Assembly (NCBI GenBank): GCA_017400135.1
Contig: JAFPVJ010000010.1
Coordinates: forward strand, 1-63,373
Direction: 5' to 3'
DNA from: Bacteroidales bacterium
Lineage (GTDB): Bacteria; Bacteroidota; Bacteroidia; Bacteroidales; UBA932
DNA length: 63,373 bases
This document shows, one piece after another, positions 1-63,373 of this stretch (its first letter is position 1; each line of letters starts with the position of its first letter). The notes beneath the pieces are model-generated. The model ran no database searches. It was not told the DNA's origin and worked only from the letters and a program-made list of their open reading frames with translations. The translations under genes were made by a program, and so were the position numbers.

Positions 1-2
1 AC

Positions 3-2060
<2,058 letters not shown>

Positions 2061-2079
2061 TCACTAATTTTGTCTCCCT

Positions 2080-4065
2080 ATGATCCCACAGGAGACAGTC
2101 GACCTCATTCTGGATACCGCCCGCATCGAAGATGTGATCGGAGACTTCGTGACGCTGAAGCGCCGCGGAGCCAATCTGGTGGCCTGCTGTCCCTTCCACA
2201 ATGAGAAGACGCCATCTTTCTACGTGTCCCCGTCCAAGGGCATCTACAAGTGCTTCGGCTGTGGCAAGGCGGGCTCGGCGGTGGGATTCCTGATGGAATA
2301 CGAGCATAGTACTTACGTGGAGGCGCTGCGCTACCTGGCGAAGAAATACCATATCGAGATCCAGGAAGAAGAGGAGTCTGCTGAAGAAATCGCTTCCCGT
2401 CAGCGGCGGGAGAGCCTGATGCTCGTGTCCGATTTCGCCGGGAAGTTCTTCGCGGAGCAGTTGAAAAGCGGCGAGGGTCGCAGCATCGGCTATAGTTATT
2501 ACAAGAGTCGCGGCCTGGAAGATGAGACCATCGCGAAATGGGGCCTCGGCTGGGCTCCGTCCGGAAAAACGGCCCTGATCGATGCCGCCCGGGCCGCCGG
2601 CTACAAGTTGGAATATCTCATCGGCGCCGGCCTGGCGGTGGAGCGCGAGGACGGCAGTGTCGCGGACAAGTTTCGGGAGCGCGTGATGTTTCCCATCCAT
2701 TCGGTGAGCGGACGCATCGTGGCCTACAGCGGCCGCACGCTCCATGCCGACAATCCGGCCAAGTATGTCAATTCTCCGGAGACGGAGATTTACGTCAAGA
2801 GCCGCAACCTGCTGGGCATCTATTTCGCGAAGAGCGAGATCTCGCGCCTCGGGAAATGCATCCTGGTGGAGGGTAACATGGACGTGGTGATGATGCACCA
2901 GCTGGGCATCCGCAACGTCGTGGCCTCCTGCGGCACTTCGCTCACGGTCGAGCAGCTCCGACTGATCCGCAAGTTCACGGAGAACCTGACCATCATGTAT
3001 GACGGCGACAGCGCGGGCATCCACGCGGCGCTGCGCGGCACGGACCTGGCGCTGGCGGAAGGGTTGAACGTCCGCATCATCCTGCTCCCGGAGGGCGAGG
3101 ACCCCGATTCCTTCTCCAAGACCCACACGCTGGAGCAGGTGCAGGCCTATATGGATGAGCACGAGCAGGATTTCATTTCCTTCAAGACGGACCTGCTGCT
3201 CCAGGACGCTGCCGGCGACCCGCTGCGCAAGGCCAACCTGATCAACGACATCGCCGATACGATCGCCGAGATTCCGGATGCGGTCAAGCGCTCCGTGTAT
3301 GTGGAGTCCGTCGCCCAGAAATTCAACATCGAGTCTTCGATCCTCTTCAACCGCATCACCAACCGGCGGCAGAAGATGATAGAGAATGCCCGCGAGGAAG
3401 CGTTCCGGGAACGCCGGCGCCGGGAGTCGGAAGAATCCGGCTCGTCCGTGGAAGCGGGTCCGGCTCCCGTCCGGGAGTCTTCGCCCGAAGAAATCGCCTC
3501 CGCGGAATTGGAGACCGACCGCATCGTCGCGCCCGTGGAGCGGGACATCCTGTATTTCCTGCTCAATTACGGGTCGGACGTCCTGGATTTCGAGAGCGAC
3601 TCCGAATACTATCGGCCGGGGGAAGAGAAACCCACGGTCACGGATTTCATCGCCGGTACCATCGACCAGGACGGCGGCAGCCTGGTCAATCCGGCCTACC
3701 AGAAGGTGTATGCCACCTATCTGGAGGCGTACGACGAGGGCCGCCCGCAGGAGGAGATCGTCCGGAATATGCTCAATTCCCCAGACCGCCAGATTTCCTT
3801 CCTGACGGCCCAGCTTTCGATCGAGCGCTACCAGCTGACGGTCAAGTCCTTTGAGGACTCCCTGACGACCAAGGGCTCCTGGCTGGTCAACCGGGTCCCG
3901 AAGCTGATGCTGATGTACATGGACAAGAAGCTGGACAGCCGTCTGGATGCGCTCCGGCGCGAAATGGCAGCCCCGGACGGGATGGCCCGGATGGAAGGAC
4001 TGATGACGGAAATGGTCTCTCTTCAGCGGCTTCAGAAAACGGTAAAGGATAAAATGAACAAGTAG
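2080..4065 (+). CDS. dnaG: DNA primase DnaG
   Basis: Synthesises RNA primers at the replication fork. The N-terminus has the CHC2-type zinc ribbon (CCPFHNEKTPSF then CFGCGKAG, residues about 37-65). The central TOPRIM domain shows EGNMDVV (the E. coli EGYMDVV equivalent) and the metal-binding YDGDSAG motif. The helicase-interacting C-terminal half is divergent, as is usual in Bacteroidetes, with a Glu/Ser/Pro-rich linker near residues 450-480. At 661 aa the length is normal. It overlaps no neighbour; metG follows after 6 nt, so the two are probably cotranscribed. Confidence 0.96.
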   Translation: MIPQETVDLILDTARIEDVIGDFVTLKRRGANLVACCPFHNEKTPSFYVSPSKGIYKCFGCGKAGSAVGFLMEYEHSTYVEALRYLAKKYHIEIQEEEESAEEIASRQRRESLMLVSDFAGKFFAEQLKSGEGRSIGYSYYKSRGLEDETIAKWGLGWAPSGKTALIDAARAAGYKLEYLIGAGLAVEREDGSVADKFRERVMFPIHSVSGRIVAYSGRTLHADNPAKYVNSPETEIYVKSRNLLGIYFAKSEISRLGKCILVEGNMDVVMMHQLGIRNVVASCGTSLTVEQLRLIRKFTENLTIMYDGDSAGIHAALRGTDLALAEGLNVRIILLPEGEDPDSFSKTHTLEQVQAYMDEHEQDFISFKTDLLLQDAAGDPLRKANLINDIADTIAEIPDAVKRSVYVESVAQKFNIESSILFNRITNRRQKMIENAREEAFRERRRRESEESGSSVEAGPAPVRESSPEEIASAELETDRIVAPVERDILYFLLNYGSDVLDFESDSEYYRPGEEKPTVTDFIAGTIDQDGGSLVNPAYQKVYATYLEAYDEGRPQEEIVRNMLNSPDRQISFLTAQLSIERYQLTVKSFEDSLTTKGSWLVNRVPKLMLMYMDKKLDSRLDALRREMAAPDGMARMEGLMTEMVSLQRLQKTVKDKMNK

Positions 4066-4071
4066 CGATAT

Positions 4072-6252
4072 ATGGAAAAGAATTACAAAAGAACCCTCGT
4101 CACCTGCGCCCTTCCATACGCGAACGGGCCCGTCCACATCGGACATCTCGCCGGCGTGTACGTGCCGGCCGACATCTATGTGCGGTACCTGCGGATGAAG
4201 GGGGAGGACGTCCTCTATGTCTGCGGCTCGGACGAGCACGGCGTGCCCATCACGATCAAGGCTCGCCAGCAGGGCGTGACGCCCCAGGACATCGTGGACA
4301 AGTACCACCGGATCATCCGGGATTCCTTCACGGGTCTGGGCATCAATTTCGACATCTATGGCCGCACTTCTTCCCAGGTGCATGCCGTGCGCGCGTCGGA
4401 ATTCTTCCGCAAACTCTATGACGAAGGCAAGTTCATCACCCGGGAAAGCGAGCAGTACTACGACCCCGAGGCCAAAACCTTCCTCGCAGACCGCTACATC
4501 GTCGGCACCTGCCCCAAATGCGGTAATGAGAATGCCTACGGCGACCAGTGCGAGAAGTGCGGCAGCACCCTCAGCCCCGAGGAACTGATCAATCCCAAGT
4601 CCAAGCTCAGCGGCGCCGAGCCGGTCAAGAAAAAGACCACGCACTGGTATCTGCCCCTGGACCAGTATGAGAAATGGCTCAGTGAATGGATCCTCGACGG
4701 CCACAAGGAATGGCGGACCAACGTATACGGCCAGTGCAAGAGCTGGATCGACGGCGGCCTGCAGCCCCGCGCCGTCAGTCGCGACCTGGACTGGGGCGTG
4801 CCCGTGCCCGTGGAAGGGGCTGAAGGCAAGGTGCTCTATGTCTGGTTCGACGCGCCGATCGGCTACATTTCCAACACGCAGGAGCTCCTCCCGCAGAGTT
4901 GGGAGACCTGGTGGAAGTCTGAGGACACCCGTCTGGTTCATTTCATCGGCAAGGACAACATCGTTTTCCACTGCATTGTGTTCCCTTCGATGCTGAAGGC
5001 CTACGGCGATTATATCCTGCCGGACAACGTTCCGGCCAACGAGTTCCTGAACCTCGAGGGTGACAAGATTTCGACCTCCCGCAACTGGGCGGTCTGGGCC
5101 CACGAGTACCTGGAGCAGTTCCCCGGCAAGGAGGACGTGATGCGTTACGTGCTGACGGCCAACGCCCCGGAGACCAAGGACAACGACTTCAGCTGGAAGG
5201 ACTTCCAGGCCCGCAACAACAGCGAGCTGGTCGCCATCTTCGGCAACTTCGTCAACCGTGCCGTGGTGCTGACCCACAAGTATTTCGAGGGCAAGGTGCC
5301 CGCCTGCGGAGAACTGCAGGACATCGACCGTGCCGCGCTGGCCGAGATCCCGGCGCTGCGCCAGAGCCTGGAGCGCAACCTGGACGCTTTCCATTTCCGC
5401 GAGGCGCTCAAGGACGCTATGGGCATCGCCCGCGTGGGCAACAAGTACATCTCCGACACCGAGCCGTGGAAGGTCGCCAAGACCGACATGGCGCGCTGTG
5501 CGACCATCCTGAACATCTCCCTGCAGATCTGCGCCGACCTGGCGATCGCTTTCGAGCCCTTTACCCCGTTCGCCGCGGAGCGGCTGCGCAGGATGCTGGA
5601 CGTCGGCCTCTGCGCCGGCACCGACCACCGCAAGGGTGAGCAGGAGACGGTCAATACCTATCGCGAAGGCGAGGGTGCGGCCCTGCATACTACATCTACT
5701 TTGCGTCAGTGCCCTGACGCTGGCAAGAGCGTTTGCCTGAACTGGGCACGCCTGGGTGCCTCCGACCTGCTGCCGGTGGGTCACGTGATCGGAGAGCCGG
5801 AACTGCTCTTTGCCAAGATCGAGGACGATGCCATCGAAGCCCAGCTGCAGCGGCTGGCGGCCATCCGGGCCGAGAAGGAGGCTGAAGCCAAGGCGGAGGC
5901 GGCTAAGGCCGTCGCACCGCAGAAGGAGGAATGCTCCTTCGAAGAGTTCGACAAGATGGACATCCGCACGGCGACCGTCCTGGAGGCGGAGCGCGTGCCC
6001 AAGACCGACAAGCTCCTGAAGCTGACGATCGACACGGGTATCGACAAGCGGACCATCGTGTCCGGCATCGCGGAGTATTATTCGCCGGAGGATATGCTGG
6101 GCAAGCAGATCTGCATCCTGGCCAACCTCAAGCCGCGTTCCATCCGCGGGATCGAGTCCAAGGGCATGATCCTGATGGCCCGTCAGGGCGACGGCACCAT
6201 GCGTTTCATCACGCCGCAGGAGGTCCTCTCCAACGGCGCCCAAATCGGCTGA
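4072..6252 (+). CDS. metG: Methionyl-tRNA synthetase
   Basis: Charges tRNA-Met. Class Ia signatures are the HIGH motif (residues about 23-26, in [11 protein letters not shown]), CGSDEHG, a zinc-knuckle insertion with CPKC and CEKC, and a KISTS version of KMSKS. The C-terminus carries the EMAP/Trbp111-type tRNA-binding domain (about residues 620-726, starting [11 protein letters not shown]). At 726 aa it is slightly long. Between the helix ending RRMLDVG and the conserved [12 protein letters not shown] stretch lies about 45 residues of low-complexity-like sequence (bases about 5608-5740) that I do not recognise from other MetG proteins. The reading frame is intact, so the gene should be functional. 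Confidence 0.96.
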
Positions 6253-6256
6253 TCCC

Positions 6257-6691
6257 ATGGATATCAAGGAATTCCTTTCGGAAGGAGACCGTTTTGCCCG
6301 GGGCATCGGAGCGCGGCTGGAAGAGGTCCGGCCGGGTTATAGCCGCGCATCCCTTACGGTCGAGGAGCGGCATCTCAATGCCGGCGGCGTCTGCCAGGGG
6401 GGTGTGATTTTTACCCTGGCGGATCTGACTTTCGCTTCGATCGTCAATGCCAGCGCTTTCCTGACACCCCTGATCGGTGGGACGATTTATTATCACCGTT
6501 CCGCACGGCTGGGGGACACCCTGACCGCGGAAGGACGTGTCCTGAGCGACCACCACAAGCTGCCTTGCGCCGTCGTGGAGGTCCGCACGCAGGACGGGAC
6601 GCACATCGCGACCTTCACCGGCGAGGGCTATGCGACCCGCACGGTCATCAAGGCGCTGGAAGATCCTTCGAATACCTTCCTGGAGGCTTAG
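6257..6691 (+). CDS. PaaI-like hotdog-fold thioesterase
   Basis: A single-domain 144-aa hotdog acyl-CoA thioesterase of the PaaI/YbgC group. The core motif HLNAGGVCQGGVIFTLAD (residues about 36-53) is the family's HxxxGxxxGG-D signature, with the Asp as likely catalytic residue. The natural acyl substrate cannot be read from sequence; family members hydrolyse aromatic or small acyl-CoAs in the cytosol. The gene starts 4 nt after metG and ends 4 nt before the next gene, indicating an operon. Confidence 0.85.
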   Translation: MDIKEFLSEGDRFARGIGARLEEVRPGYSRASLTVEERHLNAGGVCQGGVIFTLADLTFASIVNASAFLTPLIGGTIYYHRSARLGDTLTAEGRVLSDHHKLPCAVVEVRTQDGTHIATFTGEGYATRTVIKALEDPSNTFLEA

Positions 6692-6695
6692 CAAG

Positions 6696-7997
6696 ATGCG
6701 TCGGTTCATTCTTTTGTCGGTCCTATGCTGCCTGGTCGCCTGCGGAAAAAGCGACGAGACGCGCCAGGCGCTGGTCTCCGATCCGCTGCGGGCGGAAATC
6801 CTGGCCCGGGCGGACGCAGATCTGGACAAGGTTCCGGTCACCATCACGGCTTTCCCGGCGCCGGAGAGCGCCGGCGGTTTGCACGACTTCTTCTCGGAGG
6901 CGGATTATCGCTGGCCCGATCCGAAGGACCCCGACGCGCCCTACATCGGGCGGGACGGCTATTCCAATCCGGACAATTTCAACGACCACCGGCGTGCCCT
7001 GAACGGCATGTCCATCACCGTGGCCAATCTTTGCTCCGCCTGGCTGCTGACCGGCGAACGGAAATACGCCGAGGCCATCCTGCCGCACCTGCGGGCCTGG
7101 TTCGTGGATCCCGAGACGATGATGAATCCTAGCCTGGACTATGCCCAGGCCAGTCACGGGCGCTCCACCGGCAGTAATTATGGCATCATCGACACGATCC
7201 ATCTGATCGAAGTCGCCGAGACTTTGATTCGGCTGCGCGACGCCGGTCTGCTTCCGGAAGATATTGCCGAGGGGACCCGGGCCTGGTTTTACCAGTATGT
7301 CGACTGGCTGACCAGGGACCCCAAGGGCATCAAGGAAATGCGCTGCGGCAACAACCACGGCGTCTGCTGGATCCTTCAAGTGGGCAATTTCGCCCGCTAT
7401 GTGGGCTGGACGGAATGGGTCGAGTTCGCCAAGAACCGTTTCAAATACAAGTTCCTGCCGGAGATGGCCGAGGATGGAAGTTTTCCGATGGAAGTGGCGC
7501 GTACCAAGGGTTACGGCTATTCGCTCTTCAACCTGGATGCGATGGCCGGTGTCTGCCAGACGCTCTCCACGCCGGAGGACGACTTGTGGACCTTCGTTTC
7601 CGAAAATGGCCGCAACATCCTCCAGGCCCTGGATTTCATGTTCCCGTATATTGTGGACAAAGCCGCCTGGCCGAAGGATTCGGACGTGATGTATTGGGAA
7701 GAATGGCCCGTGGCGCATCCGGCGCTGATCTTTGCCTGGAACCGTTTCCGCGATGATCCGAAGGCCTTCCGGGCGCTTCCGGCCGCCGTTCCCGTCAGGG
7801 AATTCGGGAAGGCTCCGTCCGGCGGCAGCATCGGTGGCACGCCGCCCGATCCTTCTTTGGGGCGTGTAGAAAGGCCTGCCGGTCTCGTCAAGGCCTGGTA
7901 CGACACCTGGCTCGCCCTGGATCACTTCCCCCAGAACGAGGAGGTCATCCGCAACCTGCCCCTGCGTAATCCCGTCCTCTGGCTTTGGCAGGAATAA
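6696..7997 (+). CDS. Alginate-lyase-family lipoprotein (predicted polysaccharide lyase)
   Basis: A 433-aa lipoprotein of the alginate lyase (Pfam PF05426-type, alpha/alpha toroid) family. I place the start at the ATG opening MRRFILLSVLCCLVAC, because it gives a clean lipobox (LVAC, lipidated Cys16). Family hallmarks are the NPDNFNDHRRALNGM stretch, HLRAWFVDP, the SHGRSTGSNYGIID segment and MRCGNNHGVCW, which supplies the conserved Asn-His pair. The actual uronate substrate is uncertain. The stop codon abuts the stop of the convergent GH3 gene with no gap. Confidence 0.82.
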   Translation: MRRFILLSVLCCLVACGKSDETRQALVSDPLRAEILARADADLDKVPVTITAFPAPESAGGLHDFFSEADYRWPDPKDPDAPYIGRDGYSNPDNFNDHRRALNGMSITVANLCSAWLLTGERKYAEAILPHLRAWFVDPETMMNPSLDYAQASHGRSTGSNYGIIDTIHLIEVAETLIRLRDAGLLPEDIAEGTRAWFYQYVDWLTRDPKGIKEMRCGNNHGVCWILQVGNFARYVGWTEWVEFAKNRFKYKFLPEMAEDGSFPMEVARTKGYGYSLFNLDAMAGVCQTLSTPEDDLWTFVSENGRNILQALDFMFPYIVDKAAWPKDSDVMYWEEWPVAHPALIFAWNRFRDDPKAFRALPAAVPVREFGKAPSGGSIGGTPPDPSLGRVERPAGLVKAWYDTWLALDHFPQNEEVIRNLPLRNPVLWLWQE

Positions 7998-10442
7998 CTA
8001 TTTGACCGTGATCGTGCCGCGCAGGCGGATATCCTCGGAAGAGGAGCCGACGCGCACTTCGAAGTCGCCGGGTTCCACGACCCATTTCATCTCCTTGTCC
8101 AGCATCTGCATCGACTCCGGGCCGAGCGTGAATCGCACGGTCCGGCTCTGTCCGGGCTCCAGGCTGATGCGTTCGAAGCCCCGTAGCACGGAGTCGTAGG
8201 CCACCACCGAACTGAGACAGTCGCGCAGGTAGAGCTGCACGACCTCGTCGCCGGTGCGGGATCCGCTGTTGGTGACGGTGCAGGAGACTTCAAACTGCGG
8301 CCCGCTGGCGCCGGTCAGGGGATCTTTCGCCACGCCCGACAGCTCCCGGATCTCCAATCCGGAATAGTCAAAGGTGGTATAGCTCAAGCCGTAGCCGAAA
8401 GGATACAAGGCGCCCAGCACGCGCGTCTTGCCGCCGCCGTTGGGCCCCTTCGCCGGCTGGCCGCCGTGCGAACCTTTCTTGAAGGGGAAGCAGTAGGGGA
8501 TCTGGCCGATGGATTTGGGGAAGGTGACGCTCAGGTGTCCGCCGGGGTTGTACGCCCCGAACAGGGCTTCCGCCACGGCCCGGCCGCCCAGGTTGTTGGG
8601 GAACCAGGCTTCCAGGATGGCCGGCAGGAAGGCGTTCTCCCAGTTGATGGTAAGGGGCTGACCGTTGACCAGGACCATTACGATGGGCTTCCCGGTGGCC
8701 TGGAGTTCCTGCAGCAGCTGGCGCTGCCGGCCCGGCAGGTCGAGGCTCGTGCGTGACAGGCTTTCGCCCACGCAGTGGCCGTCTTCGCCCATCACCGCGA
8801 TGATGACATCCGCATCGGATGCGGCCGTGACGGCCTGGTCCATCAGCGAACGCTCTTCCTCGGACAGGGGCTGGGGGAGTATCTCGCTTTCGGGCCACAT
8901 CGGGTCGGTGACCTCGCAGCCTTTCTCATACACCACGGTGGCATTGCCGCCGACGAAATCGCGTATGCCCTGCAGCATCGTGACGCAGTCCAGCCCGTTG
9001 GGGCCGTAGCGGCTGATCATATAGCCGTATGTGTCCGCCAGGGGCCCCGTTACCAGGACCTTGCCCAGTTTTGACGCGTCCAGGGGCAGCAGGCCGCCTT
9101 CATTCTTCAGGAGAACCAGCGACTTGCGCGCTGTCTCGAGCGCGAAATCCTCGTGCTGTGCGAATCCGGCCTTGGCGTCTGCCTGCGTGCCGTCGCCGGT
9201 GTAGGGGTTGTCAAAAAGTCCCATGCGGAACTTGACGGCCAGCACTTCCCACACGCGCTGGTCGACGGTTTCCATCGAGATGTCGCCGCGCGCAATCGCC
9301 TCCCGCAGCGGTTCCACGTAGGTCTCCGGCTGCCAGAAATTGGTGCGCACGTCGAGGCCCGCTTCCAGCACGGCCTTGGCGGCACCGGCCATGTCCGGGA
9401 CGATCTGATGCTTGCTGTACATGTATTCGACCGCCTGGCTATCGCTGACGACATAGCCGTCGAAGCCGTAGGTCTGCCGCAGCAGCTCCGTCAGGAAATA
9501 ACGGGACGCCGATATCGGCTCCCCGTTCCAGTCGTTGTAGCTGCTCATCACGACCAGGGGATGGACCCTCGAGACGACCTGCGCGAAGGGATAAAGGAAG
9601 ATCTGGTGCAGGTCGCGGGGGTTGATCTGCGGGTCGGTGCGGCAGCTGCCGTCGCGTCCGCCCGCCGGGACGCTGTAGGCCCCGAAATGCTTCAGGCCTG
9701 CTCCGACCCCCTGGCTTTGGATGCCCGCGGCCATCTGGGTGCCCAGTTCGGCGACTAGGAAGGGGTCCTCGCCGTAGGTCTCGACCGTCCGGCCCCAGCG
9801 CGGGTCGCGCGCCACGTCAAGGATGGGCGCATAGACGCTGTGGTAACCGATCAGGCGCGCCTCCTCTCCGGCAATCTCGCCGGCGCGGCGAATGAGGCCG
9901 CGGTCCCAGCTGCTGCCCAGCCCGATCGGGGCCGGCAGGGGAGTGGCGAGCGTATGGTTGAGGCCGTGGATGCCCTCGTTGGAGAATTCGGCCGGAATGC
10001 CCAGGCGTGTCTGCTCCACAAAGAACTTCTGCACCTCGTGCAGCGTCCGGACATGGTTGCTGAACGGATAGATCAGGTCGTAATGGTCCTTGTAGCCGTT
10101 GCCCACGCCGTTGAGATGTTCGTCGATGTTGGCGATGCCGTCCTTCCAAACCCGCTCCTTCCATTCCGGCGTCGGGAGGGCCCAGGGCAGCACGCGCCCG
10201 TAACCGTAGACCGTCACCAGCTGGCAGGTCTTTTCCTCCACCGTCATCTGTGAGAGCAGGTCCTCGACCCGCTCTTCCACGCTGCGGGCAGGATCTTCGT
10301 AAATGTCCTTGACGCCGTTCTTGTTGAAATCAATCCACCCTTGACGGTAGATGGACGGAACCTTGCCTTTGCGGCCGGCCTGGGCCGGAAGAGCCAGTAA
10401 TAACGCCGATAAGGCAATCAGGAATATTTTCTTGAGACACAT
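7998..10442 (-). CDS. Glycoside hydrolase family 3 (beta-glucosidase/xylosidase-like), secreted
   Basis: An 814-aa exo-acting glycosidase. The start MCLKKIFLIALSALLLALPAQA gives a signal peptide; an upstream in-frame ATG at 10457 would add only MYYCT. The N-terminal TIM barrel carries GRTVETYGEDPFL, KHFGAYS and the nucleophile region GYVVSDSQAVEY (Asp in VVSD). The C-terminal alpha/beta sandwich has LLKNEGGLLPL and GEDGHCVGE. A fibronectin-III-like domain occupies the last 100 or so residues. It probably works in the periplasm on oligosaccharides delivered by the SusC/SusD pair encoded upstream. A terminator separates it from the preceding gene. Confidence 0.9.
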   Translation of the reverse strand: MCLKKIFLIALSALLLALPAQAGRKGKVPSIYRQGWIDFNKNGVKDIYEDPARSVEERVEDLLSQMTVEEKTCQLVTVYGYGRVLPWALPTPEWKERVWKDGIANIDEHLNGVGNGYKDHYDLIYPFSNHVRTLHEVQKFFVEQTRLGIPAEFSNEGIHGLNHTLATPLPAPIGLGSSWDRGLIRRAGEIAGEEARLIGYHSVYAPILDVARDPRWGRTVETYGEDPFLVAELGTQMAAGIQSQGVGAGLKHFGAYSVPAGGRDGSCRTDPQINPRDLHQIFLYPFAQVVSRVHPLVVMSSYNDWNGEPISASRYFLTELLRQTYGFDGYVVSDSQAVEYMYSKHQIVPDMAGAAKAVLEAGLDVRTNFWQPETYVEPLREAIARGDISMETVDQRVWEVLAVKFRMGLFDNPYTGDGTQADAKAGFAQHEDFALETARKSLVLLKNEGGLLPLDASKLGKVLVTGPLADTYGYMISRYGPNGLDCVTMLQGIRDFVGGNATVVYEKGCEVTDPMWPESEILPQPLSEEERSLMDQAVTAASDADVIIAVMGEDGHCVGESLSRTSLDLPGRQRQLLQELQATGKPIVMVLVNGQPLTINWENAFLPAILEAWFPNNLGGRAVAEALFGAYNPGGHLSVTFPKSIGQIPYCFPFKKGSHGGQPAKGPNGGGKTRVLGALYPFGYGLSYTTFDYSGLEIRELSGVAKDPLTGASGPQFEVSCTVTNSGSRTGDEVVQLYLRDCLSSVVAYDSVLRGFERISLEPGQSRTVRFTLGPESMQMLDKEMKWVVEPGDFEVRVGSSSEDIRLRGTITVK

Positions 10443-10455
10443 AGTGCAATAATAC

Positions 10456-10493
10456 AAAAAAAAGAAGTCTCCCGGAAGGGCCCGAGAGACTTC
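10456..10493 (-). terminator. Intrinsic terminator after the EEP lipoprotein gene
   Basis: On the minus strand, GAAGTCTC (10493-10486) pairs with GAGACTTC (10471-10464) around a GC-rich core, and a run of eight T residues follows (10463-10456). It would end transcripts of the SusC-to-EEP block. The GH3 start codon lies only 14 nt beyond the T run, so GH3 needs read-through or a promoter overlapping the terminator. Confidence 0.75.
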
Positions 10494-10514
10494 TTTGACA
10501 GAATCGCCGGAAGA

Positions 10515-11513
10515 CTACTGATACTCCCACTGGAAAAGCACCGGGAAATGATCCGACAGGTACGGAACGCCGTAATTGGTCCTGTCCACCCAGTACTTGA
10601 CCGGCTTGACAGCCTTGCCCACATAGTAGATATGGTCGATGATGCTGCCGCCCGTATCCTTAAAGCCATTGTACGTCCGTTCATACTGGTCCGGACCCTT
10701 GGCATCCATCCGGGCATAGCCCATGTTGTCGTTGAGCGGCTTCAGCAGTCCGCCTTCGTAAGTCGTGTTGAGGTCGCCTACGTGGAAAATGATCGTGTTG
10801 GAATTCTTCAGGTCGCTTACCTTGCAGAGGGCCTTCATCTGCGCTACCATCATCTCGGCGGCGTTTTTCCGGGCCAGGTCGCTCTTGTGGTCGTAATGCG
10901 TCGGGAAAAACCAGATCTCGGCATTGCCGTGTTTCTTGTCCTTCAGTTTCGCATAGACCGTGATCCGGCGGCAGGCCGAATTCCAGGCGCCGTAGGTCCC
11001 GTCGCTGTTCTTGGCCGGAAGCGTCCTCGACTCGGGATCGAGCCAGAAGAAATCTTTCGTCACCAGTTCGAAACGGTCCTTGCGGTACAGGATACCCACG
11101 CCCTCGCAGTTGGCGCTGGCCACCGAGGCACCCGAGCCGCTGTCTCGTCCGACGTCATAATAGCCGTAATCGGCGCCGAAGTAGGAGGTGAAATCCTCCG
11201 ACTGGGCCTTGCGCACTTCCTGCAGGCCGATCAGGTCCGGTTTGACGGTGTCGACGAACTTCTTGACCGCTTCTCGCCGCGCCGTCCAGGCGGCGCTGCT
11301 CCCGTCGGGATACGTGTCGGCCGTGTTGGCATAGCGGATGTTGAAGGTGCAGACGATCATCGGATCCGGACTTCCGGAAGGTGTATCCGGCGTTTCGGGC
11401 GTGTCCGGCGTCGACGGCGGTGGAGTCACCGGATTGACGACGTTCCCCGGCCCGCAGGCCTGGAGGACCAGGACTGCGGACAGGAGAATGCGTAAAAATG
11501 ACTTGGCAATCAT
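10515..11513 (-). CDS. Endonuclease/exonuclease/phosphatase-family lipoprotein
   Basis: A 332-aa surface or periplasmic lipoprotein. Lipobox LQAC (Cys20) is followed by a Pro/Thr/Asp-rich tether (about residues 24-50). The EEP (DNase I-like) fold follows: TFNIRYAN, GLQEVRKAQ (metal-binding Glu), FPTHYDHKSD, HVGDLNTT (catalytic Asp/Asn) and a terminal LSDHFPV (Asp-His). Secreted EEP proteins inside glycan-utilisation loci are often annotated as nucleases, but may be phosphodiesterases acting on decorated glycans or phospholipids. It follows the PKD/propeller lipoprotein after 5 nt and is probably in the same operon. Confidence 0.85.
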   Translation of the reverse strand: MIAKSFLRILLSAVLVLQACGPGNVVNPVTPPPSTPDTPETPDTPSGSPDPMIVCTFNIRYANTADTYPDGSSAAWTARREAVKKFVDTVKPDLIGLQEVRKAQSEDFTSYFGADYGYYDVGRDSGSGASVASANCEGVGILYRKDRFELVTKDFFWLDPESRTLPAKNSDGTYGAWNSACRRITVYAKLKDKKHGNAEIWFFPTHYDHKSDLARKNAAEMMVAQMKALCKVSDLKNSNTIIFHVGDLNTTYEGGLLKPLNDNMGYARMDAKGPDQYERTYNGFKDTGGSIIDHIYYVGKAVKPVKYWVDRTNYGVPYLSDHFPVLFQWEYQ

Positions 11514-11518
11514 TTCAT

Positions 11519-13408
11519 CTACCGGGCTTTACAGGTCTTCTGCGGGTTGCCGCCCAGCTGCGACCAGCCCGATGCGGGCTCTGCCACGCCTACGATGGCG
11601 GAAAGGGTGGGCTTGCCGTCCTTGATGCCATTGCAGTAGATGGTGCCGTCCGGACCGAGGGTCGGGGAAGTGCAGAGGGTCTGGCCGAGTGTGAGCTCGG
11701 ACACCTTGGTGCCTTCCTTGTTGAGCTTCACTAGTTTGCCGACCGATTGGTCGACAGCCGTCTCCGTGTAGTAGACGAAGCCGAGCTTGTCCACGGCGGG
11801 ACAGCCGAAGACCTCGTTGCCGACGGCGGCTGTGTACCACTTCTTGGTGCCGTCCGGGTTGACAGCGGTCACACCGGTCGTCGTGGTGACAAAGATGGTC
11901 CCGTCTTCCCCGATGACGGCGCCGAGTCCGGAGCGCATCTTGTTGGTACCCTCCAGTTCGAGTGTCCATTCGGGGGAAGCGCCGGCGTTCTTGTCATACT
12001 TGGTCAGGTCGTAGCAATACAGGTCGGCCGCGCCGTTGTCTCCGCCATTGTTCTTTCCGTAGAGGATGTAGACCTTGTTGGAGGCGTCGATGGCCATGTA
12101 ACTGGTGTTGCCGACGGCGGTGTTCGAACTGCCGGAAATGTAGCCGAGCATGAAGGCGTCCTGGCCGGCGGCCGCGCCATAATACTTCCATCCGCTGCCC
12201 TCTTTCCAGAAGACGCGGGTGCCGTACTTGCTGTCGGTGTGGATCAGGAACGTCTCCTCCTTGGTGGCGGCGATACCGCCGTGGGAGCCGCGCTTGACCT
12301 GCAGATAGTTGAAGTAGGAACCGTCGCCCTTGTTGATCAGGAGTCCATTGTCCGCCTTTCCGTCGGGCCACAGGGCCGGGAAGTCACCCACGGAAGGATT
12401 CCGCTTGGTGGCGAGGCAGATTTGGTTCTCGAGGACGAGCGGGATGGCGTTGATGAAGTAGCCGTACGCGTACGGATAGTACCACTTCTGGCTGCCGTCT
12501 GGCTTGACCGCATAGATGCCGGTCTCCGTGGCTCCGGTCTTGTCCTGGGTGTCCTTGTTGCCGGCGATGAAGAAGACGGTGCCGTCCGCATCGACGGAAG
12601 GCGTGCAGCAGACCCAGTTCTTGGTCACCGCGGGGTTGTGCGCGGTGGCGCTGAACTCCCATTTCTTGTCACCATCCTTGTTGAAGGCGACCAGATGCAT
12701 GCCGGTGGAATACACATAGACGGTATTGCCGTCCGGGCTGACTGCCGGGGAGGTGAAGATCACATCGCCGTCGCTGTCGTAAGAATTGGACCACATCAAC
12801 TCCAGCGAGTTGACGTTCTTCTCCACGTGGATGACCTTGGTGACGGATCCCTTGCCCCGCTGGTTGTCGGTGACGGTGAGGGTGACCTCGATGTCGCCGA
12901 ACTCGTTGAAGGTGAACTTCGGGTTCTGCTCGGTCACGGTATTGGAGCCGATCTTCCACTCCCAGGCCGTAATGCTGCCGTCCGGGTCGTTGGACTTGTC
13001 GGTGAACTGTACTTCGTCACCGGCGACGATGCCTTCGGCAGGTGACCAGGTGAAGTCGGCCACAGGACGGACATTGGTGTCCTGGACCAGGATCGTCTTG
13101 GTGAACGTGCCGCTGACATTGCTGTTGGTGACGGCGGTGAGGGTGATTTCCTTCTCACCGACGGTGTCGAAGGAGAGCGGTTCCGTGAGCTGTTTGCCCC
13201 ACTTGTATCCGGTCCCCCAGTCCCACTTGCAGGCCACGATGATGTCGTTGGTCGCGGTGGACGTGTTCGTTATGACAACGTTTTCGTAGACTTCGTACAC
13301 TTCCTTGTCGGTGGTGAATTCGGCGTTCACGGAAACCTTGGGTTTGGCGCACGACGCCGCCACGGACAGGCACAGCAGGACGAAGAGTATTTTTTCAATG
13401 CTTTTCAT
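11519..13408 (-). CDS. PKD-domain and PQQ-like beta-propeller surface lipoprotein
   Basis: A 629-aa lipoprotein (lipobox AASC after about 20 residues). The ATG opening MKSIEKILF is preferred to a TTG two codons upstream. Two PKD/Ig-like repeats cover about residues 25-200; the second shows ADFTWSPAEG and the WEW and FGDIEVTLTV strands. A C-terminal propeller built of repeated SPAVSPDGNTVYV-like blades with an alternating DGT/KW pattern fills the rest. The position right after susD matches surface glycan-binding proteins (SusE/F position), so carbohydrate binding at the cell surface is inferred. No enzymatic motif is visible. Confidence 0.8.
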   Translation of the reverse strand: MKSIEKILFVLLCLSVAASCAKPKVSVNAEFTTDKEVYEVYENVVITNTSTATNDIIVACKWDWGTGYKWGKQLTEPLSFDTVGEKEITLTAVTNSNVSGTFTKTILVQDTNVRPVADFTWSPAEGIVAGDEVQFTDKSNDPDGSITAWEWKIGSNTVTEQNPKFTFNEFGDIEVTLTVTDNQRGKGSVTKVIHVEKNVNSLELMWSNSYDSDGDVIFTSPAVSPDGNTVYVYSTGMHLVAFNKDGDKKWEFSATAHNPAVTKNWVCCTPSVDADGTVFFIAGNKDTQDKTGATETGIYAVKPDGSQKWYYPYAYGYFINAIPLVLENQICLATKRNPSVGDFPALWPDGKADNGLLINKGDGSYFNYLQVKRGSHGGIAATKEETFLIHTDSKYGTRVFWKEGSGWKYYGAAAGQDAFMLGYISGSSNTAVGNTSYMAIDASNKVYILYGKNNGGDNGAADLYCYDLTKYDKNAGASPEWTLELEGTNKMRSGLGAVIGEDGTIFVTTTTGVTAVNPDGTKKWYTAAVGNEVFGCPAVDKLGFVYYTETAVDQSVGKLVKLNKEGTKVSELTLGQTLCTSPTLGPDGTIYCNGIKDGKPTLSAIVGVAEPASGWSQLGGNPQKTCKAR

Positions 13409-13426
13409 ATACAAGATCGTTTATCA

Positions 13427-15256
13427 TTACCACCCGGGGTTCTGCTTGAGATTCTCATTCTTCTGGATGACAATCTCCGGCACCGGATACAGATACATGT
13501 TGTCGTTCCACTTGCGGGGCATTTCGTATGCGAGGACATAGCCGCCGGCGGGATCGTCTTCCAGCTTGACGGCCTTCTGATGCTCGTTCAGGGTCATGGC
13601 GATGGACTTGTACTGGCCGTTCTTCTGGTAGTTGGCGTCTGCGGTCACATAGACGTCATACGTGCCGTCGCCGTTGAGGTCGACCGGAGCGTCCAGGGCG
13701 GGGATGTAGACACCGTCCCAGGGAGCGGTCTCCCAGTTCTTTCCGCAGGCCCAGCGCTTGAGGTCGTTGAGGCGGAAACCTTCGAGGATGAGCTCGATGG
13801 CCCGCTCGCGGCGCACTTCGAGGATGACCGGGCTGGTGACATTGGGATAGAAGGTCTGCTGGAGATAGGTATCCACGACGGTGGGGAGACGATCCAGGTC
13901 GCCGCCGGTAATGCCGGCGCGGCGACGCAGGGCGCCGATGGTCTCGGACCAGTCTTCAGCGGTGATCGTACCCAGTTCGGCCTTGGCTTCCGCGTAGTTC
14001 AGCAGGACTTCGGCGTAACGCAGCAGCGGGACGTCGTTGTCGTTGGTGCGGCCGTTGTTGTAGTTCTCATCGTCGATGACATACTTCGTGTACTGGTAGC
14101 CGGTCAGCGACAGGCTCATGTCCGGAGCGGTCCGCTGGGTAAACTTGCCGGCATCGTCCTTCCGGGTGTAGTCCGCGCCGCGGATGGTCTGGCACAGGCG
14201 GGCGTCACGTCCGGAAGTCTCCTGCACGAAGGTCTTGTAGGCGCCGGTCGGGGTCTTCTCGTTGTAGATGGAGCCGTCCGCGTTGAGATAAGTCTTCGCG
14301 AAGGCGCGCGTCATCGAGAGATGGGGGCCGTAGGAGGTGGAATTGTAGTACCAGTTGGCTTCGCCGAGGACGGAAAGATCCTTGTCCTGGGTATAGGCCA
14401 GCATGACCTCCTGGGAAACGGGTTTATCTTCGATGAAGAGCTTCCGGTAAGCGCCGCGGCCACCGGTCTCATAGACAGTGCCCGTATAAAGCTTGTAAGG
14501 GCCTTCGTCCATGACCTTGCGGGCCGCGTCGGCCGCTGCCTTCAGGAGTTCGTCGGCGCTGATGGTACAGCCTTCCAGATACTGGCTGCCGTAGGCGCTC
14601 CCGTTGTTCGCGTGATACTTGCGGAAGGTACCTTCGAAGAGGCAGATACGGCTCTTCAGGGCCAGGGCCGTCCACTTGTTGACCGTGTTGGCACTGGTTG
14701 AAATGCCGGTGGCCGTGATGTGCTCAGCCGCAAAGTCCAGGTCCTCCATGATATGGGAGATGATGACGTCACGGCTGTCCTGGGCCTTGTACAGGTCCTC
14801 GTCCGTGGGGTCGAGGGGTTTGTCGATCCAGGGCACTGCACCGTATGTGACCAGCTTGTCAAAGTAGAGATAGGCACGGAACAGGCGAGCAATGCCCGTA
14901 TAGTTGTTCCTTACCTCTTCGGATACGGTGGGATCCGTGTTGTACTGGATGAAGTAGTTGACATTGCGGATGCTGCTCCAGCTCCAGGAAGTGGAGGTGT
15001 TGGTCGTATAGGCACCCTGCTCGTACGTACCGGTGTTCATCTTGGCCGAATGGTCGTGCGTGATGTTGATCCGGTGGGCGCTCCCATTGTCGGGGAGGTA
15101 ATCGTAGAAGCCGTAGGTATAGGCCTTCAAGCCGGCTTCGTCGCCGAAGAGAATGGCACGTCCAGCCTCGGCCTGCGGATCCTCGGTCAGGTCACAGGAG
15201 ACCGCCAGCAGTCCCAGTACGATGCATGAAGAAAGAATGTATAGAATGTGTTTCAT
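13427..15256 (-). CDS. susD: SusD/RagB-family nutrient-binding outer-membrane lipoprotein
   Basis: A 609-aa lid protein that sits on the SusC channel and delivers glycan. Lipobox VSC (LLAVSC, Cys21) is followed by a TPR-rich SusD fold: LFRAYLYFDKLVTYGAVPWID, LLRYAEVLLNYAEAKAEL and the C-terminal VRRERAIELILEGFRLNDLKRW signature. The C-terminal NENLKQNPGW matches the usual 'Q(N)PGY' end of the family. It lies 12 nt downstream of susC and is clearly cotranscribed with it. Confidence 0.95.
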   Translation of the reverse strand: MKHILYILSSCIVLGLLAVSCDLTEDPQAEAGRAILFGDEAGLKAYTYGFYDYLPDNGSAHRINITHDHSAKMNTGTYEQGAYTTNTSTSWSWSSIRNVNYFIQYNTDPTVSEEVRNNYTGIARLFRAYLYFDKLVTYGAVPWIDKPLDPTDEDLYKAQDSRDVIISHIMEDLDFAAEHITATGISTSANTVNKWTALALKSRICLFEGTFRKYHANNGSAYGSQYLEGCTISADELLKAAADAARKVMDEGPYKLYTGTVYETGGRGAYRKLFIEDKPVSQEVMLAYTQDKDLSVLGEANWYYNSTSYGPHLSMTRAFAKTYLNADGSIYNEKTPTGAYKTFVQETSGRDARLCQTIRGADYTRKDDAGKFTQRTAPDMSLSLTGYQYTKYVIDDENYNNGRTNDNDVPLLRYAEVLLNYAEAKAELGTITAEDWSETIGALRRRAGITGGDLDRLPTVVDTYLQQTFYPNVTSPVILEVRRERAIELILEGFRLNDLKRWACGKNWETAPWDGVYIPALDAPVDLNGDGTYDVYVTADANYQKNGQYKSIAMTLNEHQKAVKLEDDPAGGYVLAYEMPRKWNDNMYLYPVPEIVIQKNENLKQNPGW

Positions 15257-15268
15257 TGCCTTTCCTCC

Positions 15269-18200
15269 TTATTGTTTTTCGATAATAACACAACGGTCCA
15301 GCTCGGCATCCTGATCGTCGCCGATGGTGGTGCTGACGGAGAACCGGTCACTAGTGATGCCCAGTTCCCTGAGATAGGAGATGACGGCTTCGGTCCGTTC
15401 GCGGGAGAGTTTCTCGTTGATCTCGGGCGTACCCGTTCCGGCATCTGCGCTGCCACGGAGGGTGAACTTCAGTCCTTCTCCCTTAGCCTTGATCCGACGG
15501 ACGGCTTCCCTGAGATGGACCTTCTCGAGGTCGGTCAGTTTACTGCTGCCCTTCACGAAGAACACTGCGATGGGATCGGAAACATAGACCACTTCGGTAT
15601 TGGTGACTTCCTTGACGGAAGCCTTGGCGGCTGCAGCTTCCTTTTCGGCAGCTTCCTTATCGGCCAGGGCCTTCTGCAGGAGTTCCTTGGCGACACGGGC
15701 CTCCTCGGCAGCCTGGTCCGCTTCGGCCCTGAGGGCGGCGAGTGCGGCAGGATCGAAGGCTGCCTTCGCTGAAGCAGCGGCGGCGGCGAAGTGTCCGAAG
15801 GTAAGCTTCAGACCGAGGCTCAGACTCTTCATCGTCGGGAAATTGTAGCCGTCACCCGTGGTGGACAATGTGCCGTCCGTACCGTAGATGTTGGCCGTCA
15901 CGTCCACGTCGCGCGTGTGCTTGTAGACGGGAGACCAGGTCCAGAGGTTTTCTCCGGCGAGGAAAACGGATACCTTCTCGAAACCTACCTTGCGGGTCAG
16001 CCTCTCGGGGAGATTGTAACCGATCTGAACGGTCTTGAGACGGATGTAGGAGGCATCCTGCAGATAACGGGTGTTGGCATTGGTCCGTCCCTTGTAGAAA
16101 GGAGCGAAATAGCCGGTGTAGCGCGGCAGATAGGCGTTCGGATTGTCTTCCGTCCAGTAGTTGCCGAGGTGCCATGAAGGCATCTGGTTGTAAGGACGGT
16201 TGTACATGCCCCAGAAGGCGGAAGACTCGTTGTCCGGATACCAGTCCTGCTTGCCTACGCCCTGGAAGAAGGCATTGGCGAAGAAGCCAGCCCACTCCGC
16301 GTCGAAACCGAAGGAGTAGATGAAACGGGGCTCGCTGTTACCGATGATGCGGCGGTCGCCGGGATCGTCGGCCGTGTTCTTGCCGCGGTCGATGTATCCG
16401 TTGTCGTTGAGGTCCTCGAAACGCATGTCGCCGGGATAGAGCAGGTAGCTCTCCGTCTGCTGCATCAGGGGATTGTAGTGGGCCTGGCCGGCTGCGGCGG
16501 CTTTCGCCTCGTCGGCATCGATCTCGGCCTGGGTCTGGTACAGTCCGTTACAGATATAGCCCCAGATGTCGCCCAGCCGCATGCCCTCGTAGTAAGAGGT
16601 GTTGTAGGCGTTGGTACTCAGGGACTTGGTCGCGTTGTTGTACTTGTCGATGATGGAATAGTAGTCGGCCAGAGTGGCGTGGAGACCGTATTTGAACGGC
16701 CTGCCCGCCAGGGTGCCGGCATCGTCCCAACCCAGGGCGATTTCGAAGCCGCGGGTGGTCATCTCCGCGAAGTTGCCCTTCGGGGAAGAGGCACCGAAGA
16801 CATCGGGCAGGGTCGGACCCACCGTGTACATGTTGAGGGTCTTACGGCGATAGACGTCTCCGGTGAAAGTCAGCCGTCCGGCGAAGAGGCTCAGGTCGAT
16901 ACCGCCGTCCAGGGTCTGGGCGGTTTCCCAGGTCAGGGACTCAGGGATCGGGGAAGGAGCGGAAGTGACGCGCACCTTCTTGCCGTCGATGATGCGGCCG
17001 GTATCGAATTCAAATTTTTCGTCGTAGGAATAGACTCCTACGTTGCTGTTGCCGAGCGAACCGTAGGAAGCACGGAGCTTGAGGTTGGAGATGAAGTTCT
17101 TGTCCACCTTGAACCAAGGCTCCTGGCTGATTCGCCAGCCAGCGGAGATGGAGGGGAAGAAGGCCCAGCGCTGACGGGACGGGAACTTGGAGGACCCGTC
17201 GTAACGGCCGTTGATCTCAAGCAGGTACCTTTCGTCGTAGTTGTAGTTGAAACGGAAGAAGGCACCGGCGGTGCGCCACTTGCTGTAGTCGCCGGTGATG
17301 CTTTTGTTATCCGTCCCGAGAGCCAGGTTGATGTTGTCCACGTTCGGGGCCAGGAGGCCGTCGTTGTAAGCGTAGGTCTCCTTGTACATCTGCTGCTCGT
17401 AGTTGTAACCGACGAGGGCCTTGAAGTTGTGCTTGCCCCAGTTGTCCTCGTACTCGATCCATTCGTTGTTGGCGAGGTAGTCGTAGGAGCGGAGGGTCTC
17501 GCTGATATAATCGGCCAGACCTTTGATCTCGGCGAGGGACTCGATGCGGCCCTCATATCTCGAGAACGGGGAAGGCAGGCGGTGGACGTGGGTGTCGTAG
17601 GCGCGGGCCCGGTAGGTGAAGTCGGCGTTCAGCCGCAGGCGGTTGTCGAAGAACGTGGCCTTGGCGGCGATGGTATTCTGGGCCTGGCGGTTGGTGTACT
17701 GCCGGTTGCTGCCGCCGTAAAGAATGTCACCGACCGAATAGACGGCGCTGTAGGAAAGGGTGCCGTCCGGGTTGAAGATCGGGGAGCAGGGGTGGCCTTC
17801 ATCGGCGATGTTACGCCAGATGTTGCCGCCCGCTTCACTTTGGGTCTCCGGCATCACGTACTTGCTCCAGACGATATCGGTGTTGGATGTGATCTTGAGC
17901 CAGGGGAATACCTGATAGCCGACCTTGACACGGCCGTTGTACATCTTGTAAGAGTCAGGATTGACCTCACTGTCGAACAGACCGTTGTTGTCATAGATAC
18001 GGGCAGACACATAGTAGTCGAACTTGTCGCTCGCTCCGGACACGGAAATGTTGTGTGTCTGGGTGAAAGTGAAGTCCTTGTACAGGACATCGTAGTAATC
18101 GGTACCCTTGTGGTAGTAGAGCCAGCGGCCCTTGCTGCCGATCGATCCGTCGGAGACCAGGGTCTCGTAGTTGCCGGCCTCGGCCCGCTGCCGGTACTCT

Positions 18201-19072
18201 TCCAGCCAGGCGGTGGAGAACTCCATCGTCTTGTTGATGGCGGTCGGGTTGTTGCCCTTGTAGTTGTACCAGGACTTGTAGAAGTGTTCCGCCCAGGTGT
18301 AACCGTCGGAGACGACATCCGGCATGGCGGTCGGGGTCTCGAAGGAGAGGTTGGCCTGGTAGGTCACTGTGGCGGTACCCTTCTTGGCATTCTTAGTCGT
18401 GATGAGGACGACGCCGTACGGGGCACGGGAACCGTAGATGGCCGAGGAGGCCGCATCCTTCAGCACGGACACGCTCTCGATGTCATTAGGGTTGAGCAGG
18501 CTGGCGTTGCCCTCGACGCCGTCGATGAGCACCAGCGCGCTGCCGCCCTGTCCAATGGAGGTCTTACCACGGATGTTGAACGAAGGGGAAGAGTTCGGGC
18601 GGCCGTCCGTGAACTTGAGGTTCAGGTTGGCCACGCGGCCCTGCAGCATCTGCGCCAGGTTGGCGTTGGGACGTCCGTCGAAGACTTCTTCTCCGACCTG
18701 GTCCACCGCGCCGGTGAGGTTGGCTTTCTTCTGCGTGCCGTAACCGACGACGACGGTCTCGCTCAGGAGGGTCGAATCGTCTTTCAGGGTCACCCTGACG
18801 GTGGGTTTGCCGGCGACCGGCACTTCTACGGTCTCGTATCCGACGAAAGATACGACCAGGATAGCTTTCTCGGGCACGTTGTTCAGCGTAACGGTGCCGT
18901 TGAAATCCGTAATGCCTCCCAGAGTCGTGCCTTTCACCAGGACGCTGGCTCCGGGCATCGGACCGGCATTATCGGACACAATGCATTTGACGCTTCCGTT
19001 TTGTGCCAAGGCCGGGAGGGCGATCAGCAGTCCGACGAGAAGCGTCAGGAATAGTTTGACAGATTTCTTCAT
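15269..19072 (-). CDS. susC: SusC/RagA TonB-dependent transporter with C-terminal OmpA-like domain
   Basis: A 1267-aa outer-membrane glycan importer. Order: signal peptide (1-23), carboxypeptidase-regulatory-like domain (about 28-100), TonB-box and plug region (SETVVVGYGTQKKANLTGAV), and a 22-strand barrel ending SLSLGLKLTFG. Instead of stopping at that terminal strand, the protein continues with an Ala/Lys/Glu-rich coiled coil (about 60 residues). It then runs into an OmpA-family domain (about 1160-1267) with FFVKGSSKLTDLE, GSADAGTG and LSRERTEAVISYLRELG, the last keeping the Arg that contacts peptidoglycan. A fusion of this type is unusual. Barrel plus peptidoglycan anchor is the simplest reading. 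Confidence 0.93.
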   Translation of the reverse strand: MKKSVKLFLTLLVGLLIALPALAQNGSVKCIVSDNAGPMPGASVLVKGTTLGGITDFNGTVTLNNVPEKAILVVSFVGYETVEVPVAGKPTVRVTLKDDSTLLSETVVVGYGTQKKANLTGAVDQVGEEVFDGRPNANLAQMLQGRVANLNLKFTDGRPNSSPSFNIRGKTSIGQGGSALVLIDGVEGNASLLNPNDIESVSVLKDAASSAIYGSRAPYGVVLITTKNAKKGTATVTYQANLSFETPTAMPDVVSDGYTWAEHFYKSWYNYKGNNPTAINKTMEFSTAWLEEYRQRAEAGNYETLVSDGSIGSKGRWLYYHKGTDYYDVLYKDFTFTQTHNISVSGASDKFDYYVSARIYDNNGLFDSEVNPDSYKMYNGRVKVGYQVFPWLKITSNTDIVWSKYVMPETQSEAGGNIWRNIADEGHPCSPIFNPDGTLSYSAVYSVGDILYGGSNRQYTNRQAQNTIAAKATFFDNRLRLNADFTYRARAYDTHVHRLPSPFSRYEGRIESLAEIKGLADYISETLRSYDYLANNEWIEYEDNWGKHNFKALVGYNYEQQMYKETYAYNDGLLAPNVDNINLALGTDNKSITGDYSKWRTAGAFFRFNYNYDERYLLEINGRYDGSSKFPSRQRWAFFPSISAGWRISQEPWFKVDKNFISNLKLRASYGSLGNSNVGVYSYDEKFEFDTGRIIDGKKVRVTSAPSPIPESLTWETAQTLDGGIDLSLFAGRLTFTGDVYRRKTLNMYTVGPTLPDVFGASSPKGNFAEMTTRGFEIALGWDDAGTLAGRPFKYGLHATLADYYSIIDKYNNATKSLSTNAYNTSYYEGMRLGDIWGYICNGLYQTQAEIDADEAKAAAAGQAHYNPLMQQTESYLLYPGDMRFEDLNDNGYIDRGKNTADDPGDRRIIGNSEPRFIYSFGFDAEWAGFFANAFFQGVGKQDWYPDNESSAFWGMYNRPYNQMPSWHLGNYWTEDNPNAYLPRYTGYFAPFYKGRTNANTRYLQDASYIRLKTVQIGYNLPERLTRKVGFEKVSVFLAGENLWTWSPVYKHTRDVDVTANIYGTDGTLSTTGDGYNFPTMKSLSLGLKLTFGHFAAAAASAKAAFDPAALAALRAEADQAAEEARVAKELLQKALADKEAAEKEAAAAKASVKEVTNTEVVYVSDPIAVFFVKGSSKLTDLEKVHLREAVRRIKAKGEGLKFTLRGSADAGTGTPEINEKLSRERTEAVISYLRELGITSDRFSVSTTIGDDQDAELDRCVIIEKQ

Positions 19073-19076
19073 AGAA

Positions 19077-19116
19077 GCTCTATTTAGAATTGATGACTGA
19101 ATTTACTAAATAGAGC
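19077..19116 (-). promoter_or_regulatory. Stem-loop in the susC leader next to the start codon
   Basis: GCTCTATTTAG and CTAAATAGAGC form a perfect 11-bp inverted repeat with an 18-nt loop, ending 4 nt before the susC ATG at 19072. Folded in the mRNA it would cover the ribosome landing site. It could be a translational control element, a processing signal or a regulator operator. No other element is obvious in the 123-bp gap to the upstream gene. Confidence 0.5.
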
Positions 19117-19195
19117 GGGTGGTTCTCCCGGACCTTCCCCAGTCTTGAACCAAAAGTTCAAAAAATGGGTAAAAAGTAGTGAAAATTACAAATTG

Positions 19196-22100
19196 TTATT
19201 GCAGCAGCGGAGCTGCAAGCTCCGGGAAATCACGGTAATCGTGGACCCAGACATAATCCAGGCCGCCGAGGCGGATGTGGGAATCGTTGCCGCCGTCGGT
19301 CATGTCGTCTCCGTAAAAGAGCACTTCATCCAGGTCGTATCCTTTCTCTGCGGCGAAACGGACGACCGCGTCGTACTTGTTGTACTCTTTGGGCGCAAAA
19401 TCAAAGGAAGTAGAGCCGCCGATGAAGACGGCGTAGTCCTTGAAGACCTCGCAGACCTCCGGGAACATCGCCTGCCGTTTCTTCTTGTCCACGTCGAAGA
19501 CGAGTTTCTCTTCGTTGGGAGCCGCCGTGCCGAGCAGGCCGAAGGTCACCATCCCGGACGGGTGGAACTCGACGGGATCGCCGTAATACTTCGTGTAGCC
19601 GTACTTGTCCCGGAAATACTGGCATTTCTCGAGGAAGAAGGCGGTGTCAGTAGGGACGCGCACCTCATCCACGATCTGCCAGGTTCCGTCCACCACCTTG
19701 CCGTGGCTCATGCCATAGTTGCCCAGGATTTCGATGGGATATTCTCCCATCTGCCGGTGGATACGCGTAGCATTCCCGCCGCCCACCATGAGCAGCTCGT
19801 ATTTCTCTCCCAACCGGTCCAGGGTGACGCGGTGGATCGAATCCATCGGGGTCCGATGCTGCGTCAGCGTGCCGTCCAGGTCCATGGCGATTAGTCTGCG
19901 CGGGACACCGGTGACATGCCAGTACCCCGATCCGACGGTAAAGACCCGGTCCTGACCGTCCACGACGCTTTCCAAAGCCCCTTCCAGGCGGGCGCCGAAG
20001 CGTAGCGGGACGCGCACGGAGGCCGTTGTGTTGGCCGGGACCGTGATGTCCCATTCGAGCCGTCCGTTCTCGATCTCCCAGGCGCTGGAAATCAAGCCGT
20101 ACGGGCTCTCGTATGAGGTCCGGGCCCAGTCCAGCCCCGCAGGGAAGGCGGGCGCCATCTCGATTTCCTTGAATCCCGGTGCGGCCGGCCGTATGCCCGC
20201 GAGCGACTCGTAATACCAGATGATCAGGTCGCCGAGCAGCATCACGTGGTTGCCGGAATTCATCGCCGGATCGGCGGTATCACCGTTCCAGAGCTCCCAG
20301 ATGGTGGTGGCGCCGTGCCGGAACATATAGCCCCAGGACGGGTACGTGTCGCAGGAGGCGAGCCGGAAGGCCAGGTCGGAGCGCCCATACTCCGTCAGGG
20401 TGCGCATCAGGTGCTGGATGCCCAGTACGCCGGAGCTTACGTGACCGTCCCATTTGCCTTCGGTCTGGTCCACGATGCTCTTGAACACCGCTTTCTCATA
20501 TCCTTCCGGGACCAGGCCCAGGTGCAGGGACAAGAGGTTGCCGGTGACCGTATTGTTGGCGTAGAAGCCGCCCTCGGCGTTGAAATACCGGGCGTTGTAA
20601 GCCTCTTTGAGGCTCGTGGCCAGTTCGGCGTAGATGGGCGCATCCTCGGGATGCCCGGCGATGCGGGCGAAATCCTGCATCTTGCCCAGCAGGTCGTAAA
20701 AGACCGTCGTGCTGAGGACGGGCCCCGGCGTGATGCGCTCCGGATCCTGGGCGTGGATGAGTTCGGGAGACTCGGGCGGCATGCACCAGTCGCCGTACTG
20801 GTCCTTGACGACAATTCCGTCCGCCATGCTCTCTCGTATGATGAACTCCACCCATTTCTTCATCGCGGAATAGCGGGCCCGGATGGCCTGTGCGTTGCCG
20901 AAGTGCGTATAAAGCATGTCCACGCAGTAGAGGAAAGCCGCCGGCCAGGTCACGTCGCCGCGGTACGGATTGTAGTAGTGGGGCGAAACGTTGCAGACGC
21001 AGCCGTCTTCGCGCATCGATTCCTCGATGTCCAGCGCCCATTTGTTGTAGACGTATTCGTTGTCCAGGAGGTAGGCCTCGCCGTAGCAGCCGGTGCCCCG
21101 GTCGCCCAGCCAGCCCATGCGCTCGTCGCGCTGGGGGCAGTCGGTGGGCATACCGCGGTAGTTGCCGCGTATGCCCCAGTAAGCATTGCGGTGGATGGCG
21201 TTCAGGATCTCGTCGGAGCACTCGAAGGAGCCGGTGGTGGCCATTTCGTCGTAGAACACCTTGCCCTCGAAGTCCGTCACGGCGGGCAGGTAATCCAGGC
21301 CGCTGATCTCCGCAAAGCGGAAACCGTGATAGACGAAGGTGGGCTCCCAGGTGAAGGGGGCGTCGGAAGCGGGGACATATTCGTCGGTGACGAGGGCGCT
21401 ACGCAGGTTGTCCAGGTACAGGGCGCAGCTGTCTTCGGGCTGCAGGATCTCGGAGAAACGCATCGTAACGGGCTGTCCTTCATGCCCTTTGAGCGACACC
21501 TTGAGCCAGCCGACCATGTTCTGGCCCATGTCCAGGAGCACGCGCCCGTCATCTGCGCGCCAGACTTTGACCGGGGTCAGGCGGTCCTGTACCTTGAGGC
21601 AGGGGCTGATCTGGGCGCGCAGTACGCCGCCGGGCGCATCCAAGAGGTCGACCGCCTTCCAGCGACCGTCCTGCTCATAGCCGGACTGCGTCCAGGCGCC
21701 GAGTTCCTTGCGGGCGTCGTAGCTCTCGCCGTCGAATTCGTTGTTCTTGGTGATGGGCCCATCCTTGGTGACCGCCCAGCTGTCGTCGCTGACGATGCTT
21801 TCCCTTGTGCCGTCCCTGTATTCGATGTCCAGACGCGCGAGCAGGCGCGGGACGCCGAAATAGAAGGAACGGTTGGATCGCATCCCCATGAAACGCCCGT
21901 TGCCGAGAGCCACGCCGAGGGCGTTGTCACCCTTGCGCAGCAGCCCGGTCACATCGTAAGTCAGGTAATAGGCGGAAGCCGGATACCAGGTCGGCAGGGG
22001 ACCGAAAATGTCGTCGCTGACGGGTTTGCCGTTGAGGTAGCAGACGCTGGAGCCCAGGCCGCTGACGAAAAGTGTGGCGCTCCGGATCCGTCGCCCGGCC

Positions 22101-22609
22101 TTGAATTCCTTGCGAAGGTAGCGGGCGGGGAGGCTGGTGCGTCCCTTTTCGTCCCGCACGATATCCTGCGGGTCGTCGATTCCGATCCACTGCGCGCCCC
22201 AGGATTCCGGGGAGAGACCGTTGACCCAGCTTGCGGGCTTGCCGGCCGTTCCCCTCCTGCCGTCCGTCCAGACGGTGACGTTCCACCAGTAACGGGTCCC
22301 TTCCGCCAGCTGCGGCCCCCCGTAGGGGATGTACAGGGATTCGCCGGACTTGATCCGGCCGCTGCTCCATACCAGGTTCCGGCCCCGTTTCAAGTCTTTC
22401 GGGGAGGCCGCCACGCTGATTTCGTAGGCGGTTTGCAAGACATTGGGGCGGCCGTCACTGATCTTCCAGCTGAAACTGGCCTCGGAGGGCGCTTCGCCGA
22501 TGGTGGTGCGCTGGCCTTCCACCTTCGTGGGGCTCGCCCAGGCGAAGGAAGTGCAAAGCAGCATCGCGCCGGCGAGCAGTGCGGATGCAAAGTGGGTCTT
22601 ACGGATCAT
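19196..22609 (-). CDS. Secreted alpha-L-rhamnosidase (GH78) fused to a phosphomannomutase-like HAD domain
   Basis: 1137 aa. A signal peptide (1-25, ending FAWA) is followed by the usual GH78 arrangement: beta-sandwich domains, then an (alpha/alpha)6 barrel with the family motif TDCPQRDERMGWLGDRG (general-acid Glu) and a C-terminal sandwich ending VGSGYWHV. Without a stop it continues into about 235 residues of HAD-IIB type: IAMDLDGTLTQ (nucleophile Asp), VDKKKRQAMFP, GGSTSFDFAP and FYGDDMTDGGND. These match eukaryotic-type phosphomannomutase/Cof phosphatases. A secreted glycosidase joined to a normally cytosolic phosphosugar domain is odd; recent stop-codon loss or a true bifunctional enzyme are both possible. 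Confidence 0.88.
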   Translation of the reverse strand: MIRKTHFASALLAGAMLLCTSFAWASPTKVEGQRTTIGEAPSEASFSWKISDGRPNVLQTAYEISVAASPKDLKRGRNLVWSSGRIKSGESLYIPYGGPQLAEGTRYWWNVTVWTDGRRGTAGKPASWVNGLSPESWGAQWIGIDDPQDIVRDEKGRTSLPARYLRKEFKAGRRIRSATLFVSGLGSSVCYLNGKPVSDDIFGPLPTWYPASAYYLTYDVTGLLRKGDNALGVALGNGRFMGMRSNRSFYFGVPRLLARLDIEYRDGTRESIVSDDSWAVTKDGPITKNNEFDGESYDARKELGAWTQSGYEQDGRWKAVDLLDAPGGVLRAQISPCLKVQDRLTPVKVWRADDGRVLLDMGQNMVGWLKVSLKGHEGQPVTMRFSEILQPEDSCALYLDNLRSALVTDEYVPASDAPFTWEPTFVYHGFRFAEISGLDYLPAVTDFEGKVFYDEMATTGSFECSDEILNAIHRNAYWGIRGNYRGMPTDCPQRDERMGWLGDRGTGCYGEAYLLDNEYVYNKWALDIEESMREDGCVCNVSPHYYNPYRGDVTWPAAFLYCVDMLYTHFGNAQAIRARYSAMKKWVEFIIRESMADGIVVKDQYGDWCMPPESPELIHAQDPERITPGPVLSTTVFYDLLGKMQDFARIAGHPEDAPIYAELATSLKEAYNARYFNAEGGFYANNTVTGNLLSLHLGLVPEGYEKAVFKSIVDQTEGKWDGHVSSGVLGIQHLMRTLTEYGRSDLAFRLASCDTYPSWGYMFRHGATTIWELWNGDTADPAMNSGNHVMLLGDLIIWYYESLAGIRPAAPGFKEIEMAPAFPAGLDWARTSYESPYGLISSAWEIENGRLEWDITVPANTTASVRVPLRFGARLEGALESVVDGQDRVFTVGSGYWHVTGVPRRLIAMDLDGTLTQHRTPMDSIHRVTLDRLGEKYELLMVGGGNATRIHRQMGEYPIEILGNYGMSHGKVVDGTWQIVDEVRVPTDTAFFLEKCQYFRDKYGYTKYYGDPVEFHPSGMVTFGLLGTAAPNEEKLVFDVDKKKRQAMFPEVCEVFKDYAVFIGGSTSFDFAPKEYNKYDAVVRFAAEKGYDLDEVLFYGDDMTDGGNDSHIRLGGLDYVWVHDYRDFPELAAPLLQ

Positions 22610-22627
22610 AGGTCAGGGAATGAAACG

Positions 22628-23500
22628 TTATTTCTTGCGCTGGAGGGAGATGATCTTCATGTCGAAGGGGAGGAAGCCGGCAGGGGCGTTGCCTTTGATG
22701 GTGTGCTTCTCGAAGTAGCAGAGCTCGTGGGTGTCGGCCGAGACGATCATCTTGTAGCAGACGGCGCCCTTTTTGGGGTTGGTCGGGGCGACGACATAGC
22801 TGACCATAGTGTTCTCGGCGCCTTCATTGAAGAGTTCGTCCGCATCGTCCTCGTCCATGACTACCATGCCGCAATCCTTCCAGGAGGGATCCTGTTTCAA
22901 GTTTTCGGCGAAATCGTCCTCGGAGAAAACGATATGCTGGCCGGTGTCGCGGAGCAACTTGCGGGAATAGGCGGACAAACCGCCGTAGCTGACGCGGTCG
23001 GAGGTCATCGCCTCGTTCATGAAGCGCTGGATGATGTCGATGAAGGCGGGCAGGAAGACGAATTCTCTTCCCGAAGGAGACTCGGCGGCCGCACAGGGAA
23101 TGGTGATGACGTCGAATCCGACTTTCTCCGGGTCCTCGTCCTTTTCGGCACCGCCCTTGAGGAGGGTTAGGGTGACGATACCGGGTTCAACTTCCTTTTT
23201 GGTCCTGGTGCTGGCCGGAATCAGGAAATAGTAATCCGGGCTGCCCTTGAGTCTTTCGTATTCGTCGAGGGTGCAGAACTCGTAGGGGGAGACCAGCCAG
23301 CGCCGCGCCATCTCTTCCTGAAGGGCGTCGTCAAACATCTCTCCGCCGCAGAGGACCACCTTGGTCGTCTTGGTCGTGAAATCGCTGAGCTTGACCTTGC
23401 GGGTCTGGATCTTCGCCTGTTTGGCCTGCCCGGAAACGGGGGCGGGAAGGATCAGAAACGCAGCCAGGGCCAGCGTAATCAGGGTGAATATCTTTTTCAT
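22628..23500 (-). CDS. Secreted protein of unknown function
   Basis: A 290-aa protein with a clear signal peptide (MKKIFTLITLALAAFLILPAPVSG). The mature part is mixed alpha/beta and charged, with an acidic patch (MDEDDADELFNEG) and a C-terminal beta-rich stretch; I recognise no catalytic motif or named domain. It lies 18 nt upstream of the GH78 fusion gene on the same strand, so it may be its operon partner. It is divergent from dnaX. Confidence 0.7.
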   Translation of the reverse strand: MKKIFTLITLALAAFLILPAPVSGQAKQAKIQTRKVKLSDFTTKTTKVVLCGGEMFDDALQEEMARRWLVSPYEFCTLDEYERLKGSPDYYFLIPASTRTKKEVEPGIVTLTLLKGGAEKDEDPEKVGFDVITIPCAAAESPSGREFVFLPAFIDIIQRFMNEAMTSDRVSYGGLSAYSRKLLRDTGQHIVFSEDDFAENLKQDPSWKDCGMVVMDEDDADELFNEGAENTMVSYVVAPTNPKKGAVCYKMIVSADTHELCYFEKHTIKGNAPAGFLPFDMKIISLQRKK

Positions 23501-23556
23501 ACAGTCGTCCGAGTTATCTCCACAAATTTACGAAATATTGATTACTTTTGCATATT
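23501..23556. promoter_or_regulatory. Divergent promoter region between secreted-protein gene and dnaX
   Basis: On the plus strand TACTTTTG (23543-23550) matches TAnnTTTG and ends 6 nt before the dnaX ATG, again a leaderless arrangement. On the minus strand TAAATTTG (23530-23523) sits 22 nt before the secreted-protein ATG. Neither has a good TTTG at the -33 spacing, so these calls are weaker than the dnaG promoter. Confidence 0.4.
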
Positions 23557-25515
23557 ATGTCAGATTACGTCGTATCAGCACGGAAATACAGGCCGGACTC
23601 CTTCGAGAGCCTGATCGGCCAGGATGTCATCGCCCGGACCCTCAAGAACTCCATCGCCCGCGGCCAGATCGCGCACGCCTATCTCTTCTGCGGTCCCCGG
23701 GGCGTCGGGAAGACCAGTACCGCCCGCATCTTCGCGAAGGCGATCAACTGCGCCCATCCGACCGCCGACTTCGAGCCCTGCGGGGAGTGCGAGTCCTGCG
23801 TCTCGTTCGCCGAAGGCCGCTCCTTCTGCATCCATGAGCTGGATGCCGCTTCCAACAACGGCGTCGACGACATCAAGGCCCTGCTGGAGCAGGTGCAGAT
23901 CCCTCCGCAGGTCGGCCGGTACAGCGTCTATATCATCGACGAGGTCCACATGCTGAGCACCTCGGCCTTCAACGCCTTCCTCAAGACCCTGGAAGAGCCC
24001 CCGGCACATGCGATCTTCATCCTGGCCACGACCGAGAAGCACAAGATCATCCCGACCATCCTGTCCCGCTGCCAGACCTACGACTTCAACCGCATCTCCG
24101 TCCCGGACATTGTCTCCAACCTTCGTGCCATCGCGCAGAAAGAGGGGGTGAAGATCGACGACGAGGCCTTGCACATCATCGCCAAGAAGGCCGACGGGGC
24201 GATGCGTGACGCGTTGACCATCTTCGACCAGACCGTGGCCTTCTGCGGCACGGACATCCGGTACGAGGACGTGATGCGCAACCTCAATGTCCTGGATTAC
24301 GAATACACCTTCAAACTGGTGGACGCCTTCATCGCGGGCGACTATCCGACGGCGCTGCTGACCTTCGACGAGATCTTGGCGAAGGGTTTCAACGCCCTGC
24401 ATTTCGTGCTGGCGCTGAGCGCGCATTTCCGTGACCTGCTGGTCAGCAAGACGGCGGGGCTGGACGCCCTGCTGGACCTGCCGGCTTCGCTCAAGGAGCG
24501 TTACCGCGCCCAGGCGCAGCAGTGCCCGCTGAAGTTCCTCTACGATGCATTGAACATCACGACGCAGTGCGAGGCGGGTTACAAGGCCAGCGTCAATCCG
24601 CGCCTGCATATCGAGTTTGCGCTGATGAAGCTCTGCTTCCTGAAGGGCATTCCGGCGGAGGCGCCTTCACCTGCAGTCAGGACAGGGGCTGAAGCCCCGG
24701 CTGCAGGGAAGAACCCTTCGGGGAATGCAGCTGTGACTGCAGCCTCTGCCCGGCCCGTCGAGGCTCCGGAGCCGGCGCCGGCTGTGCATCCAAAGGAAGA
24801 AACGGCCGCTCCCGTTCCTCTCGCCGCAGAGAAAACGGTGGAAAAGACCAAAACCGTGCAGCGAAAGGAAACAGAAGCCGATTCTGTTCCTCTCGACGTC
24901 ATCTCATTGGATGACCTGCTGGAGGTGGAACCGGCCTCCGCGCCGGCCGCAGCCGCTCCTGCTCCCGCGCTTAAACCGCAGCCCGCACCCGCTGCGGTAG
25001 TTCAGCCGGCTCCGGCCCTGGCCCCGATCGGGGATCCCGCTCCGAAACCCCGCCGCCGTGCGGCCGTCAACACCGGCCTTTCTCTCGCGGACATGGCCAA
25101 AGCAGAGTCCGGTCCCGTCTCCGGAGACGCAGACGCCGCTGCGCAGCCCGTCCCCGAGGATGAGGCGATCGTCAGCCGCTGGCCGGACCTGGTGGCTACG
25201 ACCCAGTCCCGTCCCCGCCTGGCCAATGCCCTGGCTAATGCCAAACTGGCCGTCGAGGCGAAGGAGGATGGAAAAACCCTGGTCTTCACGGTCACCAACG
25301 AGGCTCAGAAGAAGTGGATTGCGGAGAATCTCCTTCGCAAGCTGGAGGGGTCTTTCCAGCAGTTGCTGGGTAGCAACAAAGTCCGGCTCCGGGTGGAAGC
25401 GGCCGAATTTGTCGAAGTGGAGAAGATCTACCTTCCGAGCGAGCAGGCCAAGGATCTGATGAGCAAGAACGAAGAAGTGAAAAACCTGGTCATCGACCTG
25501 GAACTGGACGTCTAA
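23557..25515 (+). CDS. dnaX: DNA polymerase III subunit gamma/tau
   Basis: Clamp-loader ATPase. I use the ATG opening MSDYVVSARKYRP; a TTG three codons upstream lies inside the probable -7 box. AAA+ motifs are GPRGVGKTS (Walker A), the zinc cysteines of CGECESC, IIDEVHMLS (Walker B), TTEKHK and ILSRCQTYDF (SRC arginine finger). A Pro/Ala/Glu-rich linker (about residues 370-530) leads to a tau-type C-terminal domain. I see no A-run slippery site that would make a gamma form. lptB follows 12 nt downstream. Confidence 0.95.
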   Translation: MSDYVVSARKYRPDSFESLIGQDVIARTLKNSIARGQIAHAYLFCGPRGVGKTSTARIFAKAINCAHPTADFEPCGECESCVSFAEGRSFCIHELDAASNNGVDDIKALLEQVQIPPQVGRYSVYIIDEVHMLSTSAFNAFLKTLEEPPAHAIFILATTEKHKIIPTILSRCQTYDFNRISVPDIVSNLRAIAQKEGVKIDDEALHIIAKKADGAMRDALTIFDQTVAFCGTDIRYEDVMRNLNVLDYEYTFKLVDAFIAGDYPTALLTFDEILAKGFNALHFVLALSAHFRDLLVSKTAGLDALLDLPASLKERYRAQAQQCPLKFLYDALNITTQCEAGYKASVNPRLHIEFALMKLCFLKGIPAEAPSPAVRTGAEAPAAGKNPSGNAAVTAASARPVEAPEPAPAVHPKEETAAPVPLAAEKTVEKTKTVQRKETEADSVPLDVISLDDLLEVEPASAPAAAAPAPALKPQPAPAAVVQPAPALAPIGDPAPKPRRRAAVNTGLSLADMAKAESGPVSGDADAAAQPVPEDEAIVSRWPDLVATTQSRPRLANALANAKLAVEAKEDGKTLVFTVTNEAQKKWIAENLLRKLEGSFQQLLGSNKVRLRVEAAEFVEVEKIYLPSEQAKDLMSKNEEVKNLVIDLELDV

Positions 25516-25527
25516 ACGAGAAAGCGT

Positions 25528-26340
25528 ATGAAACTGCATTGCGAGAACCTGGTTAAGAAATACGGCATCCGCACGGTCGTGAAAGGCGTGTCGATGGAAG
25601 TGGAGCAGGGCGAGATCGTCGGTTTCCTCGGCCCGAACGGCGCCGGCAAGACCACGAGTTTCTACATGATTACGGGACAGATCGTCCCCAACAACGGCCG
25701 CATCTTCCTCGACGACGAGGAAATTACGGGCCTGCCGATGTACAAGCGCGCCCAGAAGGGCCTGGGCTATCTCCCGCAGGAGGCTTCCGTATTCCGGAAG
25801 ATGTCCGTGGAGGACAACATCCTTTCCGTGATGGAAATGTCCAAGATGACCAAGCCGGAGCGACTCGAGCGCCTGGAGCAGCTGATCGACGAGTTCAACC
25901 TGTCCAAGGTCCGAAAGAGCAAGGGCATCCAGCTCTCCGGCGGTGAGCGGCGCCGCTGCGAGATCGCTCGCGCCCTCGCGATCAATCCCAAGTTCATCCT
26001 GCTGGACGAGCCTTTCGCCGGCGTCGACCCGATCGCCGTGGAGGACATCCAGTACATCATCGCGACCCTCAAGTACAAGAACATCGGAATCATCATCACC
26101 GACCACAACGTCGGCGAGACCCTTGCCATCTGTGACCGTGCTTACCTGCTTTACGAAGGTACCATCCTTCAGGAAGGCACGCCTGAGGCCCTTGCCGCGG
26201 ACGAGGATGTCCGCACCAAGTACCTCGGATCGGGGTTTGTGCTGAAGAAGTCCGTGGCCGCCGAACGCGCCCGGGCCGGTTTCATTGCGTCACAAAGTCT
26301 CGCACATTCTGAGCCGACACCGTCGGATCTCCCAGAATAA
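25528..26340 (+). CDS. lptB: LPS export ABC transporter ATP-binding protein LptB
   Basis: Cytoplasmic ATPase that powers lipopolysaccharide extraction by LptFG. Walker A is GPNGAGKTT, the Q-loop [10 protein letters not shown] is the LptB signature, followed by LSGGERRR, Walker [14 protein letters not shown] and switch histidine TDHNVGETL. At 270 aa it is about 25 residues longer than typical LptB; the Ser/Ala-rich tail reads through the 3' end of the convergent response-regulator gene, so the last 59 bp are shared antisense. Confidence 0.95.
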
Positions 26341-27433
26341 GCAGCCGCTCCACGACGTTCTTGAGCTCTCGGATGTTTCCGGGCCACTTTTTCTCCTGAA
26401 GCAGAGCAACCGCTTCGGGGGAAAATTTTTTTTCGGGCATGCCGCTTTCCGTACTGATCTGCTTGACGAAATAGTCGATCAGCAGAGGAATGTCGTCGGT
26501 GCGCTCCTCCAGGGAAGGGACCCTGATGATGATGACACTGAGACGGTGGTAAAGGTCCTCGCGGAAACGCTTGGCTTCAATCTCCGCCCGCAGGTCCTTA
26601 TTGGTCGCGGCGACCACGCGCACGTTGACTTCGATGTCCTTGTCGCTGCCCACGCGGGAGAGCTTCTTTTCCTGCAGGACGCGTAGCACCTTGGCTTGGG
26701 CGGCCAGGGACATGTCGCCGATCTCGTCCAAGAAAAGGGTGCCGCCGTCGGCCTGCTCGAACTTGCCCTTATGCTGCTTGATCGCAGAAGTGAATGACCC
26801 TTTTTCGTGGCCGAAGAGTTCGCTCTCGATGAGTTCGGAAGGGATGGCCGCACAGTTGACCTCGATGTAGGGCATGGCGCTGCGGGTACTCTGCTCGTGC
26901 AGGCTCCGGGCCACCAGTTCCTTGCCGGAACCGTTGGGCCCCATGATGAGGACGCGGGCGTCGGTCGCGGCGACCTTGGCGATCATGTCCTGGATGTTCC
27001 GGATAGCTTCCGATTCGCCGACCATCTTCTGTCCGTAAACCTTTTTCTTCAGGATGCGGGTCTCCTTGACGAGGGAGACTTTCTCCGTGGCGTTCTTGAT
27101 CGTGATCAGGATGCGGTTGAGGTCCAGCGGCTTCTGAATGAAATCGAAGGCCCCCTTCTTGATGCATTCCACGGCCGTATCGATGTCTCCGTGGCCGGAG
27201 ATCATCACCACGGCGCTGTCCAGGCCGGCCTCCATCACCTTGCCCAGGAATTCGATGCCGTCCATGTTGGGCATCTTGATGTCGCAGAAAATGATGTTAT
27301 AGCGCTCCCGTTCCGCCAGGGCGAAGCCTGCGGCTCCGTCTTCGGCGGTATCCACCTCGTACCCTTCGTCGGTAAGGATTTCCTTCAGGGAATTTCGAAT
27401 CGCGCGTTCGTCGTCGACTACCAGTATCTTCAT
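26282..27433 (-). CDS. NtrC-family response regulator lacking a DNA-binding domain
   Basis: 383 aa from the ATG of MKILVVDDE. The receiver domain (1-120) has the acidic pair DDE and phosphoacceptor Asp in FCDIKMPN, with the conserved Lys in IQKPLD. The AAA+ sigma-54-activator domain (about 140-370) has Walker A GPNGSGKE and Walker [11 protein letters not shown]. Two oddities: the sigma-54-contacting GAFTGA loop reads GSFTSA, and the protein ends at VRDFVTQ without the Fis-type helix-turn-helix that NtrC proteins carry. It may work from solution or no longer activate sigma-54 in the normal way. No histidine kinase gene is adjacent. Confidence 0.92.
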
Positions 27434-27440
27434 AATAGAA

Positions 27441-27472
27441 CAAAGGTACTTCTTCTTCGGGAGAAAAGCAAA
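27441..27472 (-). promoter_or_regulatory. Promoter of the response-regulator gene
   Basis: Reading the minus strand, TTTG (27472-27469), a 20-nt spacer and TACCTTTG (27448-27441) fit the Bacteroidetes promoter exactly. The -7 box ends 7 nt before the ATG at 27433, implying a leaderless transcript and supporting the choice of this start over longer alternatives. The 190-bp divergent gap to the peptidase gene otherwise holds only a weak TAACTTTA box (27584-27591) on the plus strand. Confidence 0.65.
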
Positions 27473-27623
27473 AGGGGCCATCCCCACTCCGGCAGACGCT
27501 TTTTATTGCGCTGGCGTGTCTGGCAGGCGGCGGGTGGGAAGACCTGCGTTGATGCATATCGATGAAAATTGAAAAATATTCCGTAACTTTACCCACCACA
27601 GAATGAACTAATACTGAAGCGAT

Positions 27624-28382
27624 ATGAAGAAATTCTTACTCATCCTGGCTTCTGCGGCGATGCTTTGCAGCTGCAGCCTGCTATCCAATGTCAATTGGAA
27701 TACCGATGCCCTGGCCTCGGCTGCCGGCAAGGCGGCGGTGGCCGCGTCCATCACCGACGACCAGATCATTGAGCTGTGCCGCCAGAGCGTAGCCCAGCTG
27801 GATGCGCAGAACGTGATTGAGACGGGCAAGTACCACCAGCGCCTGATGAACGTGGTCAAGGGGATCAACATCCAGGGCCTGACGCTCAACTACAAAGTCT
27901 ACAAGAAGGACGAGATCAATGCTTTCGCCTGCGGCGACGGCTCCGTGCGTGTCTATACCGGCCTGATGGACATCATGACGGACGACGAGTTGCTCGGCGT
28001 CATCGGGCATGAGATCGGCCATGTCGTGCACAAGGACTCGAAGAAGGCGATGAAGAAAGCCTATATGAACTCCGCGCTGCGGGATGCCGTCGCTTCGGCC
28101 GGCTCGCTGGGCGCCGTGACCTCCGGGCTGCTCGGAGACCTGGGTGAAGCCTATCTCAATTCCCAGTTCTCCCAGAAGCAGGAGCTCGCCGCCGATGATT
28201 TCGGTTTTGACGTGACGGTAGCGTGTGGCCGCAATCCCTACAGCATGGCCAACGCCCTGGGCAAACTCTCCAAGCTTTCCAAGGATGACCGGAATAAGTT
28301 GGAGATGATGTTCTCTTCCCACCCGGACAGCGCGCTCCGCACCCAGCGCATGCAGGAAAAAGCCGCCTCTTACAAGAAATAG
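27624..28382 (+). CDS. M48-family metallopeptidase lipoprotein
   Basis: 252 aa. Lipoprotein signal with lipobox LCSC (Cys17). The zinc-binding HEIGHVVH (HExxH) lies about residue 130, and the downstream third ligand is in QELAADDFGFD. This is the M48B (Oma1/LoiP/BepA-like) arrangement, active in the periplasm in envelope-protein quality control. The C-terminal HPDSALRTQRMQ matches the 'THPxxxxRI' end of the family. It precedes cmk by 3 nt. Confidence 0.9.
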   Translation: MKKFLLILASAAMLCSCSLLSNVNWNTDALASAAGKAAVAASITDDQIIELCRQSVAQLDAQNVIETGKYHQRLMNVVKGINIQGLTLNYKVYKKDEINAFACGDGSVRVYTGLMDIMTDDELLGVIGHEIGHVVHKDSKKAMKKAYMNSALRDAVASAGSLGAVTSGLLGDLGEAYLNSQFSQKQELAADDFGFDVTVACGRNPYSMANALGKLSKLSKDDRNKLEMMFSSHPDSALRTQRMQEKAASYKK

Positions 28383-28385
28383 CCT

Positions 28386-29084
28386 ATGCAGGTACCGGAT
28401 ATCATCATTGCCATCGACGGCTATTCGTCGACCGGAAAAAGCACCCTGGCCAAGTTGCTGGCCAAAGAGTTTTCCTTCCTGTATCTGGACAGCGGCGCCC
28501 TTTACCGGGGCGTGACGCTGTTTGCGCAGGAGCGGGGCTATATCTCCGAAGAGGGAGTCATTGACGAAGAAGCGCTGCGGGCCGCCCTGCCGGAGCTGGA
28601 CCTGCATTTCGAGTACACACCCGAGGGCAGCAAGACCTTCATCGGCGACCGATGTGTCGAAGGGGAGATCCGTACGCTGAAGGTTTCGGGCCAGGTGAGT
28701 CCGATCTCGGCCATCCCTTTCGTCCGCAATTTCGTGGATGAGAAGCTGCACCAGGCCGGCGCCGCCCGCCGCGTGGTGATGGACGGCCGCGACATCGGCA
28801 CGACCGTGTTCCCGGATGCGGAGCTGAAGATTTTCATGACCGCATCGACCGAGGTCCGGACCCAGCGCCGCTACGACGAGATGGTGGCCAAGGGAGAGAC
28901 GCCCGACTGGGAGGAGGTCAAGGCCAACCTGCTGGAGCGGGACTACATCGATTCCCACCGGGAAGTTTCTCCGCTGGCGCGGGCCGATGACGCTTTCGTC
29001 ATGGACAATTCCGACATGACCCTCAAGGAAGAGGTGGTCTGGACCGAAGGCCTGATCCACGGCCGTTTCGGCATTCTCGATTGA
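28386..29084 (+). CDS. cmk: Cytidylate kinase
   Basis: Phosphorylates CMP/dCMP to the diphosphates. P-loop IDGYSSTGKSTLAK at the N-terminus, DSGALYRG (NMP-binding), and the VMDGRDIGTTVFPDAELKIFMTAS block are diagnostic. 232 aa is normal. The stop codon overlaps the ATG of ispH (TGATG), so the two are translationally coupled. Confidence 0.96.
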   Translation: MQVPDIIIAIDGYSSTGKSTLAKLLAKEFSFLYLDSGALYRGVTLFAQERGYISEEGVIDEEALRAALPELDLHFEYTPEGSKTFIGDRCVEGEIRTLKVSGQVSPISAIPFVRNFVDEKLHQAGAARRVVMDGRDIGTTVFPDAELKIFMTASTEVRTQRRYDEMVAKGETPDWEEVKANLLERDYIDSHREVSPLARADDAFVMDNSDMTLKEEVVWTEGLIHGRFGILD

Positions 29085-29989
29085 TGGCCCTTACTGTCGA
29101 AATAGACCCGCATTCCGGTTTTTGCGGGGGAGTGATCCGTGCCATCGGCAGCGCGGAGCGTTTCCTGTCGGAGCATCCCGGCAGGCCGCTGCATTCCCTG
29201 GGGGCGATCGTCCACAATGAGGAAGAATTGGAGCGGCTTTCCCGTCAGGGACTCGTCACCGTCTCCAAGGAGGATTTACCGGGTCTGGCCGCTGCAGGAC
29301 TCACCTCGCTGCTGATTCGAGCCCACGGCGAACCGCCGGAGACCTACCGGCTTGCTTCCAATCTGGGCTTTGAGGTCGTCGACTGCACCTGCCCGGTGGT
29401 ACTCAAGCTTCAGAAGGACATACGGGCGGCATACGAGCGTCTTCAGGCCACCGGTGGAGGCCGGGTCGTGATCTTCGGCCGTATCGGCCATGCGGAGGTG
29501 CTGGGCCTGGTGGGCCAGGTCGGCGGGGATGCCGTCGTCGTCGAGGATGCTCAGATGCTGCGTGCCTTCCTCTCCGACGGGACGATACGCAGGGATGCCC
29601 GGATCGAATTGTTTTCGCAGACGACCAAGAGTCCGGAAGAATATGCGGAGATCGCCGGGATCCTGTCGGCGTTCCTGGCCGATCCCTCGGGTCTCACCGT
29701 CCATGACACTATCTGCCAGCAGGTGGCCCGGCGCCACAGCAAACTCTCCGAATTCGCCCTCTCCCACGACGTGGTGATCTTTGTCTCCGGGACGACCAGT
29801 TCCAATGGGCAGGTGCTTTTCGGGCTTTGCAAGTCCTTGAACATAAGGACTTTCCATATCAGCTCCGAAGCGGACCTCCGGAAGGAATGGTTCCGTCCCG
29901 ACGACAGGGTCGGCGTTTGCGGAGCCACTTCCACGCCGAAATGGCTGCTCGAACGGGTGGCTTCCCATATCGCCGGTCTGTCCCTCTAA
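29084..29989 (+). CDS. ispH: 4-hydroxy-3-methylbut-2-enyl diphosphate reductase
   Basis: Last step of the MEP isoprenoid pathway, a 4Fe-4S enzyme in the cytosol. The three cluster cysteines are in FCGGVIRA, DCTCPVV and CGATSTPKW; the substrate-binding motifs AIVHNEE and RAHGEPPE and the TTSSNGQ stretch are present. A TTG one codon upstream overlaps the cmk stop; the ATG at 29084 is the better start. 301 aa is the usual length. Confidence 0.95.
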   Translation: MALTVEIDPHSGFCGGVIRAIGSAERFLSEHPGRPLHSLGAIVHNEEELERLSRQGLVTVSKEDLPGLAAAGLTSLLIRAHGEPPETYRLASNLGFEVVDCTCPVVLKLQKDIRAAYERLQATGGGRVVIFGRIGHAEVLGLVGQVGGDAVVVEDAQMLRAFLSDGTIRRDARIELFSQTTKSPEEYAEIAGILSAFLADPSGLTVHDTICQQVARRHSKLSEFALSHDVVIFVSGTTSSNGQVLFGLCKSLNIRTFHISSEADLRKEWFRPDDRVGVCGATSTPKWLLERVASHIAGLSL

Positions 29990-29999
29990 CGTTCCGCCC

Positions 30000-30677
30000 A
30001 TGCAGACCAGTATCCTCGACCTTGTCATCATCGCCGTCTATCTTATCGGCATCACCCTCTTCGGCTGCTCGTTCTATTTCAAGAAAGGCGGCAAGGATGC
30101 GCGGACGTTCACGACGGGCGGAGGGCATATTCCGAACTGGGCGATCGCCTTGTCGATCTTCGCCACGCAGGTGAGCAGCATCTCTTTCCTCGCCCTGCCG
30201 GCCAAGGCCTATCTGACCAACTGGAACTGTTTCGTCCTGACCCTGACCATCCCCATTGCGGCCTTCGTGGCCGCGAAATGGTTCGTTCCCTTTTACCGCA
30301 AATCCACCTCGGTCAGTGCTTACACCTTCCTGGAAGAGCGTTTCGGATCCTGGGCGCGCATCTATGCCAGTTTATGCTTCCTGGTGATGCAGACGGCCCG
30401 CAGCGGCGTCATCCTTTTCCTGCTGGCCCTTACGCTCAAGTCCGCGCTGGGCTTTTCCTGCTTCTGGATCATCGTGGTGACGGGTATCGTAACGATGCTT
30501 TATTCGATGCTGGGCGGCTTCAAGGCTGTCATCTGGGCCGACGCCATCCAGTCGCTGATCCTGTTGCTGGGGACTCTGGCGGTCATCATCAGCCTGTGCT
30601 GCAACATTCCCGGCGGACTGGGTCACGGTTTCCAGCTGGCCTGGGATGCGGGCAAGTTCAGCCTGGGCTCTTTATAG
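30000..30677 (+). pseudogene. Sodium:solute symporter (SSS family), 5' fragment interrupted by the prophage
   Basis: The first 225 residues of an SSS transporter: transmembrane helices start at VIIAVYLIGITLFG, followed by WAIALSIFATQVSSISFLALPAKAY and MLGGFKAVIWADAIQS, which is the Na+/solute-site region. Family members have about 500 residues; here the frame reaches a TAG within the first bases of phage sequence. The remainder should lie beyond the right prophage end. The gene starts 11 nt after ispH. Confidence 0.85.
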
Positions 30678-31140
30678 GGCACAAAACGAAATGTATCTTG
30701 AGGGTGTAGGGTGTTGAAAGGGTGTAGGGGTTGAGAATGAAGGAGTTAGAGGGCGTGAGCCCGGCGAGCCTGGTCAAAACGAACTGTTACATGGCTTTAC
30801 ATTTGCGTTACATTTGAGGGCCGTTTGAAAGGGTGATTTGAGCGGCTTTGTTACAACCGGTTGACGGACCATTTACCTGACCCTACGAAAATGCTTTAGA
30901 AGCGCCTGGAGGGCTTTATTTAGCCCTCTGGGCGCTTTCCTTGTACCCCGCTCAAAAACCTTTCAAACGAGCCCAAATAGGTCAAATGCCGAGACTTCTG
31001 GCTATGGGTACGACCAATAGGTAATAAAGCAATGGTGTGACAGTTGCTGTGACGTTTGGTGTGACAATTCGCCGCCAAGTCAAAACGAAATGCGTCTAAT
31101 GGTGTGACATTTGGAGTGACAAAACGCCGTTTGATACCGC
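30678..31140 (+). promoter_or_regulatory. Phage left-end region with iterated motifs (candidate transposase/repressor sites)
   Basis: No convincing gene lies between the symporter fragment and 31327. The motif CAAAACGAAMTG recurs at about 30682-30693, 30775-30786 and 31081-31092, with a shorter CAAAACG at 31120. A second family, GTGTGACA or GTTACATTTG, occurs as TTACAT copies at 30787, 30797 and 30808. GTGAC copies cluster at 31036-31119. Clustered repeats near the end of a Mu-type element are what transposase end-binding sites or an internal activation sequence look like. Assignment is inference. Confidence 0.5.
30901..30936. terminator. Strong stem-loop in the phage left end (candidate terminator)
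   Basis: AGCGCCTGGAGGGCT pairs with AGCCCTCTGGGCGCT over 15 positions (two G.U pairs in RNA) around a TTATTT loop. Only a short T-rich tail follows on either strand, so it could insulate phage from host transcription, or be a structured site rather than a classical terminator. Confidence 0.45.
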
Positions 31141-31326
31141 AAGAATCCCCCCCCCCTATCTTCCGAAAATAGTCAATAATTCCGGGAAACGTAAGAGAAA
31201 ACACCCCCTTATTTCCCTTGAAAATGACGGTTAAGGGGCTGGAAATCGGGGGCTTAAGGGGTTTTAAGCGAAGAAAAAAAGCCAGAAACGCCGGAATATG
31301 GCTATTTTTGCGAAAAACTGACTGTT

Positions 31327-31455
31327 ATGAAATGGTGGAATAACATGTGGGATTATCTCTACGAGAACTGTAGGGATCTCCCAATCTATATCAGTATTGC
31401 ATCAATCGTGATCTCTGTCGCTACGATGATAATAGGGCTTATAGGTAAGTCCTAA
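31327..31455 (+). CDS. Small single-pass membrane protein (42 aa)
   Basis: MKWWNNMWDYLYENCRDLP followed by a hydrophobic helix (IYISIASIVISVATMIIGLIG). A TATTTTTG box (31303-31310) matching TAnnTTTG lies 16 nt before the ATG, which supports expression. The gene is convergent with, and overlaps by 17 bp, the next leftward gene. Function unknown; position outside the lytic operons suggests a lysogeny-expressed accessory protein. Confidence 0.5.
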   Translation: MKWWNNMWDYLYENCRDLPIYISIASIVISVATMIIGLIGKS

Positions 31456-31840
31456 CCATAGCGATTGTAGCTACGGCAAGAGCCAACACAGATATGACGG
31501 TTGTGATTATCCATCGTTTCCCTTCTGGTGGCGCGAACCGTAGTTTCGGGTTTTCATGAATGAGCAATTCCCCTTTGCTTGTCATACGTCCGCTCACCCC
31601 TCCCTTTGTAGATACCATCTTGATAAGTCCAAGCGAAGCAAGAGACTCAAGTGCTGCTGCTTCCGGAGTCTCGTGCCCGGCCTCCGTAAAGTTCGGGAAC
31701 CGATTGTTATACTTATCCTTTGATACCTCAATAAGAACTCTTTTTTGGGTCTTCGATAAGTAAGTGACCGGCCGGCCCCGTCTTTCTTCTTCCACCTGTT
31801 GGCGGGCTATTCTTTCTTGAGCCGTCCTGCTGTTGTCCAT
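31439..31840 (-). CDS. Tail-anchored winged-helix-like protein in the lysogeny operon
   Basis: 133 aa, no family recognised. An N-terminal basic helix (RTAQERIARQQVEEERRGRP) leads into a segment that reads like a winged helix (TQKRVLIEVSKDKYNN ... ALESLASLGLIKMVSTKGGVSGRMTSKGELLI). A single C-terminal transmembrane helix follows (WIITTVISVLALAVATIAMV). It starts 3 nt after the repressor gene, so it should be made in the lysogen. A role in superinfection exclusion or immunity is plausible but unproven. Confidence 0.6.
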   Translation of the reverse strand: MDNSRTAQERIARQQVEEERRGRPVTYLSKTQKRVLIEVSKDKYNNRFPNFTEAGHETPEAAALESLASLGLIKMVSTKGGVSGRMTSKGELLIHENPKLRFAPPEGKRWIITTVISVLALAVATIAMVRTYL

Positions 31841-31843
31841 GGC

Positions 31844-32551
31844 TTATTCCATTGTGTGGAAGGTAAGGGAGGCCTTGACCAGGGCGAGGGCGGTGATGGA
31901 TGACATGGGGATGTCCTTCGGAGCAAAGGTAGGGTTGAACGAAGCGAGTCGGACCTTGCCTTCCTCGTCCGCCTTCTGGATGTACTTGACGGCCGTATAG
32001 GTATCCCCATCGGAAATGAAGGACAGTAGGTAGATCTCTCCCCAGAGGATGCTGTCGAGGGACAGTTCCTTTTTCTTATACATCACGATGTCGCCACTCT
32101 TCAGGAGCGGGGACATGGACTCCCCTCTCACATAGATTGCCCCGTCCACCGGCGGAAGGTTCGGGATTTTGAGGAAATCCGTCGGCTCCAGGGCGTGATC
32201 GTTGAAGATCGCGACCAATCCGGCCGTGGCGTTGTATTCGTACAAAGGGACATCCTGCTGATCAAGGGGGCGATCCGTTTTCAATGCAAATGAGTGTGTC
32301 GGAGTATTTGGTATTTCCGAGATCATCTCACCTTCCCCTGTCAAGATCCAATGAGCGGATACATTATAATTGCTCGACAGCCCAGACATAATCTCTGTGC
32401 CTGCATTCATTCGTCCTTTCAGGATTTCTGTAAACTTTGACGGTGAAATACCAAAGGATTCCGCCATCGCCGATTTTGTGAGTCCAGGGATGCTTCGAAG
32501 CAGGTGTTCAATCGCCTGAATTGTTCTATTATTGATATTTCCCTTGTCCAT
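31844..32551 (-). CDS. LexA/CI-like phage repressor (HTH plus S24 peptidase)
   Basis: 235 aa. The N-terminal helix-turn-helix is LTKSAMAESFGISPSKFTEILKGR. The C-terminal S24 domain has the self-cleavage Ala-Gly pair (NATAGLV), catalytic Ser in RGESMSPLLKSGDIV and catalytic Lys in YTAVKYIQ. This is the layout of repressors that cleave themselves on RecA activation, so SOS induction of this prophage is expected. It replaces the non-cleavable Mu c repressor. It reads leftward from the operator region shared with the early promoter. Confidence 0.9.
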   Translation of the reverse strand: MDKGNINNRTIQAIEHLLRSIPGLTKSAMAESFGISPSKFTEILKGRMNAGTEIMSGLSSNYNVSAHWILTGEGEMISEIPNTPTHSFALKTDRPLDQQDVPLYEYNATAGLVAIFNDHALEPTDFLKIPNLPPVDGAIYVRGESMSPLLKSGDIVMYKKKELSLDSILWGEIYLLSFISDGDTYTAVKYIQKADEEGKVRLASFNPTFAPKDIPMSSITALALVKASLTFHTME

Positions 32552-32701
32552 AATTAAAAAATTCTGGAAAGAATTTCAGAAAAATTGTTGTGTTTTTCAG
32601 AAATTCTGTATATTTGCAGTGCGGTTTACCTGTAAACGCCAAGGGCAAAGGTATGAAAAAAAGCCGCCGCTGCAAAGAAACTACTTAAAAACCATAGCAA
32701 A
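32552..32701. promoter_or_regulatory. Immunity operator region and rightward early promoter
   Basis: TATATTTG (32609-32616) with TTG 21 nt upstream (32585-32587) is a Bacteroidetes promoter facing the early genes. It is flanked by half-sites: TTCTG (32562-32566) with CAGAA (32577-32581), and CAGAA (32598-32602) with TTCTG (32604-32608). The second pair abuts the -7 box, so repressor bound there would block polymerase. The early leader also holds an 11-codon open frame, MKKSRRCKETT (32653-32688), which could be a leader peptide. Confidence 0.6.
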
Positions 32702-33091
32702 ATGAGAACGTATATCAAAGTTGACGCGAAGCTTCGTAAGGACCTGATGAGCATTTTCACCATGTCCCGGATGGGAGTCTGGAAGGCTCTCAACGGACTC
32801 ACCTCCTCCGAGAAAAGCAGTCAGGTGCGCCAGTACGCCCTGGCGAATGGCGGACGCTATGTCCGCGAGGATTTCATGCCGACCTGCAGAACCAGGGAAA
32901 CGGAAGGGGAAATCATCCAGGAGTTCGCCGGCGGGATCACCGTCATCGTGGACACCAAGGCCAGCACGGCCGTCATCAAGCGGGGTAAGTTTATCCTGGA
33001 CAGCTTCGATCAGGTAACACTTGACATGTGGTCGAACATTCTCCGAATGGCCCAGGCCTATGCCGACGGGCAGGAGGAGATTCCGAACTAG
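32702..33091 (+). CDS. First early gene: small putative DNA-binding regulator
   Basis: 129 aa, located where Mu encodes Ner. The N-terminal third (FTMSRMGVWKALNGLTSSEKSSQVRQYALANGGR) has the look of a helix-turn-helix; the rest is a compact alpha/beta tail. It starts 85 nt after the early -7 box. A Cro/Ner-like role in shutting off repressor synthesis is inferred from position only. Confidence 0.55.
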   Translation: MRTYIKVDAKLRKDLMSIFTMSRMGVWKALNGLTSSEKSSQVRQYALANGGRYVREDFMPTCRTRETEGEIIQEFAGGITVIVDTKASTAVIKRGKFILDSFDQVTLDMWSNILRMAQAYADGQEEIPN

Positions 33092-33207
33092 ACGGCCGTG
33101 ACGGTCCTCTGACAGACAGCCGCGAGGCTGCCGGCTCCCGCCGATAAGAATTTGTATTTCATAACGTTTTGTGGTTAAGCAATGGGCCGGACGGCGGGGC
33201 CCGATAC

Positions 33208-33264
33208 GGGGAAGCCCAGGTGGTTTAGGTGAATTTGAGGGTTCGAGTCCCTCCTTCCCCGCCA
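33208..33264 (+). ncRNA. tRNA-like element without anticodon arm upstream of the transposase
   Basis: A perfect 7-bp acceptor stem (GGGGAAG 33208-33214 with CTTCCCC 33254-33260) and discriminator G are followed by an encoded CCA (33262-33264). The T arm is perfect (GAGGG-TTCGAGT-CCCTC, 33237-33253, canonical T-loop). The two are joined by only 22 nt, including a D-loop-like AGGTGGTTTA, where a tRNA has about 41. The total is 57 nt, too short for an anticodon arm. It could be a tRNA remnant or a working tRNA mimic in the transposase leader. A GGGCC/GGCCC hairpin (33184-33202) sits just upstream. Confidence 0.55.
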
Positions 33265-33275
33265 GAATTGAGACC

Positions 33276-35306
33276 ATGTATTGGGAGAATGGCATATTCA
33301 TCGTGGATCTGAACGACCTCACCCGAACGGATGACGGTCCGGCAATTATGTCCAAAGAGAACTGCCGGCAGTTAATTTCTCGCGGGAAGATCCTTCGTCT
33401 TCGTCGCGGCGGGGGGCTCGATTCCGGTGTCCTGATTGATTACGCATCCCTCCCTGACAGATTCAAGGTGAAGTTCATCGCCAAGTACGGTGATCCGGAA
33501 CTCCGGAAGATTCAAGAGAAGATGGAATACAGAATAGACCACAAGGCCAGGGAATGGTACTTCGACGATAGCCGGGGTATCCCTTCCGGCCTCGCCGAGC
33601 GCTACACGGCAAACGCGTCCGTGCTCCGGATGCTCTCCGGGAAGAAGATGAGGATGGCAGCCAGCCGCGCGACGAGCGGTGGCGGCGGAATCGCCTGGGA
33701 TGCCATCCTGGAGGAGAGCGAACGCCTCCGGGAGATTAGCGGCCACACGCTCCCCAGGAGTGCTGCCCGGCTGGCGGAGTGGATCCGCCGGTTCGACGCG
33801 GAAGGGTACGGCTGCCTGGTGAGCAGGAAGTTGGGCAACACCAACAGCCGGACGATCACGGACGACATGGGCCGGATGATCATCGCCCTGAAACGTTCGA
33901 AGAACCCGGTGTACAGCGTCGAGATGATCCGCAAGGCAGTGAACGCCGCCGCCCAGGAGCGCGGGTGGAAGCAGATCAAGTCCAAGGCTTCCATCATGAA
34001 CTACCTGAACGAGAACGTCGCCCTGTGGATGGACACGGAGGTGGGCGCCACCAAGGCGAAGATGCTGCTGAACCGCATGCACTCCACCATCCTCCCGACC
34101 ATGCCGAACGCCCGCTGGGAGGGTGACGGTACCAAGGTGAACCTCTACTACCGGACCTATGTGGACGGGAAGGAAAAGATGGCCACCTTCTGGGTGTATG
34201 AGTTCATCGACGTGGCTTCCGAGGTCATGCTGGGCCGCTGTTTCAGCCAGGGCGAGGACTTCGATACGTTCTACAACGCCTTCCGGAGCGCAGTGGAGAA
34301 AGCGGGCGTGTTCCCGTACGAGCTGGTGAACGACAACCAGTCCAGCGCCACCACCAAACAGGCCCAGGAATGGCTTTCACGCTGCGCCCAGGTAGCCCGG
34401 ACGACGGCGCCGCACAACGGCCCTTCCAAGACGATAGAGAGCATTTTCGGCCGCTTCCAGGGCGAGGTGCTTGCCCGCCACTGGAACTTCACCGGGCAGA
34501 ACATCACCGCGAAGCGGGATTCCTCCCGCGCCGACATCGACTTCATCCTCCAGAATATCGCAGGCCTCCCGAACTATCAGGAGTGCGTCGCCATGTATGA
34601 GGCGGACGTGCAGGCCTGGAACACCTCCCTCCATCCGGATCAGGCCCGTTACCCGGGAATGACCCGGATGGATGTGTATCAGCGGGAGTCCTGCCCTGAC
34701 TGCGCCGCCGTGACGGACGCCTCCAGGGCGGATGCGTTCTGGATCATGTCCAGGGATGCCGTGGCCTACACGAATTCCGGTCTCAAGGTCACCATCAAGG
34801 GGCAGACGTTCCTCTTCGAGGTCCAGGGGGCGGACGGGTATCCTGACCTGGACTGGCTGGACTCCCACAACGGGGGCCGGTTCTTCTACCGGTACGACCC
34901 GCAGGACATCAGCCGGGTCAAGCTGTATTCCTTCGAGCCCAAGACCGGGTACACCTACGTCGCGACGGCCCTCCCCAAGGAGCGGATCCACCGGGACATC
35001 TGGTCGCAGACGAAGGAGGACGGAGGCTTCATCCGTGAGATGGAGGAGCGCGTGAAGGAACACGCCGTGCAGCGCCATCTCAAGGTCAAGGACATCGAGC
35101 GTGAGTTTGGAGTCGCCCCCGAGCAGCACGGCCTCCGTTCGCCGCTGGTGGTCGGGGTCACCAGGACGGAGTACGACCGGATGGCCGCCCGCCAGGAGGC
35201 CGAGAAGGAGCCGGAGCCCGCGCCGGAGGAGGTGTATCCTTCCACCGTCGGCCAGGTCCGGAAGCGCGTCAGCGGCCTGGACGCGGAAGCCCTGAGAAAC
35301 CTGTAG
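33276..35306 (+). CDS. MuA-like DDE transposase
   Basis: 676 aa from the ATG of MYWENGIFIVDLN. The frame is open 35 codons further upstream, but that stretch translates the tRNA-like element and is rejected as coding. An N-terminal site-recognition region is followed by an RNase H-fold core: Asp in WEGDGTKVN, Asp in LVNDNQSS and Glu in KTIESIFGRFQ form the DDE triad. A basic C-terminal part (KEHAVQRHLKVKDIEREFG) would contact MuB. It inserts the phage into the chromosome and replicates it by transposition. Bacterial DDE transposases of this length with an adjacent MuB are specific to transposable phages. Confidence 0.93.
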   Translation: MYWENGIFIVDLNDLTRTDDGPAIMSKENCRQLISRGKILRLRRGGGLDSGVLIDYASLPDRFKVKFIAKYGDPELRKIQEKMEYRIDHKAREWYFDDSRGIPSGLAERYTANASVLRMLSGKKMRMAASRATSGGGGIAWDAILEESERLREISGHTLPRSAARLAEWIRRFDAEGYGCLVSRKLGNTNSRTITDDMGRMIIALKRSKNPVYSVEMIRKAVNAAAQERGWKQIKSKASIMNYLNENVALWMDTEVGATKAKMLLNRMHSTILPTMPNARWEGDGTKVNLYYRTYVDGKEKMATFWVYEFIDVASEVMLGRCFSQGEDFDTFYNAFRSAVEKAGVFPYELVNDNQSSATTKQAQEWLSRCAQVARTTAPHNGPSKTIESIFGRFQGEVLARHWNFTGQNITAKRDSSRADIDFILQNIAGLPNYQECVAMYEADVQAWNTSLHPDQARYPGMTRMDVYQRESCPDCAAVTDASRADAFWIMSRDAVAYTNSGLKVTIKGQTFLFEVQGADGYPDLDWLDSHNGGRFFYRYDPQDISRVKLYSFEPKTGYTYVATALPKERIHRDIWSQTKEDGGFIREMEERVKEHAVQRHLKVKDIEREFGVAPEQHGLRSPLVVGVTRTEYDRMAARQEAEKEPEPAPEEVYPSTVGQVRKRVSGLDAEALRNL

Positions 35307-35328
35307 CAACCCATAAACCCATAGCAAT

Positions 35329-36204
35329 ATGATTTTCACAGAGAACCAAAAGAACGAGATCCGGGACGCCTTGGAACGCTACTGCAAGCGGTACGGCTCC
35401 CAGAAGAAGGCTACGGCCTCCCTCAAGGGCATTTCCGAGGGAACCGTCTCCACCATCCTGACCGGGAAGTACGAGAAGATCGGTGACGACATGTGGAGCC
35501 GTGTTAGCGCCCAGGTGATGCCGGCGACCGCCGGTTACAAGCTGGCGGACACTTCCGCAAGGCTCAACCTCCTGGGTTACTTCCAGAAGATGAAGGAGGA
35601 TTCCTCCGTTGTCTGGATCACCGGCCCGGCCGGGGTGGGCAAGAGCACCACCGCCCGGGAGTTCGCCATCCGGACGCCGTACGTGTACATGCTCACCTGC
35701 TCGCAGGACATGCACCGCTCCGACTTCATGAAGGAGCTGTCTGCCGCCATCGGCCTGGACAACGCGGGGATGAACATCCGGGAGTCCCTGTACGCCATCA
35801 TCCGCCACCTGGTGACCCTGGACCGGCCGCTGCTCATCTTCGACGAGGCCGACAAGCTGAAGGACAACGTGCTGCTGTACTTCATCACCATCTACAACGA
35901 ACTGGAGGACCGATGCGGCATCGTGTTTCTGTCCACTGACGCCATCAAGCGGCGGATGGAGACGGGCGTGAACTACAACCGCATCGGGTACAACGAACTG
36001 TACTCCCGGATCGCCCGCCGTTTCGTGCCGGTGAAGGCGGCTACCCGCAAGGAGGTCATGGAGATCTGCGCGCTCAACGGCCTTGAGGCCGACGACGTAA
36101 TCCAGGAAGTCGTTTCGGAGGCCGCCGAAGCCCAGAACGACCTGCGCCGCGTCAAGCGCTGCATCGTGAAGCAGAAGGGTCTCCAAACCCTTTTCAAACT
36201 GTAG
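35329..36204 (+). CDS. MuB-like transposition target-selection ATPase
   Basis: 291 aa. An N-terminal helix-turn-helix-like segment (KKATASLKGISEGTVSTILTGKYEKIGDDMW) precedes an AAA+ module with Walker A TGPAGVGKSTT, Walker B LLIFDEADKL and a sensor Ser-Thr-Asp region (VFLSTDAIKRRM). MuB binds target DNA non-specifically and stimulates MuA. It follows the transposase after 22 nt, its start codon being preceded by the AAACCCATAGCAAT motif shared with other early genes. Confidence 0.9.
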   Translation: MIFTENQKNEIRDALERYCKRYGSQKKATASLKGISEGTVSTILTGKYEKIGDDMWSRVSAQVMPATAGYKLADTSARLNLLGYFQKMKEDSSVVWITGPAGVGKSTTAREFAIRTPYVYMLTCSQDMHRSDFMKELSAAIGLDNAGMNIRESLYAIIRHLVTLDRPLLIFDEADKLKDNVLLYFITIYNELEDRCGIVFLSTDAIKRRMETGVNYNRIGYNELYSRIARRFVPVKAATRKEVMEICALNGLEADDVIQEVVSEAAEAQNDLRRVKRCIVKQKGLQTLFKL

Positions 36205-36230
36205 TATAACCCCGTTCAAGCAGCAATCGA

Positions 36231-36908
36231 ATGCCTATAGAGCCCAGACAGTCCCGTTCGCTGGCCGCCGCTCAGATCCTGAGCATGAAGCGGGCCACCA
36301 TCACCCTCGAGGGTGAATGGGGGCGCTGCCTCGGCACAATAGACCGGCACGGTACCGCCCTTGTGTGGGGGGCTTCCGGAAGCGGGAAGTCGAACGGGGT
36401 GATGATGCTCGCGAAGGAACTGACCCGTTTCGGAAAGGTTCTTTACCTGTCCCACGAGGAAGGGTTCTCTGTCAGTTTCCAGAACACGCTCCGGAGGCAG
36501 GGGATGGCCGAATGCGGGCTGCGCTTCCAGGCGCTGGACCAGTGCACCAAGGAGGAACTGAACAACCGGCTCTTCCGGAAGGGTTCCCCGGAGTTCGTCA
36601 TCATTGACTCGATCCAGGCCTGGAAGATGCGCGTGAAGGACTATGAGTTCCTCAAGCGTCAGTTCCCGAACAAGCTGTTCATCCTGGTGAGCAGGGCAAA
36701 GGGGAAGAACCCCTGGGGCGATGCCGCCGAGGAGATCCTTTTCGACGTGGGTATCAAGATCTGGGTGGAAGGCGGGGTCGCGTTCACGCGCGGTCGGTTC
36801 TTCGGCCCGGTCGGGAAGGCGGTCATCTGGCCCGAGAAGGCATTCGACTACTACGGAAAACTACCAGACGAAGATCATAGCGATGAAGAAGAAGACGACA
36901 AAGATTGA
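36231..36908 (+). CDS. P-loop (RecA/AAA-type) ATPase, early region
   Basis: 225 aa with Walker A WGASGSGKSNGVM and Walker B FVIIDSIQAWKMR, followed by ILVSRAKGKNPWGDAAEEILFDVGIKIWV. The arrangement resembles small RecA/Sak4-type or DnaB-core phage ATPases. A role in DNA transactions during transposition is likely, but the specific function is unknown. The acidic C-terminus (DEDHSDEEEDDKD) overlaps the next gene by 26 bp. Confidence 0.7.
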   Translation: MPIEPRQSRSLAAAQILSMKRATITLEGEWGRCLGTIDRHGTALVWGASGSGKSNGVMMLAKELTRFGKVLYLSHEEGFSVSFQNTLRRQGMAECGLRFQALDQCTKEELNNRLFRKGSPEFVIIDSIQAWKMRVKDYEFLKRQFPNKLFILVSRAKGKNPWGDAAEEILFDVGIKIWVEGGVAFTRGRFFGPVGKAVIWPEKAFDYYGKLPDEDHSDEEEDDKD

Positions 36909-37173
36909 GACGCTGGGCGAGGCCCCGGCGGTTATCAAGGTGAAACCTGCCGGACCGTATTGGATTGCCGGCGGGAAGGTGACCTCCGATGACGGGAAGA
37001 CGTATATCAGCGTTCCGTGCGGGAAAGGCGGAGTCATTGACTGCACGCGGGAGCGGGCTATCCAGTGGCTTATCCATGACTTCGGGAAGGGACTCGCCGA
37101 TTTCAAATGCTTCGAGAAGGCGAAAGAGATCTTACGGAAGATTGAAGACAGCATCCAACCCAAACTGTTCTGA
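36883..37173 (+). CDS. Small early protein of unknown function (96 aa)
   Basis: Starts at the ATG of MKKKTTKIETLGEAP inside the end of the ATPase gene, in another frame. The protein is basic at the N-terminus with a beta-rich middle (YWIAGGKVTSDDGKTYISVPCGKGG) and a helical C-terminus (KAKEILRKIEDSIQPKLF). No named family recognised. Tight overlap marks it as part of the early operon. Confidence 0.65.
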   Translation: MKKKTTKIETLGEAPAVIKVKPAGPYWIAGGKVTSDDGKTYISVPCGKGGVIDCTRERAIQWLIHDFGKGLADFKCFEKAKEILRKIEDSIQPKLF

Positions 37174-37175
37174 CG

Positions 37176-37655
37176 ATGGCAAAGAATTACAAACGCTTCT
37201 ATGCGCTCCTGAAGCAGAACCCGGACGCGGACAAGGACGAGCTCGTGATGTCCTTCACAGACGAGCGGACCACCAGTCTCAAGGAGATGTCCGAGGAAGA
37301 GTTCAACGCCCTGTGCGACGCCCTCCAGTACGGCGCCGGTCAGGGGTACGAGCAGAAGGCCATGACGGATCTCAAGCGGGCCCGCTCGGCCGTTCTGGTG
37401 CGCCTCCAGCGCCTCGGGATCGAGACTGTGGACAACTGGGACGGAATCGACCAGTTCTGCCTCAGCAAGCGGATTGCCGGCAAGCGGTTCGCTGCCCTGA
37501 CGGTGGGAGAGTTGGATGCACTCCGTGCCAAGCTGGAGATGATTCAGCGCCGTGGCGGTCTCAAGGAGGTTCGCCGGCAGCAGGAGGAGGAAGAGACCGC
37601 GCGCCTCGCCGCCTTCGCCCGGACCTGGAAGACAAACTCAAAATTCGCCAACTGA
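37176..37655 (+). CDS. GemA/gp16-like regulator
   Basis: 159 aa. The central block GIETVDNWDGIDQFCLSKRIAGKRFAALTVGELDALRAKL resembles the Mu gp16/GemA (DUF1018) family signature. The N-terminal helix and Glu-rich C-terminus vary in that family. In Mu, GemA modulates host gene expression and DNA supercoiling. The match is by motif reading only. It starts 2 nt after the previous stop. Confidence 0.6.
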   Translation: MAKNYKRFYALLKQNPDADKDELVMSFTDERTTSLKEMSEEEFNALCDALQYGAGQGYEQKAMTDLKRARSAVLVRLQRLGIETVDNWDGIDQFCLSKRIAGKRFAALTVGELDALRAKLEMIQRRGGLKEVRRQQEEEETARLAAFARTWKTNSKFAN

Positions 37656-37656
37656 C

Positions 37657-37914
37657 ATGAAGCCCGTCATTACCATCGACCCGAAGGGACCGAATGCCCA
37701 AGCCGGCAACCTTATCGGTGTGGCCCACGCCGCCATCATGGAGCAGGGCTTCCGCGCCCTGAAGGAGTGCCGCAACTACCAGCTGGACGGCGAGCTGATC
37801 GTCCAGAATTACACCACCCTCGCCGACCTGATGAAGAACGCAGCCTATCACGCCCGGACCTGGGAGGAGACGGTGGAAGCCATCGAGAAATACGTAACCA
37901 TCAACTGGAAATGA
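37657..37914 (+). CDS. Small early protein of unknown function (85 aa)
   Basis: MKPVITIDPKGPNAQAGN..., a mostly helical 85-aa protein (ALKECRNYQLDGELIVQNYTTLADLM). Its stop overlaps the next start (ATGA), so translation is coupled. Similar short proteins are common early in Bacteroidetes prophages; no function is known to me. Confidence 0.65.
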   Translation: MKPVITIDPKGPNAQAGNLIGVAHAAIMEQGFRALKECRNYQLDGELIVQNYTTLADLMKNAAYHARTWEETVEAIEKYVTINWK

Positions 37915-38210
37915 ACACGCTGAAGATTACCATCACCCAAAACAACCTGCACGTCAGCGGATCCCACCTGCTCTACAAGGTGAGCTTCCGTGACGTCTTC
38001 GACGCGGCCCGGGAACAGGCTCCCGGGAGCGAGGTCTGGAAGAGATCCTACCGCTCCCTGGGACTGGAATGGGCCACTCACAATGCCCTCTACGCCCTGG
38101 GCATCGCCCGCAGCCGGACGGCTGATGTGGATCTGAACTATCCCCAGAAATGGTATGTCCGCGTGGCTTATGCCGTGGTGGGGACGATTGTCTGGCCTTT
38201 TATCAAGTAG
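37911..38210 (+). CDS. Small early protein of unknown function (99 aa)
   Basis: MNTLKITITQNNLHVSGSHLLYKVSF with an N-terminal beta hairpin, a helical middle and a hydrophobic C-terminus (VRVAYAVVGTIVWPFIK) that may be membrane-associated. It overlaps its upstream neighbour by 4 bp. Function unknown. Confidence 0.6.
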   Translation: MNTLKITITQNNLHVSGSHLLYKVSFRDVFDAAREQAPGSEVWKRSYRSLGLEWATHNALYALGIARSRTADVDLNYPQKWYVRVAYAVVGTIVWPFIK

Positions 38211-38214
38211 GACA

Positions 38215-38445
38215 ATGGATCTTGTCAACTTGGCGCGTGCCGCCGAAATCAAAAGGCAGCTGGAGAAGCTGCAGGAGGCCTCCGACATCCTGGAGGGTTC
38301 CGAAGCCCGCGTGTGGGTCTTCCCGGACGGATCTATGGATCCCTCTTGCGCCCTTTGTTTCACCGAAAAGGGGTTCATGAAGGATCTGCAGCATCTGATT
38401 GACGAATACATCGACACCCTCCTGGAGGAGGCTAAAATCCTGTAG
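38215..38445 (+). CDS. Small early protein of unknown function (76 aa)
   Basis: MDLVNLARAAEIKRQLEKLQEASDILEGS... then FPDGSMDPSCALCFTEKG (CxxC pair) and a C-terminal helix. Four nucleotides from the previous stop. No family recognised. Confidence 0.6.
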   Translation: MDLVNLARAAEIKRQLEKLQEASDILEGSEARVWVFPDGSMDPSCALCFTEKGFMKDLQHLIDEYIDTLLEEAKIL

Positions 38446-38447
38446 CC

Positions 38448-38585
38448 ATGAAATTAAAGATCAACAGACTCCCTTACCCGCTGTGCCGGATCGGTGCCAG
38501 CATCCGCCGCCGGCGGTTCGACCGCTGGATGCGCCGGTGGGCCCGGTACGCCTCCTACAGCAACCTGACACCCATACACGATTAA
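38448..38585 (+). CDS. Very small arginine-rich protein (45 aa)
   Basis: MKLKINRLPYPLCRIGASIRRRRFDRWMRRWARYASYS...; 11 arginines in 45 residues. It fits exactly between two early genes (2 nt after one, 23 nt before the next), which supports it being real. Such a basic peptide could bind nucleic acid; function unknown. Confidence 0.45.
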   Translation: MKLKINRLPYPLCRIGASIRRRRFDRWMRRWARYASYSNLTPIHD

Positions 38586-38608
38586 CCAATTCAAAAACCC
38601 TTAGCAAT

Positions 38609-39277
38609 ATGGAAGAAAACAACAAAACTACCGTCGAAATGACGGCTGAGCAGTTCGCCGAGTTCCAGGCATTCCAGGAGCAGCAGGCCCGCAAGGCGGC
38701 CGAGGCGAAGAAGAAGGCGGACCGGCAGACCTATGACGAGCTGGTGGACGCCGCCATCGAGGAGGCGTTCCCGCGCCTGCAGAACGTAAGCGACGCGCTC
38801 CGGATGACGAAGAAGACCGTCCGGGAGAACTTCGCCGTCATCCTTGACATGAAGCGGGACGTGCTGAACCTCACCAAGGAGAAGCAGCGTTCCCATACCT
38901 GGACGCACTCCAACGGGAAAGTCCGGATTACCATCGGCGCCCACAAGTGCGACGGCTGGAAGGATACCGTCACGGACGGCGTCCAGATGGTCAAGGACGC
39001 CTGCCTGGACCTGGTCCGGGATGACACCACCCGCGCCCTGGTGAACCAAATCATGGCGCTCATGTCCCCGGACAAGGACGGGAACCTGAAGGCGGCCAAG
39101 GCTCTCCAGCTTCGGAAACTCGCCGACGAGCTCCACAACGACCGGATCAGCGAGGGCGTGAGCATCATCGAGGAGGCCTATATCCCTTCCCTGTCCAAGA
39201 CCTACATTTACGGTGAGGTCAGGGATGAGGTGACCGGCGCCTGGAAGTCCATTCCCCTTGGCATGACGGAGGCGTAG
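38609..39277 (+). CDS. DUF3164-family early protein
   Basis: 222 aa. After a charged N-terminal coiled coil (AEFQAFQEQQARKAAEAKKK), the pattern GKVRITIGAHKCDGWKDTVTDG ... DLVRDDTTRALVNQIMALM ... DKDGNLKAAKALQLRKLAD matches the DUF3164 proteins of transposable phages. These sit between gam and mor in Mu relatives; their function is unresolved. The start codon carries the AAACCCTTAGCAAT leader motif. Confidence 0.7.
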   Translation: MEENNKTTVEMTAEQFAEFQAFQEQQARKAAEAKKKADRQTYDELVDAAIEEAFPRLQNVSDALRMTKKTVRENFAVILDMKRDVLNLTKEKQRSHTWTHSNGKVRITIGAHKCDGWKDTVTDGVQMVKDACLDLVRDDTTRALVNQIMALMSPDKDGNLKAAKALQLRKLADELHNDRISEGVSIIEEAYIPSLSKTYIYGEVRDEVTGAWKSIPLGMTEA

Positions 39278-39279
39278 GG

Positions 39280-39537
39280 ATGGAACTGCCGGAAGTATTC
39301 TGCATCGTGATCTCCTGGACCCGGTTCATCGGGCAGGCTATGCGCACCTACGAGGTGTGCACCTCCCCGAAGAAGGCGAAAGAGATATCCGGTAAGGAGG
39401 CCCGGGCCCTCATCGAGGAGCGCGGCCTGGTCAAGGTCTATGAGACCAATGACGGGAGCGTCTGGGACACCCCGGACCGGGCCTTTTACGAGAAATACAA
39501 GGGCTATTTCCGCAGATTCGGAATCCAAGTGTACTGA
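39280..39537 (+). CDS. Small protein of unknown function (85 aa)
   Basis: MELPEVFCIVISWTRFIGQAMRTYEVCTSPKKAKEI...; one compact alpha/beta domain rich in Lys/Glu. Starts 2 nt after the DUF3164 gene and overlaps nothing. No family recognised. Confidence 0.6.
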   Translation: MELPEVFCIVISWTRFIGQAMRTYEVCTSPKKAKEISGKEARALIEERGLVKVYETNDGSVWDTPDRAFYEKYKGYFRRFGIQVY

Positions 39538-39538
39538 C

Positions 39539-39769
39539 ATGGGGAAGAAAAGGCGCGGGGCGAGCTACCGCAAGCGGGTTGACGACATCAACCGGATATA
39601 TGAGGAGCATGTGAAGTCGGGTCTCTCGAACAGGGAGATCTGGCTTCGCTACATCTATCCGGTCTATGCGATCAGCGAACGGACATTCTATAATGTCCTC
39701 AAGGCTCCCGCACCGTCTTCCCGTAAAGCAACTGACTATCCGACCCTTTTCGACGATGGCAACGATTGA
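39539..39769 (+). CDS. Small helix-turn-helix-like protein (candidate late regulator)
   Basis: 76 aa. A basic N-terminus (MGKKRRGASYRKR) is followed by INRIYEEHVKSGLSNREIWLRYIYPVYAISERTFYNVLKA, which reads as a helix-turn-helix with SNREI and ISERTFYNVL as turn and recognition helix. It sits at the junction of early and morphogenesis genes, where Mu encodes Mor and C. Its stop overlaps the gpG start. Activator function is inference. Confidence 0.5.
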   Translation: MGKKRRGASYRKRVDDINRIYEEHVKSGLSNREIWLRYIYPVYAISERTFYNVLKAPAPSSRKATDYPTLFDDGND

Positions 39770-40313
39770 CACCAGGGAGGTCAAGCGGAGGATCCTGAAC
39801 GACGTCCGCGTGGAAGCCGCCGAGCAGTTCGACAGGAACTTCGAGACGGAGTCCTTTTTCGGCGCCGCTTGGCAGCGGAAGAGGAGCCCTGTGGGCAGCG
39901 ACCACGTACTGGTTGGGCAAGGAAACCTCCGCCGGAGCATCTCCGCCCGGATCGATGAGGACAGCATAACGTTCGAATCGACCCTGCCCTATGCCGCCAT
40001 CCACAACGAGGGCGGCAGGATCAAGGTGACGGCACGGATGAAACGCTTCTTCTGGGCGATGTACTACAAGGCGAACGGCGGCCTGGGACGGCGCAAGGAC
40101 GGGACGCTCCGGAAGGATAAGAAGAACGCCCGCCTGTCCACGGAAGCCGAGTTCTGGAAGCACCTCGCCCTGATGAAGGTGGGGGCGGAAATCAAGATCC
40201 CCCGCCGGCGGTTCATCGGCACACACCCCCAGCTGGAGTCTGCCGTTGTGGCCGTCATCGAAAAGCGCCTGGCAGAGTATTTTGACAACGATTTTGAAAT
40301 CATCAAGCAATGA
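39756..40313 (+). CDS. Mu gpG-like virion morphogenesis protein
   Basis: 185 aa. The block VGQGNLRRSISARIDEDSITFESTLPYAAIHNEGGRIKVTARMKRFFWA is the family signature of gpG/HK97 gp10-like proteins (tail-completion and head-tail joining). A basic loop with RKDKKNAR and the C-terminal IPRRRFIGTHPQLE also fit. It overlaps the HTH-like gene by 14 bp and the next gene by 4 bp. Confidence 0.8.
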   Translation: MATIDTREVKRRILNDVRVEAAEQFDRNFETESFFGAAWQRKRSPVGSDHVLVGQGNLRRSISARIDEDSITFESTLPYAAIHNEGGRIKVTARMKRFFWAMYYKANGGLGRRKDGTLRKDKKNARLSTEAEFWKHLALMKVGAEIKIPRRRFIGTHPQLESAVVAVIEKRLAEYFDNDFEIIKQ

Positions 40314-40753
40314 TCACAGAACTATACGACAGATTGACAGAAGCCCTCCTGCAGGTCGGCGGAGGCGGGGTCATCAAGCACGTTGACCTCTGGAACCAGA
40401 ACGTGGCATTCATCGACGAAGACGAGGCCTGGGCCAGGCCGGCGGTGTTCGTAGAGTTCGGCCCGATTGCCTGGGACCTGTACAAGGGGCCACAGAACGG
40501 AATGAATGGGAGAGGGGAACTACTGCTGCACATCGTGACCGACTGGAAGGGTCCGGCCGCCGCCGGCAGCCCATCCAGGGAGGAGAGTCTGATGGACTAT
40601 GACCTTCTGAACATGATCCTTCGACAGCTCAACGGCCTCCATGGGGTGACATTCCGGAATCTCAGTATCCTCCGGACGGAGATCAACCACAACCACGAGG
40701 ACATCCTTGAGAACATCGAGGTGTACAAGGTGACTTATGAGAGGGTGTTATGA
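40310..40753 (+). CDS. gp37-like tail terminator/neck protein (tentative)
   Basis: 147 aa: MITELYDRLTEALLQVGGGGVIKHVDLWNQN then RPAVFVEFGPIAWDLY and ELLLHIVTDWKGP. The alpha/beta layout and position directly after gpG match the minor tail/neck proteins of transposable phages. No decisive motif is visible. Confidence 0.55.
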   Translation: MITELYDRLTEALLQVGGGGVIKHVDLWNQNVAFIDEDEAWARPAVFVEFGPIAWDLYKGPQNGMNGRGELLLHIVTDWKGPAAAGSPSREESLMDYDLLNMILRQLNGLHGVTFRNLSILRTEINHNHEDILENIEVYKVTYERVL

Positions 40754-40893
40754 AAGTGAGTGAATGTAAATCCAGGAGATGCCCGCATCTGAACAGGGTA
40801 TACAACCAGGCCTGTCAGTAAAACAATGGACCTTTCATGTGCATGAAGGGGCGGGAACTGATTAAGAACCTTGAAAAATGTCCAAAGAAATGA
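40750..40893 (+). pseudogene. Cys-rich mini-protein split by an in-frame TAA
   Basis: One frame reads MKVSECKSRRCPHLNRVYNQ, ACQ, a TAA at 40819-40821, then continues NNGPFMCMKGRELIKNLEKC to a TGA. Overlapping start (4 bp into the previous gene), even Cys spacing on both sides of the stop and an overlap with the next start imply that the 47-codon frame was a gene. It is either a nonsense-inactivated zinc-ribbon-like protein (one-base change from Lys or Gln codon) or a read-through product. Confidence 0.45.
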
Positions 40894-41087
40894 GAGGAAG
40901 TGATAATTATGAGAAGTTGAAGGCGGCGGGGTTCGTAATCATCCGGGCGGATGACCAGCCGCAGCCACGAATCAAGCAGTGGGTCGGCGACGGAGCCTGG
41001 CGTACGCTAGAGAACTACCCTTCCAAGGCCGCCCGCGACCGGGCGCTGGCCGTGATGCTTCAGAACCCTAAAACGGTAAACCTTTAA
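40878..41087 (+). CDS. Small protein of unknown function (69 aa)
   Basis: MSKEMRGSDNYEKLKAAGFVIIRADDQPQPRIKQW..., a small alpha/beta protein. Starts inside the end of the Cys-rich frame. Unknown function. Confidence 0.55.
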   Translation: MSKEMRGSDNYEKLKAAGFVIIRADDQPQPRIKQWVGDGAWRTLENYPSKAARDRALAVMLQNPKTVNL

Positions 41088-41099
41088 AACAGTAAAGCT

Positions 41100-41315
41100 A
41101 TGGATAATGAATCAGCCAAAGCCTATAAAGAGCGCTGTGAACGTAGACAGAAAGTCCGAATTTCGTTTGAATGTGAATTACCAGGTTATAATGCCGACGG
41201 GGCTCCAATCCAGGCATTTGCATATGTCGCTATGAAAGTCGGGCATTTTGTTTGGCGCCCATCCGACATCCATAATGTCCATCTTGAACAAATTGAACGG
41301 TATGAGGATGAATAA
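41100..41315 (+). CDS. Small accessory protein of unknown function (71 aa)
   Basis: MDNESAKAYKERCERRQKV..., beta-rich middle and acidic C-terminus. With the next gene it is visibly richer in A+T than the surrounding phage genes, suggesting a separately acquired accessory pair. No family recognised. Confidence 0.5.
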   Translation: MDNESAKAYKERCERRQKVRISFECELPGYNADGAPIQAFAYVAMKVGHFVWRPSDIHNVHLEQIERYEDE

Positions 41316-41579
41316 ATGGACAAGGAACTATTGAAGAAGGCCCGTGAAATCGAAGATAAGATTCATGAGCTAAAGAAAAAATTGGAAAGGTTGAAAATAT
41401 ACGCCTCCCCGTCGAGTTCTCTGAAAATAGAGGTTAATCAGTACTATGGCGACATGGGCCGTTCATTCACCAATCGAGAAGAATTCAAAGGGGATATTGC
41501 GGATCTGCTCTTTACTGTCATTGTAAAGAATCTGGAAGTGCAGATTGCACTTTTGGAAAAGCAGCTGGAAAACCTGTGA
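41316..41579 (+). CDS. Small coiled-coil accessory protein (87 aa)
   Basis: MDKELLKKAREIEDKIHELKKKLERLKIY is a clear heptad coiled coil, echoed at the C-terminus (VKNLEVQIALLEKQLENL). It begins on the base after the previous stop and ends just before a terminator, so it closes the rightward early/middle operon. Confidence 0.55.
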   Translation: MDKELLKKAREIEDKIHELKKKLERLKIYASPSSSLKIEVNQYYGDMGRSFTNREEFKGDIADLLFTVIVKNLEVQIALLEKQLENL

Positions 41580-41602
41580 ACTGCTGTGGCGCCTATTGCA
41601 GA

Positions 41603-41634
41603 AACCGGCCACCCTTTGGGCGACCGGTTTTTTT
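41603..41634. terminator. Terminator between convergent phage operons
   Basis: AACCGG (41603-41608) pairs with CCGGTT (41624-41629), with an inner CCC-TTT-GGG hairpin, and seven T residues follow on the plus strand. It should end the early/middle transcript. The minus strand also has a short T stretch, so it may stop gpF transcripts too. Confidence 0.8.
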
Positions 41635-41644
41635 CATAATATGC

Positions 41645-41713
41645 TTTGAAATAGAAAATAATTGCTATATTTGCGAAGAGGATTGATTGGGCTTCTCATA
41701 AGGGCTTTTGCCC
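41645..41713 (+). promoter_or_regulatory. Candidate promoter for RNA antisense to gpF
   Basis: TATATTTG (41666-41673) is a perfect -7 box; TTTG lies at 41645-41648 with a 17-nt spacer, slightly short. No plus-strand gene follows: the next bases hold a GGGC-TTTT-GCCC hairpin (41702-41713) and then the antisense of the gpF 3' end. It may drive a small antisense RNA. Confidence 0.35.
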
Positions 41714-41726
41714 GACGGGAAGATTT

Positions 41727-43484
41727 TCAGTCCTTTTCTTGTATTATTCTCATTGTATAAACCATCTTTTCAGCCTGGTCTTTTACTTTGCACTGGATCC
41801 TGGCCCCCTCGAAATCGGCCTCATAAACAAGGAACGCGCACTTGTGGTGTATGCCTGGCTCCACCCCTACAAGCGATGCGGATGGTAGCCATAGGTTAAC
41901 CTTGGTGGCCAGTTCCATCGTTTGGGCCAATAACCCATACCTGGCATTCTGGGAGAACGTCTTGGACAGGAATCCCTTGTTGACAATCAGTTTCTCCCCG
42001 CCGTTTTCAAGGACCATCCTCTTTCCCTTCTGGCCATTCGGGAGGGTTGTTTCGGGCAAGTGTCGCTCTGCCCACTCATCGGCCGCTTTCCTGATAGAGA
42101 TCCTATCCTGTTCGGTCAAGGTCGCCGCTTCTTTTTTCGCCAAAGTCCGAATCAGGGCACATGCCTGACAAAGCTGGTTTTGGGCAGGGTTGGCCGCTAA
42201 CTCAAGTTTCCTGGGGCAGGTCGTGCACTGGCTGATGGTGTACGGGTTGTAGTCCGGGAAGGTCTTGCCCTGTTTCCCCGAGTTGAAGCGGAACATCCCC
42301 TTGGTGTCATTGGCCAGGGCCTCTTCCCCTCTCCGGAGTGCATCCATCCGGTCGGTTGCCGGGTACTTGTCCTTGAGGACCTGTACCACGGTACAGCGGC
42401 AGTTCCAGCCGTTCGGCGGGTAGTATTCGTCCCAGAAGGAATCGGAAGGGGGTAGGGTTACGCCGTGGAGAGCCGCGTGTTCCGGCCGGACCTTGTCGTC
42501 GCCGGCAGTCCGGTACTGGAGGTTGTAGTCATCCCCGTCCTCCTGGAACCGTTCCCACTTGCCGGCCATTTCGGCCGACGCCTCGGCATAGTTGTACTCC
42601 GCCCGGAGATAGTGCCGGTTGTAGGTCTCGTCGACTGATTGAACGTCGCTCAAAAACCGCTCAAAACTCTTTTTCTGGCCACTTTCATCCAGCAAGGAAG
42701 GGAAGGCTTCATTCAGTTCGTGGAAGGTCTTCATTCCCGAGAAGATCCAGTCGGATTCCTGGAGCCGGGAGCGCATCACGTCGGACATCTCCACCTGCCG
42801 GAAGGCGCTGTCCAGGATTGAGGCATGGGCATTGATGAAACCGGTAACGGCAGGGTCCTCAAGTAGTTCAATCCGTAGGGAAGCCCCCTCTTCTTTGAAA
42901 AGGGCTTTCATCATCCCGCGAAATTTTATCCCCAAGGTGTCCATCTCCAGATCCTTTAGTGACGGAGGGATAATACCGTTCTCCTTGAAGAAACCTTCAA
43001 CTAGTCCCAATTCAATCTCGTTCATCTCCTTACGAAGCGGCCCGAAATATGCGGCTATACATTCGGCGAAGTATTCATCAGGACTGGTACTCGCATAGTG
43101 TCCAAGAGCATGTCTAAGATCTTTTGAGAAAGCTCGATCGAGCACACCTCTCATGAGGTGATATTTCTGGGCAATAACGTGCCCCAGTTCATGGTCAATG
43201 GTAGCCCTCCCATAGTCATCCCGATCTGCAACAGCGCGGAATCTGTATCCGTATTTCTTCTGGAACTGTTCCAGCTTTTCATATATCTTATCCGGAGAGC
43301 GGAGGAACGCCGTCGAAATAGAGAACTCCCTTCCATCCCGGCTGACCGACGCATCTGCATTCCTTTCTGGGGACTTTTTGAACGTGCTGAACTTTGGTAA
43401 CTTGTAAAGATCCATCCGTTCCTTCAACTGATAAAGAATGGGGGTAAGATTAGCAAGATCCGTTTTTTTGAATTCAAAATCCAC
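41727..43484 (-). CDS. Mu gpF-like minor head protein with zincin-like and BECR-nuclease-like domains
   Basis: 585 aa from a GTG, but the frame stays open and protein-like for 47 further codons up to the portal slippery site, with no ATG, GTG or TTG; frameshift entry is likely. Domains: N-terminal DHELGHVIAQ (HExxH) with downstream Glu in PDEYFAECIAAYFG, a zincin-like peptidase. The middle is gpF (RTAGDDKVRPEHAALHGVTL, PPNGWNCRCTVVQVL) with two CxxC pairs. A C-terminal 100 residues (KRMVLENGGEKLIVNKGFLS ... HHKCAFLVYEADF) resemble the phage Barnase/EndoU/colicin/RelE nuclease fold. This is the layout of MuF polymorphic toxins. Confidence 0.85.
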   Translation of the reverse strand: MDFEFKKTDLANLTPILYQLKERMDLYKLPKFSTFKKSPERNADASVSRDGREFSISTAFLRSPDKIYEKLEQFQKKYGYRFRAVADRDDYGRATIDHELGHVIAQKYHLMRGVLDRAFSKDLRHALGHYASTSPDEYFAECIAAYFGPLRKEMNEIELGLVEGFFKENGIIPPSLKDLEMDTLGIKFRGMMKALFKEEGASLRIELLEDPAVTGFINAHASILDSAFRQVEMSDVMRSRLQESDWIFSGMKTFHELNEAFPSLLDESGQKKSFERFLSDVQSVDETYNRHYLRAEYNYAEASAEMAGKWERFQEDGDDYNLQYRTAGDDKVRPEHAALHGVTLPPSDSFWDEYYPPNGWNCRCTVVQVLKDKYPATDRMDALRRGEEALANDTKGMFRFNSGKQGKTFPDYNPYTISQCTTCPRKLELAANPAQNQLCQACALIRTLAKKEAATLTEQDRISIRKAADEWAERHLPETTLPNGQKGKRMVLENGGEKLIVNKGFLSKTFSQNARYGLLAQTMELATKVNLWLPSASLVGVEPGIHHKCAFLVYEADFEGARIQCKVKDQAEKMVYTMRIIQEKD

Positions 43485-43596
43485 ACGTTCTGCAATGTGA
43501 TCGAGAATGAATGCCTTGGCCTCTTCAACCGTTTGAAAGTACTTCCCCCTCGCAAGGTTAATCCGCCTGCCCAGGATCAGGCTATACCTTCGGTGC

Positions 43597-43631
43597 AGCC
43601 CCTCGTAGTCGGAGGGGCTCAGTCGAAAAAA
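43597..43631 (-). other. Predicted programmed -1 ribosomal frameshift site joining portal to gpF
   Basis: On the minus strand, TTTTTTC (43631-43625) fits the X XXY YYZ slippery form in the portal frame (GGT TTT TTC). A 5-nt spacer follows, then a perfect 8-bp stem AGCCCCTC/GAGGGGCT with a 7-nt loop (43619-43597). The portal stop TGA is two codons past the slip. A -1 shift enters the gpF frame, giving a 1081-aa portal-gpF product. Confidence 0.65.
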
Positions 43632-44971
43632 CCGGGCCGGCCGTTCTTTGAGGGATCCTCACCCTTCCCGTCATCACCGGGTGCAGGCGTGAGGGTGTTC
43701 TGCCGACGCTCGCCGACGGGAAGCCCGTACTTGTCGGCGAAGTAGCTGCCATCCACCTCGTAGTTATTGAGGATCATTTCCTCGAAGGCCTTCTGCTGCT
43801 CCGGCGTATAGTCCACCGGCTCATCCCAGTCGAACCGGAGTCCTTTGACCGGGAACCCCAGCTTCACCATTTTGGGGATAAGCTGGTCATTCACCATATC
43901 CCTGATGCCGTCAGCAATCTCGAAGATCAGGTTGTCCAGGACCTTCAGATGGACCTGGGACTGGGAGAGGCTGGCACCGTCCTCAATGGTCATCGTAACC
44001 TGCAAGACCAGTTTGGATAGCTCGGAATTGGCCCGGTCCACCCGTTTGTCGTAAACATTGAAGGCGTCCCCGCGGGAACTTTCCTTGAGCTCGATTTCGG
44101 AATCCGACGGGAGGACTGCCCAGGCCTTGTACCCCATGTTCTCCAGCATGGCACCCATCTGGTCGATGTCCTTCTGGTCCCGGCTGGTGGTCTTGGCCAC
44201 CCGGATGGGGAGGCCGAACATCTCGGCGAACGCGTCCCAGAAAGCCAGTGCGTATTTCTTCGGGATGGTCTGGATGGCCGCCTTGAGATACAGGCCGAGG
44301 TCATCCTTGGCCCCCACCTCAATGAGCCAGTCCGAATACGGAGGCTCGCGGTACGGGATACCGTCCTCCCAGGATCCGCCCGGGTTGACGGTCACGCGCC
44401 CGTATTCCGGGATGACGTGCTTGCGGGGGATGAGTTCCACCCCGTCGAACGTCAGCAACCCGTCCTCGCGGGTGATGACGTTGCCCAGTTCTATGAGGGA
44501 GTGCCCCCAGTAGCGTGCCTTGAGGGCGTAGCGCATCAGCTGCTTGAACCACTGTGTCTCGAAGTATTTCAGCGCTTCGGGATCCGGGTCCCCATCGGGC
44601 TTTGTCAGCTTGAAGGCCTTGCCCATGATGAACCCTTGCAGCTGCCCCTCGCACCCGGACAGGTGCAGGTCCAGTTCTACGTCACGGTAAATGTCATAAA
44701 GGCGCTGGCGGTTCGGGGAGTGGACGTTGATGGCCATCTGCTGGGCTTCTCGCCATTCTGCCAGGTCCCTCTTGGCCAGCAGATCAGTAGCCCGCTGAAG
44801 GTCGATGACAATCTTTTGGAACTGCATCCGATCGGACTTCCGGGACAGGTTCAGTTTGGTGCCGTCCTTGAGGGTGAGTTCCGCGGGCAGGTCCAGCCCG
44901 GAAAGGGCCTCCATTCCGGTCGATGCTATCTGGCCGGAGAACAGTTTCTTGAAAGAGTCGATGATTGGCAT
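43619..44971 (-). CDS. Portal protein (Mu gp29, DUF935-like)
   Basis: 450 aa. Portal-family features: SGCEGQLQGFIMGKAFKLTK, WFKQLMRYALKARYWGHSLIELGNV, the LPIRVAKTTSRDQKDIDQMGAMLENMG stretch, and a C-terminal IADGIRDMVNDQLIPKMVKLGFPV. It forms the dodecameric DNA gate at one capsid vertex. Gene order here (terminase, gp36, portal, gpF) and strand differ from Mu. The last codons carry the frameshift signal described separately. Confidence 0.9.
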   Translation of the reverse strand: MPIIDSFKKLFSGQIASTGMEALSGLDLPAELTLKDGTKLNLSRKSDRMQFQKIVIDLQRATDLLAKRDLAEWREAQQMAINVHSPNRQRLYDIYRDVELDLHLSGCEGQLQGFIMGKAFKLTKPDGDPDPEALKYFETQWFKQLMRYALKARYWGHSLIELGNVITREDGLLTFDGVELIPRKHVIPEYGRVTVNPGGSWEDGIPYREPPYSDWLIEVGAKDDLGLYLKAAIQTIPKKYALAFWDAFAEMFGLPIRVAKTTSRDQKDIDQMGAMLENMGYKAWAVLPSDSEIELKESSRGDAFNVYDKRVDRANSELSKLVLQVTMTIEDGASLSQSQVHLKVLDNLIFEIADGIRDMVNDQLIPKMVKLGFPVKGLRFDWDEPVDYTPEQQKAFEEMILNNYEVDGSYFADKYGLPVGERRQNTLTPAPGDDGKGEDPSKNGRPGFFD

Positions 44972-44985
44972 GGTGTCGGAATGGT

Positions 44986-45405
44986 TTAATAGCTGTTGTC
45001 GACGCAGGGCTCGGAGCCGTAGCGGATGGAGGGCGCAGCGCTGTTACCGTCCTCGTCCGTCGCTTCCGGAAGATCCGGGAGGATGGTGCCATCCTGGACT
45101 TTCTTGAGCCAGTCCAGAGCCTGCTCATAGCGTTTCTCACGGATCTCCATTCCCATCCGTTGCGGGAGGGAGGACGCCATGTGATACAGGGCGATATCGC
45201 AGGCGTACATAAGAAGCTGCCGGTTCCTGGCGCCGCCTTCCGCTGCGAAGATTCTTGCGCAGTCGTATTTCGGCCGGAGGTAGCCGGAGATTTCCTCGAT
45301 GGCTTCCGCCTCGGCGTTGGCGCGATTCTCAGGATCCGCTTGGGCGACCACCTTGAAGGCCGGTTCGCCGATGACTACCTTGTAGTCGGTCTCTTCTATG
45401 AACAT
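44986..45405 (-). CDS. Mu gp36-like protein (DUF1320)
   Basis: 139 aa: MFIEETDYKVVIGEPAFKVV, EEISGYLRPKYDCARIF, RNRQLLMYACDIALYHMAS and RYEQALDWLKKVQDG match the DUF1320 head-tail connector family. In Mu this gene lies downstream of the capsid gene, not between terminase and portal. It overlaps its upstream neighbour by 10 bp. Confidence 0.8.
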   Translation of the reverse strand: MFIEETDYKVVIGEPAFKVVAQADPENRANAEAEAIEEISGYLRPKYDCARIFAAEGGARNRQLLMYACDIALYHMASSLPQRMGMEIREKRYEQALDWLKKVQDGTILPDLPEATDEDGNSAAPSIRYGSEPCVDNSY

Positions 45406-45668
45406 AGGACTCCGGGGGTGTTAGAGGGTCTGGCGATATGCAGGGCGCTCTTTTCGATGTCCTGGATGGTGGTTCCGGCTTTGAAGCGGCGGCGCTTGAC
45501 CAGATCCTTGAGGACCCGTTTGGGGGCGACCTTGAGTTTCCCGTTCAGCATGAACACGAAATAGGTCATATTGAATAGCTTGGCCAGTTTGTTGGCCTCG
45601 CGGACCTTGTGTTTGTAGCGGGCGGCCCAGATAAGGTCCTTGATGAGGTTGTAAAGGTCTTTGAGCAT
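45396..45668 (-). CDS. Small basic phage protein of unknown function (90 aa)
   Basis: Starts at the ATG of MLKDLYNLIKDLIWAARYKH, 1 nt after the terminase stop; the longer open frame runs into the terminase gene and is rejected. Very basic (KLKVAPKRVLKDLVKRRRFKAG), helical. Similar short proteins occur beside Bacteroidetes phage terminases; function unknown. Confidence 0.65.
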   Translation of the reverse strand: MLKDLYNLIKDLIWAARYKHKVREANKLAKLFNMTYFVFMLNGKLKVAPKRVLKDLVKRRRFKAGTTIQDIEKSALHIARPSNTPGVLCS

Positions 45669-45669
45669 G

Positions 45670-47229
45670 TCAGTATACGTTTTTCGCGGAAGGGCGGTTC
45701 CCCATCCGCGGGGTGAGCTTGGATTGGCGCGCCGTCCGCTGGAGATACCAGATCGCACCTTCGTCGGCATCCGGGGCATCGTCATGGGCACTGCTGCCCT
45801 TTTCCAGGGCGAGGGTCTGGTCTATGCCGTTCTGCATGTCCGGCGTCCCTTTCAGGGCCTCATTGTAGAAGACGAAACCCCGCTCCCACAGCGGGGAGAT
45901 ATCCGTGATCCGCTGGAGTTTGTCCGGTTTCTTCCGGTAGTCCCCGGAGATGGGGAGCTGATAGCCGCGGATCTCCCCCTCGGTCACGAATTCGTCCAGG
46001 ATGGTGTCCTGGAGGAAGTTGGCCTCCATGAAGAAACGGACCGATGCATCTTCCGGCAGGCGCTCATACAGGTCATACAGCCAGCGAACCATCTCCCCGG
46101 TGGTCGCCTGGCGGACGAACGTGTCAACCAGGTGCAGTTCGTTCCCCTTCTTCCCCCACAGCCGGCATGCCTTGTAGTCGTTGGAGGTCTTGGGCTTCCA
46201 GGAAGGGTCCGTATAGCAGACGAGGGCATCGTACTTCCCGAGCGGGAGGGCTTTCTTGTAGCGGATCCACTCGTTCCTGAAGATCGTCCCCTCCTGGATG
46301 GGATTGTGCATCATCTCCTTTTGCCAGGAGCGATACCCGACGAACTTGGCGTACTCCTCCGCCTCCTTCCGGGTCCATTTCTCTTTCCAGACCGGGTCGC
46401 CGTTCTTGTCCACGGCATAGACCGTCGAGACGTGCACGCCTTCCTTGGCGGATATCTTCGCCAGGACGGAGTCTTTCCCGATGAGGTTGCCCACCATGAT
46501 GAACCGCCCGCGGCCGACGTCGAGGGACCCGAACAGGGCGTCCGTCACCCAGTCGGTCATCTCCCGTACGCGGGAGGGGTTCCGGCAGAGTTCGTCATCG
46601 TCAAGGTCGTCGATGACGATGTAGTCTGGACGGGACTCCCGATTCCGGAGGCCTCGCGGGGATTGCCCGCGGCCGCAGGCCAGGAAGTGGACGCCGGACT
46701 CTGTCGTGAACTCGCCCTCTGTCCAGTCCCCAAGGGACTTCTGGTTCCCGAAGTCGGCGAGGAGGCGCTGGTTGAACTCCAGCTCCGCCTGGATGTCCGA
46801 CAGAAGGCGGATGGCGGCGTCCTCCGACTTGCCGACCACGACCATGAACCGGATGAGGGGTTTAGGCTGGAACATCAGCCATAGGGGGACGAAGATGTCC
46901 ATGTGCGTGGACTTGGCGTGCCCGCGCGGCCATTTGAAGACGGCCTTGAGGTTGGGGGTCGCCTTAATCAGGCGGGCCGCCTCGTTGTGGAAGGGGGCGT
47001 TGTGAATGACGCGGACCACTTCGCCGGTGGTCTTGTCCTTGAGTGCCAGGAAATGGGGAAAGTAGTATTCGCAGAAGGCAGCGTAGTTCTTCAGGAGGCG
47101 CGCCTTACGGCGGTCCCGTTCAACGTCGGTCTCCTTCGCGAGGACGGTGGTGTCCGTGAAAGACTGGACCCGCTTACAATGCTCCCGCCACTCTTCCAGG
47201 ATGGCCTTTGTTTCTGCCTGCGTAGCCAT
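45670..47229 (-). CDS. Terminase large subunit (Mu gp28-like)
   Basis: 519 aa DNA-packaging motor. ATPase motifs: FKWPRGHAKSTHMD (Walker A variant), YIVIDDLDDDELC (Walker B), FIMVGNLIGKDSV. The C-terminal RNase H-like nuclease has LVCYTDPSW, then EANFLQDTILDEF and HDDAPDADEGAI (metal-binding Asp residues). It packages phage DNA with flanking host sequence in Mu-type phages. It begins 3 nt after the small subunit. Confidence 0.93.
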   Translation of the reverse strand: MATQAETKAILEEWREHCKRVQSFTDTTVLAKETDVERDRRKARLLKNYAAFCEYYFPHFLALKDKTTGEVVRVIHNAPFHNEAARLIKATPNLKAVFKWPRGHAKSTHMDIFVPLWLMFQPKPLIRFMVVVGKSEDAAIRLLSDIQAELEFNQRLLADFGNQKSLGDWTEGEFTTESGVHFLACGRGQSPRGLRNRESRPDYIVIDDLDDDELCRNPSRVREMTDWVTDALFGSLDVGRGRFIMVGNLIGKDSVLAKISAKEGVHVSTVYAVDKNGDPVWKEKWTRKEAEEYAKFVGYRSWQKEMMHNPIQEGTIFRNEWIRYKKALPLGKYDALVCYTDPSWKPKTSNDYKACRLWGKKGNELHLVDTFVRQATTGEMVRWLYDLYERLPEDASVRFFMEANFLQDTILDEFVTEGEIRGYQLPISGDYRKKPDKLQRITDISPLWERGFVFYNEALKGTPDMQNGIDQTLALEKGSSAHDDAPDADEGAIWYLQRTARQSKLTPRMGNRPSAKNVY

Positions 47230-47232
47230 CTC

Positions 47233-47700
47233 TTATTTTCCCAACTGTTCGATGATGTACTTGTCCTGGTACTTGTTGATGGCCTTCATCAGTTCCGGGG
47301 TGACCTCCGGATCGGTCAGGGAGCGGTACTCGAGCCACTTGGAGAAAGCCATGAACACCTCGATGGCGTCCACTACGTTGGCCTTCTTGTCCAGTTTCTC
47401 GATGACGGAGGAGAGTTTTGACAGTTTGTCCCCAAGGCCAGCGATGAGGGACGGGTCCTCCGAGGCATTCACCTGGTCGATGAGCTTATCGATGGTGGCG
47501 AGCAGTTTGTTCACCAGTTCGGGTCTTGTGATGTTCTTGGCCGCCCGGGCCTCCTTCCAGCCGTCGGCGGCGCTCCATCTTGAGACGGTGACCCTCGACA
47601 CTTCGAGCTTGTCTGCGATGGCGTTCATCTCCATTCCGGAGAGGTATAGTTGCCGGGCGAGGGATTTCTTGTTCTCAGATTCCTTTTTATTCATGATCAT
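47233..47700 (-). CDS. Terminase small subunit (Mu gp27, DUF1804-like)
   Basis: About 155 aa. I choose the ATG of MIMNKKESENKKSL (a second ATG at 47694 is also possible); the frame extends to 47784, but that part only translates the operator repeats. Helix-turn-helix: LARQLYLSGMEMNAIADKLEVSRVTVSRWSAADGW. The C-terminal helices (NKLLATIDKLIDQVNASEDP) suit oligomerisation. It recognises packaging-start DNA. Confidence 0.78.
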   Translation of the reverse strand: MIMNKKESENKKSLARQLYLSGMEMNAIADKLEVSRVTVSRWSAADGWKEARAAKNITRPELVNKLLATIDKLIDQVNASEDPSLIAGLGDKLSKLSSVIEKLDKKANVVDAIEVFMAFSKWLEYRSLTDPEVTPELMKAINKYQDKYIIEQLGK

Positions 47701-47750
47701 GCGCAATGTTACGGGGCAAAAATGCTCATAGTCACCCGCAAGCGCAAAAA

Positions 47751-47847
47751 AGTGTGCAACCGTTGCATAGAAGTGTGCAACCATTGCATAAAAGTGTGCA
47801 ACCGTTGCACACTTTTTTTGATGTACGCTTTCCCCTTCCTAAACTTG
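47751..47847. promoter_or_regulatory. Divergent late control region with three helically phased palindromes
   Basis: TGCAACCGTTGCA (47755-47767), TGCAACCATTGCA (47776-47788) and TGCAACCGTTGCA (47797-47809) are spaced exactly 21 bp, each within an AAGTGTGCAAC repeat. Right after the third, TTTG (47817-47820), 19 nt and TAAACTTG (47840-47847) form a promoter toward the protease/capsid genes, one base off consensus. The minus-strand packaging operon starts on the other side. An activator or repressor here could switch both late operons together. Confidence 0.65.
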
Positions 47848-47898
47848 CGGTGTCCCCGGGGCAGAAATGCCGCAGGGATTGAACAAAAAGATGTAACA

Positions 47899-48846
47899 AT
47901 GGGAAAGAGAGTACGTGTTTCGAATGAGACCCTGAATTCGTTCGGGACCTGGATCGTGACGGCCGGGATGGACACCGGCCAGTATTCCAGGAACCCCGTC
48001 CTGCTTTATATGCATCGGCGCGGGGAGGTCATCGGCTACCTTAAAGACATAAAGGTCGAAAACGGGGAGGTCACCGGCGAACCGGTGTTCGATGAAGCCT
48101 CGGAACTGAGTGTCCGCGCGAAGAAACAGTTCGAATTCGGCAGCCTCCGCATGGTGAGCGCCGGCATCGACATCCTCGAACTGAGCGAGGATCCGGAACT
48201 GCTCAAGCCCGGCCAGACGCGCCCGACCATCACCAAGTCTAAGCTGGTGGAAGTGTCCATCGTGGATGTCGGCTCGAACGACGACGCGTTGGTCCTCACC
48301 CGCAACGGGGTCCGGCTGGAATTGGGAAAGGACGGGAGCAACCCGCTTCCGCTGATCAATAACAAACCCTCTAATCAAACCAAACAGATGGAATTACAGA
48401 AACTGGCTCAGTTACTGGGCCTTGCCGCCACGGCCACCGAAGCGGAGGTCGAGGCGAAGATCGCGGATCTGAACGCCGCGAAGCAGGAAGCGGACACCCT
48501 CCGCCAGGAGAAAGAGACCATGGTCCTTTCCGCTATCACCCAGGCCGTAGAGACCGGCATCGCCGAGAAGCGCATCCCGGCCGACAAGAAAGACCACTTC
48601 ATCGCCCTCGGCAAGACCGCCGGCCTCGATGCGCTGAAGACCACGATCGCCTCGATGACCCCGGTCGCGAAGGTGAGCGCCGTGCTGAACCGCGGGGCAG
48701 CCGTCCAGAAGCCGGAAGGGGCGTACGCCAAGCTGAGTGAGGTCCCGGAAGAAAAGCTGGAGGACCTGCGCGAGAACCACCGCGAGACCTACATCGCCCT
48801 GTTCAAGGCTGAATACGGTTTCGCCCCGACCTTCGGAGAAGAATAG
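47899..48846 (+). CDS. Prohead protease-scaffold protein (Mu gpI-like)
   Basis: 315 aa from ATG MGKRVRVSNETLNSFG; the upstream frame crosses the operator and is rejected. The N-terminal half is a capsid-maturation protease (VLLYMHRRGEVIGYL with likely catalytic His, FGSLRMVSAGID, KLVEVSIVDVGSN with the Ser). From residue 164 it becomes an Ala/Glu-rich coiled-coil scaffold. An in-frame ATG at 48388 could start a separate scaffold as in Mu gpI/gpZ. Confidence 0.8.
   Translation: MGKRVRVSNETLNSFGTWIVTAGMDTGQYSRNPVLLYMHRRGEVIGYLKDIKVENGEVTGEPVFDEASELSVRAKKQFEFGSLRMVSAGIDILELSEDPELLKPGQTRPTITKSKLVEVSIVDVGSNDDALVLTRNGVRLELGKDGSNPLPLINNKPSNQTKQMELQKLAQLLGLAATATEAEVEAKIADLNAAKQEADTLRQEKETMVLSAITQAVETGIAEKRIPADKKDHFIALGKTAGLDALKTTIASMTPVAKVSAVLNRGAAVQKPEGAYAKLSEVPEEKLEDLRENHRETYIALFKAEYGFAPTFGEE
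48388..48846 (+). CDS. Possible separate scaffold protein by internal initiation
   Basis: In-frame ATG preceded by an A/T-rich, A-rich stretch (AATCAAACCAAACAG), the kind of leader found before other starts in this phage. The product MELQKLAQLLGLAATATEAEVEAKI... (152 aa) is a complete coiled-coil scaffold without the protease. It parallels the nested Mu I/Z and lambda C/Nu3 genes. Not proven by sequence alone. Confidence 0.4.
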   Translation: MELQKLAQLLGLAATATEAEVEAKIADLNAAKQEADTLRQEKETMVLSAITQAVETGIAEKRIPADKKDHFIALGKTAGLDALKTTIASMTPVAKVSAVLNRGAAVQKPEGAYAKLSEVPEEKLEDLRENHRETYIALFKAEYGFAPTFGEE

Positions 48847-48868
48847 TCAACATTCCTATACCAACTTT

Positions 48869-49951
48869 ATGAAAGTCATGAAAAGATTTCTTACCCTTGT
48901 GACGGCACTGCTCTTCAACGCGCTTGTCGGCGCGGCAGTCGCCTTCGGCGCCGGGTTCAGTCCGGTCGCCGGTATCCTGGGGGCCGAGGCCGTGGCCTCC
49001 ATCCCCGGACTCTTCACCTCCGCCCCTGCCCAGACCGGCATCCTCCGGGCGGGTATCCTCCGCGAGCTGTGGACCGGCGAGATGGTCAAGGCGCTCCGCG
49101 GCGGCCTTGAGCATACCTGGCTGGACGGCATCCCTGACTACACCGCGGCCGTCGAGAATGACGTGATCCACATGGTGGACATCGTGGGCGACCCGGACGT
49201 GCTGGTGAACAATACGAACTACCCCATCGCGATCCAGGCACTGACCGACCAGGACATCTCTATCTCCCTGGACAAGTACCAGACCAAGGCAACCCCCATC
49301 ACCGACGATGAGCTCCATGCCCTTTCCTATGACAAGATGAGCCGCGTGATCGAGTCCCACAAGAACGCCATTCAGGACGCGAAGTTCGCGAAGGCCGCCT
49401 GGAATTTCTGCGCGGCATCCAATACGGCGACCACCCCGGTCCTTGCGACCACCGGCGCCCGTGACGCGGCCACCGGCCGCCTGGCGATGACCCGTGCGGA
49501 TCTTATCGGCATGAAGAAGGCCATGGATGATCTCGGCGTACCGGCCCAGAACAGGCGTCTCGTGCTCTGCTCCGACCATGTGAACGACATCCTGGGATGG
49601 AGCGAGGAATTCGTCCGCCAGTACAACCTGGACAACGTGAACGGCAAGGTCGGCCGCCTGTATGGATTCGACATCTATGAGGCTTCCGAGAACCCGTTGT
49701 ACACCACCGCCGGTGCTAAGAAGTCCCTCGGTGCGACGGCTTCCGCCGGCGAGTTCAAGTGTTCCTTTGCCTTCTATACCCCGCGCGCGTTCAAGGCCAG
49801 CGGTTCCCTGGTACCGTACTTCAGCGAGGCGTCCCGCGACCCGCAGAACCAGCAGAACCTGGCGAACTTCCGCCATTACTTCATCGCAAAGCCTAAGAAG
49901 GCCGACGCCGGTGTCGTGATGCGGAGCGCCTATCAGGCGAACGCCAACTAA
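48869..49951 (+). CDS. Major capsid protein
   Basis: 360 aa. HK97-fold features: ISISLDKYQTKATPITDDELHALSYDKMSRVIESHKNAIQDAKFAKAAW (central helix), RRLVLCSDHVNDILGW, VGRLYGFDIYEASENPLY and the C-terminal AFYTPRAFKASG. It begins with a signal-like MKVMKRFLTLVTALLFNALV stretch rich in Ala/Gly. That stretch probably acts as a scaffolding delta segment and is removed by the protease. 22 nt downstream of the protease gene. Confidence 0.9.
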   Translation: MKVMKRFLTLVTALLFNALVGAAVAFGAGFSPVAGILGAEAVASIPGLFTSAPAQTGILRAGILRELWTGEMVKALRGGLEHTWLDGIPDYTAAVENDVIHMVDIVGDPDVLVNNTNYPIAIQALTDQDISISLDKYQTKATPITDDELHALSYDKMSRVIESHKNAIQDAKFAKAAWNFCAASNTATTPVLATTGARDAATGRLAMTRADLIGMKKAMDDLGVPAQNRRLVLCSDHVNDILGWSEEFVRQYNLDNVNGKVGRLYGFDIYEASENPLYTTAGAKKSLGATASAGEFKCSFAFYTPRAFKASGSLVPYFSEASRDPQNQQNLANFRHYFIAKPKKADAGVVMRSAYQANAN

Positions 49952-49971
49952 TCGCGAACACTCTTTTTGCT

Positions 49972-50478
49972 ATGGGAAGGCTCCGGTACCTGGTTATCCA
50001 CTGCACGGCGACCCCGGAGGGGCGTGAGGTGAGTTCGGCGGACATCCGCCGGTGGCACACCTCGCCCCCTCCGAAGGGCCGGGGCTGGAAGCAGGTCGGA
50101 TACACGGACATGATCCACCTTGACGGATCGCTCGAGCGGCTCGTGGACAACAACGAGGACGCCAATGTCGATCCCTGGGAAATCACCAACGGGGCGAAGG
50201 GCTACAATGTCGTAAGCCGTCACATCGTGTATGTCGGTGGGCTGGAGGCGACCACGGACTCCAAGGGGAGGATTGTCGCCAAGAAAAACAGCCGCGGTCA
50301 TTCCATCGCCAAGGACACCAGGACGGCCGAGCAGTTGAAGGCCATGACTGACTACGTGAAGTCTTTCCATAAGCGGTTTCCCGGAGTCCGGATCATCGGG
50401 CATAACGAAGTGGATGCGAAAGACTGCCCTTCGTTTGATGTCCAGCAATGGCTCCGCACCATCGGGATAGAACAATAA
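49972..50478 (+). CDS. N-acetylmuramoyl-L-alanine amidase (endolysin)
   Basis: 168-aa Amidase_2/T7-lysozyme fold. Zinc ligands: His in VIHCTATP, His in NVVSRHIVYVGG or the related IIGHNEVDAKDCP (His), with the terminal Cys of KDCPSFD. No signal peptide, so it needs a holin-type partner to reach the peptidoglycan. First gene of the lysis cassette. Confidence 0.92.
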   Translation: MGRLRYLVIHCTATPEGREVSSADIRRWHTSPPPKGRGWKQVGYTDMIHLDGSLERLVDNNEDANVDPWEITNGAKGYNVVSRHIVYVGGLEATTDSKGRIVAKKNSRGHSIAKDTRTAEQLKAMTDYVKSFHKRFPGVRIIGHNEVDAKDCPSFDVQQWLRTIGIEQ

Positions 50479-50483
50479 GAATC

Positions 50484-50960
50484 ATGTCATCCGGAACGAA
50501 CGAAATTATCCTTGCCCTGATAGCCATCGTGGCGTCGCCTCTGACGGCCTGGCTCACCTCCGTCCTGATGAAGGCGAAGTCGAACCAGGAAGTGGCCCGG
50601 TTGAAGGCCGAGGTCGAGCAAATGAAGGCCGATGTGCGGTCCCGTGAGCTGGACAATGATCGGAAGGCCATCGAGACGATGATGGAGCTGGTCGTGAATC
50701 CTCTCCGCAGGGAAATGGAGTCGCTCCGGAGGAAAATGGACCGGTTGACCCATGCGATCGAGAAGATTCCTTCCTGCCCTCATTCTGACAATTGCCCTGT
50801 GTCTCGCGAGTTGCAGCGCAACGCGGATCCGTACCCGGGAGATCCGGGCCCGGCAAGAGGAAAAGGCGTTGGCAGAAGAAACCGCAAGGATCCGGGAGGA
50901 CCTGCTGTCCATCCGGGAGGAAATAAGGATCCTGACGACGAATGCGTCCAGGAGGTCTGA
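50484..50960 (+). CDS. Small membrane protein of the lysis cassette (holin- or spanin-like)
   Basis: 158 aa. One N-terminal membrane helix (NEIILALIAIVASPLTAWLTSVLM) followed by a long coiled coil (QEVARLKAEVEQMKADVRSRELDNDRK) and a CPHSDNCPV motif. The last 70 residues are Pro/Gly-rich and are encoded in the same DNA as the start of the next gene. Topology fits a holin or inner-membrane spanin; position after the amidase supports lysis. Confidence 0.7.
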   Translation: MSSGTNEIILALIAIVASPLTAWLTSVLMKAKSNQEVARLKAEVEQMKADVRSRELDNDRKAIETMMELVVNPLRREMESLRRKMDRLTHAIEKIPSCPHSDNCPVSRELQRNADPYPGDPGPARGKGVGRRNRKDPGGPAVHPGGNKDPDDECVQEV

Positions 50961-51312
50961 ACGGACGGATTCGGAAGCCGTCGAGACGGTCACCGAACGA
51001 TTCGACACCTCCGGCCGCCTGATCGCCCGGACAACCGAACGTCGGGACAACCGGTCGAAGAGCACCGTGGATGAAACACAGCAGAGCCAGGCCCTTACCC
51101 TTTCCGACAGCCTGGATGCAGTCCGGGCGGAACTGGCGGGGAAGAGCCTTGAAACGAAGGAATCGGCGTCTGAGTCAGAGGATCTCCGGGAAGAGGAAAT
51201 CCAGGCGAAGGAAGGCCTTTCCTGGTGGCAGAAAGCCCTGATGTATTGCGGAGTGGCGGCCCTCCTTTGGGTGGCCTTCCGGTTATTCAAGCCCCTTTTA
51301 AAGGGCGTTTAA
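50752..51312 (+). CDS. Unimolecular spanin-like lipoprotein (u-spanin)
   Basis: 186 aa in the +1 frame, overlapping the preceding gene by 209 bp. The N-terminus is a lipoprotein signal with lipobox LASC (Cys21). The body is charged and helical (TRIRTREIRARQEEKALAEE). The C-terminus is a membrane helix (ALMYCGVAALLWVAFRLF). An outer-membrane lipid anchor plus an inner-membrane helix in one chain is the hallmark of u-spanins such as T1 gp11, which fuse the two membranes at lysis. The overlap mimics Rz/Rz1. Confidence 0.7.
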   Translation: MRSRRFLPALILTIALCLASCSATRIRTREIRARQEEKALAEETARIREDLLSIREEIRILTTNASRRSERTDSEAVETVTERFDTSGRLIARTTERRDNRSKSTVDETQQSQALTLSDSLDAVRAELAGKSLETKESASESEDLREEEIQAKEGLSWWQKALMYCGVAALLWVAFRLFKPLLKGV

Positions 51313-51346
51313 ACAGCAATCGAAAACCTTTTAAGACACTACTGAA

Positions 51347-51817
51347 ATGTACGTAAACGGAAATGACCTCCTGGTCTATGTCAAGACAGGCACCGGAAAC
51401 AACGTGGTTCGCAAGGCCATCGGCCACTGCACCACGCACACCGCGACGTTCAGCACCGAGACCAAGGACGTGGCCGTGAAACCGGCCGCCAACCTGGTCC
51501 GCTCCGCCGCGGGTCTGTACAAGAGCAAGCGCATCACCGGGCTGGCCGTCCAGGTGAAGTGCAGCGGACTCTGCTTCTATGCTGAGGAGGAAGGCGGATT
51601 CAAGCACATCCTCTCCAAGTGGGCCGCCGGCGAACCCGTGGAACTGGAACTCTTTGAGCGCCCGGCCGAGGGATCCACCATCGAGCCGTATTGCACCGGA
51701 GCATTCGTTATCTCCTCCCTGGAGAATACCGCACCCGCCGGCGACGATGCGTCCTATGATGCGACGTTTGACAACGACGGTCCCGTCACCGTGGATGACA
51801 CGAAACTCTCCCTGTAA
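51347..51817 (+). CDS. Major tail tube protein
   Basis: 156-aa beta-rich protein: MYVNGNDLLVYVKTGTGNN, TTHTATFSTETKDVAVK, SKRITGLAVQVKCSG, TGAFVISSLENTAPAGDDASYDATF. This matches the TP901-1/lambda gpV type tail-tube fold; no sheath gene is present, so the tail is non-contractile. It is followed at once (stop overlaps start) by the tail chaperone. Confidence 0.82.
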   Translation: MYVNGNDLLVYVKTGTGNNVVRKAIGHCTTHTATFSTETKDVAVKPAANLVRSAAGLYKSKRITGLAVQVKCSGLCFYAEEEGGFKHILSKWAAGEPVELELFERPAEGSTIEPYCTGAFVISSLENTAPAGDDASYDATFDNDGPVTVDDTKLSL

Positions 51818-52107
51818 TGAACAAGAGAATCATCATCAACGGTGCCAAGTACCCAGTCCGGATGACGATGGGGGCCTTTCTCTACTTTAAGCGCGAGACT
51901 GGCCGGGATGTCAGTGAGATCAAGAACACGGATGTCGCCGACCTGGTAACCTTCCTCTGGTGCATCGTAGCTGCCGCAAGTGCCGCCGACAAAGTCCCGT
52001 TCAACCTTAGCCTGGAAGAGTTCGCAAATGCTCTTACCCCCGATGCCCTCTCCATCCTGGAGGATGTGTCCGGGAACGAGGAGGGAGCAAAAAAAAAGAC
52101 GGAGTAA
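51817..52107 (+). CDS. Tail assembly chaperone, short form (gpG analogue)
   Basis: 96 aa: MNKRIIINGAKYPVRMTMGAFLYFKRETGRDVSEI..., ending AKKKTE at a TAA. Located between tube and tape-measure genes where lambda encodes gpG. The start overlaps the last base of the tube gene's stop. A slippery A-run near the 3' end allows the longer product. Confidence 0.78.
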   Translation: MNKRIIINGAKYPVRMTMGAFLYFKRETGRDVSEIKNTDVADLVTFLWCIVAAASAADKVPFNLSLEEFANALTPDALSILEDVSGNEEGAKKKTE

Positions 52108-52514
52108 CCCCGGACATCGGGACGCTTCTTGGGATTGCAATGGGGTGCGTGGGGATGAGTCTGGAAGACTTTGAACGATGCACCCCTTTCGAATTCGCAG
52201 CGATTTACAAGCAGTGGAACGAGCGGGATGTCTGGAAATACCATGAAGGATGGGAGCAAATCAGGGCACTGGCTGCGATCATAAAGATAGAGTTCACAGG
52301 GCGGAAAACAGCCTTTGACCTTCTCCCTTTCCCGTGGGATGGGGAAGATGGGGCAAAAAAGAACAACGCCGTCCCGAAGGGCGGCAGCAGTCCGGAAGCA
52401 TTCCGGAAGATTGTGGGGATACGGGGACTAGCGGAGGATGATGGGACCTCCCTTGTCAGTCAGGACAACATCCTTGATGAAGGAGCGAGCGAAGAAAACC
52501 ATCACGCAGAATGA
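51817..52514 (+). CDS. Tail assembly chaperone, -1 frameshift product (gpGT analogue)
   Basis: Nine A residues then G (52089-52098) contain the A AAA AAG heptamer in frame. Slipping back one base continues as DGVTPDIGTLLGIAMGCVGM and then SLEDFERCTPFEFAAIYKQW, ending at 52514, with no stop between. The product would be 232 aa. The tail-chaperone frameshift is conserved across long-tailed phages. The downstream part has no good independent start near the junction other than an internal ATG at 52140. Confidence 0.78.
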
Positions 52515-52607
52515 AACGACCAACAAGATCCCGGTAACCGGAGCCATGCAGAAAAGATTCCACGTAGCCTGGGCTAATTCGACGATATTTTTGATGGGGC
52601 CGTTCAT
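52428..52607 (-). CDS. Small antisense membrane protein (candidate superinfection-exclusion gene)
   Basis: 59 aa: MNGPIKNIVELAQATWNLFC, then a strong membrane helix (MAPVTGILLVVSFCVMVFFA) and a basic-acidic tail. It is the only minus-strand gene in the tail region; its 3' part is antisense to the end of the frameshifted chaperone. A consensus promoter ends 8 nt before the ATG. In HK97 a membrane superinfection-exclusion gene (gp15) lies at the same place, next to the tape measure. Function here is inferred from position, size and topology. Confidence 0.55.
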   Translation of the reverse strand: MNGPIKNIVELAQATWNLFCMAPVTGILLVVSFCVMVFFARSFIKDVVLTDKGGPIILR

Positions 52608-52615
52608 AACTGTCA

Positions 52616-52645
52616 CAAATTTAAGAAAAATAATGCAAAAACCAA
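52616..52645 (-). promoter_or_regulatory. Promoter of the antisense membrane-protein gene
   Basis: Reading the minus strand: TTG (52645-52643), a 19-nt spacer and TAAATTTG (52623-52616), a perfect -7 box. It sits in the 135-bp A/T-rich gap between chaperone and tape-measure genes, the only non-coding gap of that size in the tail operon. Transcription would be independent of the late promoter. Confidence 0.6.
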
Positions 52646-52649
52646 GCCG

Positions 52650-55469
52650 ATGGGTCAGCAGGTCAACATAAAAATCAAGATCAACGACAACTTCAAGGAC
52701 GTGTCGGTTGATGCTGATTCCCTGGGCAAGGCCATCGACGAGGTGACGGGGAAGACCGACAGCCTGAATACGAGCATCGTCCGGCTTGGTTCTGTCACCC
52801 AGATTGCTGAAGCCGCGGCATCGGCGTTCGGCCAGCTCAATGACGTATTCAAGGGACTTACGGATGCAGCAGCCGCCCAGTCAGTCGCGGAGTCACGCCT
52901 GGAACAGGCAATGCATAACACGATGGGTGCGACGGCCGAAGAGGTCCAGTCCATCAAGGATCTCTGTTCCGCCCAGCAGCAACTTGGCGTCATCGGGGAC
53001 GAGGTGCAGTTGGCCGCCGCCCAGGAACTGGCCACCTACCTGGAGTATTCCGACTCCTTGAAGGCTATCATCCCGGTCATGAACGACATGGCCGCGCAGC
53101 AGTACGGCCTCGGGGCATCGGCCGAAAGCGTCACGCAGATTGCCACGATGCTCGGCAAGGTGATGAACGGCCAGACTGAGGCCCTGTCCCGCTACGGTTA
53201 CAAGTTTGATGACGCCCAGAAGCAGATACTCCAGTTCGGAACAGAGGCGGAACGGGCCGCCGTCCTGGTAGATGTGGTCGGCGAGTCCGTTGGAGGGATG
53301 AACGAAGCCCTGGCGCAGACACCTGCCGGCAAGATGCAGCAGATGGCCAACACCATGGGGGACTGGAAAGAGAAGATGGGGCAGGCCGTCCAGTCTATGA
53401 TGCCTTTCATCTCCGGCTTCAACCAGATTGCCCAAGGCGTCACCACCGTCACAAAACTTGCCACGGCATTCAAGGCGCTTGCGAATACTACCGCATTTGC
53501 CAAGGTGCAGTCCATCGCGATGTCCGTTGCGCAGAAGGCGCAGGCGCTTGCCGCCAGGATCCTTGGCGTCTCCAATTACAGTGCGGCCACGGCAACGGCC
53601 GCGCTCAAGACCCAGGTTATCGCCTTGGAAGCGGCAATGACAATGGGCCTTTCCCTCGCTATTTCCGCCGTCGTCGAACTCCTCGCCCGTCTTGTCGGGA
53701 AGGGGCATGAGGCGGCTGATGCCGTCGAGGAGGTGGATGATGCATCAAGCGCTTTTGCCGAGACATCCAAGGAGGCCCGCAGCGAAATCGCACTGTATCA
53801 GGTCAAGCTGGAGGATATCATCAAGCACCATAAGAACGATGCCCAGGCGGTCGAGGAACTGAACCAGAAATACGGCGAATCGTTCGGTTATTACAACACG
53901 GCCGAAACCTGGTACAAGGTCCTGACGGAAAAGAGCGCGGCCTATTGCCGGCAACTGGGATTCGAGGCCCAGGCCCGGATATATGCGTCGCAGATTGCTG
54001 CTCTCCAACTGGAGAAAGATGAGAACGATGCCGCCGCCCGGAACCTTGCAGAGAACGGTAATGTCTGGCGCCGTGGTTTCTTCACGAATCACATGACCAA
54101 AGAGGCCAAGGAAGTCCAGGCGAACGCCGAACGGATATCCGGTGCCATGGCCGCTGCCCAGGCGAAATTCGACGCTTGTACGCAGGGTATGATTGCAGCC
54201 CAGGATGAACTTCGGACAGGGATGGCGGAGACCTCTGAGGTGGCTTCCTGGCAGGAAATGAGCCTCTCCCAGCTGACCAAAGCAATCCAGACCCAGAAGG
54301 GAGTCGTGGAGTCTCTTGCGGGCGTTGACGAAAGACAGGCAAAAGAGGAGGCGAACCTTCTCCGGCAGATGGAGGCCCGTAAGAAAGCCCTCGAAGGGGC
54401 TTATGGCCTCGGGAACGGCTCCGGGAGCGGAAGCAGCAAGAACCAGTTCGACGGGTCAAAACTGATTGACAATGCCACGACCTACGAAGAACTGGGGAAC
54501 AATATCAAATACTACCAGAAGCAGCTGGAGTCCGCCAATATCACGGACGCACAGTCCATCGCCCTGATCAGCCAGAAGATTGCTGAACTCCAGTCCTTGC
54601 AGGAAGGGCTCAAGTCATTTGCCGCCGCATTGTCGGGGGATCTCGGCATCGATGAGATCGGGAAGCAGATTGACGAGGAGATGGACCGTCTGCTCGACCA
54701 GACGCTTGAAAGCGTCCAGAAAGATCTGGATAAGCAATGGGCTGAGATAACCAGGTTCGACGAGTTCAAAAACGCCTTGCTCGGAGGCGATATGAATATG
54801 GCGGTGGAACTCGGGGTGAAGGTCAAGGGAGCCGAGTACGCCAGGGAGCAGATAGAAACTCTCCAGAAGATGCTGGCCTTCGCAGAAGGGGACCAGAAGA
54901 AAGCCTTACAGGACGCAATCCAGTATTGGTCCCAGTTCACGAAGGTCCAGGCCGACAGCAAGACCAAGGGAGAAGCTGCCGCGTCCTCCCTCGATGCTGT
55001 ATCTTCGGTTATGAGTCAGTTGTCCGGCGTGGTGGAAGGATCCACCGGTGACTGGATGGCATGGGGAAGCCGGGTGCTGTCTTCCATTGCCGAGGTCATC
55101 CCCCAGTTGATATCCCTGGCAACCGCGAATACGGCCGTCGCTGCGACTGGGGCGGCTTCTTCCGTGGCCAGTATCCCCTATGTCGGTTGGATCATGGCTG
55201 GTGCTGCGGCACTCGGGCTGGTGGCCACGCTGGCGTCCATCCCGAAGTTTGCATCGGGCGCCATCGCTTACGGCCCGACCCTGGGTATTTTCGGTGAGTA
55301 CCCCGGGGCCTCCAACAACCCGGAGGTGCTCGCCCCGCTGGACAAGCTGAGGGGACTGCTGGGCGTGGATGAAGGCGGTGGAGTTGAGAAAGTGGAGTTC
55401 TCCATCCGCGGTGACCGGTTGGTGGCTATGGTTGATAAGCGAATCCGGATGATGATGAGGAACAGGTAA
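52650..55469 (+). CDS. Tail tape measure protein
   Basis: 939 aa. Long helical protein starting MGQQVNIKIKINDNFKDVSV, with AAAAQSVAESRLEQAMHNTMGATAEEVQ and FDDAQKQILQFGTEAERAAV typical of tape measures. Hydrophobic stretches follow (about residues 290-340 and 845-880, e.g. VASIPYVGWIMAGAAALGLV). The C-terminal ASGAIAYGPTLGIFGEYPGA motif is common at this end. It sets tail length and may form a channel for DNA entry. Confidence 0.92.
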   Translation: MGQQVNIKIKINDNFKDVSVDADSLGKAIDEVTGKTDSLNTSIVRLGSVTQIAEAAASAFGQLNDVFKGLTDAAAAQSVAESRLEQAMHNTMGATAEEVQSIKDLCSAQQQLGVIGDEVQLAAAQELATYLEYSDSLKAIIPVMNDMAAQQYGLGASAESVTQIATMLGKVMNGQTEALSRYGYKFDDAQKQILQFGTEAERAAVLVDVVGESVGGMNEALAQTPAGKMQQMANTMGDWKEKMGQAVQSMMPFISGFNQIAQGVTTVTKLATAFKALANTTAFAKVQSIAMSVAQKAQALAARILGVSNYSAATATAALKTQVIALEAAMTMGLSLAISAVVELLARLVGKGHEAADAVEEVDDASSAFAETSKEARSEIALYQVKLEDIIKHHKNDAQAVEELNQKYGESFGYYNTAETWYKVLTEKSAAYCRQLGFEAQARIYASQIAALQLEKDENDAAARNLAENGNVWRRGFFTNHMTKEAKEVQANAERISGAMAAAQAKFDACTQGMIAAQDELRTGMAETSEVASWQEMSLSQLTKAIQTQKGVVESLAGVDERQAKEEANLLRQMEARKKALEGAYGLGNGSGSGSSKNQFDGSKLIDNATTYEELGNNIKYYQKQLESANITDAQSIALISQKIAELQSLQEGLKSFAAALSGDLGIDEIGKQIDEEMDRLLDQTLESVQKDLDKQWAEITRFDEFKNALLGGDMNMAVELGVKVKGAEYAREQIETLQKMLAFAEGDQKKALQDAIQYWSQFTKVQADSKTKGEAAASSLDAVSSVMSQLSGVVEGSTGDWMAWGSRVLSSIAEVIPQLISLATANTAVAATGAASSVASIPYVGWIMAGAAALGLVATLASIPKFASGAIAYGPTLGIFGEYPGASNNPEVLAPLDKLRGLLGVDEGGGVEKVEFSIRGDRLVAMVDKRIRMMMRNR

Positions 55470-57808
55470 TGGCTATGCAGTTGAGATATGCCGGCGAGTT
55501 CTACGCCGTGGACGGGACCGTCTGGAGGTGCGAGATCCTCCAGGAGGCGGCTTCCGCATTCGCGCCCGTGGGCGAGCTGGATCTATCTACGAATAACAGC
55601 CCGCTTGTTATCGAGTGGCCCGAGCATGAGCTGGAGGAACCTGTCTGCGGGAGCACTGCGACCCTGATAATCAACTCCCCAGGTGACCGGACCTATGAGG
55701 ATCTGTATACGGTCCAGCCCGGGCGTATCCGCCTGGATGTCTATAGGGGAGGAGCCCTTTACTGGAGTGGGGCACTGGATCCGGAGACCTACGAAGAACC
55801 CTACCAGCGGGGAATGAACTATGACGTGACCCTGACCTTTGCCGACTTCGGCATCCTGGACAGGCTGCCGTACAATCTTTCCGGCCGCAAGACCCTCCAG
55901 GAACTTGTCACGGCCGCCCTGGACCGATCCGGAATCATCTACGGGTCCATCGACCAGACCCTTATATCGACCACCTTTACGGATGGAACCCCTCTCGGGC
56001 TCGGCGCTTTGTCACTCCCTTCGGAGAATTTCTTCGACGAAGACGGGATTGCTTCCAGCTGGCGTGAGGTGCTGGACGGGATCCTGCAGCCCCTCGGCCT
56101 CAGGATGGTCCAGAGGAAAGGAAAGATATGGGTGTATGATCTGAACGGCCTTTATACTATTCCTGCGTCGGTCCGTGCCCTGGAATGGGATGGGGCGAGT
56201 TCAACCTATGGGACCCCGCCTGTGTATAACAACATCAAGGTTACGTTTTCGCCCTATTCAAAGGCCAAGTTGTCGCCGGAGTTCGAATACGGTGATGTCG
56301 CCGACCCTGCGCTCGTCAACAAAACGACAAGTGTGACGAACCCGGAGCGGTATTCCTTCTATCTGGATTATGACGAGAATCACCGGCATGATGGGGATTG
56401 GGACTACGACCTTATCGGGTTCACAATCTTCCTTTCGAGCGATTCCGCCAAATGCACTGGGCTTGACGCCATTGGTACCGGCAACCGCTTTTTCAAGATC
56501 GTCCCGCTTTTGGGCGGGTCGGAAGCGGAGGGGGTGGCCGTCGGTTTCCGTGCGAACGTCCATTTCCCGATGACGGCCGGAACCCCCATCAAGGGTATCA
56601 ATCCGGGCAGCCACCCGCAATCCCTGGCCTTACGTACGAAGCGGATGTTCCTTCCGAAGGTCAGCCCGGAAGACCAAGAGCAGAATTACCTCAAGATTGT
56701 TATGGAGATCCTGGCGGATCCGCGCTACAATCCCTTTGAGGAGGCTCCGGAGGATGAGGACAGCAATGAAAATGAAAACTATGCCGAGTTTAAGAGCTGG
56801 GCACAGCAAGCCTTCATCCCCGTGGATATTGTCATGTACGATGAAAGTGGGACGGCGCTCTACCATTACCGGAATAAACAGATGACCCTGCTCGGGCATC
56901 CGGCTAACTCCGTTGCCGGATGCGCACGGACACAGAACAATCAAGGGGATACCATAGATGGATGGGTGGCTGGTGATGCTGCATTCGGTGACGCCTGGTT
57001 GGCCTATTACGATTCGGAACTTGACCTCAGGGAGGGATGCGGCGTGCTCGGATGGAAGGCCAACCGGCAGAATTTCGGGAAGCCCTGGTCGGAGGGGCGG
57101 AAGGCCAGCAAGCGTAAGATCTATTACAAGAACCAAAGCCTGCAGAAGACTGACTGGTGGTCGTTCGACTCCTTCAAAAAAGCCCCGGATGGGCAGTTCG
57201 TCCCTTACCCTCCCGATGGGGGGTATCTCGAGATTCGTGTATACAACGGCGTCTACATCTTTGATGATACGGATCTGTTCAGTTATCAGGGCGAGATCAG
57301 CGGGTTTGCGCAGCAGGGCCTTTATGAGAAACTCCGCTGGCTCCTGTATAAAGCTCCCGAAGTGTCCGTTGTAAAGAGGACCCTCACTTTTGACGATTCG
57401 GAGATTGATGACGTGGAATATTCCGGGGTGGCCAACGTGGATGCGAAGGAGGATCTCGAGCTGGAGACCATCTGCGGGACGGCAATGGGCATCTGCCCAA
57501 CCGCCAAAGGCGTTTATCTCCGGGTTTCAAACGGACAGCAGTTACAGCAGCTGACCAGGGCAGGGAGGACTGACCATCCTGAACAGTTGCTTGTCGGAAC
57601 CCTGTACAGCCAGTATGCGGAACGCAAGGTATCCCTGTCCGGGGAAGTCCGGCTTGACCCGGAGGGGATCTCCCTATACTCGGACGCGACCCAACCAGCC
57701 GGCCGGAAGTTCGTGCTCAAGAGTGAACGACAGGACATCCGGATGGATTGTTCGGAAATCAAGGCGGTGGAAATCCGCCCCGACGAATACACAGGCGTTG
57801 AATCATAG
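55469..57808 (+). CDS. Distal tail/baseplate protein
   Basis: 779 aa, start overlapping the tape-measure stop (TAATG). N-terminal part QLRYAGEFYAVDGTVWRCEI... with EHELEEPVCGSTATLIINS and VYRGGALYWSGALDPETYEEP reads as a beta-sandwich tail-tip domain. The rest is beta-rich with WREVLDGILQPLGLRMVQRKGKIW. Position equals the distal tail/tail-associated proteins of siphophages; a hub or receptor-binding platform role is inferred. Confidence 0.7.
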   Translation: MAMQLRYAGEFYAVDGTVWRCEILQEAASAFAPVGELDLSTNNSPLVIEWPEHELEEPVCGSTATLIINSPGDRTYEDLYTVQPGRIRLDVYRGGALYWSGALDPETYEEPYQRGMNYDVTLTFADFGILDRLPYNLSGRKTLQELVTAALDRSGIIYGSIDQTLISTTFTDGTPLGLGALSLPSENFFDEDGIASSWREVLDGILQPLGLRMVQRKGKIWVYDLNGLYTIPASVRALEWDGASSTYGTPPVYNNIKVTFSPYSKAKLSPEFEYGDVADPALVNKTTSVTNPERYSFYLDYDENHRHDGDWDYDLIGFTIFLSSDSAKCTGLDAIGTGNRFFKIVPLLGGSEAEGVAVGFRANVHFPMTAGTPIKGINPGSHPQSLALRTKRMFLPKVSPEDQEQNYLKIVMEILADPRYNPFEEAPEDEDSNENENYAEFKSWAQQAFIPVDIVMYDESGTALYHYRNKQMTLLGHPANSVAGCARTQNNQGDTIDGWVAGDAAFGDAWLAYYDSELDLREGCGVLGWKANRQNFGKPWSEGRKASKRKIYYKNQSLQKTDWWSFDSFKKAPDGQFVPYPPDGGYLEIRVYNGVYIFDDTDLFSYQGEISGFAQQGLYEKLRWLLYKAPEVSVVKRTLTFDDSEIDDVEYSGVANVDAKEDLELETICGTAMGICPTAKGVYLRVSNGQQLQQLTRAGRTDHPEQLLVGTLYSQYAERKVSLSGEVRLDPEGISLYSDATQPAGRKFVLKSERQDIRMDCSEIKAVEIRPDEYTGVES

Positions 57809-57811
57809 AAA

Positions 57812-59419
57812 ATGCCGGCAAACGAATACATACAAAGCGTGGTGAACCGCACGGCTCGGCCGAGGTCAAAAAGACTCCGGGAGCTGGGTGGCACCATCGT
57901 CAGCACCTCTGCTTCTGTGGTGGCTGGTGGCGGATACTCAGGGGCCGGCCAGAATCATAGCCATGCGAACCTGGCTGACCTGAACCGCATAACCGTCACC
58001 GATGGCTATATCTACTTGACCGACGAGGTCATCGACCCGAACACCCAGGATGTGACCATAGAGACGGAGAAGGCGATGGCCGGCTACGCGGACCGCGCCG
58101 GTGCGAACGCCGACGGCTACACGCTGGACTGGTTCATCCCGGTGACGGTTGATGGGGTTCTGACCCTCAAGCTCAATCCTATTTACGCAGGCCTCTGGTC
58201 TGAAGGGTGGATCTCTGCCGGCGGCGTAGGCTCAGGAGGCGGAGGTGGCGGAGGGTCTACCGTGTCCGTGACTCAGATTCTCACTTCCGGCACATCGATA
58301 GCTACTATCGCCGTGGATGGTGTCTCGACAACGATATATGCGCCGTCAGGCGGCGGCACCCAGGTCAGCTGGGGGACGGCTACCGGCTACGTCATCCCGC
58401 TCACTGTAGGTGGCACGACGAAGAATCTGCTGCTCTCTGGCGCGCTTACAAACTACGCCACACAGTCCTGGGTGACACAGCAGGGATATCTCACATCTTC
58501 CGGCTTGTCCGGCTACGCGACTGAGAGCTGGGTGAATAACAAGGGATATATTACGGATTCCGCCCTCAACGGATACGCTACGCAGGCGTGGGTCGGCCAG
58601 CGGGGATACCTCACGTCTTCGGACTTGTCCGGCTATGCAACTGAGAACTGGGTGAATAATAAGGGGTATATTACGAATTCAGCCCTCAATGGATACGCTA
58701 CGCAGACGTGGGTCGGGCAGCAGGGTTACCTCACATCCTCCGCTTTGTCCGGCTATGCAACAGAGAGCTGGGTACAGCAGCAGGGGTATGCCACGACGGT
58801 ATGGATTGGCGAGCAAGGCTACCTCACGGCCCTCGGATACATCGGCACGACGCAGGTGCAGGCATCGTCCGGCCACCAGGCGCTCGCAGGGATCACGCAG
58901 ATAGGACTCGCAAGCAGCTCTTCCTCTTCAGCACCGAAAGGAACGCTGAAACCCATCTCCCTCAGCGGTCAGTCGGCACTTGTCCCGAAGTACGGCCTCC
59001 GCTGGACGTATCAGTACCTCGACCAGAGTTCCGTCAATCCAACGCTCCAGACAGTCAATAAGACCATCGCCTTCACGGATGACATCCCTACACCGAAGAA
59101 GTTGTACTTCGGCTCCACGTCATCCGGATACTACTATGACACGACAGCCCAGAAGGTGCTGACCGCAGCCCTCATCGGTGGCGTTGACCTCACAAGCGCC
59201 CAAACGATAGCCGGCGTTAAGACCTTCTCGGACGGGATAGTCGGCGGTGACATCACGGTCCCCCAAAACAAGCACATCGACATCGGGCCGATTCGCATCG
59301 AGTATGACGCGACGAACAAGGCACTCTACATAACGAAGGCGGACAGTTCCGACACCAATACTTACGGCCTCCACGCTGACGGCTTCATCACCGCCGGCGC
59401 AGCCAATCCGAACGTATAA
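57812..59419 (+). CDS. Tail fibre with tandem YATxxWV repeats
   Basis: 535 aa. N-terminal attachment part with GGGYSGAGQNHSHANL and a Gly-rich hinge (VGSGGGGGGGST). Repeats of about 20 residues of the form YATxxWVxxxGYLTSSxLSG follow (about residues 216-340). A C-terminal region (SSGYYYDTTAQKVLTAALIG, VDLTSAQTIAGVKTFSDGI) is of the type found in trimeric fibres. It probably binds a surface receptor of the host. The gene's repeat DNA is nearly identical from unit to unit. Confidence 0.78.
   Translation: MPANEYIQSVVNRTARPRSKRLRELGGTIVSTSASVVAGGGYSGAGQNHSHANLADLNRITVTDGYIYLTDEVIDPNTQDVTIETEKAMAGYADRAGANADGYTLDWFIPVTVDGVLTLKLNPIYAGLWSEGWISAGGVGSGGGGGGGSTVSVTQILTSGTSIATIAVDGVSTTIYAPSGGGTQVSWGTATGYVIPLTVGGTTKNLLLSGALTNYATQSWVTQQGYLTSSGLSGYATESWVNNKGYITDSALNGYATQAWVGQRGYLTSSDLSGYATENWVNNKGYITNSALNGYATQTWVGQQGYLTSSALSGYATESWVQQQGYATTVWIGEQGYLTALGYIGTTQVQASSGHQALAGITQIGLASSSSSSAPKGTLKPISLSGQSALVPKYGLRWTYQYLDQSSVNPTLQTVNKTIAFTDDIPTPKKLYFGSTSSGYYYDTTAQKVLTAALIGGVDLTSAQTIAGVKTFSDGIVGGDITVPQNKHIDIGPIRIEYDATNKALYITKADSSDTNTYGLHADGFITAGAANPNV
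58448..58807 (+). repeat. Tandem 120-bp (2 x 60-bp) repeats inside the fibre gene
   Basis: TCCGGCTAYGCRACTGAGAR recurs at 58508, 58628 and 58748, exactly 120 bp apart, and half-units recur every 60 bp (for example GGATACGCTACGCAG at 58569 and 58689). Copies differ by scattered single bases. In-frame gain or loss of units by slippage would change fibre length without breaking the frame. Confidence 0.85.
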
Positions 59420-59423
59420 GACT

Positions 59424-61172
59424 ATGAGCCACAGTAACGGGAAAATATATCGAGACACCTCAGTGAACCCGCCCATCGGCATCGACGCCCTGGGCGACGT
59501 CGCTACGGTGACCGGACACAACACCGGCGACTGGGGCCAGCTGTGCGGGGACATGGATGAGAACGGGGCGGCCGTGAACAAGGTGAATGTGAATTCTGTC
59601 CACAAGCCAGTCCGCTCTTCCCTGAAGGGCGGTACCGAACTGGAGATAAAGGTGCCTGCGAAGTATGGTTTCCAGGTAGACGCTAAGTCCGCCGGATCAA
59701 GCACCTTGTCCTTCGTCCAAGGCCTCCGGAGCCAGGGGGCGAACTACGTCCATTGGGCCTGGAACAAGCCCCGCGGTGAGAATCGAAGCCCGAAGGAATC
59801 CTATCGCATTACTGACTTCGAGGGCTACAACCACAATCAACTGCCCTACCGGACTCCGTACTTCTTGAATCGGCTCTCCGCCAGCCAGATATCAATTAAC
59901 GGGGGGCAGCCACTCGAGGTGGAGGTTGCCCGCCGTAGCACGAAGACTCAAACACTCTTGTCGAATTCTTTCGTCCTCAATGATGCCTATGATGTCACAG
60001 TACTAGTGACAATCGAGGACCCGGACCCGGAGAGCGCGGCGTCTTATATGAACTGGTACGTCGACGGCGACTTCGAGATCAACCTGATTGACTCCAACGG
60101 CCGGGTGGTCGACTGGGACTACCAGACCGGCTTCGGCATCAAGACCGGCAATATCCCGCAGACCATCTCCCTGCACTTCGAGGGCTGGCACTCGCTGGAC
60201 GGATACACGGGCCCCTTCCGCATCCAGTACCGGCTACACATGGAAAACGACACCTACTACAACGACGGCTCGAACGACGTGTATATTCCGGTTACCCTGA
60301 AGATTGACACCGTGTACGCCGCTACCCTGACGATGTCGAAAACTGGCCAGGACGGCGTGGTCATCCGGCCCGGGGGGACGGAGGCGGAGTGGCGGGAGAA
60401 CGGCTATCGGGCCCGGAGCGCTGTCTTCGGGGCGAATGGGCACTGGCCCATCGCCGTCATTGAGGTCTGCAACGGGAGCACGACCCAACGGAAGATCTGC
60501 CTCGTCCCAAGTTCCGGCTTCATCCCTTTCCAGCGCATCGGGATAACCATCCAGCCCCGGCAGGCGACAGACGGGAAGGATATCATTGTGTATTTGCTCT
60601 ATGGGAACTACAGCCAGATATTCCCGAACATGGAGCGCCAGGTAGACTACGGGGACTTATCTCTGGCCGATGCTTACGTCCTGACTTGCGCCCCGAATTG
60701 TTATAACGAGCTCGGCGTCATCCCCTCGGATCCGCCTGTGTTCATGTTCTACCAGCAGGACTGCCAAGGCGCCCGGCTGGACTATCACAACGGCACATAC
60801 CAGCAGAATCTCAATCCGCTTGCCAGCGGCTTCACGAGTCGGGAGGAACTGGTTGACCGCTTCCGGCTCGACTGGGACTTCGGCTGCGACAACGTGCCGG
60901 TGCAGATGAACCTCGATTTCCATCTGGATATCTACAACACGGACGGAGAGCTCCTGCAGAGCGATGTCCAGACGCTGGTGGCCGCCCCCTCCTCCTGGTG
61001 GTACGGTTCCGTCCATTGGGACGTAGACCTGCACACGGAGTCCCTGGCACCGTACGAGATGTGCGCCCGCATGTGGGCGGACATCGGCGGCGAGATCTAC
61101 TACATCCAGTTCTACCCACAAGCCGTCGCGACCAGCGAGCCCGAGCTCTATCCGCTTGGATGGCAAGACTAA
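59424..61172 (+). CDS. Large tail-associated protein of unknown function (582 aa)
   Basis: Starts 4 nt after the fibre gene. N-terminal region MSHSNGKIYRDTSVNPPIGIDALGDVATVTGHN... resembles the start of structural proteins in Bacteroidetes phages; three or more beta-sandwich-like segments follow (VTVLVTIEDPDPESAASYMN, TLKIDTVYAATLTMSKTGQD, VQMNLDFHLDIYNTDGE). No catalytic motif. Probably a tail or receptor-contact protein. Confidence 0.6.
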   Translation: MSHSNGKIYRDTSVNPPIGIDALGDVATVTGHNTGDWGQLCGDMDENGAAVNKVNVNSVHKPVRSSLKGGTELEIKVPAKYGFQVDAKSAGSSTLSFVQGLRSQGANYVHWAWNKPRGENRSPKESYRITDFEGYNHNQLPYRTPYFLNRLSASQISINGGQPLEVEVARRSTKTQTLLSNSFVLNDAYDVTVLVTIEDPDPESAASYMNWYVDGDFEINLIDSNGRVVDWDYQTGFGIKTGNIPQTISLHFEGWHSLDGYTGPFRIQYRLHMENDTYYNDGSNDVYIPVTLKIDTVYAATLTMSKTGQDGVVIRPGGTEAEWRENGYRARSAVFGANGHWPIAVIEVCNGSTTQRKICLVPSSGFIPFQRIGITIQPRQATDGKDIIVYLLYGNYSQIFPNMERQVDYGDLSLADAYVLTCAPNCYNELGVIPSDPPVFMFYQQDCQGARLDYHNGTYQQNLNPLASGFTSREELVDRFRLDWDFGCDNVPVQMNLDFHLDIYNTDGELLQSDVQTLVAAPSSWWYGSVHWDVDLHTESLAPYEMCARMWADIGGEIYYIQFYPQAVATSEPELYPLGWQD

Positions 61173-61189
61173 CAAAAAACCATAAGATT

Positions 61190-61402
61190 ATGCAGCAGAA
61201 AACTCTCACCAACAAAGAAAGACTCATGCAGGGCGTCAAGGTCATCACCCTGCTCGTCTGGTTCGTGGCTACGGTCTGGACCTTTTCCAACGTTATGCAA
61301 TACGCCCCCGGCACCTTCGTGAAGTGGGTGGCCGGCGTGCTTCTGGCCATGAACTTTTACGCTATGGCCCGCAAGATCAAAAAACTCTGGGACGAAGAAT
61401 AG
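61190..61402 (+). CDS. Small two-helix membrane protein (70 aa)
   Basis: MQQKTLTNKERLMQGVKVIT LLVWFVATVWTFSN, then APGTFVKWVAGVLLAMNFYA and a basic-acidic tail. Two membrane helices and small size suit a holin. Position after the tail genes, away from the amidase, leaves the function open. Confidence 0.6.
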   Translation: MQQKTLTNKERLMQGVKVITLLVWFVATVWTFSNVMQYAPGTFVKWVAGVLLAMNFYAMARKIKKLWDEE

Positions 61403-61411
61403 GAGGTACCC

Positions 61412-61828
61412 ATGAAGAAAATAGATGTACAAAATGCCGTAAACGCTTACGGGCGCATCCCGGTCAACAAGGTCAAGGACGATGTCGTCCGGAATACCCT
61501 CATCTACGACTACCGCCGCCTTCGGAAGGTTTCCCGGGAAATCGAGGAGGAGCGCACCGATTTGGTGGAGAAATTCCAGGCCGACTTCGCCGTGGAAATG
61601 GAGGAGGCCCGCTCCCTCCGGCAAAGCGGGAAGGCCGTCACCGGCCCAGCCCTCGTTCCATTCCTGAAGGCTGAAGCTGAGCTGAACCAGACTGTACGGG
61701 CGATGTTCCGCGAGGAGGTCGATCTGGATCTCAAGACCGTGCCAATGGACGATTTCGTCAAGGCCGTGAAGGATGGCGAATATACCTTCGAGGATCTCTC
61801 CGCTCTTGACGGCATCGTTCTCGAATAG
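61412..61828 (+). CDS. Helical protein of unknown function (138 aa)
   Basis: MKKIDVQNAVNAYGRIPVNKVKDDVVRN..., almost entirely helical and charged. It recurs in my memory as a type of short late-region protein in Bacteroidetes phages, without assigned function. Ten nt after the membrane-protein gene. Confidence 0.55.
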   Translation: MKKIDVQNAVNAYGRIPVNKVKDDVVRNTLIYDYRRLRKVSREIEEERTDLVEKFQADFAVEMEEARSLRQSGKAVTGPALVPFLKAEAELNQTVRAMFREEVDLDLKTVPMDDFVKAVKDGEYTFEDLSALDGIVLE

Positions 61829-61857
61829 TATTCAAACCCTCTTTAATAGCCACTCAA

Positions 61858-62412
61858 ATGCACGCAGAACGATTCCAGAATGACAGGCACTTTGTCTGGT
61901 TCTTCTACTTGAACAACGAGTCGAAAACCCCCTTCACTCTTGAAGGGAGGGATCTGACCTTGGAAGTTCAAGCCGGCCTCACTCGGATTCCGATACCGGA
62001 GTTCACGGTGTCGGGGAATGCCATTGATTTCTTCTTCCGGGGCAAAGACCAAAAACGACCCGCCCCGATTGTACTCACGCTCTATATCGATAAAGGCAAG
62101 CCCGGGATGATGGCCATCGACGCCATTGCAGGCGAGATGACGCCCCACAGCGGGATTCCCGGGTGCAAGGGTCATACTGGTGTATCCATCCCTGGCGCGG
62201 AACTGGTGTCCTTCGTCGGGGAGTGGATAGATGAAAGACTCATTCCGTCCAGCATCGCCCGTGTGGATGATGTCAATGAGAGCCTTGCTGCCCTTAGGAA
62301 TGAACTCAACACCTTCAAGTCGGCGTTTGAGACCATGCTGGACCGTCTTCAGGAGGCGGCGCATTGGTCCGATGGCTTCATCTGGAAGGATTCGCTAATC
62401 TGGAGAGAATAA
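61858..62412 (+). CDS. Structural-type protein of unknown function (184 aa)
   Basis: MHAERFQNDRHFVWFFYLNN..., an N-terminal beta-sandwich-like domain (FTLEGRDLTLEVQAGLTRIP, DQKRPAPIVLTLYIDKGKPG) and a C-terminal coiled coil (VDDVNESLAALRNELNTFKS). The upper collar or a fibre-attachment role is possible. No catalytic motif. Confidence 0.55.
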   Translation: MHAERFQNDRHFVWFFYLNNESKTPFTLEGRDLTLEVQAGLTRIPIPEFTVSGNAIDFFFRGKDQKRPAPIVLTLYIDKGKPGMMAIDAIAGEMTPHSGIPGCKGHTGVSIPGAELVSFVGEWIDERLIPSSIARVDDVNESLAALRNELNTFKSAFETMLDRLQEAAHWSDGFIWKDSLIWRE

Positions 62413-62431
62413 CATCCAACTAAACAAAAAT

Positions 62432-63373
62432 ATGGAAAGAACAAACGAAAGGACCATTCTTGATTCCTGGAACGGCCTCGGGTATCCGGAGGTGTCTGAG
62501 CTGATCCGCTCAGCGTTCAGGGATGTTTACGACCGTCTCGGGGCCGGGGCCTACGTCGAAAAGGCATGGGCAGAGCTCAAGGCCCTTCGGGATGAAGCCG
62601 GGCTATCGCCTGGTACCTACTACCGCATTACGGACTACGTGGCCACTACGACCCAGGAAAACACCCGCAGCGCCGGGCACGCATTCGACATTATCGTGGT
62701 TGCAACTGGCCCTGACAGCCTGTCTGAAGATGCCATTGCCATCCTCCATGAGGGAGATACATATTTCTCCGGCGCCGGCGCCCGCCTTGAAGCGTGGACC
62801 CTGAAATATTGCCTGGACAACAGCCCGCGTTTCTCCTGGGCTGATTCGGAAAATGGCAAGGGCGTTATCTGGTGGATGCGCGACGAATGGGGCAACGAAG
62901 CCCCGTACGACTTCAAGAACATTCAGTTCAAGAGGTATCAGATCACTGGCTTTGGGCAGAACTTCAAGGGGAATCAGGACGTGCAGTCAGTGCTCCTTTA
63001 TGATCCTGACGACAACCCCTTGTGCTATGGGACAAAGGACATTTATGGGAATGAGGTCCCTGGAGCCACCGAACACTCCGAGGAGGGGGTTTGGGTATAT
63101 ACCTTTACCGGCATCGACCGCTCATCCTCACTTGATGTCCCGGAACTCTTTGATATGAGCACTTACCAGAAGCGTCTTTCTGATGAGACGATTCAGGCAG
63201 CCCAGGATGATGGTTGCGGACTTGATACGGAAAGCAATGTCCGGGACAATGTCATCATGCCTGCCTTCGCGGAGTATATGGAGGATGACGAGTACTACCA
63301 GGGAAGGACGGTTTTGAACAATATCGTCTTCTATGGGGTGTTCTACGATAACGGGTATGATGATGGGTATCAG
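62432..63373 (+). CDS. Late phage protein, 3' end outside window (at least 314 aa)
   Basis: The frame is open from the ATG of MERTNERTILDSWNGLGYPE to the window edge (314 codons). It contains GTYYRITDYVATTTQENTRS, GVIWWMRDEWGNEAPYDFKN and IQFKR. The block DE(F/W)GNEAPYDFKNIQF is familiar from Bacteroidetes phage and mobile-element proteins that continue into a repetitive beta-helix (NTFGNxC-type repeats). That continuation would lie beyond the edge. Likely a fibre/adhesin, possibly the one a variability system would target. Confidence 0.6.
   Translation, partial: MERTNERTILDSWNGLGYPEVSELIRSAFRDVYDRLGAGAYVEKAWAELKALRDEAGLSPGTYYRITDYVATTTQENTRSAGHAFDIIVVATGPDSLSEDAIAILHEGDTYFSGAGARLEAWTLKYCLDNSPRFSWADSENGKGVIWWMRDEWGNEAPYDFKNIQFKRYQITGFGQNFKGNQDVQSVLLYDPDDNPLCYGTKDIYGNEVPGATEHSEEGVWVYTFTGIDRSSSLDVPELFDMSTYQKRLSDETIQAAQDDGCGLDTESNVRDNVIMPAFAEYMEDDEYYQGRTVLNNIVFYGVFYDNGYDDGYQ

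Follow-up and report, generated by a model that had tools for sequence, protein, structure and literature searches.

How is gpF translated in a prophage whose portal gene ends inside a gpF reading frame that is already open in the −1 register? The question is raised by a locus on the minus strand of the window, the whole 63,373-nt stretch of DNA analysed here, which is contig 7 in a 28-contig, 2.3 Mb assembly. A first-pass annotation had proposed that a −1 frameshift signal fuses the portal protein to gpF, and this is strongly supported by the heptamer, the spacer, the covarying stem, the switch of the frame under selection and the missing starts. Programmed −1 ribosomal frameshifting (−1 PRF) at T TTT TTC very probably yields both portal and portal-MuF from one start.

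The portal and gpF genes and their junction

The features of the locus, all on the minus strand, are as follows.

43619..44971, minus strand: portal gene, 0-frame product of 450 aa (Portal_Mu PF06074, 223 bits, E=6e-66)
43625..43631, minus strand: slippery heptamer T TTT TTC (from sequence; conserved in relatives)
43619..43621, minus strand: portal stop codon TGA, 3 nt past the heptamer (from sequence)
43597..43619, minus strand: hairpin, AGCCCCTC / 7-nt loop / GAGGGGCT (from sequence, RNA fold and covariation)
41727..43625, minus strand: putative gpF (MuF) −1-frame coding region, 632 codons plus stop (from the ORF, Pfam and −1-frame selection)
43482..43484, minus strand: first possible −1-frame start (GTG), 47 codons past the shift (from sequence)
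43179..43193, minus strand: HELGH (HExxH) motif of gpF, past the frameshift and N-terminal to the MuF domain (from alignment)
42387..42656, minus strand: Phage_Mu_F domain PF04233 (from Pfam)

The names "portal" and "gpF", first given from the sequence alone, proved right on the Portal_Mu match listed above and on the match of gpF to Phage_Mu_F PF04233 (E=8e-17, 62 bits versus a cut-off of 29.6). The gpF gene lies directly downstream of the portal gene and carries the MuF domain, the two traits by which the MuF protein superfamily is recognized. The portal profile had two solved relatives, both portal sequences, and the profile of the gpF alignment A2 had no solved relative at E <= 0.01. The host element is a Mu-like prophage encoding an rve transposase, an AAA ATPase, a Mu-like I protease and DUF3164, together with a Phage_tail_S morphogenesis protein, an amidase, a gp36-like head-tail adaptor and a terminase. 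The nearest named relatives of its portal (L095-L100) reside in Bacteroidales or Bacteroidia assemblies.

Read on the minus strand from 43631 downward, the junction consists of TTTTTTC (43631-43625), GACTG (43624-43620) and a hairpin formed by AGCCCCTC (43619-43612), the loop CGACTAC (43611-43605) and GAGGGGCT (43604-43597). Each element of the TTTTTTC, 5-nt spacer and 8-bp hairpin arrangement named in the first-pass annotation was found at the coordinates given there. The 3′ end of the portal ORF reads GGT TTT TTC GAC TGA, with the heptamer in the portal frame, and the hairpin begins 5 nt past the heptamer, its first base being the last base of the portal stop codon. The RNA fold at this site has z = −3.11 versus 200 dinucleotide shuffles, one of which (1/200) folds equally well. 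The window thus holds both a 0-frame X XXY YYZ heptamer and a downstream RNA structure, as −1 PRF demands, and the −1 frame directly downstream of the site bears the marks of a translated one. That frame is open from 43658 to 41727 (643 aa from stop to stop) and leads straight into gpF, as had been claimed; its first ATG, GTG or TTG is indeed the GTG at 43484, none lying upstream in frame. The predicted size of the shifted product also holds, since 449 portal residues and 632 further residues add up, by arithmetic from the ORFs, to 1081 aa.

In the proposed mechanism, ribosomes would reach T TTT TTC and the hairpin 5 nt downstream would stimulate a −1 slip. Ribosomes that do not shift would make the portal protein of 450 aa, and those that shift would make the portal-MuF fusion of 1081 aa, whose putative junction peptide would span ...PGFFRLSPSDYEG.... 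We infer from sequence comparison that ribosomes really shift here, at some efficiency.

Conservation of the signal among relatives

Homologues were gathered by protein similarity from viral contigs, one genome per species and phage records (Mu being taken by accession), the signal not being used as a criterion, and further relatives were sought with the portal and with the fusion family phrog_35074. Among the 406 records (the window is one of them, and some contigs were fetched more than once), 297 show a gpF that overlaps the portal in the −1 frame together with an in-frame heptamer, 7 have gpF in the −1 frame without a heptamer, 41 have portal and gpF in the same frame as one ORF, 6 have gpF in the +1 frame and 8 have it in frame 0 beyond a stop; the unusable records comprise 35 without gpF, 9 with the portal off the contig end and 3 without a portal. 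The non-redundant set (<85% identity over 120 nt, kinship not corrected for) holds 155 heptamer-bearing "−1" loci and 33 in-frame loci, both sets requiring a heptamer by construction. Two loci, L028 and L153, have the usual motif with another frame parse, perhaps through assembly indels or in decaying prophages.

These counts bear on the idea that portal and gpF are an in-frame fusion broken by a sequencing error or a recent mutation. In-frame fusions are indeed present in relatives (the 41 records), but the same frame relation recurs in 155 non-redundant loci, including named isolate genomes and annotated phages, and its conservation already refutes this explanation, to which we assign a negligible probability.

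The viral collection was also scanned with the pattern TTTTTTCGAYTRAGCCCCN{10,12}GGGGCT, which matched at least 120 stretches. Among the matches listed, a portal ORF lies in frame upstream at 112 of 115 loci, gpF lies in the −1 frame downstream at 109 of 115, and both are found at 106 of 115. Of the three loci without a portal, two are truncated where the stretch begins and the third is L516; all six loci without gpF run off the stretch end. L516 has a stop 47 codons upstream of the motif and gpF downstream of it, perhaps owing to an indel or a decaying prophage.

The heptamer is TTTTTTC in 141 of the 155 "−1" loci, TTTTTTT in 7, AAATTTT in 4, and GGGAAAG, AAAAAAA and GGGAAAT in 1 each. A spacer of exactly 5 nt is present in 113/155, and a stem with five or more base pairs, three or more of them G-C, in 150/155, a count controlled via fold z-scores rather than by shuffles of its own. 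Inside the portal genes of these loci, none of 2744 control 60-nt windows contains an in-frame TTTTTTC and 85 of 2744 contain any X XXY YYZ heptamer; the signal at the portal end is not due to chance. Other Phe-Phe sites in the ORFs of TTTTTTC loci are coded as T TTT TTC in 4 of 116 cases. Over the 48 nt downstream, the mean fold z is −2.32 in the 155 loci and −2.19 in the 33 in-frame loci, versus −0.17 in 185 control windows.

A run of six or seven T at 148 of the 155 "−1" sites would also suit transcriptional slippage, in which the fusion is made on the T run by the polymerase rather than by ribosomal frameshifting. Against this, other members carry A AAT TTT, G GGT TTT and G GGA AAG, heptamers that fit tandem tRNA slippage and not polymerase slippage, and a downstream stem at a fixed distance is typical of ribosomal frameshifting. 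Transcriptional slippage is disfavoured by the non-T heptamers and is in our estimate very improbable.

The stem itself covaries. In 103 loci of fixed geometry, which were chosen on the outer stem bases, the outer pairs are nearly invariant and the inner pairs change together. Inner pair 7 (TA 44, AT 29, GC 25, GA 3, TG 1, GT 1) is paired in 100/103 loci, versus a shuffle mean of 44.9 and a maximum of 60, and inner pair 8 in 91/103, versus a mean of 56.7 and a maximum of 70. The encoded residues (Ser-Glu 43, Thr-Val 14, Ser-Leu 13, Ala-Ala 7) change along with the inner pairs, as expected if pairing constrains the protein there. Among 22 divergent sequences (rows of alignment A3, likewise filtered), 95.5% of the cells are paired versus 85.7% in shuffles, 18 cells are changed on both sides versus 5.4, and the covariation score is 0.318 versus 0.132, each value being reached by 0/500 shuffles; six slid versions of the stem score at most 0.078. 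Two further measures on the same 22 sequences did not stand out, namely pairs changed on both sides (3 versus 2.2, reached by 123/500 shuffles) and further pair types (10 versus 8.0, reached by 41/500). By eye, the hairpin is altered or enlarged in at least six records (L011, L012, L016, L034, L035 and L072). In L079-L087, T TTT TTT CAATAA or CAATAG replaces T TTT TTC GAYTRA, with the spacer unchanged and a stem of GCCCTGA/TCAGGGC.

Selection on the −1 frame and possible gpF starts

Between related loci, third-position substitutions upstream of the heptamer (portal/−1/other frame) number 523/104/173, 215/70/88 and 166/88/67; they are mixed within the stem (195/260/169) and number 126/328/117 and 131/350/78 downstream of it. 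As judged from these counts, the coding signature changes from the portal frame to the −1 frame at the heptamer. In 171 of the 297 records (89 of the 155 non-redundant loci), the open −1 frame contains no ATG, GTG or TTG until at least 30 nt past the stem, the other 126/297 having an earlier one. For loci of the former kind (32-37 pairs per draw, three draws), reading the stretch before the first start in the −1 frame gives pN/pS of 0.15-0.20, versus 1.4-1.8 for the other frames; these values indicate purifying selection on the −1 frame ahead of any start codon. Entry via the slippery site is the best explanation of such protein-like selection where no start lies upstream.

Alternatively, gpF could be a separate protein, made by ordinary translational coupling from a start in its own frame (here the GTG at 43484; in relatives an ATG close to the MuF core) or from a CTG overlapping the portal stop. 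A possible start does exist downstream in 155/155 "−1" loci, the first ATG past the heptamer lying at a median of 138 nt, and database records annotate such starts. Many loci have an ATG near the MuF core, so that some free MuF by internal initiation is possible. Separate initiation nevertheless fails to account for the purifying selection on the codons before any start and for the many loci without an early start, and it leaves the heptamer, the spacer and the covarying stem unexplained. The codon overlapping the portal stop varies (CTG 64, CTA 30, TTA 22 and ATA 6 of 155); re-initiation at CTG was therefore rejected, the codon not being conserved. An ATG-started gpF as the sole product is disfavoured by the start positions as well as by the −1-frame selection before any start.

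The Hankyphage group bears on both sides of this question. Hankyphage p00, BKO1-TP4 and jmh72_hp carry T TTT TTC 46 nt before the portal stop, followed by GCCCC..GGGGC. Part of the group has, in addition to the signal, an ATG or GTG at the portal stop, in favour of a separate gpF, but other members (such as L289, L295 and L299) have no start there, and in two Hankyphage-type records the annotated MuF starts disagree, lying 24 nt apart (5269 vs 5293). Overall, a separately initiated gpF appears improbable as a replacement for the frameshift. The Hankyphage-type records L091, L402 and L403 list MuF as a gene of its own, and the starts they give differ.

Two other named phages are of interest here. 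Elizabethkingia phage TCUEAP3 carries the signal; its annotated MuF/minor head protein (L400 5257-5533) begins 275 nt past the portal end, so that the initial part of the −1 frame is left out, and with it the beginning of the MuF profile match. In Winogradskyella phage Peternella_1 (L094), the signal is less clear, with A AAA AAA in the portal frame and a weak stem, and the MuF frame has no start until a GTG at +101.

In Mu, SuMu, MP29, Vibrio martha 12B12, Faecalibacterium FP_Mushu, and Flavobacterium FPSV-S1 and lotta8-2, a MuF ATG lies no more than 20 nt from the portal stop, and the final 90 nt of the portal frame contain no T-run heptamer; in that frame AAAAAAT occurs at −40 in lotta8-2. 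The first-pass annotation had taken an ATG-started gpF in homologues, or the loss of the slippery site in close relatives, to speak against its reading. Such a start occurs in these seven distant phages and is not conserved in close relatives, in which the heptamer is kept, so that these checks largely favoured that reading. SPP1 gp6-gp7 and Mu gp29-gp30 are the same gene pair as here with MuF separately started, and Mu differs from the window in having no heptamer at the end of its portal gene.

Two polarities and a possible mixed portal ring

The frameshift reading of the first-pass annotation stands; what it missed is how widespread the signal is and that it occurs in two polarities. Of the 41 records with an in-frame portal-MuF fusion, 38 have a slippery heptamer in the 0 frame of the linker. 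Among the 33 non-redundant in-frame fusions, 13 have T TTT TTC with a GCCCC..GGGGC-type hairpin, 14 have A AAT TTT and 3 have G GGT TTT (−1 frame in both of these types: immediate TAA), and 3 (L326-L328) have no convincing signal. A hairpin was not demanded for the A AAT TTT and G GGT TTT types, and a loose stem criterion is passed by 30/33. In the T TTT TTC fusions, the −1 frame stops after 15-27 codons, and other Phe-Phe sites in the in-frame fusion ORFs are coded T TTT TTC in 0 of 22 cases. With the fusion in the 0 frame, ribosomes that stay in frame would produce portal-MuF, and those that shift would produce portal with a short tail or none. The members with inverted polarity include a Porphyromonas gingivalis phage (phage013a) and the human-gut phage contig MT838538. 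L326, L327 and L328 are possibly secondary losses of the signal; MT835523 (L411) has an A run only, and some phages may accordingly live on the fusion alone. In L319, the scoring picked a site other than its TTTTTTC with hairpin.

Placing the two polarities on a quick portal tree of 89 selected sequences takes five changes; once the three longest rows are removed (86 rows) it takes four, which is also the least number forced by the starred branches for the inverted label. On this evidence polarity has switched four times or more. As the signal was kept through these changes, it seems to have outlived the choice of frame, and its retention in both polarities suggests that portal and portal-MuF both seem to be required. 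The recurrence of the flips points to selection for keeping two products side by side.

The inverted members resemble dnaX, in which the long form tau is in the 0 frame and a −1 shift leads to an early stop (gamma). They differ in that portal-MuF is not a clamp-loader subunit and comparable sites occur here in both polarities, as if Gag/Gag-Pol were found in one lineage and tau/gamma in another. Lambda G/G-T is a −1 frameshift of a tail assembly chaperone. Putative sites are UUUUUUC at SPP1 17.5 and T TTT TTC at the tail genes of Pseudomonas Mu-like phages, according to the available parts of the papers (PMC6316719, PMC4378225). The portal-MuF sites are like these tail chaperone frameshifts in placing X XXY YYZ, often UUUUUUC, in a morphogenesis gene and in giving two products with a common N-terminus. 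In contrast to them, the genes here are Portal_Mu and Phage_Mu_F, of the head vertex and not the tail, MuF is a probable virion component, and the hairpin is a compact, conserved GCCCC/GGGGC. In-frame portal-MuF fusions in Microbacterium phage clusters EA/EB are described as plain fusions in the accessible part of PMC7302621. These fusions and that of Porphyromonas phage013a hold the same two domains in one chain as the shifted product here; among the relatives in this study, a frameshift signal makes or undoes the fusion, and phage013a has the inverted form.

Phage tail genes are a known setting of −1 frameshifting; portal-MuF is a new target. A portal-MuF frameshift is not described in the available text of the open-access papers listed, subscription literature lying outside that scope. 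In the consulted parts of the PRFect paper (PMC10885494), VIP2 and MuF-like genes are among the "false positives", with a known single fusion gene cited, and the word "portal" is absent from its main text. The Wolbachia GTA paper (PMC10299305), as far as its accessible text goes, concerns a hydrolase and not the portal.

Some of the fusions may carry cargo. A segment of ~200 residues between the frameshift and the MuF domain, bearing HExxH, is present in the window (42940-43520, minus strand) and in a minority of relatives, including L009, L010, L027, L032, L095, L106, L133 and L191. All 10 aligned sequences share the residues H156, E157 and H160, and 19 of the 20 records (repeat fetches included) with the MuF match >400 nt past the stop have HE[LF][GA]H. 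Most relatives align to the window gpF only from ~residue 240 onward, and the segment looks like an exchangeable cassette, putatively of metallopeptidase type. No Pfam family other than MuF was above its cut-off in gpF, and the structure prediction of gpF (alignment A2, 10 rows) was not usable, with a mean pLDDT of 43.5. MuF polymorphic toxins, reportedly described by Jamet et al. in 2017, are said to have an N-terminal MuF domain and a C-terminal toxin domain; the HExxH of the window gpF sits N-terminal to MuF. The suggestion in the first-pass annotation that the gpF copies may be toxin-bearing drew no support from these analyses.

Known portals have 12 subunits. In the available part of PMC5576092, SPP1 gp7 (MuF) binds the portal and sits in the head at 1-2 copies per capsid, and that of PMC6316719 likewise gives a few copies of MuF. 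Because MuF binds the portal and is present in few copies per head in known phages, the frameshift probably builds a mixed portal ring; as a stoichiometry model, only some subunits would carry MuF on their C-terminal end, with no separate recruitment step, and if only a minority of ribosomes shifted, a low number of MuF copies would follow automatically. Where the polarity is inverted, most of the product would be fusion unless shifting were very efficient, which speaks against one fixed low ratio. The inverted members argue that it is the coexistence of both forms that is kept.

On balance, it seems reasonably likely that Bacteroidota Mu-type phages broadly recode for a mixed portal ring with MuF, and any cargo, on some of its subunits, and that the need for two products is old and strong, the signal surviving repeated frame flips. 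Among phage structural genes, tail chaperones are the best-known case of programmed frameshifting; at the junction studied here, such a shift would join the portal to MuF. It would also explain why MuF genes are annotated with missing or inconsistent N-termini, as in the Hankyphage relatives and TCUEAP3. With the mixed ring, the question of how a phage might keep MuF to a few copies at a single vertex gains a concrete answer that can be tested, and the symmetry of the portal ring may need reconsidering in the phages that bear the signal.
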